In this document: in pieces, positions 1-64,000 of the stretch | How positions within the stretch are numbered: the first letter of the stretch is position 1 | Layout: each line of letters opens with the position of its first letter | Assembly (NCBI RefSeq): GCF_004114375.1 | Contig: NZ_CP034692.1 | Location: 1,240,001-1,304,000, forward strand | Length of the DNA: 64,000 bases | Direction: 5' to 3' | Origin: Halorubrum sp. BOL3-1 | GTDB lineage: Archaea; Halobacteriota; Halobacteria; Halobacteriales; Haloferacaceae | The notes under the pieces: model-generated | What the model was told of the DNA's origin: nothing | The model's database searches: none | What the model saw: only the letters and a program-made list of their open reading frames with translations | Position numbers and translations under genes: made by a program

Positions 1-281
1 TCGCGAACGGTCGCGAAGTACCGACCCCCTCGGACGGAGATCGAGCCGTAGTCGGCCAGCTCGACGAGGCCCTCGAATCGGGGCCGAAGCCGGTCTCGTA
101 ACGGGTCGTCGAGCGCGGCGTCGACGTTGGCGTTCTGCGCGTCGACCCACTCGTCGACCGCCTCGTCGTCGCCTTCGAGCCACCGGTACGGGTCGTCGAT
201 GTCGACGCCATGGAGGGTCTCGGTGACGACCTCGCGTTTCGTCTCCGGCACCGAGGGAGCCGGGTTCGATCGCCGTGACAT
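1..281 (-). CDS. Prolyl oligopeptidase, N-terminal part (runs off left edge)
   Basis: The gene starts at an ATG at 279-281 on the minus strand and runs off the window, leaving about 93 residues. The visible part contains the start of an S9A prolyl oligopeptidase propeller: HGVDIDDPYRWLEGDD near residue 24, then DEWVDAQN. The DPYRWLE block is highly characteristic of this family of cytosolic serine peptidases, which cut after proline in short peptides. The catalytic Ser/Asp/His domain would lie beyond the edge, so activity cannot be judged. Confidence 0.85.
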   Translation of the reverse strand, partial: MSRRSNPAPSVPETKREVVTETLHGVDIDDPYRWLEGDDEAVDEWVDAQNANVDAALDDPLRDRLRPRFEGLVELADYGSISVRGGRYFATVR

Positions 282-389
282 ACGATCGCCTGTCGCCGGC
301 GACGCAAAATCGCTGGGGTCGCGGCGGTCGAGACCGAGAGGGAACGGGCGGCCGGAGCGGCCGAGACGGCCGGCGACCGACGACGAGCG

Positions 390-707
390 CTACGGCCACA
401 GACCGGCGAGAAACAGGAGGTTACGCGCGGCGACCGCAAGCGAGAGGACGCCGACGCCCGCGCACATCAGGGTCGCGACGAACCGCCGCGTTCCGCCCGC
501 GACCGCGACCGGGATCCCGATGAGCGCCATCCCGGCGACCTTCGTGAGGAACATCCCGCGGAGGAGGCCGAACCGATCGATGAACAGACTGCCCACGGGC
601 GACCCCTCGACGTACTCGCTCCCCGAGAGCGCGACGTACGTCGTCCCCACGTCGGCGGTGGCGCCGACGAGCAGGAGGCAGACGGCGAGGACGAGACGAG
701 CTGGCAC
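390..707 (-). CDS. DUF5658-like small membrane protein
   Basis: A 105-residue protein with about three or four hydrophobic segments (near residues 3-20, 50-70 and 77-100). The pattern ADVGTTYVAL ... VEGSPVGSLFIDRFG ... KVAGM resembles the DUF5658 family of unknown function. The start is a GTG. A TATA box (TATAAA, 733-738) is centred 28 bp upstream, which fits a leaderless transcript and supports this start. It is divergent from the flavoprotein at 920. Confidence 0.75.
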   Translation of the reverse strand: MPARLVLAVCLLLVGATADVGTTYVALSGSEYVEGSPVGSLFIDRFGLLRGMFLTKVAGMALIGIPVAVAGGTRRFVATLMCAGVGVLSLAVAARNLLFLAGLWP

Positions 708-889
708 TGCCTCGGCGAACGAGGTACGATCCTATAAACGTCCGGACAGGCGGTCGGAGGGCGGTGACAATCGAGACTCGGGAGTCGGCCGCGCTTCGAT
801 CCGAATCGACGCGACTCACGGTCCGACTCGATATAGTCCACGACCTGAGCCGACGTGGCTGGTCGACGGGCGCGCACACCACGGGGTCA

Positions 890-895
890 TTTAAA
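890..895 (+). promoter_or_regulatory. TATA box of the flavoprotein gene
   Basis: TTTAAA lies in a GC-rich stretch and is centred about 27 bp before the ATG at 920. This is the standard haloarchaeal spacing for a leaderless mRNA, and it decides the start against an upstream in-frame codon at 764. Confidence 0.65.
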
Positions 896-919
896 CCGCC
901 GGGACGCGTACGATCGGTA

Positions 920-1993
920 ATGAGTTCGTCCGACGACGAGTACGAGATCGCGGTGGTCGGCGGCGGGCCGGCCGGACTGACGACCGCGCTGTACGGCGCT
1001 CGACTGGGCCACGAAACGGTGCTGATCGACCGCGGCGGCGGGCGCGCGGCGATGATGGCCGACACGCACAACGTGATCGGTATCACCGAGGAGACCTCCG
1101 GTAACGAGCTCCTCCAGACCGGTCGCGAGCAGGTACGGTCGTACGGCGGGACCTTCGAGCGCGGCTTCGTCACCGACGTCGAGAGCACCGACGACCGCTT
1201 CCGCCTCTCTACGAACGATACCGATATCCTCGCGGACCGCGTCGTCCTCGCCACCGGATTCTCCGACGAGCGTCCCGATCCGCCGCTGCCGCGGAACGCC
1301 AAGGGGCTTCACTGGTGTCTCCACTGCGACGCGTACATGTTCGTCGACGAGCCGGTGTACGTGATGGGCCACGGAGAGGCCGCCGCGCACGTCGCGATGA
1401 TCATGTTGAACATGACCGACGACGTGGACGTCCTGACCCGCGGCGCGGAGCCGACGTGGAGCGAGGAGACGGCCGAGCAGTTGGCCGCGCACCCGGTCGA
1501 CGTGGTCCACGAGGACGTTGCCGGCATCGAGAACGACCCGGACTCCGGCTGGCTGGAGGCGATGGAGTTCGAGGACGGCGCCCGCCGCGAGTACCGCGGC
1601 GGCTTCCCGATGTACGGCTCCGACTACAACACCGCGCTCGCTGAGGGGCTCGGCTGCGACCTGACGGAGGGCGGCGAGATCGACGTCGACGACCACGGCC
1701 GCACCAGCGAGGACGGCGTGTTCGCGGTCGGTGACATCACGCCCGGTCACAACCAGGTCCCGGTCGCCATGGGGCAGGGCGCGAAGGCGGGTATCGCGAC
1801 CCACAAGAGCCTCCGCGAGTTCCCGCGCTCGACCGAGGAGATCGAGGCCGACGGTCCCGTCGACGCCGACGCGGTGCCCGCCATCTCGCCGGACCTCATG
1901 GCGACGGCCGTCGCCCACGAGGGCCACGCCGGCGGCCCGCGCGAGGACACCAACGAAAAAAGCGTCAAGCCGCCCGCCGCAGACGACGACTGA
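920..1993 (+). CDS. NAD(P)/FAD-dependent oxidoreductase, thioredoxin-reductase-like
   Basis: A 357-residue flavoprotein. The N-terminus has the FAD dinucleotide fold (VVGGGPAGLTTALYGARLG), a CxxC pair at residues 133 and 136 (WCLHCDAY), and a C-terminal FAD motif (GVFAVGDITPGHNQV). This domain order is that of the thioredoxin reductase family, which passes electrons from NAD(P)H through FAD to a disulfide. The last 40 residues are a haloarchaeal extension. The natural partner is unknown because no thioredoxin gene is adjacent. The start is set by the TATA box at 890. Confidence 0.85.
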   Translation: MSSSDDEYEIAVVGGGPAGLTTALYGARLGHETVLIDRGGGRAAMMADTHNVIGITEETSGNELLQTGREQVRSYGGTFERGFVTDVESTDDRFRLSTNDTDILADRVVLATGFSDERPDPPLPRNAKGLHWCLHCDAYMFVDEPVYVMGHGEAAAHVAMIMLNMTDDVDVLTRGAEPTWSEETAEQLAAHPVDVVHEDVAGIENDPDSGWLEAMEFEDGARREYRGGFPMYGSDYNTALAEGLGCDLTEGGEIDVDDHGRTSEDGVFAVGDITPGHNQVPVAMGQGAKAGIATHKSLREFPRSTEEIEADGPVDADAVPAISPDLMATAVAHEGHAGGPREDTNEKSVKPPAADDD

Positions 1994-2079
1994 CCGCCAG
2001 ATCGGTTGCGGTCGGCGCGTTCCGGTGAGCGCCCGTCAGGGCGCGAACCCGAGCGCGAGGTTCCCGCGAGCAACGCGAG

Positions 2080-2180
2080 CGGGAGTTCGGAGATCGGAGA
2101 TTTCCGGTGGAGTCCGGCGGCCGAAGCGGAGCAGAGGCCGCCGGACGAGGCTGTGGAGGCGTGAGGCCGCGGTGCGGTAC
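2080..2180 (+). repeat. Truncated sixth copy of the dispersed hairpin repeat
   Basis: This piece holds the second hairpin of the dispersed repeat as a perfect 11-bp stem (2112-2122 with 2136-2146). The core block GACGAGGCTGTGGAGGCGTG follows at 2144-2163. The large third hairpin and the tail are missing. The sequence before the stem (ATCGGAGATT) also matches the copy at 21871-22170. The rest of the gap 1994-2317 shows no convincing gene. Confidence 0.6.
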
Positions 2181-2317
2181 GCGCTTCCGGAGGTCGTGCT
2201 CAGCGATTCGGATCTCTCTCAGTATTTCCGGGCGAAGCGAGGAAATCGCCGGCCGGGACTCCCGCGAGCGATGGCGAGGCGTGAGCGAAGCGAACGCCTC
2301 GATTGCGAGCTGGAGGT

Positions 2318-2396
2318 CGGCCGGCGCATCCTCCCGCACGGACTCACTCGTCGCTGTCGCTCCTCGTTCGTGATGTGCGGGAGGATGCGCCGGCCG
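2318..2396. repeat. 22-bp perfect inverted repeat beside the tRNA-Gly-like site
   Basis: The arms at 2318-2339 and 2375-2396 are perfect reverse complements (GTGCGGGAGGATGCGC in the right arm) separated by 35 bp. The right arm runs into the tRNA-Gly 3'-end-like sequence. The structure could be a terminator, a recombination scar or an inverted duplication made during integration. Confidence 0.7.
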
Positions 2397-2406
2397 GGAT
2401 TTGAAC
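2385..2406. other. Putative attachment-site remnant (tRNA-Gly 3' end copy)
   Basis: These 22 bp are identical to 3633-3654, the 3' end of tRNA-Gly on the minus strand. The next six bases diverge, then CCATGAG matches again. A tRNA 3'-end duplicate on the downstream side of its tRNA is the usual mark of a tRNA-targeted integrative element. No integrase lies between the copies, so any element is a remnant of about 1.25 kb. Confidence 0.5.
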
Positions 2407-2785
2407 TCAGACCATGAGATTAGAATCTTCACTCGGCTTAGACACCCGAATTCGGCACTTCACCGGAAACAAATTCCAGATTTTTCCACCAACTGATACT
2501 GTACCCACAACTACGCTAACTATCTGTAATAAAGTATCGAAATACCCCACGAGAGGATGCGTAAAGAACCCACTCTTAAACACAATTTCATACATAGAGT
2601 GTGCTATGTATTGAGTTGCTCTGAAAGATATTCGCAGGCGGTCTTCTCTGTCTTGTCACTGTACTATTACTATGTTGAGCCGATTTGGAACACACCCGAT
2701 TCATATACTTCAGCGGATCGGCTTTGTTAATATTATTCTATTCTGATAATAACTATGTGCTGAATACAACGCGCGTATCTTACAC

Positions 2786-3316
2786 CTACGGTGTGAACGT
2801 TTTTCTAACAATAACAGCCCTCGAAGGAGTATGAACAATTAGAACCGTGAGTTCGTCAGCATCAGGATTACTACCTCTTGGCGGTTCACGAAAGTCGGCC
2901 CCTCCTACGTTTATTTCAAATTGAATTGTGTCACCAACGCCCCACGTATTTGGATCGTTACTCTCGATTTCTTTATAGAAATATGATATTATGTTCTCAG
3001 GATCTTTCTCCTCATCAAACTCGGGAAGGTTAACCAGTCGTGCTTCAGTATCCACATCGGGGCCAGATGCCCGAACGACAATTTCCAATTCTTTAGCGGG
3101 AACGCTCTCTCCAGCTATGTGCGTAATACGTACACGCTGGGCATCCGCCCCCGGCTCAAACTCTCCACTCGTCTGGCCAACGATTGGCGCAGGCTCGTTT
3201 AGATTCTCTGTAGCACCAAAGAAAAACACAGAAATCGTTGCAGCTAAAACTACGACAATTGCGACCATGAGAATAGTCGAGACAACAGGAGTGACAGCAC
3301 GATCCCGTCGATTCAT
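2786..3316 (-). CDS. Archaeal type IV pilin-like protein
   Basis: A 176-residue protein. It starts MNRRDRAVTPVVSTILMVA and continues with a hydrophobic helix (about residues 9-32), the class III signal peptide of archaeal pilins (PF07790-type N-terminus); cleavage is expected before the hydrophobic stretch by a prepilin peptidase. The rest is a hydrophilic beta-rich domain. An in-frame GTG at 3328 is possible, but the ATG at 3316 gives the canonical N-terminus. It is clearly more AT-rich than its neighbours and sits alone in the tRNA-Gly insert. The PilB/PilC-like motor genes at 8169-12088 could assemble it, which is inference. Confidence 0.8.
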   Translation of the reverse strand: MNRRDRAVTPVVSTILMVAIVVVLAATISVFFFGATENLNEPAPIVGQTSGEFEPGADAQRVRITHIAGESVPAKELEIVVRASGPDVDTEARLVNLPEFDEEKDPENIISYFYKEIESNDPNTWGVGDTIQFEINVGGADFREPPRGSNPDADELTVLIVHTPSRAVIVRKTFTP

Positions 3317-3632
3317 TATATTGATCACTCTCTACTGGGCAAAGTAGCCTTGGAACTTACTGCTGTATTGATCCTCTATATTTAGCACAATCAAGAAAAC
3401 ATATCACTCTCTAAGGATTTTAACAGAGCCACCGTTTCTTATATATCTGTATCTGAAAATTTCAGAAATCCTCCGTACTTGTCAGTTTTCAATACAACTC
3501 CTTTGAGTCGGCATAATATCTCAAGCAGTCCTCTCCGCAGAAGCCACCTTGAGATTGTAGTTAGGACTGAGTTTTCTGATCCTTTCACAGTATTTTGGTG
3601 GAAAAAGGCCCGAACCACCGCGAGAACGCCTA

Positions 3633-3654
3633 ATGCGCCGGCCGGGATTTGAAC
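3633..3654. other. tRNA-Gly-borne copy of the putative attachment core
   Basis: This is the right-hand member of the 22-bp direct repeat with 2385-2406. It lies inside the 3' half of the tRNA-Gly gene (T arm and acceptor). The 300 bp between the pilin and this site show no gene. Confidence 0.5.
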
Positions 3655-3704
3655 CCGGGCCATGAGCTTGGAAGGCTCAGGTCCTACCACTAGACCACCG
3701 GCGC
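3634..3704 (-). tRNA. tRNA-Gly (anticodon TCC)
   Basis: Read on the minus strand, a full cloverleaf is visible. The acceptor GCGCCGG pairs with CCGGCGC plus discriminator A. The anticodon stem-loop is TGAGC-CTTCCAA-GCTCA, giving anticodon TCC. The T arm is CCGGG-TTCAAAT-CCCGG. CCA is not encoded. Its 3' end is duplicated at 2385. Confidence 0.95.
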
Positions 3705-3941
3705 TCGCGTCGGTCAATGACGCACCTACACGTAGGCGGAACGTGTTTCATAAGCGTTCCGTGTTCGGGCCGAACGACGACGGAACAACCGGAACCGGGC
3801 GGCCGGCTCTGGAGAGTCATATTTGAAGACCCACGATACTACGGGCCCCTCCCAGCGCGCGATAACGCTTTTCAGCCGCTTAGAACACTGTTCGGCATAT
3901 ATCTGTGTCCCCGTCCGACGTACAACCGTGAGGTGACACCG

Positions 3942-4466
3942 ATGTCATACCAAACTAGCAATCCGCTGGTCGGCGAGACCGAGTTCGCGCTGGACGGCCC
4001 TTGGGCGACCTACTGGATCGCGTTCCTGCGGGTCGTCACCGGCTGGTGGTTCTTCCACGCCGGGATCACAAAGGTGATCGAGAACGGCTTCTCGTACACC
4101 TACGGCTCGGCGTACATGTCGGGGATGAGCGGGACCGCCCTCGGCGGCATCCCGGTCTGGATGGGGAACAACCTCGCGTGGCTCATCGAGCCGGGAGTAC
4201 CCCTCTTCGAGACGCTCATCGGCCTCGCGCTGATGGCCGGGGCCGTGACCCGACTCGCCGCGTTCGGCGGGGTCATCTTCATGAGCCTGTTCTGGATCGG
4301 CAACGCCGGCTTCGGTCACGGCGTAGTCAACAGCGACCTGATGGGACTGCTCCTGTTCCTGACGGTGATCGTGCTCGCGGCCGGTCGGTACTACGGTCTC
4401 GACGCTCTCATCGAGGACACGGCGATCGCCAAGCGATACCCGAAGCTGCGGTACCTGCTCGGCTGA
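3942..4466 (+). CDS. DoxX family membrane protein
   Basis: A 174-residue integral membrane protein with four hydrophobic segments, matching the DoxX/DoxD fold (WIAFLRVVTGWWFFHAGITKVIE near the N-terminus). Relatives include the large subunit of archaeal thiosulfate:quinone oxidoreductase, but most DoxX proteins have no proven role. A TATA-like CATATAT at 3897-3903 and a Shine-Dalgarno GAGGTGA at 3930-3936 precede the ATG. Further upstream, GGAACG (3738-3743) and CGTTCC (3755-3760) flank another TATA-like segment. It is probably co-transcribed with the small membrane gene 13 bp downstream. Confidence 0.85.
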   Translation: MSYQTSNPLVGETEFALDGPWATYWIAFLRVVTGWWFFHAGITKVIENGFSYTYGSAYMSGMSGTALGGIPVWMGNNLAWLIEPGVPLFETLIGLALMAGAVTRLAAFGGVIFMSLFWIGNAGFGHGVVNSDLMGLLLFLTVIVLAAGRYYGLDALIEDTAIAKRYPKLRYLLG

Positions 4467-4479
4467 GAGGTGATCATCA

Positions 4480-4764
4480 ATGACTGACATCATCGACACG
4501 GCGGCGCGGGCGTTGAGCGCGGGACTAATGCTGTTCGGAATCGTCGTCCTCGGGGTCGTCGAGATCCTCGCGGGACAGCCGTACAACCCGGTCCCGATAA
4601 CGAACGAGGCGGGCGAGGTAACCGCGATGCCGCTGATCTCGCCGGAGATCCGAACGGTGTTCGTGTTGGCGGGTATCGCGGTTCTCGGCCTGTACGCGGC
4701 CTACCGGTTCGTGGCACCGCTCCCGGCCGACCGGGGGGTGAGCCACGAGTCGATGGCCGACTGA
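4480..4764 (+). CDS. Small two-helix membrane protein next to DoxX
   Basis: A 94-residue protein with hydrophobic segments at about residues 10-30 and 57-78, separated by a polar loop. It is preceded by GAGAGGTGATC, a good ribosome-binding site, and follows the DoxX gene after 13 bp, so the pair is very likely one operon. I do not recognise a named family. By context it could be an accessory subunit of the DoxX protein. Confidence 0.75.
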   Translation: MTDIIDTAARALSAGLMLFGIVVLGVVEILAGQPYNPVPITNEAGEVTAMPLISPEIRTVFVLAGIAVLGLYAAYRFVAPLPADRGVSHESMAD

Positions 4765-4867
4765 ACCGAGACGGAACCACTGACCGCGACGCGACCGGCG
4801 GGAGGCGTCGTCGCGGACGGCAACGATCGCTTTTCCGTTCGACCGTTCGCTCGTCGAGCGACCGCTC

Positions 4868-7342
4868 TCAGTTCTCCGAGCCGTCGGCGTCGGAGTCGAC
4901 CGGTCGGGCCGCTCCGTCAGCGGTACCGCCGTCCGTACTTGCGGGAGCTGCGTCCGACGGCTCCTCGTCGGCGCCGAAGGAGAACGCCGACTCGGCCTCC
5001 GCGGTCGCTTCGGCCCCGTCGGTCGGTGTCCGGGTGTCCGCGTCGTCTACGCCCGGACCGTCGTCGCTGGCGGCCGAGTCGGCGTTATCGACCGCGCTCT
5101 CGTCGGCGTCGACCTCGAAGCCCTCGGTCATCTCCCGGAGGTCGCGGGCGCGCTCGTGGAGGTCGTGCGCCTGCTCGGAGACCTCACCGAGCGTGGCGGC
5201 CTGCTCCTCGGCGGCGGAGGCGACGGTGGTCGCCTCGGCGGTGGTCTGCTGGCTCACGCCCGCGAGGTCGTCGACCGCGCCGGTCACCTCGCTGACCGAC
5301 GACGCCTGCGCGTCCATCGCGCCGGAGATCTCCTGAACGCCGTCGTCGGCCTCGCTCACCCGGTCAGAGACCTCTTCGAGGGCGTCCTCGGCGTTCTCGA
5401 CGACCTCGACGCCGTCGTCGACGCCTTCGCGGATCGCGGCCATCTCGTCGACGCTCTCGTCGGTCCGCTCGCGGAGACCGGAGATTAGCGATTCCACCTC
5501 CGCGGCGGACTCCTGTGTCTCCTCCGCGAGCGACTTGACCTCTTCCGCGACGACCGCGAAACCGGAACCGCTCTCGCCGGCGCGGGCCGCCTCGATCGAG
5601 GCGTTCAGGGCGAGTAGGTTCGTCTGGTCCGCGATCTCCGAGATCGTCTCGACGATCTCGTCGACCTCCGCCATCTCGGCTTCGAGCCGCTCTATCGTCT
5701 CCGCGGCGGACTCGGAGCGCGCCTCGATCCCGTGGAGCTCCTCGACGGCGTCGGCGGCCGCCTCGCGACCGTCCTCGGTGAGCGTGTCGGCCCGCCGGGA
5801 GGTGGTCGCGACCTCGTCCGCGGAGGCGGCGACCTCCTCGACGGTCGCGGACATGTCCTCCATCTCGCCGGCCACCTCGGCCAGCTGGTGGCTCTGCCGC
5901 TCCGCGCCGTCGGATATCTCGTCGACCGCCTCGCTCGTCTCTCGGCCGGCGGCCGCGGCCTCGTCCGTGCCGTCCGTGACCGCGTCGCTCCGGTCGGCCA
6001 CCTCGACCGCGAACGCGTCGACCTCTGCGATCGCGGCCTCCAGCTCGTCCATCGCGTCGTTGAACTCCGCGGCGATAGAGCGGAGCGCCTCGGGGTCGTC
6101 GGGGTCGGCGCGGAGCCGGGCGGTGAGGTCGCCGTCGGCGCAGGCCGCCATCGTCTCGCCGAAGTCGCTCGCGCGCGACTCCAAGCGCTCCGCGAACGCG
6201 TCGCTCTCGGCTTTGGCCTCCTCGGCGCGCTCTCGCTGCGTCTCGGCCGACCGGATCTGCTCGCGCAGCGAGTCGCGCATCGTCGCGAACGCGCCGGAGA
6301 GGTCACCGAACTCGTCGCGCCGCTCCGTGTCAAACTCGACGTCGAGGTCGCCGCCGGCCAGCGCCGACGCCCGCGACCGGAGCCGGTTCAGCTCGACGAC
6401 GGTGCCGCGGCCGAGCGTCCCTCCGATCAGGCCGAGTCCGACGACCGCGACGCCGACGATGAGGAGGAGGTTCCGACCGATCATCCCGGAGAGCGCGTAC
6501 GCCTCCGAGAGGGGTACGTGAACCGCGACGAGCCAGTCTTCGGTCTCCAGCGGCGCGTACGCGACGAGGTACTCGCCGCCGTCGGCGAAGCCGAACGTCG
6601 CGGACGGGAGGAAGCCGACGGTCCGCGCCTCGCCGAACAGCGTCGATCGGATGTCGCTGTCGTAGCGGAAACCGGCGGCGTAGTCGTTGTTGCTCGCCGT
6701 GATCTCGCCGTCGGACTCGACGACGGTGGTGAACGCGCTCTCGGTCGGCTGCCGGAGGTCGGCCGTGACTGGCGCGAGCGACACCTCCATCACGAGGTAG
6801 TTGCCGAGCGGCGTCGACGTGACGTACGCGATCCGGCGCTCGCCGTCGACGCTGTACGGCTGACTCCTGAACACCTCGTCCGCGAACACGAGGTCGTCAC
6901 CGAACCACGCCTTCGAGACCACCGTCTCGCCGCCGTCAGACTCGTCGGTGGTGGCGAGGACGCTGCCTTCGGTCGGGTCGACGAAGTGGAGGGCGACGAC
7001 CGACTCGTCGGTTCGCGAGAGGTGCGACGTGAGGTATCCGTCCACCCGGTCTGCGCCCTGTGTGAACATGTCGTTGTCGGCGACGTTCCGAAGCGTGGTG
7101 CGACGCTCGACCGCCCAAGCGTCGAGGTCGGTCGCGCTCAGCTCCGCGACGGCGGTGTAGTCGTCTTGCGCGCTCGATTCGAGCTGATCCGTCGTCTCCG
7201 CGTACGTGACGGCTCCGACGGTACCGATCGCGAGCACGACGACGACGAGGGCGACGAGGAACTTCGCGAGGTAGCTCCGAGCCACCGCGTCGGGCGCGGC
7301 TCGGCGCAGGATTCGTTCGAAAAGAGTGTCGGCCATTGTCAT
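4868..7342 (-). CDS. Methyl-accepting chemotaxis transducer (Htr type)
   Basis: An 824-residue membrane receptor. The first membrane helix is at about residues 26-46, followed by an extracytoplasmic Cache-like sensor domain to about 288, a second helix at about 289-311 and one or two HAMP segments. A long cytoplasmic coiled coil then carries the conserved hairpin tip ([19 protein letters not shown], about 569-600). The acidic tail of about 100 residues is low-complexity. It should signal through CheW/CheA to the archaellum; no other che gene is nearby. A second ATG at 7336 fits equally well with the TATA box centred near 7366. Confidence 0.93.
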
Positions 7343-7396
7343 CAGGCGGTCGGCAGAGACTCTTTAATCCACTCCTATCAGTATCCCCCGTGATAA

Positions 7397-8101
7397 TTAG
7401 CGGTCCGGTGCCGACACCTCCGCGTAACAGTTTCCGCTCGAAACACGCGTGCGACGGGCTTCGAGGTCGCTTTCCGCGAGGTCCGACTCGAACTCCGACG
7501 GCGAGTAGATGTGATAGTACCTGGGGACGGTCTCGCCGCCCGGCAGCGTCCAGTCGACGCTCGTGTCGAACCCCTCGTCGCGGTCGAACCGGTCGTGGGC
7601 CGTGCTCCACGCGCTGACGAGCGCGACCCCGCCCGGCGCGAGGACCCGAGCCAGTTCGTTCAGGCTCTCGACCCGCGCGGCCCGCGGCGAGAGGTGATGG
7701 AGCGTGGCGACGTAGGCGGCGAGGTCGACCGCGTCGTCGCGGACCGGCAGCGCGGCGGCGTTCCCGTGGACGAACGCGGCCGCGTCCGCGAATCCCCGAT
7801 TGCGGGCGCGAGAGACCGCCTCGTCGAGCAGCCCGCGGCTGAGGTCGACCCCGACCGCGGTCTCGGCGTGCGCCGCGAGCGCCTCGGTGTGTCGGCCGTT
7901 CCCGCAGCCGACATCGAGCGCGCGGGTCGCAGACCGGCCCTCCAGGAACGACTCGACCTCGGGCCAGGGGTACTCGCGGGTCTTCGAGAAGTGGCTCGCG
8001 ATGCGGTCGTAGGTCGACCGCGGGTCACCGGTCGGCTTCGACTCGCCGGTCGACTGCGGGTCACTGGCCGGTTCCGGCTCGCCGGTCGATTCCGAGTCCA
8101 T
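7397..8101 (-). CDS. SAM-dependent methyltransferase, Trm9/ALKBH8-like
   Basis: A 234-residue class I methyltransferase. After a 28-residue low-complexity leader with repeated TGEP/TGDP units, YDRIASHFSKTREYPWPEVESFL closely follows the Trm9/ALKBH8-type tRNA wobble-uridine methyltransferase pattern. The SAM-binding motif LDVGCGNGRHTEAL and the acidic residue in VGVDLS follow. Trm9 homologues modify wobble U34 side chains; archaeal members are not well studied, so the substrate is inferred. It lies downstream of the pilus motor genes but is probably functionally separate. Confidence 0.8.
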   Translation of the reverse strand: MDSESTGEPEPASDPQSTGESKPTGDPRSTYDRIASHFSKTREYPWPEVESFLEGRSATRALDVGCGNGRHTEALAAHAETAVGVDLSRGLLDEAVSRARNRGFADAAAFVHGNAAALPVRDDAVDLAAYVATLHHLSPRAARVESLNELARVLAPGGVALVSAWSTAHDRFDRDEGFDTSVDWTLPGGETVPRYYHIYSPSEFESDLAESDLEARRTRVSSGNCYAEVSAPDR

Positions 8102-8168
8102 ACGTCTCGCTCGGCGGCGACCCGTTTAGCTCGTGCGGCCGCGGCCGGGGCGTCGGTCGACCGCCGGG

Positions 8169-10394
8169 TCACACGAGTCCGATCGCGGCGAACGTGACGA
8201 GCGTGACCGCGAGCAGCACCACGACGTGTTTCACGCCGTCGCGCACCGACCCCTCGCCGAGCTGGCCGGCGACGAGTCCGGAGCAGGTCGCCTGGATCGC
8301 CGCGGCGTGGAAGAACAGCTGCTCGTAGGCGGCAACCTCGATGTCGCCGATCCCGTCCGTGATTCCCCCGGGACCGGAGGGGACGCCGCCGCCGGCGTCC
8401 GGAAGGCCGCCGCCCGCCCCCGGCGGGCCCGCCGACTCGATTGCGGGGATGAACGACACCGACAGCGCCGCGATGATCCCGAGGAAGACCAAAAAGGAGA
8501 TGTAGATAACGATGAGGTACGTCAACATCACCTGTCGGCGCTCGCGCCGGAGCGACCAGGTCGCGCGCGACTCGTCGGCCGCGATCCGCAGGACCGGCCC
8601 GATGTCGCCGCTCGCCCGGATCGCGTTGGTGACGAGCGCGACCGCCCGGGACATCATCGGTGACCGGACCCGTCGTTCGAGCCGGCGGAGCGCGGTCGAG
8701 ACGTCCGCCCCCCAATCGACGTCGCGGCGCGTCCGGCGGAGGTCCGCAGTCAGCGCCTCCAGGTTCGAGTCCGCGACGCGCCGGACGCTGCCGACCACGG
8801 CGGTCCCCGCCTCGTTGACGCTGGCGAGGCGGTCGAGGAAGTCCGGGGCCGCGGACTCGACGCGCCGGACCCGACGCTTGCCGAACTCGTAGGCGACCGC
8901 GTACGCCGCGAGGACGAACGCGGTCGCGGCGACGATCGGCCCGTCGATCTGTCCGGCCATCTCGATCGGCGTCCCGAGCGTGACCGGGAACGCGAAGGCG
9001 AGCAGCCCGACGACCGCGGTCGGGACGGCGGCGAGGAACACGGTCCGCGGCGAGGCCAGCACGGTCTCCGCCGGCGACGCGATCAGTCGACGCACCCCGC
9101 GGAGGCGGTCGTAGATTCGGAGCCGCTCGCGGCTCGCCGCCCAGCGGTCCGCGCCGGCACCGCCGGGATCGGCACCGTCCGGGCGGCGTCCGACCGCCGT
9201 TCCGCCGTCCGGGCCGATGTCGCCGCTCGCCGTCCCCCCGTCGAACCGCGGGGAGCCGCCCCGGTCCCCGGACTCGTCCGTCGCGTGGCGCACCCCCGAG
9301 ACGGACGGGGTGTCCGGGTCCGACAGCGACGACTCCGCGACCGTCTCGGTTCCCCCGACGCCCTGGGTCACGCTGTCGACGTAGACGACGAACCCGAAGG
9401 TGGCGAGCGGGACGCCGACGTAGACGACGACGCGCAAGAGGGGGAGCGTGTCCTGTAAGACGAGTCCGATGACGACGAGGATGGTGATGAAAAAGAGCGG
9501 GCCGGCGACCAGCGCCGTCACGTACGCCTCCGCGAACGTCGAGAGCAGTTCGAGGTACTGCTCCTGTTTCGCCTCTGCCTCCGCCTGATAGCGCTCGTAC
9601 TGGTCCTTAAGGAACTCTGACACCGGCTGGCCGGTGCCGAGGACGGACGCGAGGTTCTCCGAGAAGTCCGCTAGGTCGTCGCTGGGCGTCCGCCGGGAGA
9701 TGCGCTGGAGCGCGGTGAGCGAGTCGGTCCCGAAGGCGTTCATGTCGCGGACCGCGACCGACAGCTCCGTGGCCGCCTCGCCGTACACCGACTCGTTCTC
9801 CGCGAGCGTGTCCATCACCCGCGGGAACGCCATCCCCGAGCGCGAGAGCGCGTACATGAACGCGACCGTTCGGGGCAGGGTGGCGTCTATCTCGGCCCCC
9901 CTCGCGTGCGCTCGCTGGTCGAGCAGCCGCCACCGGGCGACGTACGCGCCGAGTGCCAAGCCCGCGCCGACGGTCGCGGAGACGACCGCGAGCAGGACGA
10001 ACAGCCTGCCGAGTCCGAGGTCTGCGAGCCGCGCGACGACCGCGACGAATCCGAACTGGGCCGGGAGCGCCTCGCGGATCGCCGCCTCGCCGACGTCGAG
10101 CGCGGCGAGGAGTCCCGCGGCGCCGTACACGCCGATGACGCTGCCGGCGACGCCGAGAACCGCCGCGTACAGCAGCGTCCGCGAGGCGTACACCCGGTGG
10201 GTCGTCCCGGCGACGTGGGCCGCGCGCATCCGGTCGCGCTGGGCCCGTCGCCGCGTCTCGTTCTCGCCGACGTAGTCCCCGAACGCCGACAGCGCGACGC
10301 GGGTGACGAACAGGTCGGCCCGGTCGTCGACGAGCGGGAGCGCGAGCGCGAGGCAGGCCCCGACCGCGACCGCGAGGGGGACGTACTCGATCAT
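8169..10394 (-). CDS. Type IV pilus/secretion membrane platform protein (PilC/TadC-like)
   Basis: A 741-residue polytopic protein. Two type II secretion F-type domains can be inferred: one in the first half (DATLPRTVAFMYALSRSGMAF...) and a second after a glycine-rich linker at about 360-400 (ESAAPDFLDRLASVNEAGTAV), each flanked by membrane helices. This is the archaeal platform protein of a type IV pilus-like machine and binds the hexameric ATPase. Its start codon overlaps the stop codon of the ATPase gene (ATGA), so the pair is translationally coupled. An in-frame extension to 10712 is an out-of-frame shadow of the ATPase gene. Confidence 0.88.
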   Translation of the reverse strand: MIEYVPLAVAVGACLALALPLVDDRADLFVTRVALSAFGDYVGENETRRRAQRDRMRAAHVAGTTHRVYASRTLLYAAVLGVAGSVIGVYGAAGLLAALDVGEAAIREALPAQFGFVAVVARLADLGLGRLFVLLAVVSATVGAGLALGAYVARWRLLDQRAHARGAEIDATLPRTVAFMYALSRSGMAFPRVMDTLAENESVYGEAATELSVAVRDMNAFGTDSLTALQRISRRTPSDDLADFSENLASVLGTGQPVSEFLKDQYERYQAEAEAKQEQYLELLSTFAEAYVTALVAGPLFFITILVVIGLVLQDTLPLLRVVVYVGVPLATFGFVVYVDSVTQGVGGTETVAESSLSDPDTPSVSGVRHATDESGDRGGSPRFDGGTASGDIGPDGGTAVGRRPDGADPGGAGADRWAASRERLRIYDRLRGVRRLIASPAETVLASPRTVFLAAVPTAVVGLLAFAFPVTLGTPIEMAGQIDGPIVAATAFVLAAYAVAYEFGKRRVRRVESAAPDFLDRLASVNEAGTAVVGSVRRVADSNLEALTADLRRTRRDVDWGADVSTALRRLERRVRSPMMSRAVALVTNAIRASGDIGPVLRIAADESRATWSLRRERRQVMLTYLIVIYISFLVFLGIIAALSVSFIPAIESAGPPGAGGGLPDAGGGVPSGPGGITDGIGDIEVAAYEQLFFHAAAIQATCSGLVAGQLGEGSVRDGVKHVVVLLAVTLVTFAAIGLV

Positions 10395-12088
10395 CGGTCC
10401 GCGGCGTCGACCGCCGGGTCCCCCACGGCGGCGTCCCCGTCGTCCGCGAGGGCCTCGGCGTCGACGTCCTCGGCAGCTGCGGCGCGCTCGTCGAGGTTGT
10501 CCATCACGCGGTCGGGGTCGGCGTAGTACTCGTTGACGAGGGCGGTGAACGCGCGGTAGTCGTCGATGCCGAGCGCGGAGAGCAGTTCGAGGAAGCGCTC
10601 GCGGCGACGGACCTCGTGGAGGAGCTCCGAGCGAGACCAGCCGCGCTCGTCCGCGATCTCCTCCAACAGCGACGAGTCGTTCCGCTGGAACGTGTCGGAG
10701 TCGGGAACCCACTCGAACGCCGAGGAGTAGTCGAGTTCGCCGGTCCGCTGGTCGATACCGCCGATCTCACCGATCGTCTTCGCGCGGCGCACGCGCTCGT
10801 CGGCGGAGCGCGTGAGCGTCTGTACCGAGAGCATGTCGAGCGACTGGACCATCGCGCGGGGGACGTTGATCGGCTCGTTCTCCAGGCGGTTGATAACCGT
10901 CTCGATCGAGTCGGCGTGCATCGTCGAGAACGTGGTGTGGCCCGTGTTCATCGCCTGGAACAGGGTGATGGCCTCCTCGCCGCGGACCTCGCCGACGATG
11001 ATGTACTCGGGGCGGTGGCGCAGCGCCGAGCGCAGCAGGTCGTACATGTCGATGTCCGTCCCCTCGTACCGGCGCTCGCGGGTGACCGCCGAGAGCCAGT
11101 TGTCGTGGTACAGGGAGAGCTCGCGGGTGTCCTCGATGGAGAGAACCTTCGCGCGGGGCGGGACGAACATCGACACCGCGTTCATCGAGGTGGTCTTTCC
11201 GGAGGCGGTGCCGCCCGCGAAGATGAGGCTCTTGTTGTGTTCGATACAGAGCCAGAAGTACGCCATCTGCTCGACGGAGAAGGTGCCGTACTCCACCAGG
11301 TCGACGGGCGTGAACGGGTCCTCGGCGTACTGGCGGATGGTGAACGCCGAGCCGCGGGGCGTCACCTCCTCGCCGAGCGCGAGCTCCGCGCGCGACCCGT
11401 CGGGGAGCGTCGTCTCGACGATCGGGTCCCCGACGGAGACGTGGCGCCCGGACTGCTGGGCGAGCCGGATCACGTAGCTGTCGAGCGCCTCCTGCCCGAA
11501 CGAGACGTTCGTTTCGATGTCGGTGTACTCGTCGTGGTAGACGAAGATCGGGAGGTCGTAGCCGTCACACGAGACGTCCTCGATGTGGCGGTCGTTGAGC
11601 AGGGGATCGACCTTCCCGTAGCCGCGGAAGTCGCGGTAGAGGTAGTACGCGAGCGCGTGGAACGTGTCCATTCCGGCCTCGACGCCGTACCCCTCCAACA
11701 GCGTCTCCAGCTCCGACCGGAGGGTCTCCTCGTCGGTCTTGCCGGTGCCCTCGCGGTACAGCAGCGGATCACGGATGTCGTCGACGACGCGGTCGAGCAG
11801 ATCGCGCTCGAACGCGTCCAGCTCCGGCTCGACCGCGTAGTAGCGGTGTTCGCTCTCGACATCGTCGTACGTGATCGCGATGTACGCGTACGGGGCGTTC
11901 ACCCAGTAGCGGTCGATCTCGCGTTCGTCCTCGGGAACGGTGAACGAGGCGAGGGGCCCGTCCTCCTCCGGGCGGAACGGGCGGATGTCGAGCGTGGATC
12001 CCTGGAGCAGCTGCCACGTCCGAGAGAGGCGCCGCTGGAGGGCCTCGATCCGGTCTCCGAGGTCGCTCCCGCCGACGTCGCTCGCCAT
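10391..12088 (-). CDS. Type II/IV secretion system ATPase (PilB/GspE-like)
   Basis: A 565-residue cytoplasmic motor ATPase. It shows Walker A (GGTASGKTT), an aspartate box (SIEDTRELSLYHDNW), Walker B (EYIIVGEVRGEEAITLFQAM) and a histidine box (TGHTTFSTMHADS). It powers pilin assembly together with the platform protein encoded immediately downstream. The ATG at 12088 is chosen over upstream codons because a TATA-like GTTTAAC lies about 30 bp before it. No pilin is in the operon; the only one in the window is at 2786. Confidence 0.92.
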   Translation of the reverse strand: MASDVGGSDLGDRIEALQRRLSRTWQLLQGSTLDIRPFRPEEDGPLASFTVPEDEREIDRYWVNAPYAYIAITYDDVESEHRYYAVEPELDAFERDLLDRVVDDIRDPLLYREGTGKTDEETLRSELETLLEGYGVEAGMDTFHALAYYLYRDFRGYGKVDPLLNDRHIEDVSCDGYDLPIFVYHDEYTDIETNVSFGQEALDSYVIRLAQQSGRHVSVGDPIVETTLPDGSRAELALGEEVTPRGSAFTIRQYAEDPFTPVDLVEYGTFSVEQMAYFWLCIEHNKSLIFAGGTASGKTTSMNAVSMFVPPRAKVLSIEDTRELSLYHDNWLSAVTRERRYEGTDIDMYDLLRSALRHRPEYIIVGEVRGEEAITLFQAMNTGHTTFSTMHADSIETVINRLENEPINVPRAMVQSLDMLSVQTLTRSADERVRRAKTIGEIGGIDQRTGELDYSSAFEWVPDSDTFQRNDSSLLEEIADERGWSRSELLHEVRRRERFLELLSALGIDDYRAFTALVNEYYADPDRVMDNLDERAAAAEDVDAEALADDGDAAVGDPAVDAADR

Positions 12089-12221
12089 GGATGTGGGGAC
12101 GTTGCGGCGGGGGGAAGTTAAACTACCCCCGACGATTATCACTGGCGACATCCGAACCGCCCTCGCGCCGTCGATCCGCCCGTTACGTTGATACGGCCGG
12201 GCCGCAAAGCACCGATACGAA

Positions 12222-12704
12222 ATGCGGCGTGACTACTTCGACCTGACCGTCGACGGCGTCGGGGACGGCGCCGACTCCCGGTCGCCCCCGCTGGTGCGGA
12301 TCGACTTCCACGGACCGGAGGAACTGCTCCGCGAGCGGCTCTCCGGGGGCGAGAGCGACGGCACCGAGGACGGGGACGACCTGCTCACGGCCGACGAGAT
12401 CGACGTCGCGTTCCGGCTCCGCGAGCCGCTGGACGAGGCGGACGACCCGAAGGGCGTGGTCGGCGTCACCAACCGGTACACCGGTGACTTCGTGCTCGAA
12501 CTCAACGAGACGGCGACCGACGTGCTCCCCTTTATCCACGCCGCGCGCGACGCCGCCGAGGACGGCGACGCGCAGTACCGCGTCGAGATCGACGTCGAGG
12601 GCGATCGGCTCGTCGCCTACGACAAGGACACCTTCCTCGTGTACGACCACGAGGGGAACCTACTCCGCAGCGAGAGCCTGATTCCCTCGGGCGTCGAGCT
12701 GTGA
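12222..12704 (+). CDS. Haloarchaeal conserved protein (DUF5793-like)
   Basis: A 160-residue acidic soluble protein starting MRRDYFDLTVDG, with a variable acidic segment (about residues 43-58) and a conserved C-terminal half (GVTNRYTGDFVLELNETATDVLPFIHAAR ... VYDHEGNLLR). From memory it resembles the haloarchaeal family DUF5793; I have no functional evidence. It has no signal peptide or membrane helix and is divergent from the ATPase gene. Confidence 0.7.
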   Translation: MRRDYFDLTVDGVGDGADSRSPPLVRIDFHGPEELLRERLSGGESDGTEDGDDLLTADEIDVAFRLREPLDEADDPKGVVGVTNRYTGDFVLELNETATDVLPFIHAARDAAEDGDAQYRVEIDVEGDRLVAYDKDTFLVYDHEGNLLRSESLIPSGVEL

Positions 12705-12743
12705 GGCGGGCGCCCCGGGACTCTCGGGCGGACGCCCCGGCGC

Positions 12744-13625
12744 TCACAGGCTGACGCTGTCGGGGACGAGCCGCACCGAGTCGCCGGGCCGGAGGTCGAA
12801 CGCGCCGTCGCCGCGCCCGTCGTTGACGTCGCACTCCACGTAGCCGTGGCTCCCGACGGTGACGAGGCGCTCGCCGGGGTCGACGGCGCCGAACGTCTCC
12901 GCGACCGGCGTGAGGTCGCCGTCGACGCGGATCCAGTCGCGACCGCGGATCAGTTCTCCCGGGACGTTCGTTATCACGTTCCCGAACCGGTCGATCGCGA
13001 GCGCCTCGCCGTCGACGGCGACGACGGCACCGTCGTCGCCCGCCTCGTCGACATCCGCGTCGTCGCCTCCTTTCTCGTCGCCGCCCGCCTCGGCCCGCTC
13101 GACCGACGGCTCCGGGAAGCGGACGTCGACCGGGTCGCTCGCGGGGGCGAGGTCGTCCATCGCCGCGAGGGTCTCGGAAACGTCCTCGGGGGTCGCCGCC
13201 GCGGGACCGTCGTCGAGTGCCGTCCGGACGCGGGCCGCGGTCGGGGCGAACACGTCGCGGCCGTGGAACGTCTCGCTCGCCGGTTCGTCGACCGCGACGG
13301 TCCAGGCCTCGACGTCCGACTCGCCCGCCGCCAGCGCCCGAGCCGGCGGCATCGCGAGGCCGTTGTCGGGCGCGACGATCACGTGCGCGCCAGCGCGGAC
13401 GACGAGCGCGTCGCGACCGGTGCCGACGCCGGGGTCGACGACGGCGCAGTGGACCGCCGGCGGGAACTCCGTGAGGACGAACCGGAGCCAGAAGGCCGCC
13501 GCGCGCGGGTCTCCGCGCGGTAGGTCGTGGGCGACGTCGATCAGTTCGGCGTCCGTGTGCCGGCGGATCACTCCCTTCATCGCGGCGGGGTACGGCGAGC
13601 CGAAGTCCGAGGTGAGCGTGATCAT
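12744..13625 (-). CDS. SAM hydrolase / SAM-dependent halide-hydroxide adenosyltransferase (DUF62)
   Basis: A 293-residue protein beginning MITLTSDFGSPYPAAMKGVI, the hallmark of the DUF62/duf-62 family, with VVDPGVGTGRDALVV and the C-terminal barrel block IDRFGNVITNVP. Archaeal members hydrolyse S-adenosylmethionine to adenosine and methionine with a hydroxide nucleophile. An acidic, alanine-rich insertion (about residues 172-198) interrupts the usual linker. The family is usually 255-265 residues, so this one is longer because of that insert. Confidence 0.9.
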   Translation of the reverse strand: MITLTSDFGSPYPAAMKGVIRRHTDAELIDVAHDLPRGDPRAAAFWLRFVLTEFPPAVHCAVVDPGVGTGRDALVVRAGAHVIVAPDNGLAMPPARALAAGESDVEAWTVAVDEPASETFHGRDVFAPTAARVRTALDDGPAAATPEDVSETLAAMDDLAPASDPVDVRFPEPSVERAEAGGDEKGGDDADVDEAGDDGAVVAVDGEALAIDRFGNVITNVPGELIRGRDWIRVDGDLTPVAETFGAVDPGERLVTVGSHGYVECDVNDGRGDGAFDLRPGDSVRLVPDSVSL

Positions 13626-13701
13626 AACGGAAAACGCGTGCGGGGAGCGGTTAAAAGAAACGGGCGGCGGCTCCGTTCCGTCTCACTCATTCTAATCCAG
13701 T

Positions 13702-13973
13702 GCGGTGGCGCGCGCCTCCGAGCGGTCGCCTCTGGCGACCGCGAGGGGCGCGTGCGAGGGAGTCGCGAGCGGACGGGCGACCGAAGGGGGTCCGGGGCGA
13801 GCGACGAGGCTGGGGAGGCGTGAGGCTGCGGTGCTGTGCGGTGCGGGGCGGGGGCTCGAAGGGGCAGCCGCGAGGCGGGCGCAGGCGATGTAAGCACCGC
13901 AGGAGCGAGTGAAACGAGCGACAAGGAGCGCAGCGAGCGTGCGCCCGCCTCGCGGCTGGGGCTTCGGTGGTGG
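13702..13973 (+). repeat. Dispersed hairpin repeat, copy 1
   Basis: Non-coding repeat of 272 bp. It begins GCGGTGGCGCGCGCC, passes through the core GACGAGGCTGGGGAGGCGTG (13804-13823) and ends CTGGGGCTTCGGTGGT. A perfect 19-bp stem (13865-13883 with 13940-13958, arm CAGCCGCGAGGCGGGCGCA) closes a 56-nt loop. Five copies of this family lie in the window. It sits between the SAM hydrolase start and the NMN adenylyltransferase stop. A TTTATAAA-like block follows at about 13990. Confidence 0.85.
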
Positions 13974-14015
13974 TCGCGTCAATCGATCGTTTATAAACAG
14001 AGACGTACAGCCGGT

Positions 14016-14546
14016 CTACGCGTCGGAGGGCACCTCACCGTTCGTGTCGGTCTCGGCGACGCGGCGGATGCGCTCGACGCCGTCGACCTCGCGGATCACG
14101 TCGACGACGGCGTCCGGGACGAGGTCCTCCCAGTCGCGCCCGCGGATCATCCGCTCGCGGAGTTCGGTCCCCTCCAGCACGTCGCGCCGGAACATCGGGG
14201 ACTGGCGCACCTCGACGCCGGCCTCCTCGAACAGCCGGACCACGAGCGGGTTGTTCGAGTACGCGACGTCGAACCGCGGGGTCATGCTCTGGACGTGGCT
14301 CACCCACACCGAGTTCCGGTCGAGGTCCTCGATGGGGACGACGTAGGTGGTGACCGCCAACTCCTCGACCGCCTTCGTCGCCATCATCACGCGCTCGCCG
14401 GCAGTGAAGGGGTTCCGCGTGGTGTGGGAGTCGCCGGCCGAACCGATTCCCAAGACCAGCTCGTCTACCTCCGCCGCGATCTCTTCCACCATGTGCTGGT
14501 GACCGTCGTGGAACGGCTGGTACCGGCCGATGTAGAACCCCCGCAT
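14016..14546 (-). CDS. Nicotinamide-nucleotide adenylyltransferase (NadM type)
   Basis: A 176-residue enzyme making NAD+ from NMN and ATP. The nucleotidyltransferase motif GRYQPFHDGHQHMV is at the N-terminus. A second conserved block, HTTRNPFTAGERVMM, follows near residue 42, with SNNPLVVRLFEEAGVEV further on. Length and motifs fit the archaeal NadM family. A TATA-like TTATAAA lies about 25 bp upstream of the ATG. The gene is divergent from LonB. Confidence 0.93.
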   Translation of the reverse strand: MRGFYIGRYQPFHDGHQHMVEEIAAEVDELVLGIGSAGDSHTTRNPFTAGERVMMATKAVEELAVTTYVVPIEDLDRNSVWVSHVQSMTPRFDVAYSNNPLVVRLFEEAGVEVRQSPMFRRDVLEGTELRERMIRGRDWEDLVPDAVVDVIREVDGVERIRRVAETDTNGEVPSDA

Positions 14547-14715
14547 GGATTCACGTAGCGGCGGCGTTATTTATAAACCCCGTGGGAACGACCGAACGGA
14601 GAGATCGGTGGATAAACGGCTTCACGAGAGGGTTTACTGCCCCCAAACAGACGGGTCCGGGGGGAGAAAGTATATCAGTAGCCGACCCTTCGTTTTCGGT
14701 AGCGATACCGATTCT

Positions 14716-17004
14716 ATGAGCAACGAGAAGGACACGAACGACCCGACGGCCGACGACCCCGACGAACCGCCCCACGGCGGCGTCGACGACTCGAACCCGG
14801 CGGGGAACGGCGAGGACGCCGCGCGCGGCGACCCCGAGCCGGACGACGGTCCGGCGAGCGACCCCGACGTCGACGGGGGCCCGACGGCGGACTCCGGCGG
14901 GGAGTCTGTCGCGGACCCCGACGACGCGGACGAGCCCTGGGACGACGACGTCGTCGTCGACGAGGGCGACGGGTTCGACGATACCGAGGTCGTCGGGGGC
15001 GCTCCCGACGACGACCGGAACGGCGACACCCTCGGTCCGGCCGACGACGGCGGGATCGACGATCTCGGCAGCACCGTCGAGGTCGAGGGCGCCGAGATCG
15101 ACGAGGACCCCGGCGAGGACGACCTCCTCGGCGGCCTCAAGATCGACACGACCGCCGAACTCGAGATCCCCGACCGGCTCGTCGACCAGGTCATCGGGCA
15201 GGAACACGCCCGCGACGTGATCATCAAGGCGGCGAAACAGCGTCGCCACGTGATGATGATCGGCTCGCCCGGGACCGGCAAGTCGATGCTCGCGAAGGCG
15301 ATGTCCGAGCTGCTCCCCAAAGAGGAGCTTCAGGACGTCCTGGTGTATCACAACCCCGACGACGGCAACAAGCCGAAGACGCGGACCGTGCCGGCCGGCA
15401 AGGGCGACCAGATAGTCGAGGCGCACCGCGAGGAGGCGCGCAAGCGCAACCAGATGCGGTCGCTCCTCATGTGGATCATCATCGCCGTCGTGTTGGGCTA
15501 CGCGCTCATCATCGCCGGCACGATCCTCGTGGGCATCATCGCGGCCGGCGTGGTGTACCTCGTCTTCCGCTACCTGAACCGCGGTTCGGACGCGATGATC
15601 CCGAACCTGCTGGTGAACAACGGCGACACGAAGACGGCGCCGTTCCGCGACGCGACCGGCGCGCACGCCGGCGCGCTGCTCGGCGACGTGCGGCACGACC
15701 CGTTCCAGTCCGGCGGGATGGAGACGCCCAGCCACGACCGCGTCGAGGCCGGGGCCATTCACAAGTCGAACAAGGGCGTGCTGTTTGTCGACGAGATCAA
15801 CACGCTCGACATCCGGAGCCAGCAGCACCTCATGACGGCGATCCAGGAGGGCGAGTTCTCGATCACGGGCCAGTCCGAGCGCTCCTCGGGCGCGATGGTC
15901 CAGACCGAGCCGGTCCCGACCGACTTCGTCATGATCGCGGCCGGGAACCTCGACGCGATGGAGAACATGCACCCGGCGCTCCGGAGTCGTATCAAGGGGT
16001 ACGGCTACGAGGTGTACATGGAGGACACCATCGAGGACACCCCGGAGATGCGCCGGAAGTACGTCCGGTTCATCGCCCAAGAGGTCGCGAAGGACGGCCG
16101 CCTGCCGGAGTTCTCCGCCGAGGCCGTCGAGGAGATCATCCTCGAGGCCAAGCGGCGCTCCGGCCGGAAGGACCACCTGACGCTGAAGATGCGGAACCTC
16201 GGCGGGATGGTCCGTGTCGCAGGCGACATCGCCCGCGGCGAGGACGCCGAGATGACGACCCGCGACCACGTCCTTCAGGCGAAGGGGCGCTCGCGCTCCA
16301 TCGAACAGCAGCTCGCGGACGACTACATCGAGCGTCGGAAGGACTACGAGCTCCAGGTCTCGGAGGGGTACGTCGCCGGGCGTGTCAACGGACTCGCCGT
16401 CATGGGCGAAGACTCCGGGATCATGCTTCCGGTGATGGCCGAGGTGACGCCGACCCAGGGCGGCGGCCAGGTGATCGCCACCGGCCAGCTCAAGGAGATG
16501 GCCGAGGAGTCGGTCCAGAACGTCTCGGCGATCATCAAGAAGTTCTCCGACGAGAACATCTCGGAGAAGGACATCCACATCCAGTTCATCCAGACGGGCC
16601 AGCAGGGGGTCGACGGCGACTCCGCGTCCATCACGGTCGCGACCGCCGTCATCAGCGCTCTGGAGAACGTCGGCGTCGACCAGAGCCTCGCGATGACCGG
16701 CTCGCTGTCGGTCCGCGGCGACGTGCTCCCCGTCGGCGGGGTCACCCACAAGATCGAAGCGGCCGCGAAGGCCGGCTGTACCCGGGTGATCATCCCCGCG
16801 GCCAACGAGCAGGACGTGATGATCGAAGACGAGTACGAGGAGATGATCGAGATCATCCCCGTCTCGCACATCAGCGAGGTCCTCGACATCGCCCTCGAAG
16901 GCGAGACCGAGAAGGACTCGCTCGTCTCCCGGCTGAAGTCGATCACGGGGTCGACGCTGAACGACGGTAACGTCTCCGGCCCGTCGAGTCCGAGCCCGCA
17001 GTAA
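14716..17004 (+). CDS. lonB: ATP-dependent membrane protease LonB
   Basis: A 762-residue archaeal-type Lon. An acidic, disordered N-terminus (about 140 residues) precedes the AAA+ domain with Walker A GSPGTGKSM near residue 183. Two membrane helices are inserted within the ATPase (about residues 253-295), typical of archaeal LonB. The C-terminal S16 domain has catalytic Ser636 (GDSASI) and Lys679 (THKIEAA), 43 residues apart as in known Lon proteases. It degrades misfolded and regulatory proteins at the membrane. The ATG at 14716 follows a TATA-like AGTATATC at about 14668; a longer in-frame extension is unlikely. Confidence 0.96.
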   Translation: MSNEKDTNDPTADDPDEPPHGGVDDSNPAGNGEDAARGDPEPDDGPASDPDVDGGPTADSGGESVADPDDADEPWDDDVVVDEGDGFDDTEVVGGAPDDDRNGDTLGPADDGGIDDLGSTVEVEGAEIDEDPGEDDLLGGLKIDTTAELEIPDRLVDQVIGQEHARDVIIKAAKQRRHVMMIGSPGTGKSMLAKAMSELLPKEELQDVLVYHNPDDGNKPKTRTVPAGKGDQIVEAHREEARKRNQMRSLLMWIIIAVVLGYALIIAGTILVGIIAAGVVYLVFRYLNRGSDAMIPNLLVNNGDTKTAPFRDATGAHAGALLGDVRHDPFQSGGMETPSHDRVEAGAIHKSNKGVLFVDEINTLDIRSQQHLMTAIQEGEFSITGQSERSSGAMVQTEPVPTDFVMIAAGNLDAMENMHPALRSRIKGYGYEVYMEDTIEDTPEMRRKYVRFIAQEVAKDGRLPEFSAEAVEEIILEAKRRSGRKDHLTLKMRNLGGMVRVAGDIARGEDAEMTTRDHVLQAKGRSRSIEQQLADDYIERRKDYELQVSEGYVAGRVNGLAVMGEDSGIMLPVMAEVTPTQGGGQVIATGQLKEMAEESVQNVSAIIKKFSDENISEKDIHIQFIQTGQQGVDGDSASITVATAVISALENVGVDQSLAMTGSLSVRGDVLPVGGVTHKIEAAAKAGCTRVIIPAANEQDVMIEDEYEEMIEIIPVSHISEVLDIALEGETEKDSLVSRLKSITGSTLNDGNVSGPSSPSPQ

Positions 17005-17124
17005 CGGGTTCCCGATCGCCGGAACTCGCCGTAACGCGTTCCGTCTCGCTTCTCGCACCGCTCGCGGTTCGCCGACGCCGACGCGTCCCACTCACTTTTA
17101 CGGCGGCGGCGTCTACGGCGGACG

Positions 17125-17907
17125 ATGAGCGGGAAACCGACCGTCGGAGAGTACATGACCCGTGATGTGGAAACGGTGAGCCCTGGAGACACGGTGGCCG
17201 AGGTCGCGCGCCGCATGGCCGACAGCGACGGGCACAACGGGTTCCCCGTCACCCAGGGCCGCACCGTCGAGGGGTTCGTTTCGGCCGGGGACCTGCTGCT
17301 CGCGGACGACGACGCCCCCGTGTTCACCGAGATGTCCGAGGACCTGATCGTCGCGCACCCGGACATGAAGGTGACCGACGCCGCGCGGGTGATCCTGCGC
17401 TCCGGCATCCAGCGGCTCCCCGTGGTCGACGACGCCGACAACCTCGTCGGGATCATCTCGAACACCGACGTGGTCCGCTCGCAGATCGAGCGCGCGACGC
17501 CCGGCAAGGTCGGGAAGCTGATGCGGACCCTCTCGCAGATCCACGGCGTCGAACTCGACGAGGAGCGGCGCGAGATCGAGATCGCGGCCCTGACGCCGAC
17601 GCAGGCCCGCGTGTACGCCGATGAACTGGAGGGCCGACAGTACGAGCTAGAGAACGGCCTCGCGGAGCCGCTCGTCGTCATCGACAACGGCGGCACGCTC
17701 TATCTGGCCGACGGTCACCACCGGACCATGGCCGCCCGCGAGGCCGGCATCGAGACGATGGACGCGTACGTGATCATCCCTCGGACCACCGTCGACCTCG
17801 GAATGGCGAAGACCGCCGAGAAAGAGGGTCTCCGCGTCGTCGACGACATCGAGATCGTCGACTACGCCCGACACCCGCTCGTGGAGACGACGAAGCGGCT
17901 CCAGTGA
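17125..17907 (+). CDS. CBS-pair protein with ParB-like C-terminal domain
   Basis: A 260-residue protein. Two CBS motifs (about residues 1-60 and 70-125; MTRDVETVSPGDTVAEVARR and RVILRSGIQRLPVVDDADNLVG) form a likely adenine-nucleotide sensor. They are fused to a ParB/Srx-like domain (about residues 140-215) with the nucleotide-handling motif YLADGHHRTMAAREAG. Proteins of this architecture are widespread in haloarchaea; some ParB-like domains are ATP-using kinases rather than nucleases. The cellular role is unknown. It lies 120 bp after lonB in the same direction. Confidence 0.88.
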   Translation: MSGKPTVGEYMTRDVETVSPGDTVAEVARRMADSDGHNGFPVTQGRTVEGFVSAGDLLLADDDAPVFTEMSEDLIVAHPDMKVTDAARVILRSGIQRLPVVDDADNLVGIISNTDVVRSQIERATPGKVGKLMRTLSQIHGVELDEERREIEIAALTPTQARVYADELEGRQYELENGLAEPLVVIDNGGTLYLADGHHRTMAAREAGIETMDAYVIIPRTTVDLGMAKTAEKEGLRVVDDIEIVDYARHPLVETTKRLQ

Positions 17908-18036
17908 TGGAGCGACGCGGGTCAGATCCGGCGGCGTCGTCGGTCACACCGGTCTCGACGTCGCCGGTCGCGTCGGCTTCACTAATCCGTGGTTTTCGGA
18001 GACACATTTTTATGAGTCGACAGGAGAAGGGGAGGT

Positions 18037-18285
18037 ATGAGATCACGAATTCGAACCGCAGTGAGCAGGGCAAAGTACGCGGCCGTCGGCGCCGCAGTCG
18101 GCGCCGCTGTCGGCGGACTGTGGAGTCGGAACGCGGCCAGCACCGGGGGCGCGCTCGGCGGATTGGCCGGGGCGACGCTCGCGGAGTTGAAGTCCGGCGC
18201 GGGCGGCGTGTTCGCGGACGACGACGGGGCGGACGCCAACGACGACGGGACGAACGGCGACGGGGAGACCGACGCGGCCGCGTGA
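18037..18285 (+). CDS. Small glycine-zipper-like haloarchaeal protein
   Basis: An 82-residue protein. A basic N-terminus is followed by a hydrophobic Gly/Ala-rich stretch (AAVGAAVGAAVGG, about residues 14-28, then GGALGGLAGATLAEL), which could insert in or associate with the membrane, and an acidic tail. A TATA-like TTTTTATG at 18006-18013 is about 27 bp upstream. No family recognised. Confidence 0.65.
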   Translation: MRSRIRTAVSRAKYAAVGAAVGAAVGGLWSRNAASTGGALGGLAGATLAELKSGAGGVFADDDGADANDDGTNGDGETDAAA

Positions 18286-18345
18286 GCGGGTAGCCCTCGG
18301 TCGCATCGGGAACGTCTATACCGGCGGGGCGAGTAGCCGCCGGTA

Positions 18346-19293
18346 ATGAGCGACACCGACGCCGAACCGGACGCGAACGCGGCGTCCGACGGCGGGGGCG
18401 GCTGGTTCGAGGCGCTCCCGTCGGAGACCGACGACGACGCCGAGACGAGGAGTGACGACGCCGCGGCCGCGGCGCGGGTCCGCGACGGGACCGGCGCGGC
18501 GCCCGCCGACTGGCCCGCACGCGCCGTCGAGACCGGGTGCGTCGGCGACGCGGACGGGTACTACGACCGGCTCAAGGCGGCGACGACACGCGCGACCCGG
18601 GAGGCGGTCCGCGAGCGCGAGCGCGCCGACGATGCCCAGCTGATCCACGCGGTGCGGTCGATAGACGACTGCGAGCGCGTCGCCAACGAGCTGGCCGAGC
18701 GCGCCGTCGAGTGGGCCGGGAGTCTCTTCGACGAGGTCGACCCCGGCATCGAAGGCGCCCGAGCGATCGCCGCGCGCGAGCCGGAGAGCGAGGTCGAGCG
18801 GCGGGCCGTCTCCCTGGCCGAGCGCGCCGCGGAGGTCGACGACGAGCGGGCGGCGCTCGCGGAGACCATCGACCGGATCGCGCCCGCGGTCGCGCCGAAC
18901 CTGACGGAGATGGCCGGACCGGAACTCGCCGCGCGTCTGATCGCGCTCGCCGGCGGGCTGGAGCCGCTCGCGAAGAAGCCGTCCGGGACGGTACAGGTGC
19001 TCGGCGCCGAAGACGCGCTGTTCGCGCACCTCTCGGGGCGAGCGCCCTCACCGAAACACGGAGTCATCTACACCCACGAGTTCGTTCGGGGGACACGACC
19101 CGAGGACCGGGGGTCGGCCGCGCGGGCACTCGCCGGGAAGCTAGCGCTCGGCGCGCGTGCGGACCACTACGCCGGCGAGCGCCGCGATCGGCTCCACGAC
19201 GACCTCCGCGAGCGGATGGCGGCGATCCGCTCGCGGGCCGAAGCGGACGGAGCGGCGTCCGACGACGGAGCGGCGGTGACCGCTGATGAGTGA
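18346..19293 (+). CDS. nop5: Nop5 family C/D box RNP core protein
   Basis: A 315-residue protein with the NOP domain. The central coiled coil spans about residues 130-185, and the RNA/L7Ae-binding motif follows as LAGGLEPLAKKPSGTVQVLGAEDALFAHL ... SPKHGVIYTHEFVR. Nop5 scaffolds the C/D box sRNP that guides 2'-O-methylation of rRNA. The stop codon overlaps the start of the fibrillarin gene by 8 nt, the conserved archaeal pairing. It is shorter than crenarchaeal Nop5 but plausible for haloarchaea. Confidence 0.93.
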   Translation: MSDTDAEPDANAASDGGGGWFEALPSETDDDAETRSDDAAAAARVRDGTGAAPADWPARAVETGCVGDADGYYDRLKAATTRATREAVRERERADDAQLIHAVRSIDDCERVANELAERAVEWAGSLFDEVDPGIEGARAIAAREPESEVERRAVSLAERAAEVDDERAALAETIDRIAPAVAPNLTEMAGPELAARLIALAGGLEPLAKKPSGTVQVLGAEDALFAHLSGRAPSPKHGVIYTHEFVRGTRPEDRGSAARALAGKLALGARADHYAGERRDRLHDDLRERMAAIRSRAEADGAASDDGAAVTADE

Positions 19294-19924
19294 GCCGACC
19301 CTACCCGACGGCGTCGAGCGGCGCGAGATCGACGGTGAACGGCGGTTATCGACCCGGGGCGAGCCGGTGTACGGCGAGCCGACCGCCGACGGCTGGCGCG
19401 CGTGGGACCCCGAGCGGTCGAAGCTCGGCGGGATGCTCGAACTCGGGTTCGAGACGGGGCTGGCCGGCGGCGAGACCGTCCTCTACCTCGGTGCCGCGAG
19501 CGGCACCACGGTGAGCCACGTCGCCGACTTCGCGGGCCCGACGTACGCGGTCGAGTTCGCCCCGCGGCCCGCGCGAGACCTCCTCGACGCCGCCGAGCCG
19601 CGAAACCGGCTGTTCCCGCTGCTCAAGGACGCTCGGAAGCCGGAGACGTACGCGCACATCGTCGAGGTGAACGTCGACGCGATCGTTCAGGACGTCGCCA
19701 CGCGCGGACAGGCCGAGGTGGCTGTACGCAACGCGCGGTTCCTGGCCGACGACGGTCGACTGCTGCTGGCGATCAAGGCCCGCAGCGAGGACGTGACCGC
19801 CGCGCCGGAGGACGTGTTCGACGGCGCGCTCGACCGGCTCCGCGAGGCGTACGAGATACTGGAGACGCGGCGGCTCGACCGGTTCCACGAGGACCACCTC
19901 GGCGTCGTGGCGACGCCGAAGTAG
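19286..19924 (+). CDS. flpA: Fibrillarin-like rRNA/tRNA 2'-O-methyltransferase
   Basis: A 212-residue fibrillarin. The N-terminal part leads to YGEPTADGWRAWDPERSKLG, then the SAM-binding segment VLYLGAASGTTVSHVADF and AVEFAPRPARDLL. It is the catalytic subunit of the C/D box RNP. It overlaps nop5 by 8 nt, so the two are translationally coupled. Confidence 0.95.
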   Translation: MSEPTLPDGVERREIDGERRLSTRGEPVYGEPTADGWRAWDPERSKLGGMLELGFETGLAGGETVLYLGAASGTTVSHVADFAGPTYAVEFAPRPARDLLDAAEPRNRLFPLLKDARKPETYAHIVEVNVDAIVQDVATRGQAEVAVRNARFLADDGRLLLAIKARSEDVTAAPEDVFDGALDRLREAYEILETRRLDRFHEDHLGVVATPK

Positions 19925-19948
19925 CGACGCGGGAATCGACTCGCGTCC

Positions 19949-20140
19949 TCAGTCCGGGTCGAACAGGTCCTCGATCCGGCAGTCGAAGTGGTCGGCGAGG
20001 CCGAAGGCGAGCTCCAGCGACGGGTCGTAGCGCTCGCGTTCGATCGCGTTGATCGTCTGGCGGGTGACGCCGACGGCGGCGGCGAGGTCGGCCTGGCTCT
20101 CGCCCGTCTCGGCGCGCCGGTCGCGGAGGTCGTTCTTCAT
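19949..20140 (-). CDS. XRE-family helix-turn-helix regulator
   Basis: A 63-residue protein consisting of one HTH domain (LRDRRAETGESQADLAAAV...TRQTINAIERERYDPSL), the short Cro/C1 type usually paired with a DUF2178 membrane protein. Its ATG overlaps the stop of the upstream DUF2178 gene (ATGA), so the two are co-translated. It probably represses its own operon through the tandem palindromes at 20580-20612. Confidence 0.92.
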   Translation of the reverse strand: MKNDLRDRRAETGESQADLAAAVGVTRQTINAIERERYDPSLELAFGLADHFDCRIEDLFDPD

Positions 20141-20553
20141 GCGCGGTACTTGTAGTAGCCGACGAACACGCCGTAGAGGGCGTAGATCGCGAACAGCGTC
20201 CACGTCGCGCCGAAGAACTCGCCCGGCAGGTCCACGATGCCGCTCTCCTGAAGCACGAGCCCGCCGGGCAGGCCGAGGATGAAGACGTACGCGAAGACTT
20301 TCATCGTCCGCTGGCTCGCCTTGCGGTCGATCGTCGTGTCGCGCTCGTCGTACAGCTCGACGGGGCTGAACCGCTGGACGAGCCCCATACCGATGCCGCC
20401 GGCCCAGTAGAGGGCGACGCCGAGGACGAACCGGTCGAGCGCGATGGCGATCCACAGCGCGAGGATGCCGGCTCCGAGGACTCCGTAGGCGATACGTTTG
20501 TACCGTTTCCGCGTGGAGGGCCGCATCGTCGCGGAGGCGTTGTGTTCGCTCAT
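20137..20553 (-). CDS. DUF2178-like membrane protein
   Basis: A 138-residue protein starting MSEHNASATM. Four hydrophobic helices are visible, two before and two after a conserved cytoplasmic loop VELYDERDTTIDRKASQRTM. That loop is typical of DUF2178 proteins, which are regularly encoded upstream of a short XRE regulator. Function is unknown; the pairing suggests the membrane protein senses or modulates the regulator. An in-frame ATG at 20574 lies inside the operator-proximal leader and is less likely. Confidence 0.85.
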   Translation of the reverse strand: MSEHNASATMRPSTRKRYKRIAYGVLGAGILALWIAIALDRFVLGVALYWAGGIGMGLVQRFSPVELYDERDTTIDRKASQRTMKVFAYVFILGLPGGLVLQESGIVDLPGEFFGATWTLFAIYALYGVFVGYYKYRA

Positions 20554-20579
20554 GGGAGGGAGTAAAACGAGCATCGGTT

Positions 20580-20612
20580 GTAAAGCTCGCTTTACAGTAA
20601 AGGGAACTTTAC
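20580..20612. promoter_or_regulatory. Tandem palindromic operators of the DUF2178-XRE operon
   Basis: Two copies of GTAAAG-N4-CTTTAC are visible, at 20580-20595 and 20597-20612, one base apart. They lie between a strong TATA box (20614-20626) and the expected transcription start. Binding there would block initiation, so autoregulation by the XRE protein is the simplest reading. Confidence 0.75.
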
Positions 20613-20613
20613 A

Positions 20614-20626
20614 TTTGTATATAAAT
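20614..20626 (-). promoter_or_regulatory. TATA box of the DUF2178-XRE operon
   Basis: The AT-rich segment TTTGTATATAAAT stands out from the GC-rich surroundings. On the minus strand it would place the transcript start near 20595, inside the palindromic operators and about 40 nt before the ATG at 20553. Confidence 0.6.
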
Positions 20627-20694
20627 CTGTCGGCGACGAACCTCAGAGCGGAAATCCGAACGAAAGGAGACGTAACCGGATATTCCCCGGATTT

Positions 20695-21003
20695 TCACCA
20701 CGACGGCGGCGAGAAGCCGGCGTCTTCGAGAATGGGTTTCCACCGCTTTTGAACCGACAGCCGGGAGACATCCATCGCGTCGGCGACGGCGGACTGCGAC
20801 CGCTCCTCGCCGCGGATCAGCCCGGCTGCGTAGAGGCTGGCGGCGGCGGCGACGCGCTTCCCGCGGTCGTCGTCGGGGGCGCGCGAGAGGAACAGGTCGA
20901 CCGCGGCCGAGTGCGTCTCCCCGTCGAGGTCGAGCGAGGCGCACGCCTCCTCTAACAGCTCGATCCACGCCTCGTTGTCGACCCGGTCGCTCGCTCGGTA
21001 CAC
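20695..21003 (-). CDS. TFB-like single cyclin-repeat protein
   Basis: About 102 residues. The segment RGKRVAAAASLYAAGLIRGEERSQSAVADAMDVSRLSVQKRWKPIL reads like one cyclin-fold repeat of transcription factor B with its terminal HTH. It lacks the N-terminal zinc ribbon and the second repeat of a true TFB. GTG codons at 21009 and 21003 are possible starts; the TATA box at 21026-21033 is 26 bp from 21003, which favours the shorter form. It may be a DNA-binding accessory factor; the role is inferred only. Confidence 0.72.
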   Translation of the reverse strand: MYRASDRVDNEAWIELLEEACASLDLDGETHSAAVDLFLSRAPDDDRGKRVAAAASLYAAGLIRGEERSQSAVADAMDVSRLSVQKRWKPILEDAGFSPPSW

Positions 21004-21114
21004 GGGCACGGGTAGTCGGTGAGGGTATATAAGCGACCGCGTCCGTCGAGTCGCGCGCGCCGGCCTCGTCCGCGCGTTCGCCGCCCTGAAGTCGCCCGCG
21101 CACGTAACGCGCGT

Positions 21115-21813
21115 ATGTCGACGCAGACGTGGGACGAGACGCGGGTCCGGGAGCTACGTGACGACCTCGTGTCGCTGTACGAGCCGGTCGACCGGGTGGC
21201 AGAACACGGCGCGGATCCGACCGCCGAGCCGGGGGAGGGCGTCCGCCAGCTGGTGACGACGATCCTCTCGCAGAACGTCGCCGACGCGAACACGCGGCGG
21301 GCCTCCGAGGCGCTGTTCGAGCGGTACGACGACTTCGCGGCGATCGAGGCCACCGATCACGAGGAGTTGCGCGAGACGATCCGCGTGGCGGGGCTACCCG
21401 ACCAGAAGGCCGCCCGGATCCAGCGCGCGCTCGCCGCGATCCGCGAGGAGACGGGCGGCGCGTACTCGCTGGCGTTCCTCGACGCGATGGCGACCGACGA
21501 CGCGAAGGCGTGGCTCACGGAGATCAAAGGTGTCGGTCCGAAGACCGCGAGCGTCGTCTTGAACTTCCACTTCGGGAAGCCGACGATGGCGGTCGACACC
21601 CACGTCGAGCGCGTCTCGAAGCGGTTCGGGCTGGTCCCCGAGTCGGCGTCGAACCAGCGCGCCCACGAGGTGTTAGACGAGCGGATCCCGGACGAGCTGA
21701 TCTACCCGCTTCACGTCCTGCTGATCCGACACGGTCGAGAGTATTGTTCGGCCCGGAACGCCGACTGCGACAACCTCGTGTGCGACGCGTACTGCGACTG
21801 CGAGGACTGTTGA
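21115..21813 (+). CDS. nth: Endonuclease III family DNA glycosylase
   Basis: A 232-residue helix-hairpin-helix glycosylase/AP lyase. The HhH motif KGVGPKTASVVLNF contains Lys143 and is followed by Asp161 (AVDTHVERVSKRFG). The 18-residue spacing equals that of the catalytic pair in bacterial Nth. The C-terminus carries a cysteine cluster (YCSARNADC, then four more Cys) that should bind a [4Fe-4S] cluster, although spacing after the second Cys differs from the classic C-x6-C-x2-C-x5-C. It repairs oxidised pyrimidines. Confidence 0.92.
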   Translation: MSTQTWDETRVRELRDDLVSLYEPVDRVAEHGADPTAEPGEGVRQLVTTILSQNVADANTRRASEALFERYDDFAAIEATDHEELRETIRVAGLPDQKAARIQRALAAIREETGGAYSLAFLDAMATDDAKAWLTEIKGVGPKTASVVLNFHFGKPTMAVDTHVERVSKRFGLVPESASNQRAHEVLDERIPDELIYPLHVLLIRHGREYCSARNADCDNLVCDAYCDCEDC

Positions 21814-21870
21814 GACGCTGAATCACAGTTCGTCGGGGGTGCTATACGCCGTGATATCGAGTCGGTAGCG

Positions 21871-22170
21871 ACCACCGCCGAAGCCCCAGTCGCGAGGCGG
21901 GCAGACGCTCGTTGCGCTCCTCGTCGCTCACTCCGTTCACTCCTGCGGTGCTTACTTCGCCTCTGCCCGCCTCGCGACTGCCCCTTCGAGTCCCGCCCGA
22001 CCGCAACCGAACCGCACCTCACACCTCCCCAGCCTCGTCAGTCGCCTCCGCTATGCTCCGGCGACTGACTCCAGCGAGAATCTCCGATTCTCTGGCAGCC
22101 GGCGCGTAGTGCCGGCGACCTCGCGCGTGCGACTCCCGCCCTTCGGGCGCTCGTCGGCACGCGCCACCGC
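21871..22170 (-). repeat. Dispersed hairpin repeat, copy 2
   Basis: This is the 300-bp repeat in reverse orientation. The perfect 19-bp stem (21887-21905 with 21962-21980, arm CAGTCGCGAGGCGGGCAGA) differs from copy 1 at three positions, each compensated in the other arm. The second hairpin is a perfect 10-bp stem (22037-22046 with 22060-22069). It lies between endonuclease III and tRNA-Leu, just outside the integrated element. Confidence 0.85.
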
Positions 22171-22238
22171 ATTGAAATCTCGTGTCACCGGGGGCGGTCC
22201 GTCAGGTTCTTGACTCGGTTTCGCCTACGCTGTTTTGC

Positions 22239-22323
22239 GCGCGGGTTGCCGAGCCAGGCCAAAGGCGTAGCGCTTAGGACGCTATCCCGTAGGGGTCCGC
22301 CGGTTCGAATCCGGTCCCGCGCA
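22239..22323 (+). tRNA. tRNA-Leu (anticodon TAG)
   Basis: 85-nt cloverleaf with a long variable arm. The acceptor GCGCGGG pairs with CCCGCGC plus discriminator A. The anticodon stem-loop is TAGCG-CTTAGGA-CGCTA, giving anticodon TAG. The T arm contains GGTTCGAATCC. It is the integration target of the downstream element; its last 54 bases are part of the 55-bp attachment repeat, so integration leaves the gene intact. Confidence 0.96.
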
Positions 22324-22324
22324 T
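22270..22324. other. attL (tRNA-proximal attachment repeat)
   Basis: The 55 bp are identical to 39696-39750. They span the anticodon stem-loop through the acceptor end of tRNA-Leu plus one base, and identity stops immediately on both sides. This is the usual crossover region of archaeal tRNA-targeting tyrosine integrases. Confidence 0.95.
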
Positions 22325-23465
22325 GCTCTACCTTCCGATTTCGGCTTGTCCAACAACGACAAGACCCCAAATGAACCTCGAAAAGCCGAATACGCTGGAA
22401 CGCTGTCCCGGTTTCGATTCGGATATGATGGAGCCGAATAGAACGATTACAATCGTCCGCAAGAACCAACGCGAGTTCTTATCCGATAAGGCCGCCGTAG
22501 ACTACTACGAGTACCGCAAGCCGTTCCTCACCTACCTGCTTCGGATGGGTAAAAACCCAGAGAAGGCGAAAGGATACTCCCCATACACCGTCTGTCAAAC
22601 AGGACACCGAACAGCACGCTTCGACCTATGGGTATGGGAGAACCGTGGCGGCTACAAAGCCCCACCCGACCAAGACGACGCCCGCGCGTACATGGAGGAA
22701 GTCGCGTTCCGAGATGTGACTGAATCCACGAAGGGCAAAACGCTCGGTGCGCTCGGTCGCTACTCGAAGTGGCTTCAGCACAAGTACAACCGCGATGAGT
22801 GGGAGTTTAGCTGGAACTTCCAGTCTGGTGGGGGAAACAACGGTCCGCGTGATTTCCTGACGAAACCGGAACGTCGCAAGATTCGACAAGCCGCGCTTGG
22901 GAAAGATGGTACTCCCAACTACGGCACCGACAGCGACCTTCTCGAAGTTGACCCTGACAGTTGGAAATTCACGTCGCTCGTCTGGACGAGTCTCGACGCC
23001 GGTCTTCGTCCGGTTGAAGTCGGGAACGCTCGGGTGGGCTGGTGTGAACCCGAGAACGGTCTGTTGCGTATCCCAAGGGAAGACTCAGCCAAGAACGAAG
23101 GGAACTGGACAGTAGGTATCACAGACCGCACAGCGACCGCGTTAGAGCGTTGGATAGACGAGCGAGACGACCATCCAAGATACGAGAATACCGACAAACT
23201 CTGGCTCACTCGGCACGGGAACCGCTACGGCTCTAACGAGCTAAGTCGGATACTCAAAGACCTGTGTGACCGAGCTGAGATTAGTTATGGGAACCGTCAG
23301 ATGTCATGGTACGCAATCCGTCACTCTGTTGGGACGCTCATGACCAAAGAACGCGACCTTGCCGCTACGCAGGCTCAGTTGCGTCATAAGTCTGTTAAGA
23401 CTACGCTCAAGTATGATAACGTACCGGTTGAGGACCGACGTGACGCGCTCAACAACATGGGCTGA
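22323..23465 (+). CDS. Tyrosine integrase (XerC/D-like site-specific recombinase)
   Basis: Up to 380 residues. The C-terminal catalytic domain shows Arg229 (GLRPVEV), box II YAIRH (Tyr330 in place of the usual His, then Arg333), His355 (LRHKS) and nucleophile Tyr364 (TLKYDNV). The N-terminus is a SAM-like core-binding domain. The first ATG begins at the last base of tRNA-Leu; internal ATGs at 22371 and 22425/22428 are also possible, because the first 30 residues are not clearly conserved. It catalyses integration and excision at the 55-bp repeats. Confidence 0.93.
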   Translation: MLYLPISACPTTTRPQMNLEKPNTLERCPGFDSDMMEPNRTITIVRKNQREFLSDKAAVDYYEYRKPFLTYLLRMGKNPEKAKGYSPYTVCQTGHRTARFDLWVWENRGGYKAPPDQDDARAYMEEVAFRDVTESTKGKTLGALGRYSKWLQHKYNRDEWEFSWNFQSGGGNNGPRDFLTKPERRKIRQAALGKDGTPNYGTDSDLLEVDPDSWKFTSLVWTSLDAGLRPVEVGNARVGWCEPENGLLRIPREDSAKNEGNWTVGITDRTATALERWIDERDDHPRYENTDKLWLTRHGNRYGSNELSRILKDLCDRAEISYGNRQMSWYAIRHSVGTLMTKERDLAATQAQLRHKSVKTTLKYDNVPVEDRRDALNNMG

Positions 23466-23511
23466 TTGTCACAGCGATAATACTATCAAAGACGAATCTA
23501 ATCATTGAATT

Positions 23512-23748
23512 ATGATAATTGAAGCAACGTGGCTTGGAACGATGACCTTGTCTCTTGTTGGATTAGGTGTCATCGGTTGCTGTTGTCCTGACCAGCAACA
23601 GCAACAGCAAATTACCGTGATGGATGATGACACGGACAAGGCAAAAAGAGTCTGTCCTGATTGTGGAATCGAGAATCCGAGAGATGCTGGGTATTGTGGC
23701 GACTGTGGGTTCGATTTCACTCCCTCTGGAGAAAACAAAGATGAGTGA
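23512..23748 (+). CDS. Small membrane zinc-ribbon protein
   Basis: 78 residues. An N-terminal hydrophobic helix (about 5-23) ends in Cys-Cys-Cys, followed by a polyglutamine run (DQQQQQQ) and a C-terminal double-CxxC zinc ribbon (CPDCGIENPRDAGYCGDCG). The ribbon type is the zinc_ribbon_2 fold common in archaeal membrane proteins. The stop codon overlaps the next gene's ATG, so it is the first gene of a three-gene overlapping cluster. Function unknown. Confidence 0.8.
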   Translation: MIIEATWLGTMTLSLVGLGVIGCCCPDQQQQQQITVMDDDTDKAKRVCPDCGIENPRDAGYCGDCGFDFTPSGENKDE

Positions 23749-24253
23749 TGAGGAAAAAAAGTCACTTAGAGAACAATTAGAAGACAACCTAGAACAACAA
23801 CAGGATAAGAACCAAACAGAACAGAAAAAACCGAAAGCAAAGAATAAGAACAACAGGGTAGAATCCCAAAAGTCCTTCAGTCAGAAAATAGAAGAGTTTC
23901 AAAACGGCGAAAGAGAAGAGAATCCATGGGAGAACGTTCCAAAATGGAAAGTTTTTGGTGGCATCATTGGTATTGTATTATCGTTATTTTTTTCAATAAT
24001 ATTTTTACTAGATGGACATCTGGGTTTGAGTGGAATATTCATGATGTTACCTGTAATTCTACCGTTGATACTGACTGAGACAGGAAGACATTTCTTGAAG
24101 ACCTTATCAGAAGAGTTAGAAGAACTGGACCAAACACAACATAAATCCACTCAATCAAAGCCGAAGCGTATTTGTTCTGATTGCGGGTGGCAAAATCCCC
24201 AAGAAAATTCATTTTGCCATGACTGCGGCTCTAAACTTGGGAAATCTGGATGA
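23741..24253 (+). CDS. Coiled-coil membrane protein with C-terminal zinc ribbon
   Basis: 170 residues. A charged, Gln/Lys-rich N-terminal coiled coil (about 1-65) leads to two hydrophobic helices (about 72-92 and 97-115). A zinc ribbon at the C-terminus, CSDCGWQNPQENSFCHDCG, is similar to the ribbon of the preceding gene. The ATG at 23741 overlaps the upstream stop codon by 8 nt, and the end overlaps the next gene by 4 nt, so the three genes are translationally linked. It is AT-rich and Lys-rich, unlike chromosomal haloarchaeal proteins. Function unknown. Confidence 0.8.
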   Translation: MSDEEKKSLREQLEDNLEQQQDKNQTEQKKPKAKNKNNRVESQKSFSQKIEEFQNGEREENPWENVPKWKVFGGIIGIVLSLFFSIIFLLDGHLGLSGIFMMLPVILPLILTETGRHFLKTLSEELEELDQTQHKSTQSKPKRICSDCGWQNPQENSFCHDCGSKLGKSG

Positions 24254-24618
24254 CTCTTCTGGATTTTGTTTTCCGCCTTTCAAATAGGGTGTTTAGACCG
24301 TATCCATTCTGTCACTCCCGGCCCGACCGTTCTCTATGCTACCACAGGAGATACTTCGGACTGTGCGCCCGGTGTACAGGGATGTACCTTGCTGGATGTC
24401 TGATGATTTTGTCGTTCCCGTTCAGGGGTGAATTACTCTCCCCTACTCTTAACATCATACTGGGTACAGTATTGCTACTTCCGGGTGGTATAGATGGCAC
24501 GACCCAAATGTTTGGTAGTCGAGAAAGCAATAATTTTCTCAGAGTAGTCACAGGACTGTTCCTTGGTGTGGGTGTTGTTCTGTTTGCGGAGGGGGTTCTA
24601 TTCATACTAATCGGATAA
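24250..24618 (+). CDS. DUF2085-like membrane protein
   Basis: 122 residues. The conserved N-terminal Cys/His pattern CHSRPDRSLCYHRRYFGLCARCTGMYLAG matches DUF2085, followed by three hydrophobic helices including GGIDGTTQMFGSRESNNFLRVVTG. DUF2085 proteins are uncharacterised; the Cys/His set could bind a metal at the membrane face. The ATGA overlap with the preceding gene makes this the third member of a membrane cluster in the mobile element. Confidence 0.85.
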   Translation: MTLLDFVFRLSNRVFRPYPFCHSRPDRSLCYHRRYFGLCARCTGMYLAGCLMILSFPFRGELLSPTLNIILGTVLLLPGGIDGTTQMFGSRESNNFLRVVTGLFLGVGVVLFAEGVLFILIG

Positions 24619-24667
24619 TCAACTGTTAGTCGGCAGACACCTGTACCGTGCCCGAAGAGGTGACGAC

Positions 24668-24811
24668 ATGGACACACGGAAGGCGTTGAAACTCGCGGCA
24701 GAACTCGCCCGGCTCCGAAACGACGCCAAGCAAGTCGGGGATAGCGAACTCGAAGGGGCGGCTCAAGCCCTCGAAGAGTCGGCCCGGGCTGTGTTCATAC
24801 AGGCAGAGTAA
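24668..24811 (+). CDS. Small 47-residue helical protein
   Basis: A short gene reading MDTRKALKLAAELARLRNDA and continuing to GAAQALEESARAVFIQAE. It is preceded by the ribbon-binding-like sequence GAGGTGAC (24657-24664). The composition (amphipathic, Ala/Leu/Glu/Arg) and the ribosome-binding site support translation. No family recognised. Confidence 0.5.
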   Translation: MDTRKALKLAAELARLRNDAKQVGDSELEGAAQALEESARAVFIQAE

Positions 24812-24933
24812 CGCACGTCGGCACAAGCAGCGGCCGTCACTCCCTCCGGCCGTAGGAAATGGTGGTTGTTGGTTTGCTCTACTTTCACTCCGCTGGCGTG
24901 GCTATTAAGTTGTATAATCAACAACAAGTCAGT

Positions 24934-25323
24934 ATGTCAAAGGGATTCGCCGGTGGAGAGTCACCAACGGAGAGAGCGGGAAGCCACATCGAAGGTGCTG
25001 TTGCCGCTATCGTAATTCAGGCAGTTGCTGGTGCGTTTAGTCAGTCTCTTAACAGTATTCAGACACTCCGTACAGAGGGAAATATCGAAACGATGTTTTC
25101 CATCGCAGAATCTGTACCGGGGTTACTGACTATCGCTGGTTGGGCAGGAGCAACGATTTTCGGTGGCCCGTTTGGCTTGCTCGGATTCCCTATCGGAGCA
25201 ATCGGGGGGAGTATGATGATGCCACCTAACCCGAGTCCGATAGCCGGATTTTTTTTCGCTCTGTTTGGTGGAACCCTGACGTGGATAGGTCTCAAGATTG
25301 GGGGATGGCGGCCGTTCTTGTAG
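24934..25323 (+). CDS. Small membrane protein with glycine-rich helices
   Basis: 129 residues from ATG 24934. A TATA-like segment (about 24903-24918, TTAAGTTGTATAATC) places this start at leaderless spacing; an upstream in-frame GTG/ATG at 24859 is less likely. Hydrophobic segments are near residues 18-35 (AVAAIVIQAVAGAF), 62-88 and 102-121, with Gly-rich stretches (GWAGATIFGGPFGLLGFPIGAIGG). No family recognised. It lies within the element's cargo of unknown membrane proteins. Confidence 0.7.
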   Translation: MSKGFAGGESPTERAGSHIEGAVAAIVIQAVAGAFSQSLNSIQTLRTEGNIETMFSIAESVPGLLTIAGWAGATIFGGPFGLLGFPIGAIGGSMMMPPNPSPIAGFFFALFGGTLTWIGLKIGGWRPFL

Positions 25324-25452
25324 CCTTGGCGGGGGCCGCCACTCCCGTTGGTCGCAGGGCAGCCCGTGGTTTGCGTCTGATTAGGGGCTTTAGGACCAAT
25401 AGATACGTAACAAACAGCAAAGTATTATAACAGTTGTTAGGCACGATAGGGT

Positions 25453-25962
25453 ATGAACAAAGACAAGTCATCTATTATGGGGTTATTGGAAAAATTAGGG
25501 CATTGGATGATGGCTGACCCCGAAGAATATGGTTATTCTGAAGATAAAATTGCTGAAATAACCAAGCAGGCAAGGGGCAAATCCGTCACACAGGCATCAT
25601 TACTGGGGCAATCGCACGAGCCACTCACGGTTATCGAGAATCTTCAGGAAGGGGAACAACCGCATTACTGTATCCCCGTGAGCGGATTCGAGATGGAAGG
25701 AATAGGACAAGAAACAGAGGGGGGTGCTGGCAGATTTGTCGTTACGGAGGAACGAATAATCCTCAATCGAAAGAAGGGGATATCAGCCAGTACAACCACA
25801 GTCGATTACGACTCGATAGAGGCAGTAGAATTAGCAGAAGGTTTCCTCCATACCCGATTAACACTTCACACGAAATCAGGGTCATTCTCCGTCAAGTCAG
25901 CAGAATCAGAGTGGGGAGACGAAATGGAAAACGCACGCGAAACAATCCAAGAATTTCGATAG
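25453..25962 (+). CDS. PH-domain-like (bPH/YokE-type) protein
   Basis: 169 residues. The C-terminal half has the beta-strand pattern of a bacterial PH domain: GRFVVTEERIILNRKK, then TTTVDYDSIEAVELAEGFLHTRLTLHTKSG. The N-terminal 70 residues are polar and helical. TATA-like AAAGTATTATAAC at about 25418-25430 fits a leaderless transcript. Such domains are often membrane or protein anchors in stress and defence proteins. Its role here is unknown. Confidence 0.72.
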   Translation: MNKDKSSIMGLLEKLGHWMMADPEEYGYSEDKIAEITKQARGKSVTQASLLGQSHEPLTVIENLQEGEQPHYCIPVSGFEMEGIGQETEGGAGRFVVTEERIILNRKKGISASTTTVDYDSIEAVELAEGFLHTRLTLHTKSGSFSVKSAESEWGDEMENARETIQEFR

Positions 25963-26127
25963 CCGATAGCAAAACTAAGCGAAGGCCGCCGCTCCCTCCG
26001 GTCGCAGGGCGGCCCCGGCAGTTGAACCCTACTCCAGTGCCGTGACTCGATGACGGCCGGGCCAGTGGACTGCCCCGTTGTTTCCAAGTTAGCACCAAGC
26101 CGCGCCGGCCTCATCGAGCCGTCGCCG

Positions 26128-26544
26128 TCAAACTGTCACGTCGGGTGTCTCGCCGTCCCCATGACGCTCCTGGTGTTCCGACGGCTCCAACACCTCGATG
26201 TTCTCAAGCCGGTTGTCCCAAGGGACCCAGCCCCGGTGATGTACTTCTTTCCCGTCCAACTCCCGTAGGTCATCCACCTTGAGAGTCGCCAGCAAGCGGT
26301 GGACGGACACCGTATCTGCCGAATCCCCACAGTGGCAAACCCACTACTCGTACCCACTGGTATCCATTCGAAATGATGCCGTAGTCGGCTTTTTGATTTC
26401 GAACCGGTCAAGCCAATTTCCGATTGTCGTTAGACTACATCCGCGCTTAGCGGCTATCTCAGCCTGCGTTTGGTCTTTTTCAACGTATTGCGCCCATAGC
26501 CACTCGGGGTTTCGATACTGACGGTTCTGTTCGGTCGTACTCAT
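26128..26544 (-). pseudogene. HTH-HNH endonuclease gene interrupted by one amber codon
   Basis: On the minus strand one frame encodes an N-terminal HTH segment (LWAQYVEKDQTQAEIAAKRG, then a second helix at SLTTIGNWLDRFEI) up to a TAG at 26344-26346. The same frame continues with WVCHCGDS and an HNH-type core (LDGKEVHHRGWVPWDNRLEN, then VLEPSEHQERHG). The pieces are 78 codons apart with no frameshift, so a single nonsense change (for example TAC to TAG) explains the break. An intact product would be 138 residues, like haloarchaeal HNH proteins that use an HTH for DNA choice. Read-through cannot be excluded. Confidence 0.8.
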
Positions 26545-26854
26545 TTTGAGTTAAAACACGCACCCGCCGAGGGGGGAGGAAACGGTGTATAGCCGCAGTC
26601 TCCCCCCGAGGCGGGGGGTTGCGTCTATCAGCCGCACTTGCGGTCGGGCTACTTCCTAAGGCCTCTTGATGCGCTTATCGTAGATGTCAACGGTCTCCCT
26701 GGGTTGTATTCCCCAGTTCAACCTCTGTCTACGGCGGACCACCACCCAAAGCAGTTACGAGAATCAAACCCAGTGGGTTCAGTCCTTGACCTCAAACAGA
26801 CGCTTTACTTGACCGGAATCCGCCGGTCATCGTTTGTCGGCTATCTACCTATGG

Positions 26855-26995
26855 TTACTCTTGCGCTACGCGGTCTACTAATTCGGAGATGACTGCGCCG
26901 TAAGGAATCTCGTCAGTACCGAATATCTGACGCCGAGCCTCATCGAGTTGGCCCTTTTCATCACGGCTCACAGTAATAGTGGTTTCTCGAAGCAT
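26855..26995 (-). CDS. Small ribbon-helix-helix-like / antitoxin-like protein
   Basis: 46 residues: MLRETTITVSRDEKGQLDEA, then RRQIFGTDEIPYGAVISELV and DRVAQE. A short beta strand (TTITVSRDE) followed by two helices is the layout of small RHH proteins and of VapB-like antitoxins common in haloarchaea. No toxin gene is adjacent, so it could be an orphan antitoxin or an element regulator. A perfect palindromic TATA-like block GGTATATATACC lies at 27058-27069 upstream. Confidence 0.65.
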   Translation of the reverse strand: MLRETTITVSRDEKGQLDEARRQIFGTDEIPYGAVISELVDRVAQE

Positions 26996-27842
26996 GGCAA
27001 GCAGTGGACTGTGTGATAGTCCGCTCCCGTCGTCTCCAATACTATGAAAGGTAACTTGGTATATATACCGTGGGGAGGGGGAGGGCTATAATAACGGTAG
27101 AGCCGGTAAAACCCGGAAATTCAGAATAGCAAAACACAATGATTTTGCCGGTTAATTTTGGCCCACTCACCATTCTTAGCCCAAAACCCACGAAATCCCC
27201 ATTAATAGGTGGTTTTGGCCGTATTCTCTCGCGCACTACTTTTTCTGTGCCATGATTCGATGAGGCTCCGTACCTGACCCCGCAAAATCAGCCTAAATCC
27301 TCACCAGCACGCTCGCCGGGTTACTAATCTTAGCAGTGTGAGCCTTCGCTGGTGTATTAACTCCCACTGGGTGCGCGTAATTATGTTGACATTCTTTCAT
27401 GCTCACACATTCCATTTTCTGACTTCTCAGTAATTTCTCTCAGCCACTTGCGTTTGCGTTGTATATACTAACTAATTTGGTTCTACCTGAAAGGTCTGGT
27501 CGTGGGATAACGGCGTGAGGAGTGTCGCGTCAGACAGGAGGTCTTCTACGTTGTCGAGGAGATTATGCCACGTCGCGCTGAATGACATATCCTGTCTTCA
27601 GACGCCGAGACAAAAAGACTGGGGCCGACACCAGAACCGCGCGACCAATATTTGACAATCGTGTTCTAAAGATGGTAAGAGACGCATATACAGTCACTTT
27701 AATAATTGCTCTTCCCGCCGCTCTGACTCAGATTCGTTGAGTGGCATAGATTGTAACTTCAACATATGTAATAATATACTGTACTGTTATACTACTACTG
27801 TACCACTTATTATAACATTGTTTTTTGTCCTCGGGAAGGTCG
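26996..27842. other. Gene-poor AT-rich stretch
   Basis: No convincing gene on either strand; the longest frame (27042-27236, minus) lacks recognisable features. It holds the palindrome GGTATATATACC (27058-27069) and, near its right end (27777-27815), TACTGTA-like motifs that resemble parts of the tandem repeat that follows. Confidence 0.5.
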
Positions 27843-28016
27843 CTGTACTACCGCTGTTAGAACTAAAGATACTGTACTACCGCTGTTAGAACTAAAGATA
27901 CTGTACTACCGCTGTTAGAACTAAAGATACTGTACTACCGCTGTTAGAACTAAAGATACTGTACTACCGCTGTTAGAACTAAAGATACTGTACTACCGCT
28001 GTTAGAACTAAAGATA
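27843..28016 (+). repeat. Six perfect 29-bp tandem repeats
   Basis: Units begin at 27843, 27872, 27901, 27930, 27959 and 27988, all identical, each starting CTGTACTACCGC and ending CTAAAGATA. 29 bp is not a multiple of three, and no frame runs through it, so it is not coding. Position upstream of the restriction-modification operon and inside a plasmid-like element suggests iterons or a partition or regulatory array. There are no spacers, so it is not a CRISPR array. The following 28017-28484 contains no other gene. Confidence 0.95.
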
Positions 28017-28484
28017 CTGACTCCGGGAACCCTGCCGTATCTAACGTTATGAATGTCAACAGTCAGTCTAAACAGACTTAACGACAGGTGTACTACAAGT
28101 GATAGCGTGTCGTAAATAAGAAGGCTCAGGTGTATCTCGTTCTCGGACTATTTTGCTGAAGGACGAACATAGGTCTGTTCCTATAGAGTAGAATCCAATC
28201 TAAGCACGCTCAGCCGGTTCTTATTGGCGCTGAATATATATGATGTATCTGTATCATATTCAAAAAGAATCGTCTCACGCTCCGCTCAGGGAACCTAAAA
28301 AATATATGTGTTTGAGAGCTAAGAATCGCTTTGGAACATAGAATCCACTTATTAGAGTAGAATATCAGATAGAACAAGACATACGTAAGATTAGAGTGTG
28401 GTAGTTATCGACGCCGCTACGACTTTCGGCACCGTTCCCGGGGAAACTATTGCGAGCGGTCAATCAGAGTTCACCGCAGGACAT

Positions 28485-30014
28485 ATGATGGTCGCAGGGA
28501 ACAGTACGCCTATGCCTGTTTCGCTGGATGAGCTGGAATCTCATCTATTCAAATGCGCTGACATAATCCGCGATGCTGTTGACCCGACTGATTATAAAGA
28601 ATACATCCTCCCGCTCGTCTACTACAAGTCTATTTCCGACGAGTTCCAGAAGCAGTACGCTGACAACGTTGCGGAGTACGGCGAGGACTTCGCGCGCCGA
28701 AACGACCTCTACAGTATTCCCGTTGTTCCCGAGGGCTATTTGTGGGAAGACGTGCGTGCTGTCTCGGACAACATCGACCAAGCCCTAAACGAAGCGTTCG
28801 ATGCGCTCACCGAGGAAAACCCACAGCTCACAGGCGTCTTCCGCGCTGACTACATCGACGCCGACGCACTCGACGACGACCGCCTCGGGAAGCTCGTCGA
28901 ACATCTCTCGACCCACGACCTCGACCGTGACAGCATCCCCCCGGACATGCTCGGCGAGGCGTACATGGACCTTGTCCGACACTTCGCCGAGGAGGAGGGG
29001 AAGTCCGGCGGCCAGTTCTTCACGCCCCCACACATCGTGAATCTCTGCGTCCGACTCGTGGACGAGTTCGAGGACGGGATGACATTCCACGACCCCACGG
29101 TCGGCTCCGGCGGGATGCTCATCGAGGCCGCGCGGTACTACCGTGAGGAGCAGGGCGGCGACCCGACGAAACTCGCGTTCACCGGACAAGAAATCAACCC
29201 GGACATTGCGGCCATCGCCAAGATGAATCTCTCTATTCACGGACTGAACGGAGAGATTGAACGCGAAGACTCGCTCTCGAATCCAGCGTTCACCGACGAA
29301 GACAATCAAGAACTCACTCGCTTTAACCGGGTTCTCGCGAACTTCCCGTTCTCAGCGGATTGGGCGAAAGACGACCTCCAAGACGACCCCTACGGACGTT
29401 TTGACTGGCACGAGAAACTCCCACGTGCCGACCGCGGGGACTACGCCTTCATCATGTCTATGGCGAAGCAGTTGAAGCGTCCTGACCGCGACGGCGACGG
29501 CGGGAAGGCGGCTATCGTCATCCCCCACGGAGTGTTGTTCCGCAAGCACGAATCGCGGTATCGGAAGCACATGCTGGAAGAAGATATAGTGGAAGCCATC
29601 GTCGGGCTTCCCGAGAATCTATTCCAGAACAACGCGATTCCCTCTGCTGTTCTCGTGTTGAATAGGGACAAGCCAGAAGAGCGTAAGGGCGAGGTACAGT
29701 TCATTCACGCCGCCACCGAGGATTTCTACGAGGACCTATCGAATCAGAACGAACTAACGGAGGACGGACTCGACCACATCATCGAAAACTTCCGTGGATG
29801 GACAGCCGAGGAGCGTGTGAGTCGGCCGGTGTCGCTGAACGAGATTCGGGAGAACGACTACAATCTCAATATCGCCCTTTATGTTGATACGACCGAGCCG
29901 GAAGAGGATATTGATGTGGAGGAAGAACTAGCGAAGTTGCGAGAATTACAGAGCGAGCGTGATGAGATTGAAGCGACGATGAGCGAGCATATGGAGGCGT
30001 TGAATTATGAGTGA
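28485..30014 (+). CDS. hsdM: Type I restriction-modification methyltransferase subunit HsdM
   Basis: About 509 residues. An N-terminal helical HsdM_N domain (LDELESHLFKCADIIRDAVD) is followed by an N6-adenine methylase with the SAM motif DPTVGSGGMLIEAAR and motif IV NFPFS (variant of NPPF). It methylates adenine at the target defined by HsdS. Starts at 28485/28488 or 28512 are all possible; a GTG at 28398 would add a non-conserved leader. Its end overlaps hsdS by 8 nt. Confidence 0.93.
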   Translation: MMVAGNSTPMPVSLDELESHLFKCADIIRDAVDPTDYKEYILPLVYYKSISDEFQKQYADNVAEYGEDFARRNDLYSIPVVPEGYLWEDVRAVSDNIDQALNEAFDALTEENPQLTGVFRADYIDADALDDDRLGKLVEHLSTHDLDRDSIPPDMLGEAYMDLVRHFAEEEGKSGGQFFTPPHIVNLCVRLVDEFEDGMTFHDPTVGSGGMLIEAARYYREEQGGDPTKLAFTGQEINPDIAAIAKMNLSIHGLNGEIEREDSLSNPAFTDEDNQELTRFNRVLANFPFSADWAKDDLQDDPYGRFDWHEKLPRADRGDYAFIMSMAKQLKRPDRDGDGGKAAIVIPHGVLFRKHESRYRKHMLEEDIVEAIVGLPENLFQNNAIPSAVLVLNRDKPEERKGEVQFIHAATEDFYEDLSNQNELTEDGLDHIIENFRGWTAEERVSRPVSLNEIRENDYNLNIALYVDTTEPEEDIDVEEELAKLRELQSERDEIEATMSEHMEALNYE

Positions 30015-31395
30015 GGACACAACTTTGAACGAATTTGTCGAGAATGAAAAACACGAATCATCAAATCTAGAACTTGGCCCTATTGAGGTAGAGATACCAG
30101 ATGAATGGGACTCAAGGCAACTATCTACCGTATTTGACCTAATAACTGGAAATAGTTACACGGGTGATTATCTCTCTGATGAGGATAATAGTGGCCGGAT
30201 ATTCCTAACACTAAAATCGGTCAACAAGGGCGGTGGGTTCAACTGGGATAGCCTGAAATACTACACGGGCGAGGTGAATGAGAGAGAAGTAGTAGAGCCG
30301 GGCGAATTACTCATAGCTAACACCGACGTTACTCAAGATGGAGATATTGTAGGCTATTCCATTAGAGTCCCTGATTTCGATTCAGAAAAGGAAATCGCGG
30401 CGTCTATGGATTTATCCATCTTACGACCAACATTAGACAATATTAATCTTCCATATATCGAATACCTGCTTCAAACAGATTTTATCCATTCCCGGATGCG
30501 GGCATTTAGCGCAGGGTCAACCGTCTTACACTTGAACACAGACCTTGTAAAGTCGCTCTCACTTCCTCTTCCACCACTCTCGGAACAGCGCAAAATTGCC
30601 ACTGTCCTCTATACTGTTAACCAAGCAATTGAGAAGACTGAGAAAATTAGAGAACAAATAGAACGAGTAAGGGCCGGAACAGCACAAGACCTGTTTCGAA
30701 ATGGAATCTCTCAGGGGGAAACAAAGGAAACATGGCTCGGTGAAATTCCCGAAGATTGGGATGTAGTCCCATTTTCAAAAATAGTTGACTCTAATCGCAA
30801 CGGCCTATATAAATCAAAGGACGCGTACGGTGAGGGCTGTCCGATTGCCAAGATGGGAAATGCTCTTGAGAAGCGTACGCTCGATATGTCTTCTGCTGAC
30901 AGGCTAGAATTGACTGATGAAGAGAAACAGAAGTACGGACTGAATGAAGGCGACCTAATTTTTGCTCGCCGAGCACAGGAGGTATCTGCGGCTGGGGATT
31001 GTTGCTACGTTCCACAACTTGACGAATTAACGGTGTTTGAATCATCACTAATCCGAGTTCGTTTGGCAGAGGGCGCAAACCCTCGATTCTACACACAGTA
31101 CTTTGATAGCCCCGTTGGCTCTCGGTCCATAGAGCGTATCGTAACAGAAACCAGTATTTCTGGAATAGCGACCAGCGACTTGCTTGACCTGAAGGTTGCC
31201 GTCCCCAGTCTCGCTGAGCAAGAGGAAATCGCTTCAATCATGTGGAAATTCGATGAGCAAGAGAAGTCGTTACAGAAAGAAAGAGAATGGTATGAACGCC
31301 TCAAACGTGGCTTAATACAAGACCTCCTCTCGGGAACAGTCCGAATGACCGACACTAACATAGAGGTTCCCGAAGAAGTCACCCAACATGGTTAG
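30007..31395 (+). CDS. hsdS: Type I restriction-modification specificity subunit HsdS
   Basis: 462 residues with two target-recognition domains (about 30-190 and 240-410). Each is followed by a conserved helical spacer beginning LPPLSEQRKIATVLYTVNQA and VPSLAEQEEIASIMWKFDEQ. Two full-length domains imply a bipartite DNA target. The sequence is more AT-rich than hsdM and hsdR, as expected for a diversifying subunit that recombines between strains. It overlaps both neighbours by 8 nt. Confidence 0.93.
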   Translation: MSEDTTLNEFVENEKHESSNLELGPIEVEIPDEWDSRQLSTVFDLITGNSYTGDYLSDEDNSGRIFLTLKSVNKGGGFNWDSLKYYTGEVNEREVVEPGELLIANTDVTQDGDIVGYSIRVPDFDSEKEIAASMDLSILRPTLDNINLPYIEYLLQTDFIHSRMRAFSAGSTVLHLNTDLVKSLSLPLPPLSEQRKIATVLYTVNQAIEKTEKIREQIERVRAGTAQDLFRNGISQGETKETWLGEIPEDWDVVPFSKIVDSNRNGLYKSKDAYGEGCPIAKMGNALEKRTLDMSSADRLELTDEEKQKYGLNEGDLIFARRAQEVSAAGDCCYVPQLDELTVFESSLIRVRLAEGANPRFYTQYFDSPVGSRSIERIVTETSISGIATSDLLDLKVAVPSLAEQEEIASIMWKFDEQEKSLQKEREWYERLKRGLIQDLLSGTVRMTDTNIEVPEEVTQHG

Positions 31396-34348
31396 CATCC
31401 CGTCCGAGGGCGGCGTCGAGCGGTCGCTCCTCTCGTGGCTCGACGGCGTCGGGTGGGAGACACACGGATTAGACGGCGGGCGAGGTGCTAGCGTTCTCGA
31501 TGACGCCTACGAACGCGACAGTCACGAGGTCGCCTACTGGAACCTTCTCGCGGAGCAGGTCGTCGCATTGAACGAGGAAGTCACCGAGGACAACGTGGAT
31601 AAGTTCATATCCTCGCTTCGCCGCGACCTCGACACAGAACATCTGATGGACGGCAATCGTGAGTTCCACCAGTTGCTCGCGAAGGGAAAGAAGTTCAGCG
31701 TTCAACGCGGGAAGGGGGCGACAGACACCGTTATTGTAGACCTCATTGACCACGACAATCCAGAAAACAACCGTTTCCACGCGGTCAATCAGTTCTCTGT
31801 CTCCCGCGAGACGACCATTCGACCGGACGTAAGCCTGTTCGTCAACGGGATTCCGCTCGTGACGATGGAGCTGAAAAGTCTCGCGCAGGATAACGACTGG
31901 CACGACGCCGTTAGCGACCTCCAAGACTACGAGGACGACGCTCCAAGGCTCTTCATTCCCGGTCTGTTCAACGTCGCCGCCGACACGATGGAACTCCGAT
32001 ACGGAGCTATGGGTGCGCCCAAGGAGTTCTACGAACCGTGGAACGACGCCCCAGAAGAGTTCGAGGACGACAATGCGATGAAGCAGGGGGTCAAAGCGCT
32101 GTGTAATCCCGGGACGCTTCTCGACCTCGTCAAGCACTTCGTTTTCTACGAGCGCCGAGCCGGAGGAGACGCGAAAATCATCCCGCGCTATTCGCAGTAC
32201 TACGCGGTCAATCGTATCCTCGACAGAGTCCACGAGGGCGTCCACAAACGCGGCCTCATCTGGCACACTCAAGGGTCGGGGAAGTCGTTCACGATGCTGT
32301 ACGCTGCCGAGAACCTACTCTCACGGCCTACAGTTGCCCGTAACCCGCAAGTCTTCGTCATCGTAGATACGGACAAGCTGAACTCGCAAATGCGCAACCA
32401 GCTTGCGAACCTCTCGCTGGAGCGATGGACGGAGGCCGAGAGCATCGACCATCTCCAGCGTCTCATCGAGGAGGGGAGTAGCCAGCTCGTCCTCACAACT
32501 ATTCAGAAGTTCGAGGATGTCGACCCCGACGTACAGGGAAACGACGAGGTTATTCTGATGAGCGACGAGGCGCACCGCTTCATGGAAGCCGACCTCGGGA
32601 GCCGAATCAAGGCTGCGTTCACGAACTACTCCCATTTCGGATTCACCGGCACTCCCGTTCGAGAAGGAGAACGACCAGAGGACCGAAACACGTTTGACGA
32701 GTTCTCTCCCGAGGGCGAAAAGTATCTTCACCGCTACTCGGTCAAGCAGGGCATTGACGACGGCCTGATTCTCCCCGTCTACTTCACGCTTCGTCACGAG
32801 ATGGAGTGGGACATTGACGAGGCCGGACTCGACGAAGAGTTCGAGCAGGAGTTCCGGGGGATGACGACCGACGAAAAACGGGAGTTCATCAAGGAAAACG
32901 TCACCAGCCGGACTATGGCTGAACTCGAACCACGGGTAGACCGTGCGGTCGCTGAAATCGATACCCACTACAACGAACATCTTTTGCCGAACGGCTGGAA
33001 GGGGATGGTCGTCACCCCGAGCCGGCGGTCGGCGGCGATGTACGGCGAGCGGCTACGGGAACAGATGGGTGAAGAGGCCGTGGAAGTCCTCTACACGTCT
33101 ACGAAAGACGACTCCGACCTCATCAAGCAGTTTCACACGGATTCGGAGGAACGCAATAGCATCGTCGGGGACTTCAAAGAAGAGGAGAATCCGCAGCTCC
33201 TCGTCGTCCACAACATGCTCCTCACAGGCTTCGACGCGCCGATACTCAAGACGATATATCTCGACCGGAATCTCAAAAATCACAATCTCCTCCAAGCCAT
33301 CGCTCGGACTAACCGGCCTGCCGCCGGGAAGGAGAACGGCGAGATTGTGGACTTTCAGGGCGTGTTCGAGAACATCGACGAGGCGCTTGACTACGACGAC
33401 GAGACGAAAGCCTATGCCGCGCGCGACAAGGACGAACTCTACGAGGAGCTGGTAGAGCAAGTTGAGCGGGCAATGGACATCTTCGATGGCATAGATAAGG
33501 ATGACACGCAGGAGGCGACCTACGAAGCTATCGAGCGCGTTAGCACGCATCCGGAACGTCGTGAGTTCAAACAGAACTTCCGGCGACTACAGAACCTCTA
33601 CGAAGCCGTCGCCCCTGACGGACGGCTTGTGAGTGAGGGTATCGAACGTGACTACAAATGGTTGAGCAGAATCCACGTCGCGTTCAAGCGCACGACCTCG
33701 GGCAATGACGACCCCGAGAAGGAGATGCGCGAGAAGACGCGAGAGATAATCAACAAGCACGTCGATATTCCCGAAATCAAGCGTGACTTTCCCACCTATA
33801 AGCTCGGGAAGGAATACTTAGAAGACGTTGAGGAACTCGATAACCCCAGCGTGAAGGCGGCGCAGGTAGCTCACGCTACCCGCGAACACCTCCATCCACG
33901 AGAAAACCAGAACCCACGGTACAAACGATTGAGCGAGCGCGTGACAGACATCGTTGAGCGGTGGCAGGGTGAAGAGATGAGCGACCCCAAGGCAGTTGAA
34001 GCTCTGAAGTCTGTCGAAGAAGAGGTGTTATCAGTCAAAAACAAATCCGAGAAGGGGACGAGAGAGGCCGCAGAGTTTGCTATCTATACGCACCTGACCG
34101 AGGAGACACCCGACGCCATAGAGTCCGATGAGCAGGCAGAGCAGGTCGCAGAAGAGATTGTCTCACAGTTCCGTGAGCGGGTTGACCGAAGTTACGCTGG
34201 CTGGAAAACGAACCAGCAGACAATCGCAGAAATCGAGCGTATCCTGTTGGATGTACTGGTGGTAGAATACGACCTCGGGCATCTCATCAAGGATAGTGAC
34301 GGGTTCGTGGACGCGACCCGAGACTATCTAATTCAGAATCATGGCTAA
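31388..34348 (+). CDS. hsdR: Type I restriction endonuclease subunit HsdR
   Basis: 986 residues. The N-terminal PD-(D/E)xK nuclease has Asp147, Glu161 and Lys163 (RPDVSLF ... MELKS). The SF2 translocase follows with Walker A HTQGSGKS near residue 292-299, DEAH near 392, FTGTPV, and motif VI IARTNRP. A C-terminal helical domain docks to HsdM/HsdS. It translocates and cuts DNA unmethylated at the HsdS target. The catalytic residues appear intact, so the system looks active. Confidence 0.95.
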   Translation: MVSIPSEGGVERSLLSWLDGVGWETHGLDGGRGASVLDDAYERDSHEVAYWNLLAEQVVALNEEVTEDNVDKFISSLRRDLDTEHLMDGNREFHQLLAKGKKFSVQRGKGATDTVIVDLIDHDNPENNRFHAVNQFSVSRETTIRPDVSLFVNGIPLVTMELKSLAQDNDWHDAVSDLQDYEDDAPRLFIPGLFNVAADTMELRYGAMGAPKEFYEPWNDAPEEFEDDNAMKQGVKALCNPGTLLDLVKHFVFYERRAGGDAKIIPRYSQYYAVNRILDRVHEGVHKRGLIWHTQGSGKSFTMLYAAENLLSRPTVARNPQVFVIVDTDKLNSQMRNQLANLSLERWTEAESIDHLQRLIEEGSSQLVLTTIQKFEDVDPDVQGNDEVILMSDEAHRFMEADLGSRIKAAFTNYSHFGFTGTPVREGERPEDRNTFDEFSPEGEKYLHRYSVKQGIDDGLILPVYFTLRHEMEWDIDEAGLDEEFEQEFRGMTTDEKREFIKENVTSRTMAELEPRVDRAVAEIDTHYNEHLLPNGWKGMVVTPSRRSAAMYGERLREQMGEEAVEVLYTSTKDDSDLIKQFHTDSEERNSIVGDFKEEENPQLLVVHNMLLTGFDAPILKTIYLDRNLKNHNLLQAIARTNRPAAGKENGEIVDFQGVFENIDEALDYDDETKAYAARDKDELYEELVEQVERAMDIFDGIDKDDTQEATYEAIERVSTHPERREFKQNFRRLQNLYEAVAPDGRLVSEGIERDYKWLSRIHVAFKRTTSGNDDPEKEMREKTREIINKHVDIPEIKRDFPTYKLGKEYLEDVEELDNPSVKAAQVAHATREHLHPRENQNPRYKRLSERVTDIVERWQGEEMSDPKAVEALKSVEEEVLSVKNKSEKGTREAAEFAIYTHLTEETPDAIESDEQAEQVAEEIVSQFRERVDRSYAGWKTNQQTIAEIERILLDVLVVEYDLGHLIKDSDGFVDATRDYLIQNHG

Positions 34349-35063
34349 GACACAGCGGCAGGAAGTGGACTTGGTGGGCGAGACTGTTGAGTATGACGTA
34401 CGTTGGAGTTCAGACGCGACTAAGCCGCGTATTGACGTGGACATCCGCGGTGTGACTGTCGTGGTCCCCAACGCCGCCGACGTTCAACCGACCGAGGTCC
34501 TCCGCGGGAACGCCGCGTGGGTCGTAGAGAAACAACAGAACTTCGAGCGGTACCGAGAGCAGGTTCCCGACCGCACGTTTGAGGCCGGCGAGACGTTTCC
34601 GCTACTCGGAACGGAACGTAAACTCGTCATTGAGCCAGCTCGCAGTCATACTATCACCGACGACGAGATTCGACTCAGGGAAAGCACAGTCGAGCAGTCC
34701 ACGGTCAAACAGGTACTCGAAAACGTCTATCGGAGAGAGGCCCGTAACTACTTCTCCAAGCGTGCGAGCCACTACGCGGAGCAGATGGGCGTCGAGTACG
34801 ACCAGATACAGGTCCGAAACCAGAGAACTCGGTGGGGTTCCTGCTCCACGACAGGGACTATTAGTCTAAACTGGCGATTGATGTTAGCACCGCCTGAAAT
34901 CGTTGACTACGTCATCGTCCACGAACTTGCGCATCTTCGAGAAGCAGACCACGGCGAGGAGTTCTGGGGGTTCGTCGCTGAACACGACTCAGAACATGAA
35001 GCTCACGCGAGGTGGCTGGAGGAAAATAGTATCCAGTTGATTTTTTCGACGGACGACATATAG
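34341..35063 (+). CDS. YgjP-like metallopeptidase (DUF45) of the R-M operon
   Basis: 240 residues with the zinc metallopeptidase motif HELAH (194-198) and a downstream HGEEFW that supplies the third ligand, preceded by RTRWGSCSTTGTISLNWRL, the signature of the YgjP/SprT-like fold. It overlaps hsdR by 8 nt, the same overlap seen at the two upstream junctions, so it is part of the restriction operon. YgjP genes are recurrent partners of type I systems. It may cleave or control HsdR, which is inferred, not shown. Confidence 0.9.
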   Translation: MAKTQRQEVDLVGETVEYDVRWSSDATKPRIDVDIRGVTVVVPNAADVQPTEVLRGNAAWVVEKQQNFERYREQVPDRTFEAGETFPLLGTERKLVIEPARSHTITDDEIRLRESTVEQSTVKQVLENVYRREARNYFSKRASHYAEQMGVEYDQIQVRNQRTRWGSCSTTGTISLNWRLMLAPPEIVDYVIVHELAHLREADHGEEFWGFVAEHDSEHEAHARWLEENSIQLIFSTDDI

Positions 35064-35366
35064 TGAGACGGGTGTTTATATATCAGGTTGAGGAGGAGGG
35101 AAAGCCGTAATAAAAGATACTGTAAACTATATTTCAGAAGCAGTCCCCTCTTTTCGTTAAGGCGGCCAGCGGTTGATGGACAGAGACTTTTGAGCCTCTG
35201 GGCGAGCGTGTCCGAAGTGGGACAAGGTACACTCCTCTGACAGAGCCACGTATGGGGAGATGACTATACGAGAAGTCTGCCGAACCAACAGCGAGAAGTT
35301 CGGATGGAGACATGTGTAAAGGTAATATCCAATAAATTTGTTACGCGACGGATTGATGATTGCGGT

Positions 35367-35555
35367 ATGGGAATCACAAATGTAGTCTGTCCGCACTGTG
35401 GAGAGGAGGCCTATGTGACTCTCCCGCAAGGTCGTAGGATTGAGAGCGTAGCAAAAAAGAACGGTTACTTAGATGCGCCGGGAGAAATCGTTCGGGTACA
35501 AAGCAATTGTAAGAACTGTAATAAGGAATTCTACGCTAGCCACACTCCTAAGTAA
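35367..35555 (+). CDS. Small zinc-ribbon protein
   Basis: 62 residues beginning MGITNVVCPHCGEEAYVTLP, with a second pair SNCKNCNKEF, so it is a CxxC...CxxC ribbon probably binding one zinc ion. AT-rich AATAAATTT at about 35333-35341 lies some 27 bp upstream, so I take ATG 35367 rather than 35304. Haloarchaeal plasmids and viruses encode many such proteins; partner and function are unknown. Confidence 0.68.
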   Translation: MGITNVVCPHCGEEAYVTLPQGRRIESVAKKNGYLDAPGEIVRVQSNCKNCNKEFYASHTPK

Positions 35556-35689
35556 TCTCCAGTTCTGGGTCATCTCAGTGGTCATCAGCCGAGGTATAGA
35601 GGGCATTTGTTATATATAGGGGCGGTCGTTAAATCTCCGAGATAATTAGGGCACACGGAAGAGATATGTATGATTTGAACAAAAACTAG

Positions 35690-35926
35690 ATGATGGCTAA
35701 AGAGTCAAAAGTTAATATTAGAAGGTTTAGGTGTAAAGATTGTGGTAACTCATATACGCCAACATACCACATTGGATGTGATGGACTCATAGTCAAGATA
35801 GGGGATACGTGGATGTGCGTAAAATGTGGTGACACCATAACAGAACAACCGAAATGTATTGACTGTGACTCAGAAAATACAGAGTGGGTTGAGATGACTG
35901 TTGATGTAGAAATTCCAGACATTTAG
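35690..35926 (+). CDS. Small zinc-ribbon protein with three Cys pairs
   Basis: 78 residues with CKDCGNSY, MCVKCGD and CIDCDSEN, enough for one or two zinc sites, and a tail ending VEMTVDVEIPDI. AT-rich codon use matches the surrounding element. The start could be either of two adjacent ATGs (35690 or 35693). No family assigned. Confidence 0.65.
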   Translation: MMAKESKVNIRRFRCKDCGNSYTPTYHIGCDGLIVKIGDTWMCVKCGDTITEQPKCIDCDSENTEWVEMTVDVEIPDI

Positions 35927-44179: not shown

Positions 44180-45010
44180 ATGCTCGGCCTCGAACACGAC
44201 TTCCGGATAGTCGACACCCGCGCGACCCTCGACCCCGACGAGTCGTCGGTCGCCACCCACGGGCGGGACATCTCCCCGGAGCGGCTGGAACGCGAGATGC
44301 TTCAAGCGGGGATCGTCCGCGCGGTCGCGAGCCCGGGCCAGCGCGCCGCCGGACGGAGCTACCTCCGCGCGAACAACGCAGTCGCACGCCTGTCGATCGA
44401 CCGCCCGTTCGTCGCGTTCGCCCGCCTCAACGGCCCCCGCGACCCGGGAACGGGACCCGCGTCGGTGGTCCGAAACCTCCGCGCCGAGCGCGACGACCAC
44501 CACGCCCGACCGGACGACGTCGAGCAGTACTCCTACGACGACCGCTTCCACGGCTTCACGCTCGCTCCCCACGTCGACGGGCTGCCGAACGAGGACGTGC
44601 TGTCCCGCTTGGAAGACGCGGACCTCCCGCTGTTCGTCCACGCGGGCCGCGAGTTCCCGCCGGAGGCGGTCGAGACGGAGCTGCTCGGCTACGACCTCCC
44701 GCTCGTGTTGGGGAGCTTCGGCGGCTACCCGCTCGACGCCGAGCTGATGAACCGGACGCTCGACCTGCTCGACGAACACGACCGCGTGTACGTCGACACG
44801 AGCGCGGTGCGGTACCGCGAGGTGCTCGAACGCGGCGTGTTGGAACACCCCGACCGCGTCCTCTTCGGCTCCGGCGCGCCCGACGTCCACCCGAACGTCG
44901 GCGTGATGGAGGTGCTCACGCTCGACGTCTCGGAGGACCTGATGGCCCGCGTCCTCGCGAAGAACCCGGCTCGCCTCGTCCCCGCGCTTGCTGAGGGCGC
45001 CGACGTCTGA
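44180..45010 (+). CDS. Amidohydrolase-like TIM-barrel protein lacking the HxH motif
   Basis: 276 residues with the TIM-barrel layout of amidohydrolase-2/TatD proteins: IVDTRATLDPDE in strand 1, LPLFVHAGREF in a middle strand, and VLFGSGAPDVHPN near the end. The usual metal-binding D-x-H-x-H of strand 1 is replaced by DTRAT. The barrel may therefore bind metal differently or be non-catalytic. Substrate unknown. It lies between ychF and the DUF371 gene, all in the same direction. Confidence 0.75.
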   Translation: MLGLEHDFRIVDTRATLDPDESSVATHGRDISPERLEREMLQAGIVRAVASPGQRAAGRSYLRANNAVARLSIDRPFVAFARLNGPRDPGTGPASVVRNLRAERDDHHARPDDVEQYSYDDRFHGFTLAPHVDGLPNEDVLSRLEDADLPLFVHAGREFPPEAVETELLGYDLPLVLGSFGGYPLDAELMNRTLDLLDEHDRVYVDTSAVRYREVLERGVLEHPDRVLFGSGAPDVHPNVGVMEVLTLDVSEDLMARVLAKNPARLVPALAEGADV

Positions 45011-45065
45011 GCGCCGTCCGGGTCGAAGCGACGGCCACTTGTCGCGCCGCGGCCGACCGACGACA

Positions 45066-45527
45066 ATGAGCGACGAGACCGATGACCCCCTCGTCGAGGT
45101 CGTCCGCGCGGTCGGCCACGAGAACGTCACCGCCGAACACGCGAGTACCGTCGAACTCACCACAGACGACTGGCTCACCCCTGCCGGCGACTGTATCGTC
45201 GGCGTCGAGGCGGACCGGACCCCACGGGATTTCGCCCCGGAGTTCCGCGAGGCGTGTCGCGACGCGAGCGCGACGATCGGGGCGACGTTCGTCGTCGACG
45301 CCGGCGACGAGACGCTCCGGGAGACGGTCACGGGTCGCGGGGACCCGGACCTCGCGCTGCTCGACGACCGGTCGATGGTCGGCCGTACCAGCGACTACAC
45401 CGACGACGAGCGCACGATATTCGTCGAGGGCGACGGGGCCGCCGCCGACCTCGACCGCGACCTCGTGGCCGCGTTGGCCGACGGCGCCGACCTGACGCTC
45501 CGGCTCGAAGTGGTCCCCGACGAGTGA
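45066..45527 (+). CDS. DUF371 family protein
   Basis: 153 residues. VVRAVGHENVTAEHASTVEL, DDWLTPAGDCIVGVEAD and a repeated beta-strand pattern match archaeal DUF371, a small conserved protein of unknown biochemical function. ATG 45066 follows the amidohydrolase-like gene by 55 bp. Confidence 0.88.
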   Translation: MSDETDDPLVEVVRAVGHENVTAEHASTVELTTDDWLTPAGDCIVGVEADRTPRDFAPEFREACRDASATIGATFVVDAGDETLRETVTGRGDPDLALLDDRSMVGRTSDYTDDERTIFVEGDGAAADLDRDLVAALADGADLTLRLEVVPDE

Positions 45528-45552
45528 CGGCATACGCGACGAACGGCGGTCT

Positions 45553-45795
45553 GCGGTGGCGCGTGCCTGCGAGGCCGCACCGCGGCCGAGTAGCACGCGC
45601 GAGGGAGTCGGCGGCGACCGACGGGAGCCGCCGACGAGGCTGGGGAGGCGTGAGGTGCGGTTGCGGGGCGGGGCGGGACTCGAAGGGGCAGTCGGGAGGC
45701 GGGCGCAGGCGACGTAAGCACCGCAGGAACGAGTGAAGCGAGTGACGAGGAGCGCAGCGAGCGTGCGCCCGCCTCCCGACTGGGGCTTCGGCGGT
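45553..45795 (+). repeat. Dispersed hairpin repeat, copy 4
   Basis: 243-bp forward copy. The perfect 19-bp stem (45689-45707 with 45764-45782; arm CAGTCGGGAGGCGGGCGCA) has a C-to-G change at position 7 relative to copies 1, 2 and 5, matched by G-to-C in the opposite arm. The second hairpin is a 9-bp stem (45607-45615 with 45627-45635). An isolated extra tail GCGACTGGGGCTTCGGCGGT lies at 45827-45846. It sits between the DUF371 gene and a small membrane protein gene. Confidence 0.85.
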
Positions 45796-45998
45796 CGTGT
45801 TCTCAGCAGTAACCGCGTCGTAGCGAGCGACTGGGGCTTCGGCGGTCTCAGTCCACACGGCGGTAGCTCCGTTTCGGATCCCCGATAAGTCGGCTCCGTT
45901 GAGGTCCCGCTATCCAAACGGTGTTAGCTAAAACGTCCGCTCAATGAGTGCCACACATTCACCATTAGACATATGTGTTCACTCGTCGAAAAGAGGGT

Positions 45999-46211
45999 AT
46001 GAGTACGCTGTGGCAAGTCGGATACGTCATAGCCGTCGTCCTCGGCCTTTCCTACGCTATCCTTCCGAAAAGGATTCACGCGTTCGGATTTGCGTTCCTT
46101 CGCCGTTCACCTTCCGACCAATCCGAGGGGTCTGACACCCCCGTCCGGCTGTATCGCGGATTAGGTGTGCTGTTTTTGTTCATCGGCGCAACGGGACTCT
46201 TCAACTTGTAG
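45999..46211 (+). CDS. Small membrane protein
   Basis: 70 residues with hydrophobic segments at about 5-22 (WQVGYVIAVVLGLSYAIL) and 50-68 (LYRGLGVLFLFIGATGLF), separated by a polar loop. No family recognised. ATG 45999 begins a typical two-helix protein; the frame continues upstream to 45975 without added conserved sequence. It lies downstream of repeat copy 4, in slightly AT-richer DNA. Confidence 0.6.
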   Translation: MSTLWQVGYVIAVVLGLSYAILPKRIHAFGFAFLRRSPSDQSEGSDTPVRLYRGLGVLFLFIGATGLFNL

Positions 46212-46231
46212 TTCAGCGGATATTATGTGAC

Positions 46232-46831
46232 TTATATCGGTAGTTCCGCGTCCGCCCCGACCACCCGGTCCGGCTCCGAAGGGGCGCGCCAGTCGGTCGT
46301 GCGCTCTAACAGCTGAACGACCATCTGGCCCGTCACGCCCCAGACCGTGTAGCCGTCGACGTGGAAGTAGTGAACGCGGTGGTCGCCGTACTCCGGGTGG
46401 CCGACCCGGCGCTCCGACTCGTAGTTCGCGGGGTCGGTAAGCGCGTCGACGGGGAGGATCGCCACCTCCGCGACCTCCGACTCGTCGGGGACGTACTCGC
46501 GGTCGGGCGCGACGCCGACGAACGGGCGGACCGCGTACTTGCTCGACGTGCGCGTGTCGTCGATCCGCCCGACGACGTCGACCTCGTCCGACCGCATGCC
46601 GACCTCCTCGTCGGCCTCGCGCAGCGCCGTGTCGGTCAGCGTCCGGTCGATCGGCTCGCGGCCGCCGCCGGGGAAGCTCATCTGTCCGGGGTGTTCACCG
46701 AGATGCGCTGCGCGCTTGGTGAAGAGGAGGTGAGCGTCGCCGCCGCGCGCGATCACCGGCGCCAGCACCGCCGCCTCCCGCCGCCCGGCGAGCGACCGCG
46801 GCCTGTGTCGGCGCAGCCCCGACAGGTCCAT
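46232..46831 (-). CDS. Nudix hydrolase, CoA pyrophosphatase-like
   Basis: 199 residues. LLFTKRAAHLGEHPGQMSFP followed by GGGREPIDRTL...READEEVGM is the combined UPF0035 and Nudix signature of NUDT7/8-type enzymes, which split coenzyme A into 3',5'-ADP and phosphopantetheine. The READEEVG helix supplies the metal ligands. Likely a housekeeping role in CoA turnover. Confidence 0.87.
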   Translation of the reverse strand: MDLSGLRRHRPRSLAGRREAAVLAPVIARGGDAHLLFTKRAAHLGEHPGQMSFPGGGREPIDRTLTDTALREADEEVGMRSDEVDVVGRIDDTRTSSKYAVRPFVGVAPDREYVPDESEVAEVAILPVDALTDPANYESERRVGHPEYGDHRVHYFHVDGYTVWGVTGQMVVQLLERTTDWRAPSEPDRVVGADAELPI

Positions 46832-47002
46832 GGGCGAGATAGGCGACGCGAGGCGGTTAACGTTTCCGCGGGTTCCGCCCGCGCGGGACGTAAACGGTCG
46901 ACAGGAACGCGAGCGGGGGCGACCCCCGGACGGAACGCGGGCGAGTTGTCTTCGGACGGAACGCGCGCGAGTCGGCTCCGACGACGGACCGCGGCGATCC
47001 GG

Positions 47003-47095
47003 TCACACCGCCGCCTGCTGGACGACCGTCGCCGCGAGCGCCGACAGCGCGACGATCGCGGCCGCGAGCAGGACGATCCGCGCGGTCTGAGACAT
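47003..47095 (-). CDS. Very small hydrophobic protein (30 residues)
   Basis: The frame reads MSQTARIVLLAAAIVALSAL, then AATVVQQAAV, a single membrane helix. A TATA-like AAAAGTAT (47121-47128) is centred about 29 bp upstream of the ATG at 47095, fitting a leaderless transcript. Small single-helix proteins of this kind are common in haloarchaea and easily missed. The rest of 46832-47301 has no clear gene. Confidence 0.5.
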   Translation of the reverse strand: MSQTARIVLLAAAIVALSALAATVVQQAAV

Positions 47096-47301
47096 CGAAG
47101 AACGCGACGGCCGGAACCGAAAAGTATCCCGGCGACCGTCGTCTCGAATTCGGGTCATTTTATCGCGTTTCGCACCCGTAATCGGTCCTTACCGCGTGGG
47201 ACCGCCCCGTACGGCTCGGACGGTACGGGCGCGCTCGATGAACGGCGGCGCGGCGACCGGGTTCGGACCTTTTAAGCCTGCGACACCCGCTTTCGAGAGT
47301 A

Positions 47302-48777
47302 ATGAGCGACGACGACCAAGAGCTCGGGATCACCGAGTCCAAGACGCACAACACCGGCGAGTGGTACGCCGAGGTCGTACAGAAGGCGGGGTTGGCCGAC
47401 TACGGTCCCGACGGGATGAGCGGCTTCATCGTCACCCGCCCGCGGGCGTACGCGGTCTGGGAGCGGCTCCAGGGATTCCTCGACGCGAAGTTCAAAGAGA
47501 CCGGCGTCCAGAACGCCTACTTCCCCCTGTTCATCCCCGAGTCGTACCTCGAACGGGAGAAGGACATCGTCGAGGGGTTCGACCCCGAGGTGGCGTGGGT
47601 CGACGAGGCCGGCAACGAGGAGCTCGAAGAGCGGCTCGCGGTCCGGCCCACCTCCGAGTCGATCATCACGCCGTACATCAGTCAGTGGGTGCGGAGCCAC
47701 CGCGACCTCCCATTGCGCGTGAACCAGTGGTGTTCCGTCGTCCGGTGGGAGGCGACGGAGACGAAGCCGTTCTTCCGCACGAAGGAGTTCCTCTGGCAGG
47801 AGGGCCACACCGCCCATGCGACACGCGAGGACGCGTGGGAGGAAACGCTGACCCGGCTCGACCAGTACGAGTCCGTCTACGAGGACCTGTTGGCGCTGCC
47901 CGTGCTGAAGGGCCAAAAGCCCGACCACGACAAGTTCCCGGGCGCGGACACGACGACGACCGTCGAGGCGCTGATGCCAGACGGAAAGTCGGTCCAGGGG
48001 GCCACCTCCCACCACCTCGGTCGGTCGTTCGCGGAGGCGTTCGACATCACCTACTCCGACGAGGACGAGGAGGAACGGACCGCACACACCACCTCGTGGG
48101 GACTCTCATGGCGGGCGCTCGGCGCGCTGATCATGACGCACTCCGACGAGCAGGGGCTCGTCCTCCCGCACACGGTCGCGCCCACGCAGGTCGTCGTCGT
48201 CCCGATCTGGCAGGCGGACACGAAAACCGACGTGCTCGACTACGCCGAGGGCGTGGCCGACGACCTCGACGACGCCGGGATCCGGGTCGAACTCGACGAC
48301 CGCGACGAGCGCAACCCCGGGTTCAAGTTCAACGAACACGAGCTGAACGGCGTCCCGCTCCGGATCGAGATCGGTCCCAACGAGGTCGAGGACGGCGAAC
48401 TCACGCTCGTTCACCGGCCGGACGGCGAGAGCGTCGAGGTCGACCGCGACGGGGTCGCGGACACCGTCCGCGACGGGTTCGACGAGATCTACGCCAAGCT
48501 GTACGCGACCGCCGAGGAGACCCTCGACGACGGCGTCCGCGAGGCCGACGACCGCGCGGACATCCTCGGGACGCTCGGCCAGCACGGCGGCTACGTGAAG
48601 GCGCCGTGGTGCGGCGACGAGGCCTGCGAGGAGCCGATCAAGGAGCCGCTGGCCGCCGAGATCGCGATGGTCCCGTTCGAGGACGACGACCCCCTCGTCG
48701 ACGGGGACCACGGCGAGACGTGCGCGATCTGCGACGACGACGCCGAGCGGACCGCGTACTTCGCGAAGACGTACTGA
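47302..48777 (+). CDS. proS: Prolyl-tRNA synthetase
   Basis: 491 residues, class II synthetase of the archaeal/eukaryotic short type. Motif 2 is in QWCSVVRWEATETKPFFRTK; the proline-binding segment EFLWQEGHTAHAT and motif 3 (LGALIMTHSDEQGLVLP) follow. An anticodon-binding domain and a C-terminal zinc-binding-like domain (APWCGDEACEEPIK ... ETCAICDDDAERTAYFAKTY) complete it. A TATA-like TTTTAAG at about 47270 lies 30 bp upstream of the ATG. It charges tRNA-Pro. Confidence 0.97.
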   Translation: MSDDDQELGITESKTHNTGEWYAEVVQKAGLADYGPDGMSGFIVTRPRAYAVWERLQGFLDAKFKETGVQNAYFPLFIPESYLEREKDIVEGFDPEVAWVDEAGNEELEERLAVRPTSESIITPYISQWVRSHRDLPLRVNQWCSVVRWEATETKPFFRTKEFLWQEGHTAHATREDAWEETLTRLDQYESVYEDLLALPVLKGQKPDHDKFPGADTTTTVEALMPDGKSVQGATSHHLGRSFAEAFDITYSDEDEEERTAHTTSWGLSWRALGALIMTHSDEQGLVLPHTVAPTQVVVVPIWQADTKTDVLDYAEGVADDLDDAGIRVELDDRDERNPGFKFNEHELNGVPLRIEIGPNEVEDGELTLVHRPDGESVEVDRDGVADTVRDGFDEIYAKLYATAEETLDDGVREADDRADILGTLGQHGGYVKAPWCGDEACEEPIKEPLAAEIAMVPFEDDDPLVDGDHGETCAICDDDAERTAYFAKTY

Positions 48778-48959
48778 CCTCGCCGCGTCTCGACCTGTCG
48801 ACGCCCTCGCGGGGAATCACGCGGTCCCGATTGTGCGGTCACAGAGCGGTCCCGATCGCGCGGTCACAAGGCGGCCCACCCGGGTCCCCCGATTAATCCC
48901 GATTGATCCGGCTTAAGCGAGTTCCGGATATATAGGGGACGAGGGCGTACGGACAGGTG

Positions 48960-50012
48960 ATGAACCGAGGGATCGCGGGTCTCGTCGTCGCGGCCGTCGT
49001 CGTCGCGGTCGTCGCCGGTGCGGCCGTCGCGGCGCCGGCCGGCACGGCGATCGCACAGACGAACGGGAGCGATGACGGGAACGGGACGAACGTGACGGCG
49101 GGTCTCAGCCCCGGTGAGCGTCTCGCCGGGGTGGTCGGCGTTCAGGGCGCCGAGATCGAGGGCGAGGTCGAGTCGCGCGCCTTCGAGGTCGCGCTCCGCG
49201 AATCCGAGGGCAACGAGAGCCGAGCCGCCGTCGTCGCTGAGCGACTGAACCGGACCGAAGAACGCCTCACGGAGTTGGCGCAACGCCAGCGAGAGCTCCG
49301 GGACCGACGCGCGGCCGGAGAGCTGAGTCAAGGGGCCTACGCCGCGCGGATGGCGTCGACGACCGCCCGGATCGAGTCGCTCGCCCGCGGGCTGAACCGG
49401 AGCGCGAACGCGTCCGCGGCGCTCCCGGCCGCCGTCCGCGACGACCGCGGGGTCGACGAGGAGCGGCTGTCGGCGCTCCGCGAGCGCGCGGGGGACCTGA
49501 GCGGTCCCGAGACCGCCGCGATCGCCCGCGGCGTGGCCGGAAACGGCGTCGGCGGGCCGATAGCGCCGAACCGCCGCGGTCCGCCCGGTAACGCGACCGA
49601 GCGCGGCCCGCCGAGCGACGCCGGCCCGGCCGGGAACGAGAGCGAAGGCGGTCCGCCGAACGGCGCGCCGGACGGATCGGGTGGCGACGCGCCGGGCGGC
49701 CGAAGCGACGATGAGACGGGCGACTCCGGGGGAGAGGCGTCCGACACGCCCGGCAGCGACGGAAACGCGAGCGACGGTGCCTCCGGAAACGGCGGGGATA
49801 CCGATTCCGGAACCGAGCCGAACGAATCCGACGGCGGCGGTGACGCGGGCGACGACCGGTCCGACGGCAGCTCCGGTTCCGACGGGTCGACCGCCCCGGA
49901 CGAGTCCCCCGGAGGCGGCTCAGACGGCGGTACCGCGGGAGCCGGAGCGATGTCCGAACCGGCGGACGTCACGGAGGCGGCCTTTCGGTTCGTCACGAGC
50001 CGGTATGCGTAG
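48960..50012 (+). CDS. Secreted haloarchaeal protein with disordered tail
   Basis: 350 residues. A signal peptide (about 1-33, ending AAPAGTAIAQTN) is followed by a helical region (LNRTEERLTELAQRQRELRDR, about 95-150). A long Gly/Ser/Pro/Asp-rich disordered tail starts near residue 185. Many N-glycosylation sequons are present. It resembles haloarchaeal proteins that precede a membrane-anchored HTH protein. A GTG at 48957 precedes the ATG; the ATG is preferred. Function unknown; it is probably a partner of the next gene. Confidence 0.78.
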   Translation: MNRGIAGLVVAAVVVAVVAGAAVAAPAGTAIAQTNGSDDGNGTNVTAGLSPGERLAGVVGVQGAEIEGEVESRAFEVALRESEGNESRAAVVAERLNRTEERLTELAQRQRELRDRRAAGELSQGAYAARMASTTARIESLARGLNRSANASAALPAAVRDDRGVDEERLSALRERAGDLSGPETAAIARGVAGNGVGGPIAPNRRGPPGNATERGPPSDAGPAGNESEGGPPNGAPDGSGGDAPGGRSDDETGDSGGEASDTPGSDGNASDGASGNGGDTDSGTEPNESDGGGDAGDDRSDGSSGSDGSTAPDESPGGGSDGGTAGAGAMSEPADVTEAAFRFVTSRYA

Positions 50013-50081
50013 CTCGACCGGTGTGGAGGGGTCGGCGCGCGGCGTCCGGCGAGCCGGTCCCGCAGCGGGAACCGGTCGGGG

Positions 50082-51383
50082 ATGGGAAGGAATTTACGCG
50101 CCTCCTCCGTGAGGCAGTTCGTGCAGCGAGCGTCGGTCTTCCTCGTCGTCGCCGCCCTCCTCGGAGCCGTCGGTCTCGCGCTCGGCGCCGGCGGCGCGGG
50201 CGCGGTCCCCTTCGAGGGTGGCCTCGCGCAGATGGACGTCGAGCCGGACGACGTGTCGATGGAGGTCGCCGTCGATCCGGACGGCGACGCGCGGTGGGCC
50301 GTCGAGTACCGGACCCGGCTCGGGACCGACGAGGAGGAGCAGGCGTTCGAAGAGCTCCGCGCGGACGTCGAGAACGACACCGAGGCGTACACGAGCCGCT
50401 TCCGCGAGCGGATGGTCTCGACCGCGGCGACCGCCGAGGAGACGACCGGCCGCGAGATGACCGTGTCGAACGCGACCGTGACGGCCGAGCGCCGCGAGCT
50501 CCCGCAGGCGTACGGCGTGTTGACCTACCGGTTCGAGTGGACGAACTTCGCCGCCGTCGACGGGGACCGACTGCGCGTCGGTGACGCCGTCGACGGACTG
50601 TTCCTCGACGGCTCATCGTCGCTCATCGTCTCGTGGCCCGACGGGTACCGCCTCGCGGAGACGACGCCGGAACCGACCGAGGTTCGCGACCGGTCCGTGG
50701 TCTGGAACGGGCCGGTCGACTTCTCGGCCGGTCAGCCGCGGATCGCGGTCGCCCCGGCGGGACCCCTCAGTGGAATCCCCGCGGGCGGTATCGCCGCCGT
50801 CTTCGGCGTCGTCGCCGGCGCCGGCGCCGCGGTCGCCTATCGTCGTCGACGCGCCGCCGTCAGCGATGAGAGCGGGGGGGTCGCCGCAGCCGGAACGGCC
50901 GACGCCGCGGGTCGGCCTGAGGAGCGCGACGCGTCGGCGGCCGGCGGTAGCGCGGCCGCGGACGACCCGGACGGGGCGACGACGGCGGGTGCTCCGGCTC
51001 CGGAGTCGGAAGGCGAGAGCGAGGACGGCGACGCGACGGACCCGGATTCGGGCGGTCCGCCGCCCGTCGACAGCGACCTGTTGAGCAGCGAGGAGCAGGT
51101 GCTTCGGCTGATCGAGTCGCGGGGCGGCCGGATGAAACAGAAACGGGTGGCCGAGGAGTTGGAGTGGACCGCCGCAAAGACGAGTCAGGTGGTGACCGGG
51201 CTGCGCGACGAGGGCGACCTCGACGGCTTCCGGCTGGGTCGCGAGAACGTCCTCTCGCTGCCCGGCTATGACCCGGGGGAGGAGTCCGGCGCGGACGACG
51301 GAGACGAGAGCGACGGGGACGGTCGGGACGGGAACGACAGCGACGGTGGAAGGGACGGAGCCGACGCTACCGAAACCGGTTGA
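50082..51383 (+). CDS. Membrane-anchored winged-helix protein with external sensor domain
   Basis: 433 residues. A signal or first helix (about 17-35) leads to an extracellular beta-rich domain (about 45-230, DDVSMEVAVDPDGDARWAVE ... TYRFEWTNFAAVDGDRLRVG). A membrane helix at about 235-258, a variable acidic linker and a C-terminal winged helix (LSSEEQVLRLIESRGGRMKQ and on, about 340-395) follow. The topology is external sensor, membrane, cytoplasmic DNA-binding domain: a one-component membrane regulator. The start could also be the GTG at 50109. Confidence 0.8.
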   Translation: MGRNLRASSVRQFVQRASVFLVVAALLGAVGLALGAGGAGAVPFEGGLAQMDVEPDDVSMEVAVDPDGDARWAVEYRTRLGTDEEEQAFEELRADVENDTEAYTSRFRERMVSTAATAEETTGREMTVSNATVTAERRELPQAYGVLTYRFEWTNFAAVDGDRLRVGDAVDGLFLDGSSSLIVSWPDGYRLAETTPEPTEVRDRSVVWNGPVDFSAGQPRIAVAPAGPLSGIPAGGIAAVFGVVAGAGAAVAYRRRRAAVSDESGGVAAAGTADAAGRPEERDASAAGGSAAADDPDGATTAGAPAPESEGESEDGDATDPDSGGPPPVDSDLLSSEEQVLRLIESRGGRMKQKRVAEELEWTAAKTSQVVTGLRDEGDLDGFRLGRENVLSLPGYDPGEESGADDGDESDGDGRDGNDSDGGRDGADATETG

Positions 51384-51425
51384 TCGGACCGAGAGCGGTC
51401 CGAGACCGGGCGGAGCCGAGACCGG

Positions 51426-51557
51426 TCACAGGTCCCGCGACCGACCGAGGTGGAGCAGTTCTCCGCCGCACTCGCACTGACCGGGCGAATCCGTTCGCCG
51501 CCCGCATTCGAAACACTCGTACACTTCTTTTTCGGTGTGTTCTGACTGTGGTCGCAT
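51426..51557 (-). CDS. Rubrerythrin-like zinc-ribbon small protein
   Basis: 43 residues beginning MRPQSEHTEKEVYECFECGR with CFECG...CECGG and the tail LLHLGRSRDL. This is the short rubrerythrin-like domain protein found in haloarchaea (DUF7129-like, from memory). A longer start at 51584 (MCQECVRTS) is possible, but the TATA-like AATAATA (51598-51604) is better spaced for the ATG at 51557. It probably binds one zinc or iron ion; role unknown. Confidence 0.72.
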   Translation of the reverse strand: MRPQSEHTEKEVYECFECGRRTDSPGQCECGGELLHLGRSRDL

Positions 51558-51868
51558 ACTCGTTCGTACGCACTCTTGACACATAGTCACACACCTATTA
51601 TTCCTATGAGTGTATGGTCGTTTTCGCTTCGACCGGTGGACGAGTGATCAGATTCGGCCGGTAGTGCGTCCGATCGAGACGAGTTGCGGGAGTCGATCTC
51701 GGGAATGGCTGTATCGTGTCAGAATGCCGCAGTCGACCGCGTCGGGGTCACGGTCTCGGAAAAGTAAGCCGGAGGAGGGGATTGTGAACCGCGGTCGTTC
51801 CGCTTCGCTTCACTCCCTGATTCGAATCTATCCCGCGGCTCTTCGACTCCACGTTGTCCCGTCAGAAG

Positions 51869-51941
51869 AGCCGGAGGAGGGATTTGAACCCTCGACCTAT
51901 TCCTTACGAAGGAATCGCTCTGCCAGCTGAGCTACCCCGGC
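51869..51941 (-). tRNA. tRNA-Thr (anticodon CGT)
   Basis: On the minus strand the acceptor is GCCGGGG with CTCCGGC, discriminator T. The D arm is AGCTCAGCTGGCAGAGC, the anticodon stem-loop ATTCC-TTCGTAA-GGAAT with anticodon CGT, and the T arm GAGGG-TTCAAAT-CCCTC. Cloverleaf complete; CCA not encoded. Confidence 0.95.
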
Positions 51942-52131
51942 ACATTCAGTTATTCCCGGAGGGAGAAATAAGGGTTCCGAAACGGGGACGGGGCGGCGAC
52001 TCACCCCGCCGATCCCGGAACGAGAGGCCGGAAAAATCCGCAAAAATTAAGACTACGTTCGTCACGGAAATCTAGATATTCTATCCTGATACACAAGAGA
52101 AGTGCGGACACAATAGCAGAATATAAGGAAA

Positions 52132-52213
52132 AAGACTAAATACGCGTTTGGACTTTAGTCTATGCGTGATGACACCGCCCGCGTGCCGAGACGGCGGGGA
52201 TCAAATCCCTCGG
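52132..52213 (+). other. Stem-loops in a gene-poor region, possible small RNA
   Basis: The gap 51942-52506 has no convincing gene. It holds an inverted repeat AGACTAAA/TTTAGTCT (52132-52139 with 52153-52160). Just after it, ACACCGCC/GGCGGTGT (52172-52179 with 52212-52219) encloses a T-arm-like hairpin GGGATCAAATCCC. A TGATGA box (C-box-like) precedes the second stem. These features are suggestive but match no RNA family I know. Confidence 0.3.
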
Positions 52214-52506
52214 CGGTGTGTGCCCGGTCGGAGCCCGTACCGGGCGGCGAAGGTCTCGCCTGTCGTCACCCCCACGGCGACTCGGCGCGGCCGTCATCTC
52301 CATCAGCGTTCCGTCGCGGCCACCATGTGAAACACGTCTCCGACGTGCCAAGCGCAAAATCGCCTCTGGTCCGACCGTCCCCGCCGCGACCGCTTGTCAT
52401 GTGACGGGCCTCCAGCCGCTCCGCCCCGGCTCTCTCGGGGCGGCGCTGCGTTTTCGCTGTCTCGATTCCCCCGCGAGCGGCGGCGCCGACGGGCGACCGA
52501 CCCCGG

Positions 52507-52896
52507 TCAGCCGAACAGCCGTTGCGCTCGGCGCACCGCCGCCGAGAGCCCGCCGTAGCCGGCGCCGACGGCTCCCGCGAGCCGCAGCTCCGCCGGGGCG
52601 ACCCCTAGGCGGTGCGAGAGCGGGCCGGGGCGCGCGTCCGAGCCCGCGGCCGCGACCGTGCGACCGCGGACCCTGACCTCGACGGTGAGACCCGCGCGCA
52701 CTAGCTCCGCGACCGCACGGTTCGAGACGGAGTCGTCCGGGAGCCGGCGGGCGACCCGGAGGGCGTCGCGGACGCGTTCGACCTCGACGAAGATCCGCCG
52801 GTCCGTCGCGTGGACCGTCGCGTCGACGCCGTCGACCGACAGCGTCAGGTCCTCGGTCTCGACCGAGAGCCGCCGTCCCGAGTCACTCTCGTTCAC
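52507..52896 (-). CDS. Haloarchaeal conserved hypothetical protein
   Basis: 129 residues, soluble, beginning MNESDSGRRLSVETEDLTLS. A beta-rich N-terminal half (VDGVDATVHATDRRIFVEVE) and a helical C-terminus (LAGAVGAGYGGLSAAVRRAQRLFG) are visible. No family recognised. It overlaps the upstream small gene by 14 nt, so the pair is likely one operon. Confidence 0.7.
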   Translation of the reverse strand: MNESDSGRRLSVETEDLTLSVDGVDATVHATDRRIFVEVERVRDALRVARRLPDDSVSNRAVAELVRAGLTVEVRVRGRTVAAAGSDARPGPLSHRLGVAPAELRLAGAVGAGYGGLSAAVRRAQRLFG

Positions 52897-53104
52897 TCGT
52901 CGTGACCCGGACCCCGCCGTCGATGCGCCACTCGGCGTGTTCGGCGTCGTCGCCCGTCCCGCTCGGTACCTCGACGGTCATGTCCTCGAACCGGTAGTGT
53001 ATCTCCGCGTTCCGGCCGGTCAACCGGTCGTACAGCCCCATCGCCAACTCCGGCCAGGTGGTCGTCTCGTCGATGCGCTCTTCGGGGTCTTCGGCGTCGC
53101 TCAT
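52883..53104 (-). CDS. Small conserved haloarchaeal protein
   Basis: 73 residues starting MSDAEDPEERIDETTTWPEL, with a predicted beta-rich C-terminus (IHYRFEDMTVEVPS ... AEWRIDGGVRVTTSE). The longer frame to 53191 is rejected because the extra residues look non-coding. It overlaps the next gene by 14 nt. Function unknown. Confidence 0.7.
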   Translation of the reverse strand: MSDAEDPEERIDETTTWPELAMGLYDRLTGRNAEIHYRFEDMTVEVPSGTGDDAEHAEWRIDGGVRVTTSERE

Positions 53105-53221
53105 ACGAACCTGCGTTAGAGATCGACTCACATAAGTGAACGGGATAACACGTTGTCGCGGTCGAGTTCGCACCGCCCAGTCCGACGACATCGACGCGGG
53201 TCGACGAGACGTCGACGCGTG

Positions 53222-54217
53222 TCACTCGCCGTCGCGCGTCAGGCGAACGTCGAGACAGACGTTGTACTCGTGGGGGGCGTACGACCGGACGACGCGCTCG
53301 GTCTCGACGTCGACCGCGTAGGCGTCGCCCGCCGCCGCCTCGATCGCGCGGCGACCCGGACCGAACGGGTCGTCCTCGTGTTGGATGTCGTAGTAGTGGA
53401 CCGCGCAGTCGTCGCCGGCGAGCGCGACCGCGGTGTCCAAAAAGTCGTCCGCGGAGTGCGGGAGGTTCATCACGAGCCGGTCGGCGGTGTCGGCGTGCGA
53501 GTCAGTGATCTCCCGCACGTCGCCCGCGACCGCGGTCACGCGGTCGGTCACGCCGTTCCGCTCGGCGTTCTCGCGGAGGTACTCGACCGCGCGCTCGTTG
53601 AGGTCGCAGGCGACAACGTCGGCGCCGCGGGCCCCCATCGGGACCGCGTACGGTCCCACGCCGGCGAACATGTCGACCGCCGATTCCCCGGCGTCGACCT
53701 GCTCGACCACGCGGTGACGCTCGGTCGCGAGTCGCGGGGAGAAGTACACCGCCGCGACGTCGAGCGCGAACTCGTGGCCGTACTCGCGGTGGACCGTCTC
53801 GGTCCCGTTCCCGGCCAGCACGTCCCACCGGCGGACGCGGAGCTCGCCCTCGATCGGGGAGGCGCGGTTGAGGACCGTCTCGCAGGGGACGTGGGAGGCC
53901 ATCACGGCGTCTGCGACCGCTCGCGCGCGCTCGTCGTCGTCCTCGTCGATTATGACGATGTCGCCCAACCGCTCCAGCGAGGGCTCGTAACCGAGAATCT
54001 CCGCGGGCGTCGTGGGACGGTCGCGCGCCGCCGCGTCGCGCTCGACGATCCGGTCCGCGAGGTCGGCGGGCACCCGGTCGCGCCCCGTGACGGGGATGTA
54101 GATCGTGTCGCCGTCGACGGCGATCTCGTGGTCGCCGTCGAGGGCGTCCGCGTCGGCGAGGCGGCTCCGAACGGTCTCGCCGCGCTCGCGGTCGACGGCG
54201 ACGCAGGGAACGCTCAT
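53222..54217 (-). CDS. trm5: tRNA (guanine37-N1)-methyltransferase Trm5
   Basis: 331 residues. An N-terminal region with LGDIVIIDED is followed by the Trm5 Rossmann core DMFAGVGPYAVP, AVEYLRENAERNGV and the catalytic-pocket NLPH motif, then HYYDIQHEDDPFG and the YNVCLDVRL ending. It makes m1G37 and prevents frameshifting. Length and motifs are full. Confidence 0.93.
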   Translation of the reverse strand: MSVPCVAVDRERGETVRSRLADADALDGDHEIAVDGDTIYIPVTGRDRVPADLADRIVERDAAARDRPTTPAEILGYEPSLERLGDIVIIDEDDDERARAVADAVMASHVPCETVLNRASPIEGELRVRRWDVLAGNGTETVHREYGHEFALDVAAVYFSPRLATERHRVVEQVDAGESAVDMFAGVGPYAVPMGARGADVVACDLNERAVEYLRENAERNGVTDRVTAVAGDVREITDSHADTADRLVMNLPHSADDFLDTAVALAGDDCAVHYYDIQHEDDPFGPGRRAIEAAAGDAYAVDVETERVVRSYAPHEYNVCLDVRLTRDGE

Positions 54218-54281
54218 CGTCGGGAGGAGGCGGGGGAGCGAATAAACGGTGACGCTTCGCGGGTCGCGCTCGGGGACGCGT

Positions 54282-55574
54282 TCACTTCTCGGTCGCGGTC
54301 GCGGCCGCGACCGCGTCGAGCAGCGCCGCGTCGTCGACGTCTGCGGACACGGGGACGAGGCGGTCCGCGGCCGCGGCCACCTCGGCGTTCGGGCCGAGCG
54401 CGTCCTCGGGCCCGTCGCTCCCCGACGATTCCGGGCTGACCGCGAGCGTCGCGTCGGCGGCGGCGGCGAGGTCGCGCGCCGCCGCGACCGCCCCCGCGGA
54501 CGGTCCCTCGAAGGGGGGCGCCGTCACTACCGCCGCGCCCGCGTCCGCGGCGACGCCGGCGGCCGCGTCGCCGGCTGGGACCACGCCGACCGACGGCTCG
54601 TGGCCCGCGGCGGCCAATCGAGCGACGACGCGGGCGGCCGGGCGGCCCGTACCGATCACGTGGACGCGGCGGGCCTCGACGTCGCTCGGCGGGAACGCCG
54701 TGACCGCGGGCGTTCCGGTCGCCGGGTCGCGGCCGACGAACGCCTCCGCGTCGAAGGCGGCGCCGACGGTCGGGCCGGACAGCACCGGCTCCGGCGGCCC
54801 GGCGGCCTGAACGCCGCCGTTCGCGAGGACGACGACCTCGTCGCAGTACCGAGCGGCGGCGTCCAGGTCGTGGATCGCGGCGATCGCGCCGCGCTCGCCG
54901 TCGTCGACGAACGAGCGCACCAGCTCTAAGGTCTCGACCGCGTGGTTCACGTCGAGGCTGGCGGTCGGCTCGTCCAACAGGAGGAGCGGCGCGGCCTGCG
55001 CCAGCGCCCGCGCGAGCAGCACGCGCTGGCGCTCACCGCCGGAGACCTCGGTGATCGACCGGTCCGCGAAGCGGTCGACGTCCGCGGCCGCCATCGCGGC
55101 GTCGACCGCGGCGTCGTCCTCGACGTCGTGGGCGTCGAACCGACCGAGGTGCGGCGTTCGCCCCATCTCGACGACATGGCGCACCCGGAAGTCGAACGCG
55201 AGGTTCGTCGCCTGCGGGACGCTCGCGACCCGGCGCCCGACCTCGCCGGCCGACAGCGACGCGGCCGGGTCGCCGCCGATCCGGACCGTCCCCGCGTCCG
55301 GCTCGACGACGCCGGTCACCGCGCGCAACACCGTGGTCTTGCCGGCGCCGTTCGGCCCGACGAGGCCGACGAACGAGCCGGGGTCGACCGACAGATCGAC
55401 GCCGGAGACCACGTCGACGTCTCCGAACGAGACGGCCACGTCCGAGACCGACAACAGGGGGTCGTCGCCGAACGAGAGCGACGTGTCCGGGAGCGGCTCG
55501 GGGTCGCCCGCGAGTTTGTTCGCGTCGTCCGCGGGCGGCGAGGCGGCGCCGTCGCCGGTGCGGTCGGCGCTCAC
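54282..55574 (-). CDS. btuD: Cobalamin/iron-chelate ABC transporter ATPase with C-terminal extra domain
   Basis: 430 residues from GTG 55574, which overlaps the permease stop codon. The ABC domain (about 30-270) has Walker [10 protein letters not shown], signature [15 protein letters not shown], Walker [13 protein letters not shown] and the H-loop [10 protein letters not shown] further domain of about 150 residues ([20 protein letters not shown] onward) is fused to the C-terminus; it is Rossmann-like and Ala/Gly-rich, and is not part of a standard BtuD. A longer in-frame read to 56027 is an out-of-frame shadow of the permease. Confidence 0.9.
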
Positions 55575-56737
55575 AGCTCCGACACCTCCCGGGTCACGAG
55601 CAGGTAGACGAAGAAGGGCGCGCCGACCGCGGCGGTGATGATACCGACCGGGTACTCGGCGGCCGCCGAGCGCGCGACCGTGTCGGCCGCGACGAGGAAC
55701 GTGCCGCCGGCGAGCGCCGCGGTCGGGAGCAGCACCCGGTGGTCGGGACCGACGACGAGCCGGAGCATGTGCGGGACGATGAGACCGACGAACCCGATCA
55801 CGCCGGCGAACGCGACGCCGGCGGCCGTGACGAGCGCCGAGGCCGCGAGCAGGATCCGCTTTGTGCGCTCGACCGCGATTCCCAGCCCGCGGGCCTCCTC
55901 TTCCCCGAGCAGGAGGACGTTGAGGTCGCGGGCGTACGCGAGCAGCACGGCGAACAGCGGCGGGACGACGACGGCGGTGACGGCGACCTCGCTCCACGCG
56001 GCGCCCGAGAGGTGGCCCATCAGCCACGCGACGATCTGCCGGAGCGACTCGCCGGCCTGGAGCTGGAGGTACGAGACGACCGCGCCGAGGAACGTCTGGA
56101 CCGCGACGCCGGCCAGAAGCAGGGTGGCGACGGGGGTCCGACCGCCCCGGGTCGCGATCGCGTACACGCCGAAGGCGGCGACGAGCGCCCCGACAAACGC
56201 GAACAGACTGGTGCCCGCGCCGCGCGAGAGCGCCACGTCGACGGACCCGACGAGCGGGAGCGCGACCGTCGTCGAGAGCGCGACCGGGAAGACGATGAAC
56301 GCCACCGCGCCGACCGCCGCCCCCGAGGAGACGCCGATGATCGACGGGTCGGCCATCGGATTGCGGAAGAAGCCCTGCATCACGGTGCCGGCGGCCGCGA
56401 GCGAGAACCCGACGAGCGCGGCCAGCAGGATCCGCGGGAGCCGCACCCCCACGACGATCCGCTGGTGGACGGAGTCGACGGGGAACGCGAACGGCGACGC
56501 GAACGCGAGGTCGACCCCCGGGAGCGTGAGCGGCCCGACCCCGGGCACCGACAGCGGGCCGACGCCGCTCGGGCTCGTTTCGATCCCCGCCGGCACCGCG
56601 AGCGCGTTCAGCACCGATTTCACGACGGTCTCCGGCGGTATTTTGACGGGTCCGATCGCGGCGCTAACGACGACGACGACGGCCAAGAGCGCGGCTATCG
56701 CCGCCGACCAGGCCGACGATCGGAGCCAGGGTCGCAT
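55571..56737 (-). CDS. btuC: FecCD/BtuC-family ABC transporter permease
   Basis: 388 residues with about ten hydrophobic helices. The BtuC/FecCD signatures [20 protein letters not shown] and [20 protein letters not shown] are visible. It forms the membrane channel for a cobalamin or iron-chelate importer with the ATPase immediately downstream (overlapping stop and start) and the binding protein encoded divergently. ATG 56737 is preferred; an upstream frame to 56884 lies over the divergent promoter. Confidence 0.93.
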
Positions 56738-56760
56738 GCGTACTCCAACACAACTTGTAG

Positions 56761-56778
56761 TAGATAAATACTTATTGG
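56761..56778. promoter_or_regulatory. Shared divergent TATA region of btuC and btuF
   Basis: One AT-rich block (GATAAATACTTATT) lies 63 bp-spaced between the two starts, centred about 27-32 bp from both ATG 56737 (minus) and ATG 56800 (plus). A single factor bound here could control the permease-ATPase operon and the binding protein together. Confidence 0.6.
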
Positions 56779-56799
56779 ACGAGTCCGCTCCTTGAGTCG

Positions 56800-58038
56800 A
56801 TGCGAAACAGTTTCGCGATCGCGATGGCCGTGCTGGTGACGACCGCCCTGGTCGTCGGCGTCGCCGGGACGGCCGCGGGCGCACAGCCGACGATATCGAC
56901 CGACGGACCGACCGCGGGCGGAGGGCCGTCGGTGGGACCGGCAGCGGCGACGGGACCGGCGGCCGGCCCGGCGCAGACCGACGACGCCTGCGGGTTCCCG
57001 GTCGAGACGACCGACGCGACCGGGACCACGGTGACGCTCAACGAGTCACCGGACCGGATCACGACGCTCAACCCCTCGGCCGCGCAGACGCTGTGGGAAC
57101 TCGGAGAGCAGGACCGCGTCGTCGGCGTGAGCCAGTTCGCGTTCTACCTCGACGGCGCCGAGGAGCGCGCGAACGTCTCCGCCGAGTTCGGCGCGAGCGT
57201 CGAGCGCGTCGTCGACACCGACCCCGACCTCGTGTTGGCGCCGAACTCCTCGGCGGCCGACGTCGGGTCGCTCCGCGAGCAGGGGCTGACCGTCTACCAC
57301 TTCCCGGCGGCGACTTCCGTCGACGACATCGCCGAGAAGACCGAGACGATCGGTCGGCTCGTCGGCGCGTGCGACGCCGCCGCCGAGACAAACGAGGAGA
57401 TGGACGACGCGGTCGCGGCCGCCGAGGAGCGGACGGCCGACATCGACCGTCCCGCCGCGCTATACCCGCTCGAGGGCGGGTACGTCGCCGCGAACAACAC
57501 CTTCATCGACGCGATCATGAACGCCGGCGGTGCCGACAACGTCGCCGCGACCGAACACGAGGCGTACCCGCAACTCTCCGACGAAGTCATCCTCGAAACG
57601 GACCCCGAACTGATGCTGGTCACCGACTCCGAAGCCGCCATCCTCGAACAGGAGCCGTACGCCAGCACTACCGCGGGCGCCGAGGAGAACTACGTCGTGA
57701 TGAACGTGAACTACCTCAACCAGCCCGCGCCCCGCAGCGTGATCGAGTCGACGGCGACGCTCTCGAACGCGGTCGTCGAGATGGGGACCGAGGGTGAGGA
57801 GTCGACGGACGGCGCGGACGGCGCGGACGACGGCACGACTGACGGGGACTCGTCGGAGGACGGCGACTCCTCGGACGACGGAGACACCTCCGACGGCGAG
57901 GACGGGAACGAGACGGACGGGAACGAGACGGACGAGAACGAGACCGCCGGCGACACCGGCGCTGAATCCCCCGGCTTCGGCGTCGTCGCGGCCGCCCTCG
58001 CACTGCTCGCGACCGGGCTTCTCGCGCGGCGCGAGTGA
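56800..58038 (+). CDS. btuF: Cobalamin/iron-chelate ABC transporter substrate-binding protein, PGF-CTERM
   Basis: 412 residues. A signal peptide (about 1-28) and low-complexity linker precede a BtuF/FepB-type periplasmic domain ([20 protein letters not shown] near 68, [47 protein letters not shown]). A Ser/Asp/Gly/Glu-rich stalk follows. The C-terminus is a PGF-CTERM signal ([23 protein letters not shown]-type, hydrophobic helix plus Arg-rich end), for archaeosortase processing and lipid anchoring at the S-layer side. It works with the divergent btuC-btuD genes. Confidence 0.93.
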
Positions 58039-58067
58039 GCTGACGCCGTCCCCGACGGACCGCCCTT

Positions 58068-59285
58068 CTAGATTCCCTGACCCATCAGGTGGCTGCGGAG
58101 GATGTCGGGCGTCTTCAGCCCGGCGTCGCCGTTGAGCAGGACGACGGTCTCGTCGCCGTCGAAGAACTCCTCCTCCGCGAGTTTCCACGCCCCGGCGGGG
58201 GCGGCCCCGCCCGCGGCGCCGGTCTCGACGACCTCGTTTTGCGCGACCGCGACCGCGCTCGCGAGGATGTCGTCGTCGTCGACGCCGACCGCAGTCCCGC
58301 CGCTCTCCTCGACCGCCTCGACCGCGGCGGCGCCGCCGGCGGGGTCCGGGATCTCCAGTTCGCCGCAGATGGTGTCGGGCGTCTCCCACGGCTCCGGCTC
58401 CGCGAGTCCGCGCTCGACCGCGGCCGCGATCGGGGCGCAGCCGGCCGCCTGGGCGGCGATGAGTCGGGGCGTACCGTCGACCGCGCCGATCCGGTCGAGT
58501 TCGACGAACCCCTTGTGGATTCCGGCGATCACCTCGCCGGAGCCGGTCGGGACGACGACGACGTCGGGCGCCGCGCCGAGGTCCGCGACCAGCTCGAACG
58601 CGACCGTCTTCGCGCCCTCGTGGCGGTACGGGGTGACGAACTCCCCGACGTCGGTGTACTCCGTCTCCAGCTGCTCGTCGACCGCGGCGGCCGCGTCCGG
58701 GAAGCGCCCGCCGACCACGCGCATCTCACCGCCGTGGACGTTCGTCATCGACTTGTTCGAGAACGCACACCGAGAGGGGACGAACGCGTACGAGCGCAGG
58801 TCCGCCCGGCCCGCGTACGCCGCCATCGACTGCCCGGCGTTGCCCGGGCTCGCACAGACGAGCGGCTCGACGTCGGCGCCCTCGGCGGCCCGGCCCGCGA
58901 CCGCCGTGAGCGCGACGGAGAGCCCGCGGTCGAGGACGGTTCCGGTCGGATTCCGTCCCTCGTCTTTGACGTAGACCGCGTCGACATCGAGCTCGTCCGC
59001 GAGGCGGTCGGTCGGGACGAGGGGGGTGGCGCCCTCGCCGGCGGTGATCGCCGTCTCCGCGCTGAACGGCAGTAGCGCGTCGAAGCGCCAGTGACCGCGG
59101 CCGACGCCGACCCCTGATTCGTCGAACAGCGCGTCGGGGTCGACGGCCTCGTAATCGTAGACGGGGTCGAGTCCGCGCGCCCGCTCGTCGGCGTCGATCG
59201 TCGTCGGGTCCGCGGTCTCGTGGACCCGGCCCGACGCGCGGCTCTTCAGCCCGCGGAACGCCGGCGTGGTCTCGGTCGTCTCCAT
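58068..59285 (-). CDS. Threonine-synthase-like protein lacking the PLP lysine
   Basis: 405 residues of fold type II, threonine synthase-like. KDEGRNPTGTVLDRGLSVAL aligns with the usual KDEGxNPTGSFKDRG block, but the Schiff-base lysine is Leu (residue 118, codon at 58932-58934). The phosphate loop SPGNAGQSMAAYAG, VVVPTGSGEVIAGIHKGFVE and the C-terminal LLNGDAGLKTPD remain. Without the lysine normal PLP catalysis should fail, so it may be a regulatory or binding paralogue. ATG 59285 is taken because upstream sequence belongs to repeat copy 5. Confidence 0.82.
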   Translation of the reverse strand: METTETTPAFRGLKSRASGRVHETADPTTIDADERARGLDPVYDYEAVDPDALFDESGVGVGRGHWRFDALLPFSAETAITAGEGATPLVPTDRLADELDVDAVYVKDEGRNPTGTVLDRGLSVALTAVAGRAAEGADVEPLVCASPGNAGQSMAAYAGRADLRSYAFVPSRCAFSNKSMTNVHGGEMRVVGGRFPDAAAAVDEQLETEYTDVGEFVTPYRHEGAKTVAFELVADLGAAPDVVVVPTGSGEVIAGIHKGFVELDRIGAVDGTPRLIAAQAAGCAPIAAAVERGLAEPEPWETPDTICGELEIPDPAGGAAAVEAVEESGGTAVGVDDDDILASAVAVAQNEVVETGAAGGAAPAGAWKLAEEEFFDGDETVVLLNGDAGLKTPDILRSHLMGQGI

Positions 59286-59362
59286 GCCCGACCTTGCGTC
59301 GGCGGCGACTAATCGCTTCTCACTCGGCGGCGGACAGCCGTCCGGATGCCACCTTCGAACGT

Positions 59363-59631
59363 GCGGTGGCGCGCGCCTGCGAGCGGCCGCCCTCGGCGGC
59401 CGCGAGTCAGCGCGTGCGAGGGAGGCGGCGGTCCGGCGCGGCTCCGCCCGCGCAGGGCCGTCCGCCGAGGCTGGGGAGGTGCGAGGCGTTGTGCGGAGCG
59501 GTGCGGGGCGGGGCTCGAAGGGGCAGCCGCGAGGCGGGCGGAGGCGACGCAAGCACTGAAGGAGCGAGCGACGCGAGCGACTGAAGCGCGCAGCGAGCGT
59601 CCGCCCGCCTCGCGGCTGGGGCTTCGGTGGT
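59363..59631 (+). repeat. Dispersed hairpin repeat, copy 5
   Basis: Forward copy of 269 bp. The perfect 19-bp stem (59524-59542 with 59600-59618; arm CAGCCGCGAGGCGGGCGGA) differs from copy 1 only at position 18, compensated in the other arm. It closes a 57-nt loop. An isolated extra tail GCGGCTGGGGCTTCGGTGGT lies at 59675-59694. It separates divergent genes, and the next gene's TATA box (TTTATAAA, about 59713-59720) follows just after the extra tail. Confidence 0.85.
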
Positions 59632-59742
59632 GTCCGTGTCGCTCACCGATTTATAAGTGGCATGTCACGGCCGAGCGGCTGGGGCTTCGGTGGTGTCCAC
59701 CACCGATCACCGTTTATAAACCCGCAAACCGAACCCACGCGT

Positions 59743-61065
59743 ATGGACGGAGACGTCACCGTGGTCGGCGGCGGCCTCGCGGGACTCGTCGCGGCGAGGC
59801 GACTCGCTGAAACGGGCGCGGACGTGACGCTGTACGAGCGACGCCCCGAGGTCGGCGGGCGCGTCCGGACCGAGACAGTCGACGGGTTCACCATCGACCG
59901 AGGCTTCCAAGTGCTGTTCGACAGCTACCCCGCGGTCAAGCGCGAACTCGGCTCCGACCGCCTCAACGACCTCGACCTCCGGACGTTCGCGCCGGGCGCG
60001 ACGATCTGCCGCCCCGGGAAGCGCTCGGTCCTCTCCGACCCGCTCCGCGACCCGCTCGGGGCGATCCCGTCGCTCCTGAACGACGAGGTCCCCTTCTCGG
60101 ACAAGCTCCGCACCCTCGCGCTCCGGTACGACCTCTCGAAGCGCGACGAGGGCGACTTCTTCGCCGGCTCCGACGAGTCCATCCGCGAGTATCTCCGCGG
60201 CTGGGGGTTCGCGGAGGACTACGTCGAGAACTTCGTCGAACCGTTCTACGGCGGGATCACGCTCGACCGGAGCCTCTCGACCTCCAAGCACGTCTTCGAG
60301 TACACGTTCCGCGCGATGGGCCGCGGGTCGATCGGCGTCCCGGCCGCGGGCATGGCCGCGCTCCCCGCCGCGCTCGCGGACCGCGCCCGCGAGGCCGGCG
60401 TGACGATCGAGACCGGCGTGGACGTGGAGGCGGTCCGGGTCGCGGGCGGCGGCCGCATCCCGTTCCGAACCGGGCGCAGTGAGGCCGAGGGTGCCACCGT
60501 CGAACTCGCGGACGGCGCGACCCGCGAGACCGACGCGGTCGTCGTCGCGGCCTCGCCGCCCGAGGTGCGCCGGCTCACCGGCGTCGAATCGGTCCCGACC
60601 GAGGGCGTCCCGAACGTCACCGGCTGGTACGCGCTCCCCGAGAGCGAGGCGCCCGACGCCGGCGACCGGATCCTGCTCAACGCCGCGGACGACGCGCCGA
60701 ACGCCGTGATCCCGATGTCGGAAGTCGCGCCCGAGTACGCGCCCGACGGTCAGGCGCTGTTCGCGGCGACGTTCCTCGGCACGGACGCGCTCGACCGGGA
60801 CGCCGACGCGCTCCGCGAGGCCGTCCTCGACACCCTGGCGGCGTGGTTCCCCGGCGGCGATTTCGACGCGCTGGAGACCGTCGACGTCCACCGGATCCGG
60901 TTCGCGCAGTTCGCGCAGCCGCCGGGCGTCCACGCCGATCTGCCGGCCCCGGACGACCCGGACGGGCCGGTCGTCCTCGCGGGCGACTACACCGAGTGGT
61001 CGTCGATCCAGGGCGCGCTGGAGAGCGGACGGACGGCGGCGGAGACGGCGGAAGGGTATCTGTAG
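59743..61065 (+). CDS. FAD-dependent amine-oxidase/phytoene-desaturase-like oxidoreductase
   Basis: 440 residues. The N-terminal FAD fold VVGGGLAGLVAARRLAETGA is followed by ERRPEVGGRVRTETVDGFTIDRGFQ, a GFQVLFDSYPAV substrate domain and the C-terminal FAD segment GPVVLAGDYTEWSSIQGALE. This is the amine oxidase/carotenoid-desaturase superfamily. A TATA box 27 bp before ATG 59743 fixes the start. Substrate unknown; no carotenoid genes are adjacent. Confidence 0.88.
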   Translation: MDGDVTVVGGGLAGLVAARRLAETGADVTLYERRPEVGGRVRTETVDGFTIDRGFQVLFDSYPAVKRELGSDRLNDLDLRTFAPGATICRPGKRSVLSDPLRDPLGAIPSLLNDEVPFSDKLRTLALRYDLSKRDEGDFFAGSDESIREYLRGWGFAEDYVENFVEPFYGGITLDRSLSTSKHVFEYTFRAMGRGSIGVPAAGMAALPAALADRAREAGVTIETGVDVEAVRVAGGGRIPFRTGRSEAEGATVELADGATRETDAVVVAASPPEVRRLTGVESVPTEGVPNVTGWYALPESEAPDAGDRILLNAADDAPNAVIPMSEVAPEYAPDGQALFAATFLGTDALDRDADALREAVLDTLAAWFPGGDFDALETVDVHRIRFAQFAQPPGVHADLPAPDDPDGPVVLAGDYTEWSSIQGALESGRTAAETAEGYL

Positions 61066-61071
61066 GGCGTC

Positions 61072-62235
61072 TCACTCCTCGCGCAGGAACGCCTCCTCGC
61101 CGCGTTCGTCGACGGCCGCGAGCAGCTCGTCTCGCTGCCTGCGGACCTCGGGCGGCAGTTCGGCGTAGGCGTAGTCAAACATGTCGGCGGGGTCGGTCTC
61201 GATCGACTCGGCGTGGTCTATCGCGCCGGCGACGACGTCGTCGGCCTCCGCCCGGATCGCCGCGACCCCCTCGTCGTCGATCCGACCGGTCTCCCGGAGG
61301 AACGTCTCCGTGCGGTCGATCGGGTCGAGCGCGCGCCACGGCTCGACGGCGTCCGGGTCGCGGTAGGCGCTCGGGTCGTCGGCGGTCGTGTGCGCGCCGA
61401 ACCGGTACTCGACGAACTCGATCAGGGCCGGACGAGGGGCGTCGTCGCCGTCCGTTTCGCTCTCGCCGCCGCCTCCGCCCTCGCCGCCCCGTCTCGCGCG
61501 CTCGGCGGCCTCCCGCGTGACCGCGTAGCTCGCGAGCGGGTCCATGCCGTCGACGCGGACACCGTCGAAGCCGTAGGCGGTCGCCTTCGCCGCGAACGTC
61601 TCGCTCGCGGTCTGTCGGGACTCCGGAATCGAGATGGCCCAGCCGTTGTTGTGACAGCAGAAGAGGGTGGGCGTGTCGAACACGCCCGCGAAGTTCATCG
61701 CCTCGTGGAAGTCGCCCTCGCTCGTCGCCCCGTCGCCGAAGTGACAGGCGACGACCCGATCCTCGTCGCGGTGGTCGAACGCCCACGCCGCGCCGACCGC
61801 GTGCGGGAGGTGCGCCGCGATCCCGATGTTGAGCGGGAAGACGTTCCCCTCGGCGATCGCCTCGGTCCCCGACTCGTGGCCCGTCCAGTAGGGGAGGTAC
61901 TCCGAGAGGAGGTCGCGGACGACGACCGCGCCGTGTTCGCGGTACTGGTAGGAGATCAGGTCGTCGTCCGCGAGCGCGTGCGTCGACCCGACCGCCGACC
62001 CCCCCTGGCCCGCGCAGGGCGCGTACGTCCCGATCCGGCCCTGCCGCTGGAGGCTGACGGCCCGCTCGTCGAACCGCCGCGTGACGACCAGGTCGCGGTA
62101 GATCGCGCGGAACCGCTCGTCCGAGAGGTCCGGGACCGTCGCGTCCGGCAGGGGGTAGCCGTCCGCGTCGAGGATCCGGAAGACGTCCTCGTCGGCGAGG
62201 GGGTCGGCGCCGTCGTTGGGGCCGGATTCGGTCAT
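61072..62235 (-). CDS. pdhA: 2-oxo acid dehydrogenase E1 component, alpha subunit
   Basis: 387 residues. ThDP-binding GDGATSEGDFHEAMNFAGVF and NNGWAISIP, and QGRIGTYAPCAGQGGSAVGS near the start, identify an E1-alpha (pyruvate or branched-chain type). A Gly/Glu-rich insertion (about 255-270) interrupts the C-terminal region. It pairs with an E1-beta to decarboxylate 2-oxo acids. No beta, E2 or E3 gene is next to it in this window, so it is an isolated alpha gene here. It converges on the FAD oxidoreductase with 6 bp between stop codons. Confidence 0.9.
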   Translation of the reverse strand: MTESGPNDGADPLADEDVFRILDADGYPLPDATVPDLSDERFRAIYRDLVVTRRFDERAVSLQRQGRIGTYAPCAGQGGSAVGSTHALADDDLISYQYREHGAVVVRDLLSEYLPYWTGHESGTEAIAEGNVFPLNIGIAAHLPHAVGAAWAFDHRDEDRVVACHFGDGATSEGDFHEAMNFAGVFDTPTLFCCHNNGWAISIPESRQTASETFAAKATAYGFDGVRVDGMDPLASYAVTREAAERARRGGEGGGGGESETDGDDAPRPALIEFVEYRFGAHTTADDPSAYRDPDAVEPWRALDPIDRTETFLRETGRIDDEGVAAIRAEADDVVAGAIDHAESIETDPADMFDYAYAELPPEVRRQRDELLAAVDERGEEAFLREE

Positions 62236-62274
62236 ACGGATCCCCTGTGTCCCGCACTCACAAGGAGGTAGCGG

Positions 62275-62742
62275 TCACGGCGAGCCGGCGGGCGTCGCGG
62301 TCCCCTTGCCCCCGATCCGCCGCCGGGCGTACGCGAGCGGGACCCCGACGAAGAGGCCGGTGACGGCGGCGAAGCCGAGTGTCAGTCCGACGATCGACAA
62401 CACGGGGCCGACCGCGAGCATCTCCGTCCCCCAGACGAACACGAACCACCCGGTCCAGACGCCGCCGGTACACAGGGCCGTGAGCAGGCCGTAGGCCGCG
62501 CCGGTCCGGTAGGAGAACGCGCTCCGCCGCTCCGCCAGTCGCCACCAGCAGATCGGTCCCGTGACGAGCGCCGGGACCGCGAGCAGCGGGACCGGGAGTC
62601 CGGCGACGTCGACGAACACGCGGAGTACGTCCGAGAGGAGGACGGCGACGAAGGCGCCGCAAGCGAACGCGTAGGCACCGGCGAGCAGTGCCCACCCCCG
62701 CGGAGACGAGAGCGTCGACTCGGACCGGAGAGAGCCGTCCAT
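62275..62742 (-). CDS. Four-helix membrane protein
   Basis: 155 residues with hydrophobic segments near 17-40, 45-65, 85-105 and 112-140, and a basic C-terminus. The helix pair WALLAGAYAFACGAFVAVLL and GPVLSIVGLTLGFAAVTGLF are clear. No family recognised. It lies upstream of pdhA in the same direction with 39 bp between. Confidence 0.65.
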   Translation of the reverse strand: MDGSLRSESTLSSPRGWALLAGAYAFACGAFVAVLLSDVLRVFVDVAGLPVPLLAVPALVTGPICWWRLAERRSAFSYRTGAAYGLLTALCTGGVWTGWFVFVWGTEMLAVGPVLSIVGLTLGFAAVTGLFVGVPLAYARRRIGGKGTATPAGSP

Positions 62743-62808
62743 GCCTGGTGATCGCGCGGGTCAAATAAAGGGGTTCGCGTGGGTGAAACGACGACTTGAG
62801 CCTTCCGC

Positions 62809-63849
62809 CTACGGCGTGATGACGGCTCGCCCGTCGATCTCGCGGTGTTCGAGCTTCTCGGCGACCGTGTTGATCTCACCGAGGTCGTACCGGCTGGTGT
62901 GGAGGTCGACGTCGCCCTGCTCGACGAGCGCGACAAGTTCCTGGAGTTCGGCGTACCGCCCGACGATGTTGCCGACGAAGGAGAACTCGCCGTTGACGAG
63001 CGCCTGCGCCGGCTCGTGGACGTGGCCGCCGTAGCCGATGATGTGGTGGTCGCCGCCGGGGGCGGTGATCTCCGGAGCGTACCCGGTGGTCTCGTCGGCG
63101 CCGACGAAGTCGAGCACCTGTGCCGCGCCGGTCCCGTCCGTGATCCCCTCGATCTCGGCGGGGACGTCGTCGTCGGACGGGTTGATCAGGTGGTCGGCGC
63201 CGTACCCCTCCGCGAGGTCGAGCGCCGACTCCTTGAGGTCGACGGCGGTGATGCGGGCCGCGCTCGTCGCGTCCAGACACTGGAGTCCGATGTGACCGAG
63301 TCCCCCGACCCCGATGACGACGGCGTGGTCGCCGGGATTCAATTTCCCGGCCGCCTTCTTGACCGCGTGGTACGCGGTGATGCCGGCGTCCGCGTGCGGC
63401 GCGATGTCGATCGGTTCGACCCCGCTCGGAAGCGGGATGACCGCCCGCTCGCTGGTGTGGAGGTATTCGGCGAAGCCGCCGTCGTGGGTGAGCCCGTTGA
63501 ACGCGCTGTTCTCGCAGTGCATCGTCTCGCCGAGCCGACACGGGCGACACGTCCCGCAGGTCTGGACCGGGTGGCAGATCACCGGGTCGCCGGCAGAGAC
63601 GATCTCGACGTCCTCGCCCGTTTCGACGACCGTTCCCGCGTTCTCGTGACCCAGCGTCAGCGGCAGTTCCTGGGGTACGTACTCCGTCCACATCCCCTCA
63701 ATGATGTGGTTGTCCGTCTGGCACCACCCCGCGCCCTCGATCTCGACGATCACGTCGTCCGGTCCCGTCGCCGCCGGACGGTCGACCTCGTCGATGGCGA
63801 GTCCTTCGCGCATGTCGTCCGTGTACTCGTGGAGTCTGGCTGCTTCCAT
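62809..63849 (-). CDS. NAD(P)-dependent zinc alcohol dehydrogenase
   Basis: 346 residues. Catalytic zinc ligands GAGWCQTDNHIIEG (Cys) and GHENAG (His/Glu), and the structural zinc cluster CGTCRPCRLGETMHC, are all present. A Rossmann segment GVGGLGHIGLQCLDA follows. This is a medium-chain zinc alcohol dehydrogenase; the exact alcohol is unknown. ATG 63849 has the TATA-like ATAAACGTTTATTAT at about 63876-63890 upstream. The region from 63850 to the window end is AT-rich with no gene. Confidence 0.92.
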   Translation of the reverse strand: MEAARLHEYTDDMREGLAIDEVDRPAATGPDDVIVEIEGAGWCQTDNHIIEGMWTEYVPQELPLTLGHENAGTVVETGEDVEIVSAGDPVICHPVQTCGTCRPCRLGETMHCENSAFNGLTHDGGFAEYLHTSERAVIPLPSGVEPIDIAPHADAGITAYHAVKKAAGKLNPGDHAVVIGVGGLGHIGLQCLDATSAARITAVDLKESALDLAEGYGADHLINPSDDDVPAEIEGITDGTGAAQVLDFVGADETTGYAPEITAPGGDHHIIGYGGHVHEPAQALVNGEFSFVGNIVGRYAELQELVALVEQGDVDLHTSRYDLGEINTVAEKLEHREIDGRAVITP

Positions 63850-64000
63850 ACGACACACAAACTCACCCCGCTCATCATAAACGTTTATTATATATAAACC
63901 AGGGCAACGGATGACCGTCAAGAGACGTGAAGGTACTCGATTCTCTAACAATAATAATACTGAACGATCCTTATATTTATGAGCTTGTGTGTGCCTTGGT
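63850..64000. other. AT-rich promoter region at the right edge
   Basis: It contains stacked TATA-like motifs (ATAAACGTTTATTATATATAA, about 63880-63900, shown here in part) and further AT-rich DNA to the edge. No start codon with a convincing gene is visible before the window ends. Confidence 0.5.

Follow-up and report, generated by a model that had tools for sequence, protein, structure and literature searches.

The 64,000-nucleotide stretch of the Halorubrum sp. BOL3-1 chromosome analysed here (hereafter the window; contig NZ_CP034692.1, positions 1,240,001 to 1,304,000) contains five copies of an element of about 255 nt and a degenerate sixth. The first copy lies between two genes on the minus strand, encoding an NMNAT-type cytidylyltransferase (14016-14546) and a SAM hydroxide adenosyltransferase (12744-13625); open reading frames are simple script calls. 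The features of the window are as follows.

13702..13973, plus strand: copy 1, full element HP1 - HP2 - G-rich core - HP3
13708..13755, plus strand: HP1 of copy 1 in the predicted fold, with a GCGCGYGC outer stem, a CGAG/CGAG tandem-GA motif, an inner stem and a 3-nt loop
13762..13806, plus strand: HP2 of copy 1, a hypervariable hairpin of the predicted fold
13803..13825, plus strand: G-rich conserved core GACGAGGCTGGGGAGGYGTGAGG of copy 1
13857..13967, plus strand: HP3 of copy 1 (119.3 bits with model R1; covariation), in the order CGAAG, GGG-GGG internal loop, 19-bp stem, 2-bp helices split by GA/GA, small apical loop
13974..14015, plus strand: tail of copy 1, TTTATAA and tail-like letters, reaching the NMNAT stop codon
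21871..22170, minus strand: copy 2 (HP3 at 21878-21988), with an extra double-hairpin module near HP2
42549..42795, minus strand: copy 3 (HP3 at 42553-42666), second stem type, 87.9 bits
45553..45795, plus strand: copy 4 (HP3 at 45681-45791), starting 26 nt past the stop codon of a DUF371 gene
45831..45846, plus strand: tail repeat box CTGGGGCTTCGGCGGT of copy 4, 51 nt after the first box
59363..59631, plus strand: copy 5 (HP3 at 59516-59627)
59679..59694, plus strand: tail repeat box CTGGGGCTTCGGTGGT of copy 5, 63 nt after the first box
about 2013..2334, plus strand: sixth, degenerate copy, with its 5' part at 2013-2180 and a weak HP3 match at 2239-2334

All five copies reported in the initial annotation are present, with correct coordinates and strands, and the four pairs of arms that it quoted do form perfect 19-bp stems in which arm positions 4, 7, 17 and 18 vary and each change is matched in the opposite arm. 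Its fifth copy (copy 3 above) has the other stem type, yet matches the hairpin model. What it had missed was the sixth copy, the length of HP3 (about 110 nt rather than 19 bp), the GGG/GGG loop, the outer CRAAG/CTTYG clamp and the copy number across the genome. The window also carries, at 28485-35060, a Type I restriction-modification operon (hsdM-hsdS-hsdR) and a gene for a YgjP-like metallopeptidase. This operon sits in a stretch of lower GC3, at about 22-40 kb of the window, which is probably an acquired island.

A profile built from 27 copies recovered 103 full-length copies of 223-296 nt (mean 255) at loci of many species. The element begins with GCGGTGGCGCG and ends with GGGGCTTYGGYGGT, which are not inverted copies of each other, and comprises from 5' to 3' the hairpins HP1 and HP2, the core GAGGCTGGGGAGGYGTGAGG, a G-rich spacer, HP3 (about 110 nt) and CTTYGGYGGT. 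HP1 begins about 6 nt from the 5' end, and HP3 stops within about 10 nt of the end of the 3' box. Across copies, the first five inner pairs of HP1 are 92-96% Watson-Crick with several pair types, its CGAG/CGAG motif is present in 90 of 97 copies and its loop has 3 nt in 66 of 97. HP2 is different in every one of 151 copies, with 94% of its stem pairs being Watson-Crick. HP3 is built from the outside inwards of CRAAG, the GGG-GGG internal loop, the 19-bp stem, a G.G mismatch, helices of 2 bp interspersed with GA/GA or 3x2 loops, and a small loop. The conserved motifs (core, GGG/GGG and apical AAGCAC..GCGCA) are asymmetric and define one strand.

Downstream of the element, one to four additional boxes resembling CTGGGGCTTYGGYGGT are present in 62% of copies (55/88), as compared with a single upstream case among the same 88. 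The spacings of these tail boxes are multiples of 3 nt (51, 54, 57, 63, 66 or 69) in 81 of 85 units, for instance at 45780-45846 and 59616-59694 of the window, although the letters between them diverge strongly and no reading frame is kept. A coding tail was rejected despite this periodicity, as no frame is open in all classes and no codon-phase pattern was found. Small double-hairpin modules of two families (TCGCCGGC..GCCGGCTGCCAGAG..CTCGCTG and GTTCACGAGAG..CTCTCGTGAGCC.ATCAGAA..TTCTGATGA) interrupt the hairpins of some copies; they were located in L101, L166, L195, L221 and copy 2 of the window, and one lies near the Halobellus copy L099. The 5' domain (HP1-HP2-core) precedes quite different 3' sequence, such as AGTAGCTAGCT motifs, in L197 and in L180-L183, the latter from another family, so that the 5' and 3' domains appear to have been shuffled. 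In one Halorubrum copy (L196), the G-rich core is expanded in tandem to about four copies of GGGGCTGGGGAGGCGTGAGGTGC.

The claim that the hairpin is selected for its fold is strongly supported by a covariance model and a wide alignment. Alignment A1 comprises 86 distinct HP3 copies; standard pairs fill 98.7% of its 3213 pair cells, and both partners have changed in 28 of the 39 pairs. Double-changed cells number 366, compared with 91.5 after shuffling and 10-26 when the structure is slid, and none of 500 shuffles was as high. As A1 was filtered on the 19-bp stem, its inner helices provide the clean test: they pair at 97.7-100%, with double changes in most, and the inner pair 40-91 is CG in 73 copies, GC in 12 and UA in one, with zero mismatches. 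A tree-based null (78 copies, 40 nulls), computed with our own R-scape-like code on copies that are not independent, gave seven pairs at E<=0.05, every one of them within the fold. In alignment A2, which was fitted to the model and leans towards it, 31 of 38 pairs are double-changed and covariation reaches 0.673 versus 0.175 when shuffled. Covariation beyond phylogeny and base composition, as expected of a structured ncRNA, was thus found with our code, in A1 and in A2. Moreover, 115 distinct arm pairs include 31 perfect 19-bp stems of differing sequence, some with insertions matched on both sides. The outer R-Y pair spans the GGG/GGG loop, with its partners separated by about 100 nt; A-T is found in 75 copies, G-C in 59 and a mismatch in six (n=140), and both states are found within single genomes.

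The main alternative raised by the initial annotation was that palindrome arms are homogenised. Copies could then be relics, with template switching or gene conversion maintaining their arms as complements. Processes of this kind are known, hairpins are replaced as a whole at shared sites, and the decayed copy G000_1226 has its GGG converted to CCC. However, template switching would repair mismatches to complements, whereas at the eight positions of fixed mismatches inside HP3 (GGG/GGG, tandem GA/GA and G.G) only 3 of 681 cells are pairable. Mismatches therefore persist in 678 of 681 cells while adjacent pairs freely swap letters, and the GGG/GGG loop is retained in 135 of 140 Halorubrum-type copies and in 27 of 27 copies from other families. 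Arm homogenisation is rejected on these grounds, and we regard the view that the copies have no function as extremely unlikely. It is near certain that the HP3 fold, including its mismatches, is under selection, its shape being preserved while its letters change freely.

The genome of the window contains at least 40 scored copies and 70 exact cores, a copy number that rests on searches. Within the class, 54 of 292 genomes and 11 of 77 genera have the exact core, among them 35 of 35 Halorubrum genomes, each with 8-160 copies. A reversed control pattern gave 0 matches in every genome listed, and copy 1 has a fold z-score of -4.0 as RNA and -4.6 as DNA, which together exclude chance. Haloparvum, Halobellus, Halosimplex and Halorussus are among the genera with named loci. 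With the HP3 model, matches at E<=1e-4 were obtained in 135 of 194 genomes, representing 51 of 65 genera, although the weak matches may be generic long palindromes, the antisense of true copies scoring up to 47 bits. All 27 strong matches inspected in families f1, f4, f6, f7 and f10 keep GRAAG-GGG/GGG-CTTYC, and nearly all of them have the tip AAGSAC..GCGCARCGAG, while across families the stems (13-24 bp) are unrelated in most copies. The HP3-type hairpin, alone or with the 5' domain, is thereby present in at least five haloarchaeal families, and in a phylum-wide sample the 23 matching genomes all belong to the same order. Most cross-family matches are solo HP3 (20/24), with the core upstream in the other four. 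HP3 is thus an ancient module of haloarchaea, and the element found in Halorubrum is a composite. Several HP3 copies in other genera form inverted 5'-to-5' pairs, which are not usual in Halorubrum. One 3.3-Mb genome of family f10 (G159) has 54 strong HP3 matches, many in such pairs with a full element on one side.

The element had been proposed to be an undescribed system of this window. A partial literature search, with the motif as text, recovered no prior description; the restriction to the window was too narrow, as the hairpin occurs across haloarchaea. In agreement with the initial annotation, which knew of no Rfam family of this shape, Rfam 15 matched only two tRNAs in the window at gathering score, and a single chance match (E 3.1) below threshold with E up to 5.

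The 5' boundary of the element is sharp, with information rising from 0.35 bit at position -2 to 1.6 bits at -1, and its occupancy is variable. The region between the SAM hydroxide adenosyltransferase and NMNAT genes is occupied in four of 20 genomes, the measured empty regions being 48-125 bp, and a profile search revealed full or partial copies at seven of 30 DUF371 loci. The DUF371 locus also yielded a copy with an internal deletion (L252), an isolated tail unit (L274) and a pair in tandem (L248). Sites are AT-rich and TATA-associated and occur in every gene context. Orientation relative to flanking genes is neutral (++25, --22, +-27, -+18), and no clustering of orientations along the chromosome was visible by eye in the genome match list. 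We rejected a role as cis-regulatory RNA or terminator, given this lack of orientation bias. In about a third of copies (e.g. L060, L073, L081 and L122, but not copy 1), TTTATAA-like boxes are found upstream whatever the gene context, with their start peaking at -16 from the 5' end; such boxes recur 20-40 nt past the 3' box, also between convergent genes. The upstream box was rejected as a promoter of the element, because at this distance the start site would fall inside HP1.

Five copies of the genome of the window (G000) in the sampled region could be mapped to G017, and all five sites are occupied there, with about 85-92% flank identity. Copies at shared sites thus persist across species at about 10% flank divergence, several with intact hairpins, which suggests a benefit to the host; among them are copies with compensated changes in the arms, copies whose hairpin has been replaced as a whole and copies that have lost a hairpin. 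No clear target-site duplication was found, the copies being too old for a firm reading: the similarity of a copy's own flanks exceeds that of cross-copy pairs only slightly (12.5% versus 4.8% expected), and long duplications gave a weak signal. Near-identical young copies are lacking, the best paralogue having about 82-84% identity to copy 1. No full copy was detected on PLSDB plasmids or in phage records, and the exact core is also missing from viral contigs.

One may ask whether the element is a double-stranded or cruciform DNA site that serves the chromosome, for nucleoid proteins, topology, recombination or transcription insulation, in a role similar to that of bacterial BIME/REP. In the genome of the window all matches found sit on the chromosome contig. 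The presence of copies in both orientations and all gene contexts, the absence of full plasmid copies, the retention at shared sites and the symmetry of HP2 mismatches between strands would all be in line with such a role. It is nevertheless difficult to reconcile with conserved motifs that define one strand, with occupancy that differs greatly between species at both loci examined, and with copy numbers ranging from 8 to 160 within one genus. We consider it improbable.

A structured RNA is a more probable alternative: the plus strand of each copy would be transcribed and the folded RNA would act in trans or in cis, as an undescribed ncRNA class spread through the genome. Strong covariation, fixed internal loops and tandem GA pairs are all familiar from ncRNAs, and in some of the copies at shared sites the fold has stayed intact across species. 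In addition, where an HP3 wobble is shared by at least three copies, it is almost always G.T on the plus strand (13 copies at columns 12-119, 34 at 36-96, five at 52-85, four at 31-100 and three at 56-78, with A.C absent there), and pair 3 of the outer HP1 stem has 20 G.T and no A.C. This strand asymmetry is suggestive only as a sign of RNA; the excess is confined mainly to a few positions, and HP2 is symmetric (16 G.T versus 13 A.C). Random orientation relative to genes would require most copies to have their own promoter, whereas a TATA-like box is present in only about a third of them and at an unsuitable distance, and there is the lack of an Rfam match. We consider an RNA rather unlikely; which strand is read is in any case less certain than the maintenance of the fold itself.

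We found no autonomous version of the element, with both ends around a gene, the split matches being at most a few hundred nucleotides apart. Nor was a partner enzyme detected: the one Y1 transposase gene and the 15 TnpB genes of the genome are without element-like ends. The single Y1_Tnp gene is part of an IS605, in a locus without matches to the element profile, and only one of the 15 tnpB loci has a neighbouring full element, downstream of tnpB and outside the IS end.

Several known systems share features with this element. REP, BIME and REPIN hairpins are short and conserved in their letters, carry a flanking tetranucleotide and are linked to RAYT transposases. They resemble the element in being intergenic, chromosomal, oriented hairpins that occur singly or in inverted pairs in tens to hundreds of copies, but the haloarchaeal hairpin has about 110 nt and free stem letters, and no RAYT partner was seen, the only Y1 transposase of the genome belonging to an unrelated IS605. 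Fungal mitochondrial double-hairpin elements are small, compact and GC-rich and are inserted within other hairpins, much like the modules that interrupt some of our copies, but they are devoid of the conserved clamp and tip. HEARO/IscB and TnpB omega-RNAs are also structured, a few hundred nucleotides long and dispersed in copies tied to mobile DNA; in contrast, our element has no Rfam match to HEARO or any other family and no systematic association with tnpB. Unlike MITEs, it has no terminal inverted repeats.

A haloarchaeal parallel is provided by the palindrome-associated transposable elements (PATEs) of Haloquadratum walsbyi, whose palindromes match IS605 ends and often each other (PMC3119063). 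These are likewise non-coding, with many divergent copies and core deletions; they show no obvious target duplication (PMC3119063), and the present element shares with them the absence of terminal inverted repeats and the palindromes near both ends. It could accordingly be a PATE, another IS200/IS605 derivative or a remnant of a TnpB omega-RNA. Yet known PATE palindromes resemble IS605 ends (PMC3119063), whereas HP1 and HP3 differ from each other and match no IS605 end that we found, either at the 15 TnpB loci or at the single TnpA locus; the one element beside a tnpB gene lies outside the IS. Sequence-free covarying stems with fixed mismatches are not described in that work (PMC3119063), and the hairpin of our element spans many haloarchaeal genera. 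An origin of this kind seems very unlikely.

Taken together, the sharp end, variable occupancy, orientation neutrality and lack of a usable promoter lead us to favour a non-autonomous, dispersed mobile hairpin element of haloarchaea, the plus strand of which would be recognised as a folded single strand; we give this reading, whose mechanism is inferred, a probability of about 0.42. A trans-acting enzyme that reads single strands, either a transposase or a nuclease/recombinase, would recognise the HP3 clamp GRAAG-GGG/GGG-CTTYC and the apical GA motifs, excise or copy the element and integrate it at AT-rich intergenic positions, in many cases some 16 nt downstream of a TTTATAA box. As only shape, clamp and tip would be read, the letters of the stem could vary freely. 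In the intervals between insertion events, HP3 or other parts might be lost through palindrome deletion, and hairpins would be replaced, probably via conversion from other copies. GNA triloops of the GCGAAGC type form unusually stable DNA mini-hairpins. Such tips are frequent in the element, and together with the missing promoter at a usable distance and the indifference to gene orientation they make us slightly prefer single-stranded DNA over RNA. Against mobility we count the absence of full copies from PLSDB plasmids and of any copy from phage records, which is unusual for an active mobile element, the lack of a clear target-site duplication and the concentration of the wobble excess at few positions. 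An RNA and, with less weight, a chromosomal site keep some probability in view of the missing enzyme, the lack of young or plasmid copies and the persistence of copies at shared sites.

More broadly, we tentatively propose, at somewhat less than even odds, that the clamp GRAAG-GGG/GGG-CTTYC and the tip AAGSACYGSA..GCGCARCGAG, carried on a stem of free sequence, define an undescribed class of structured nucleic acids in haloarchaea. It would act as a functional unit, rather than a relic repeat, at every chromosomal locus that it occupies (up to 100 or more), either as an RNA class or as a single-stranded DNA recombination or transposition system with a putative partner enzyme. Among prokaryotes, the element offers a clear example of a dispersed repeat that has a fixed shape and fixed specific mismatches but stem letters that vary from copy to copy, and it separates selection for a fold from palindrome homogenisation, two processes that are usually hard to tell apart. 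If the element is mobile, haloarchaea, among them species amenable to genetics, should harbour a single-strand-reading enzyme that awaits discovery; if it is an RNA, it would represent a new haloarchaeal class absent from Rfam. Either way, the covariance model can be used to annotate many intergenic regions that are now blank.
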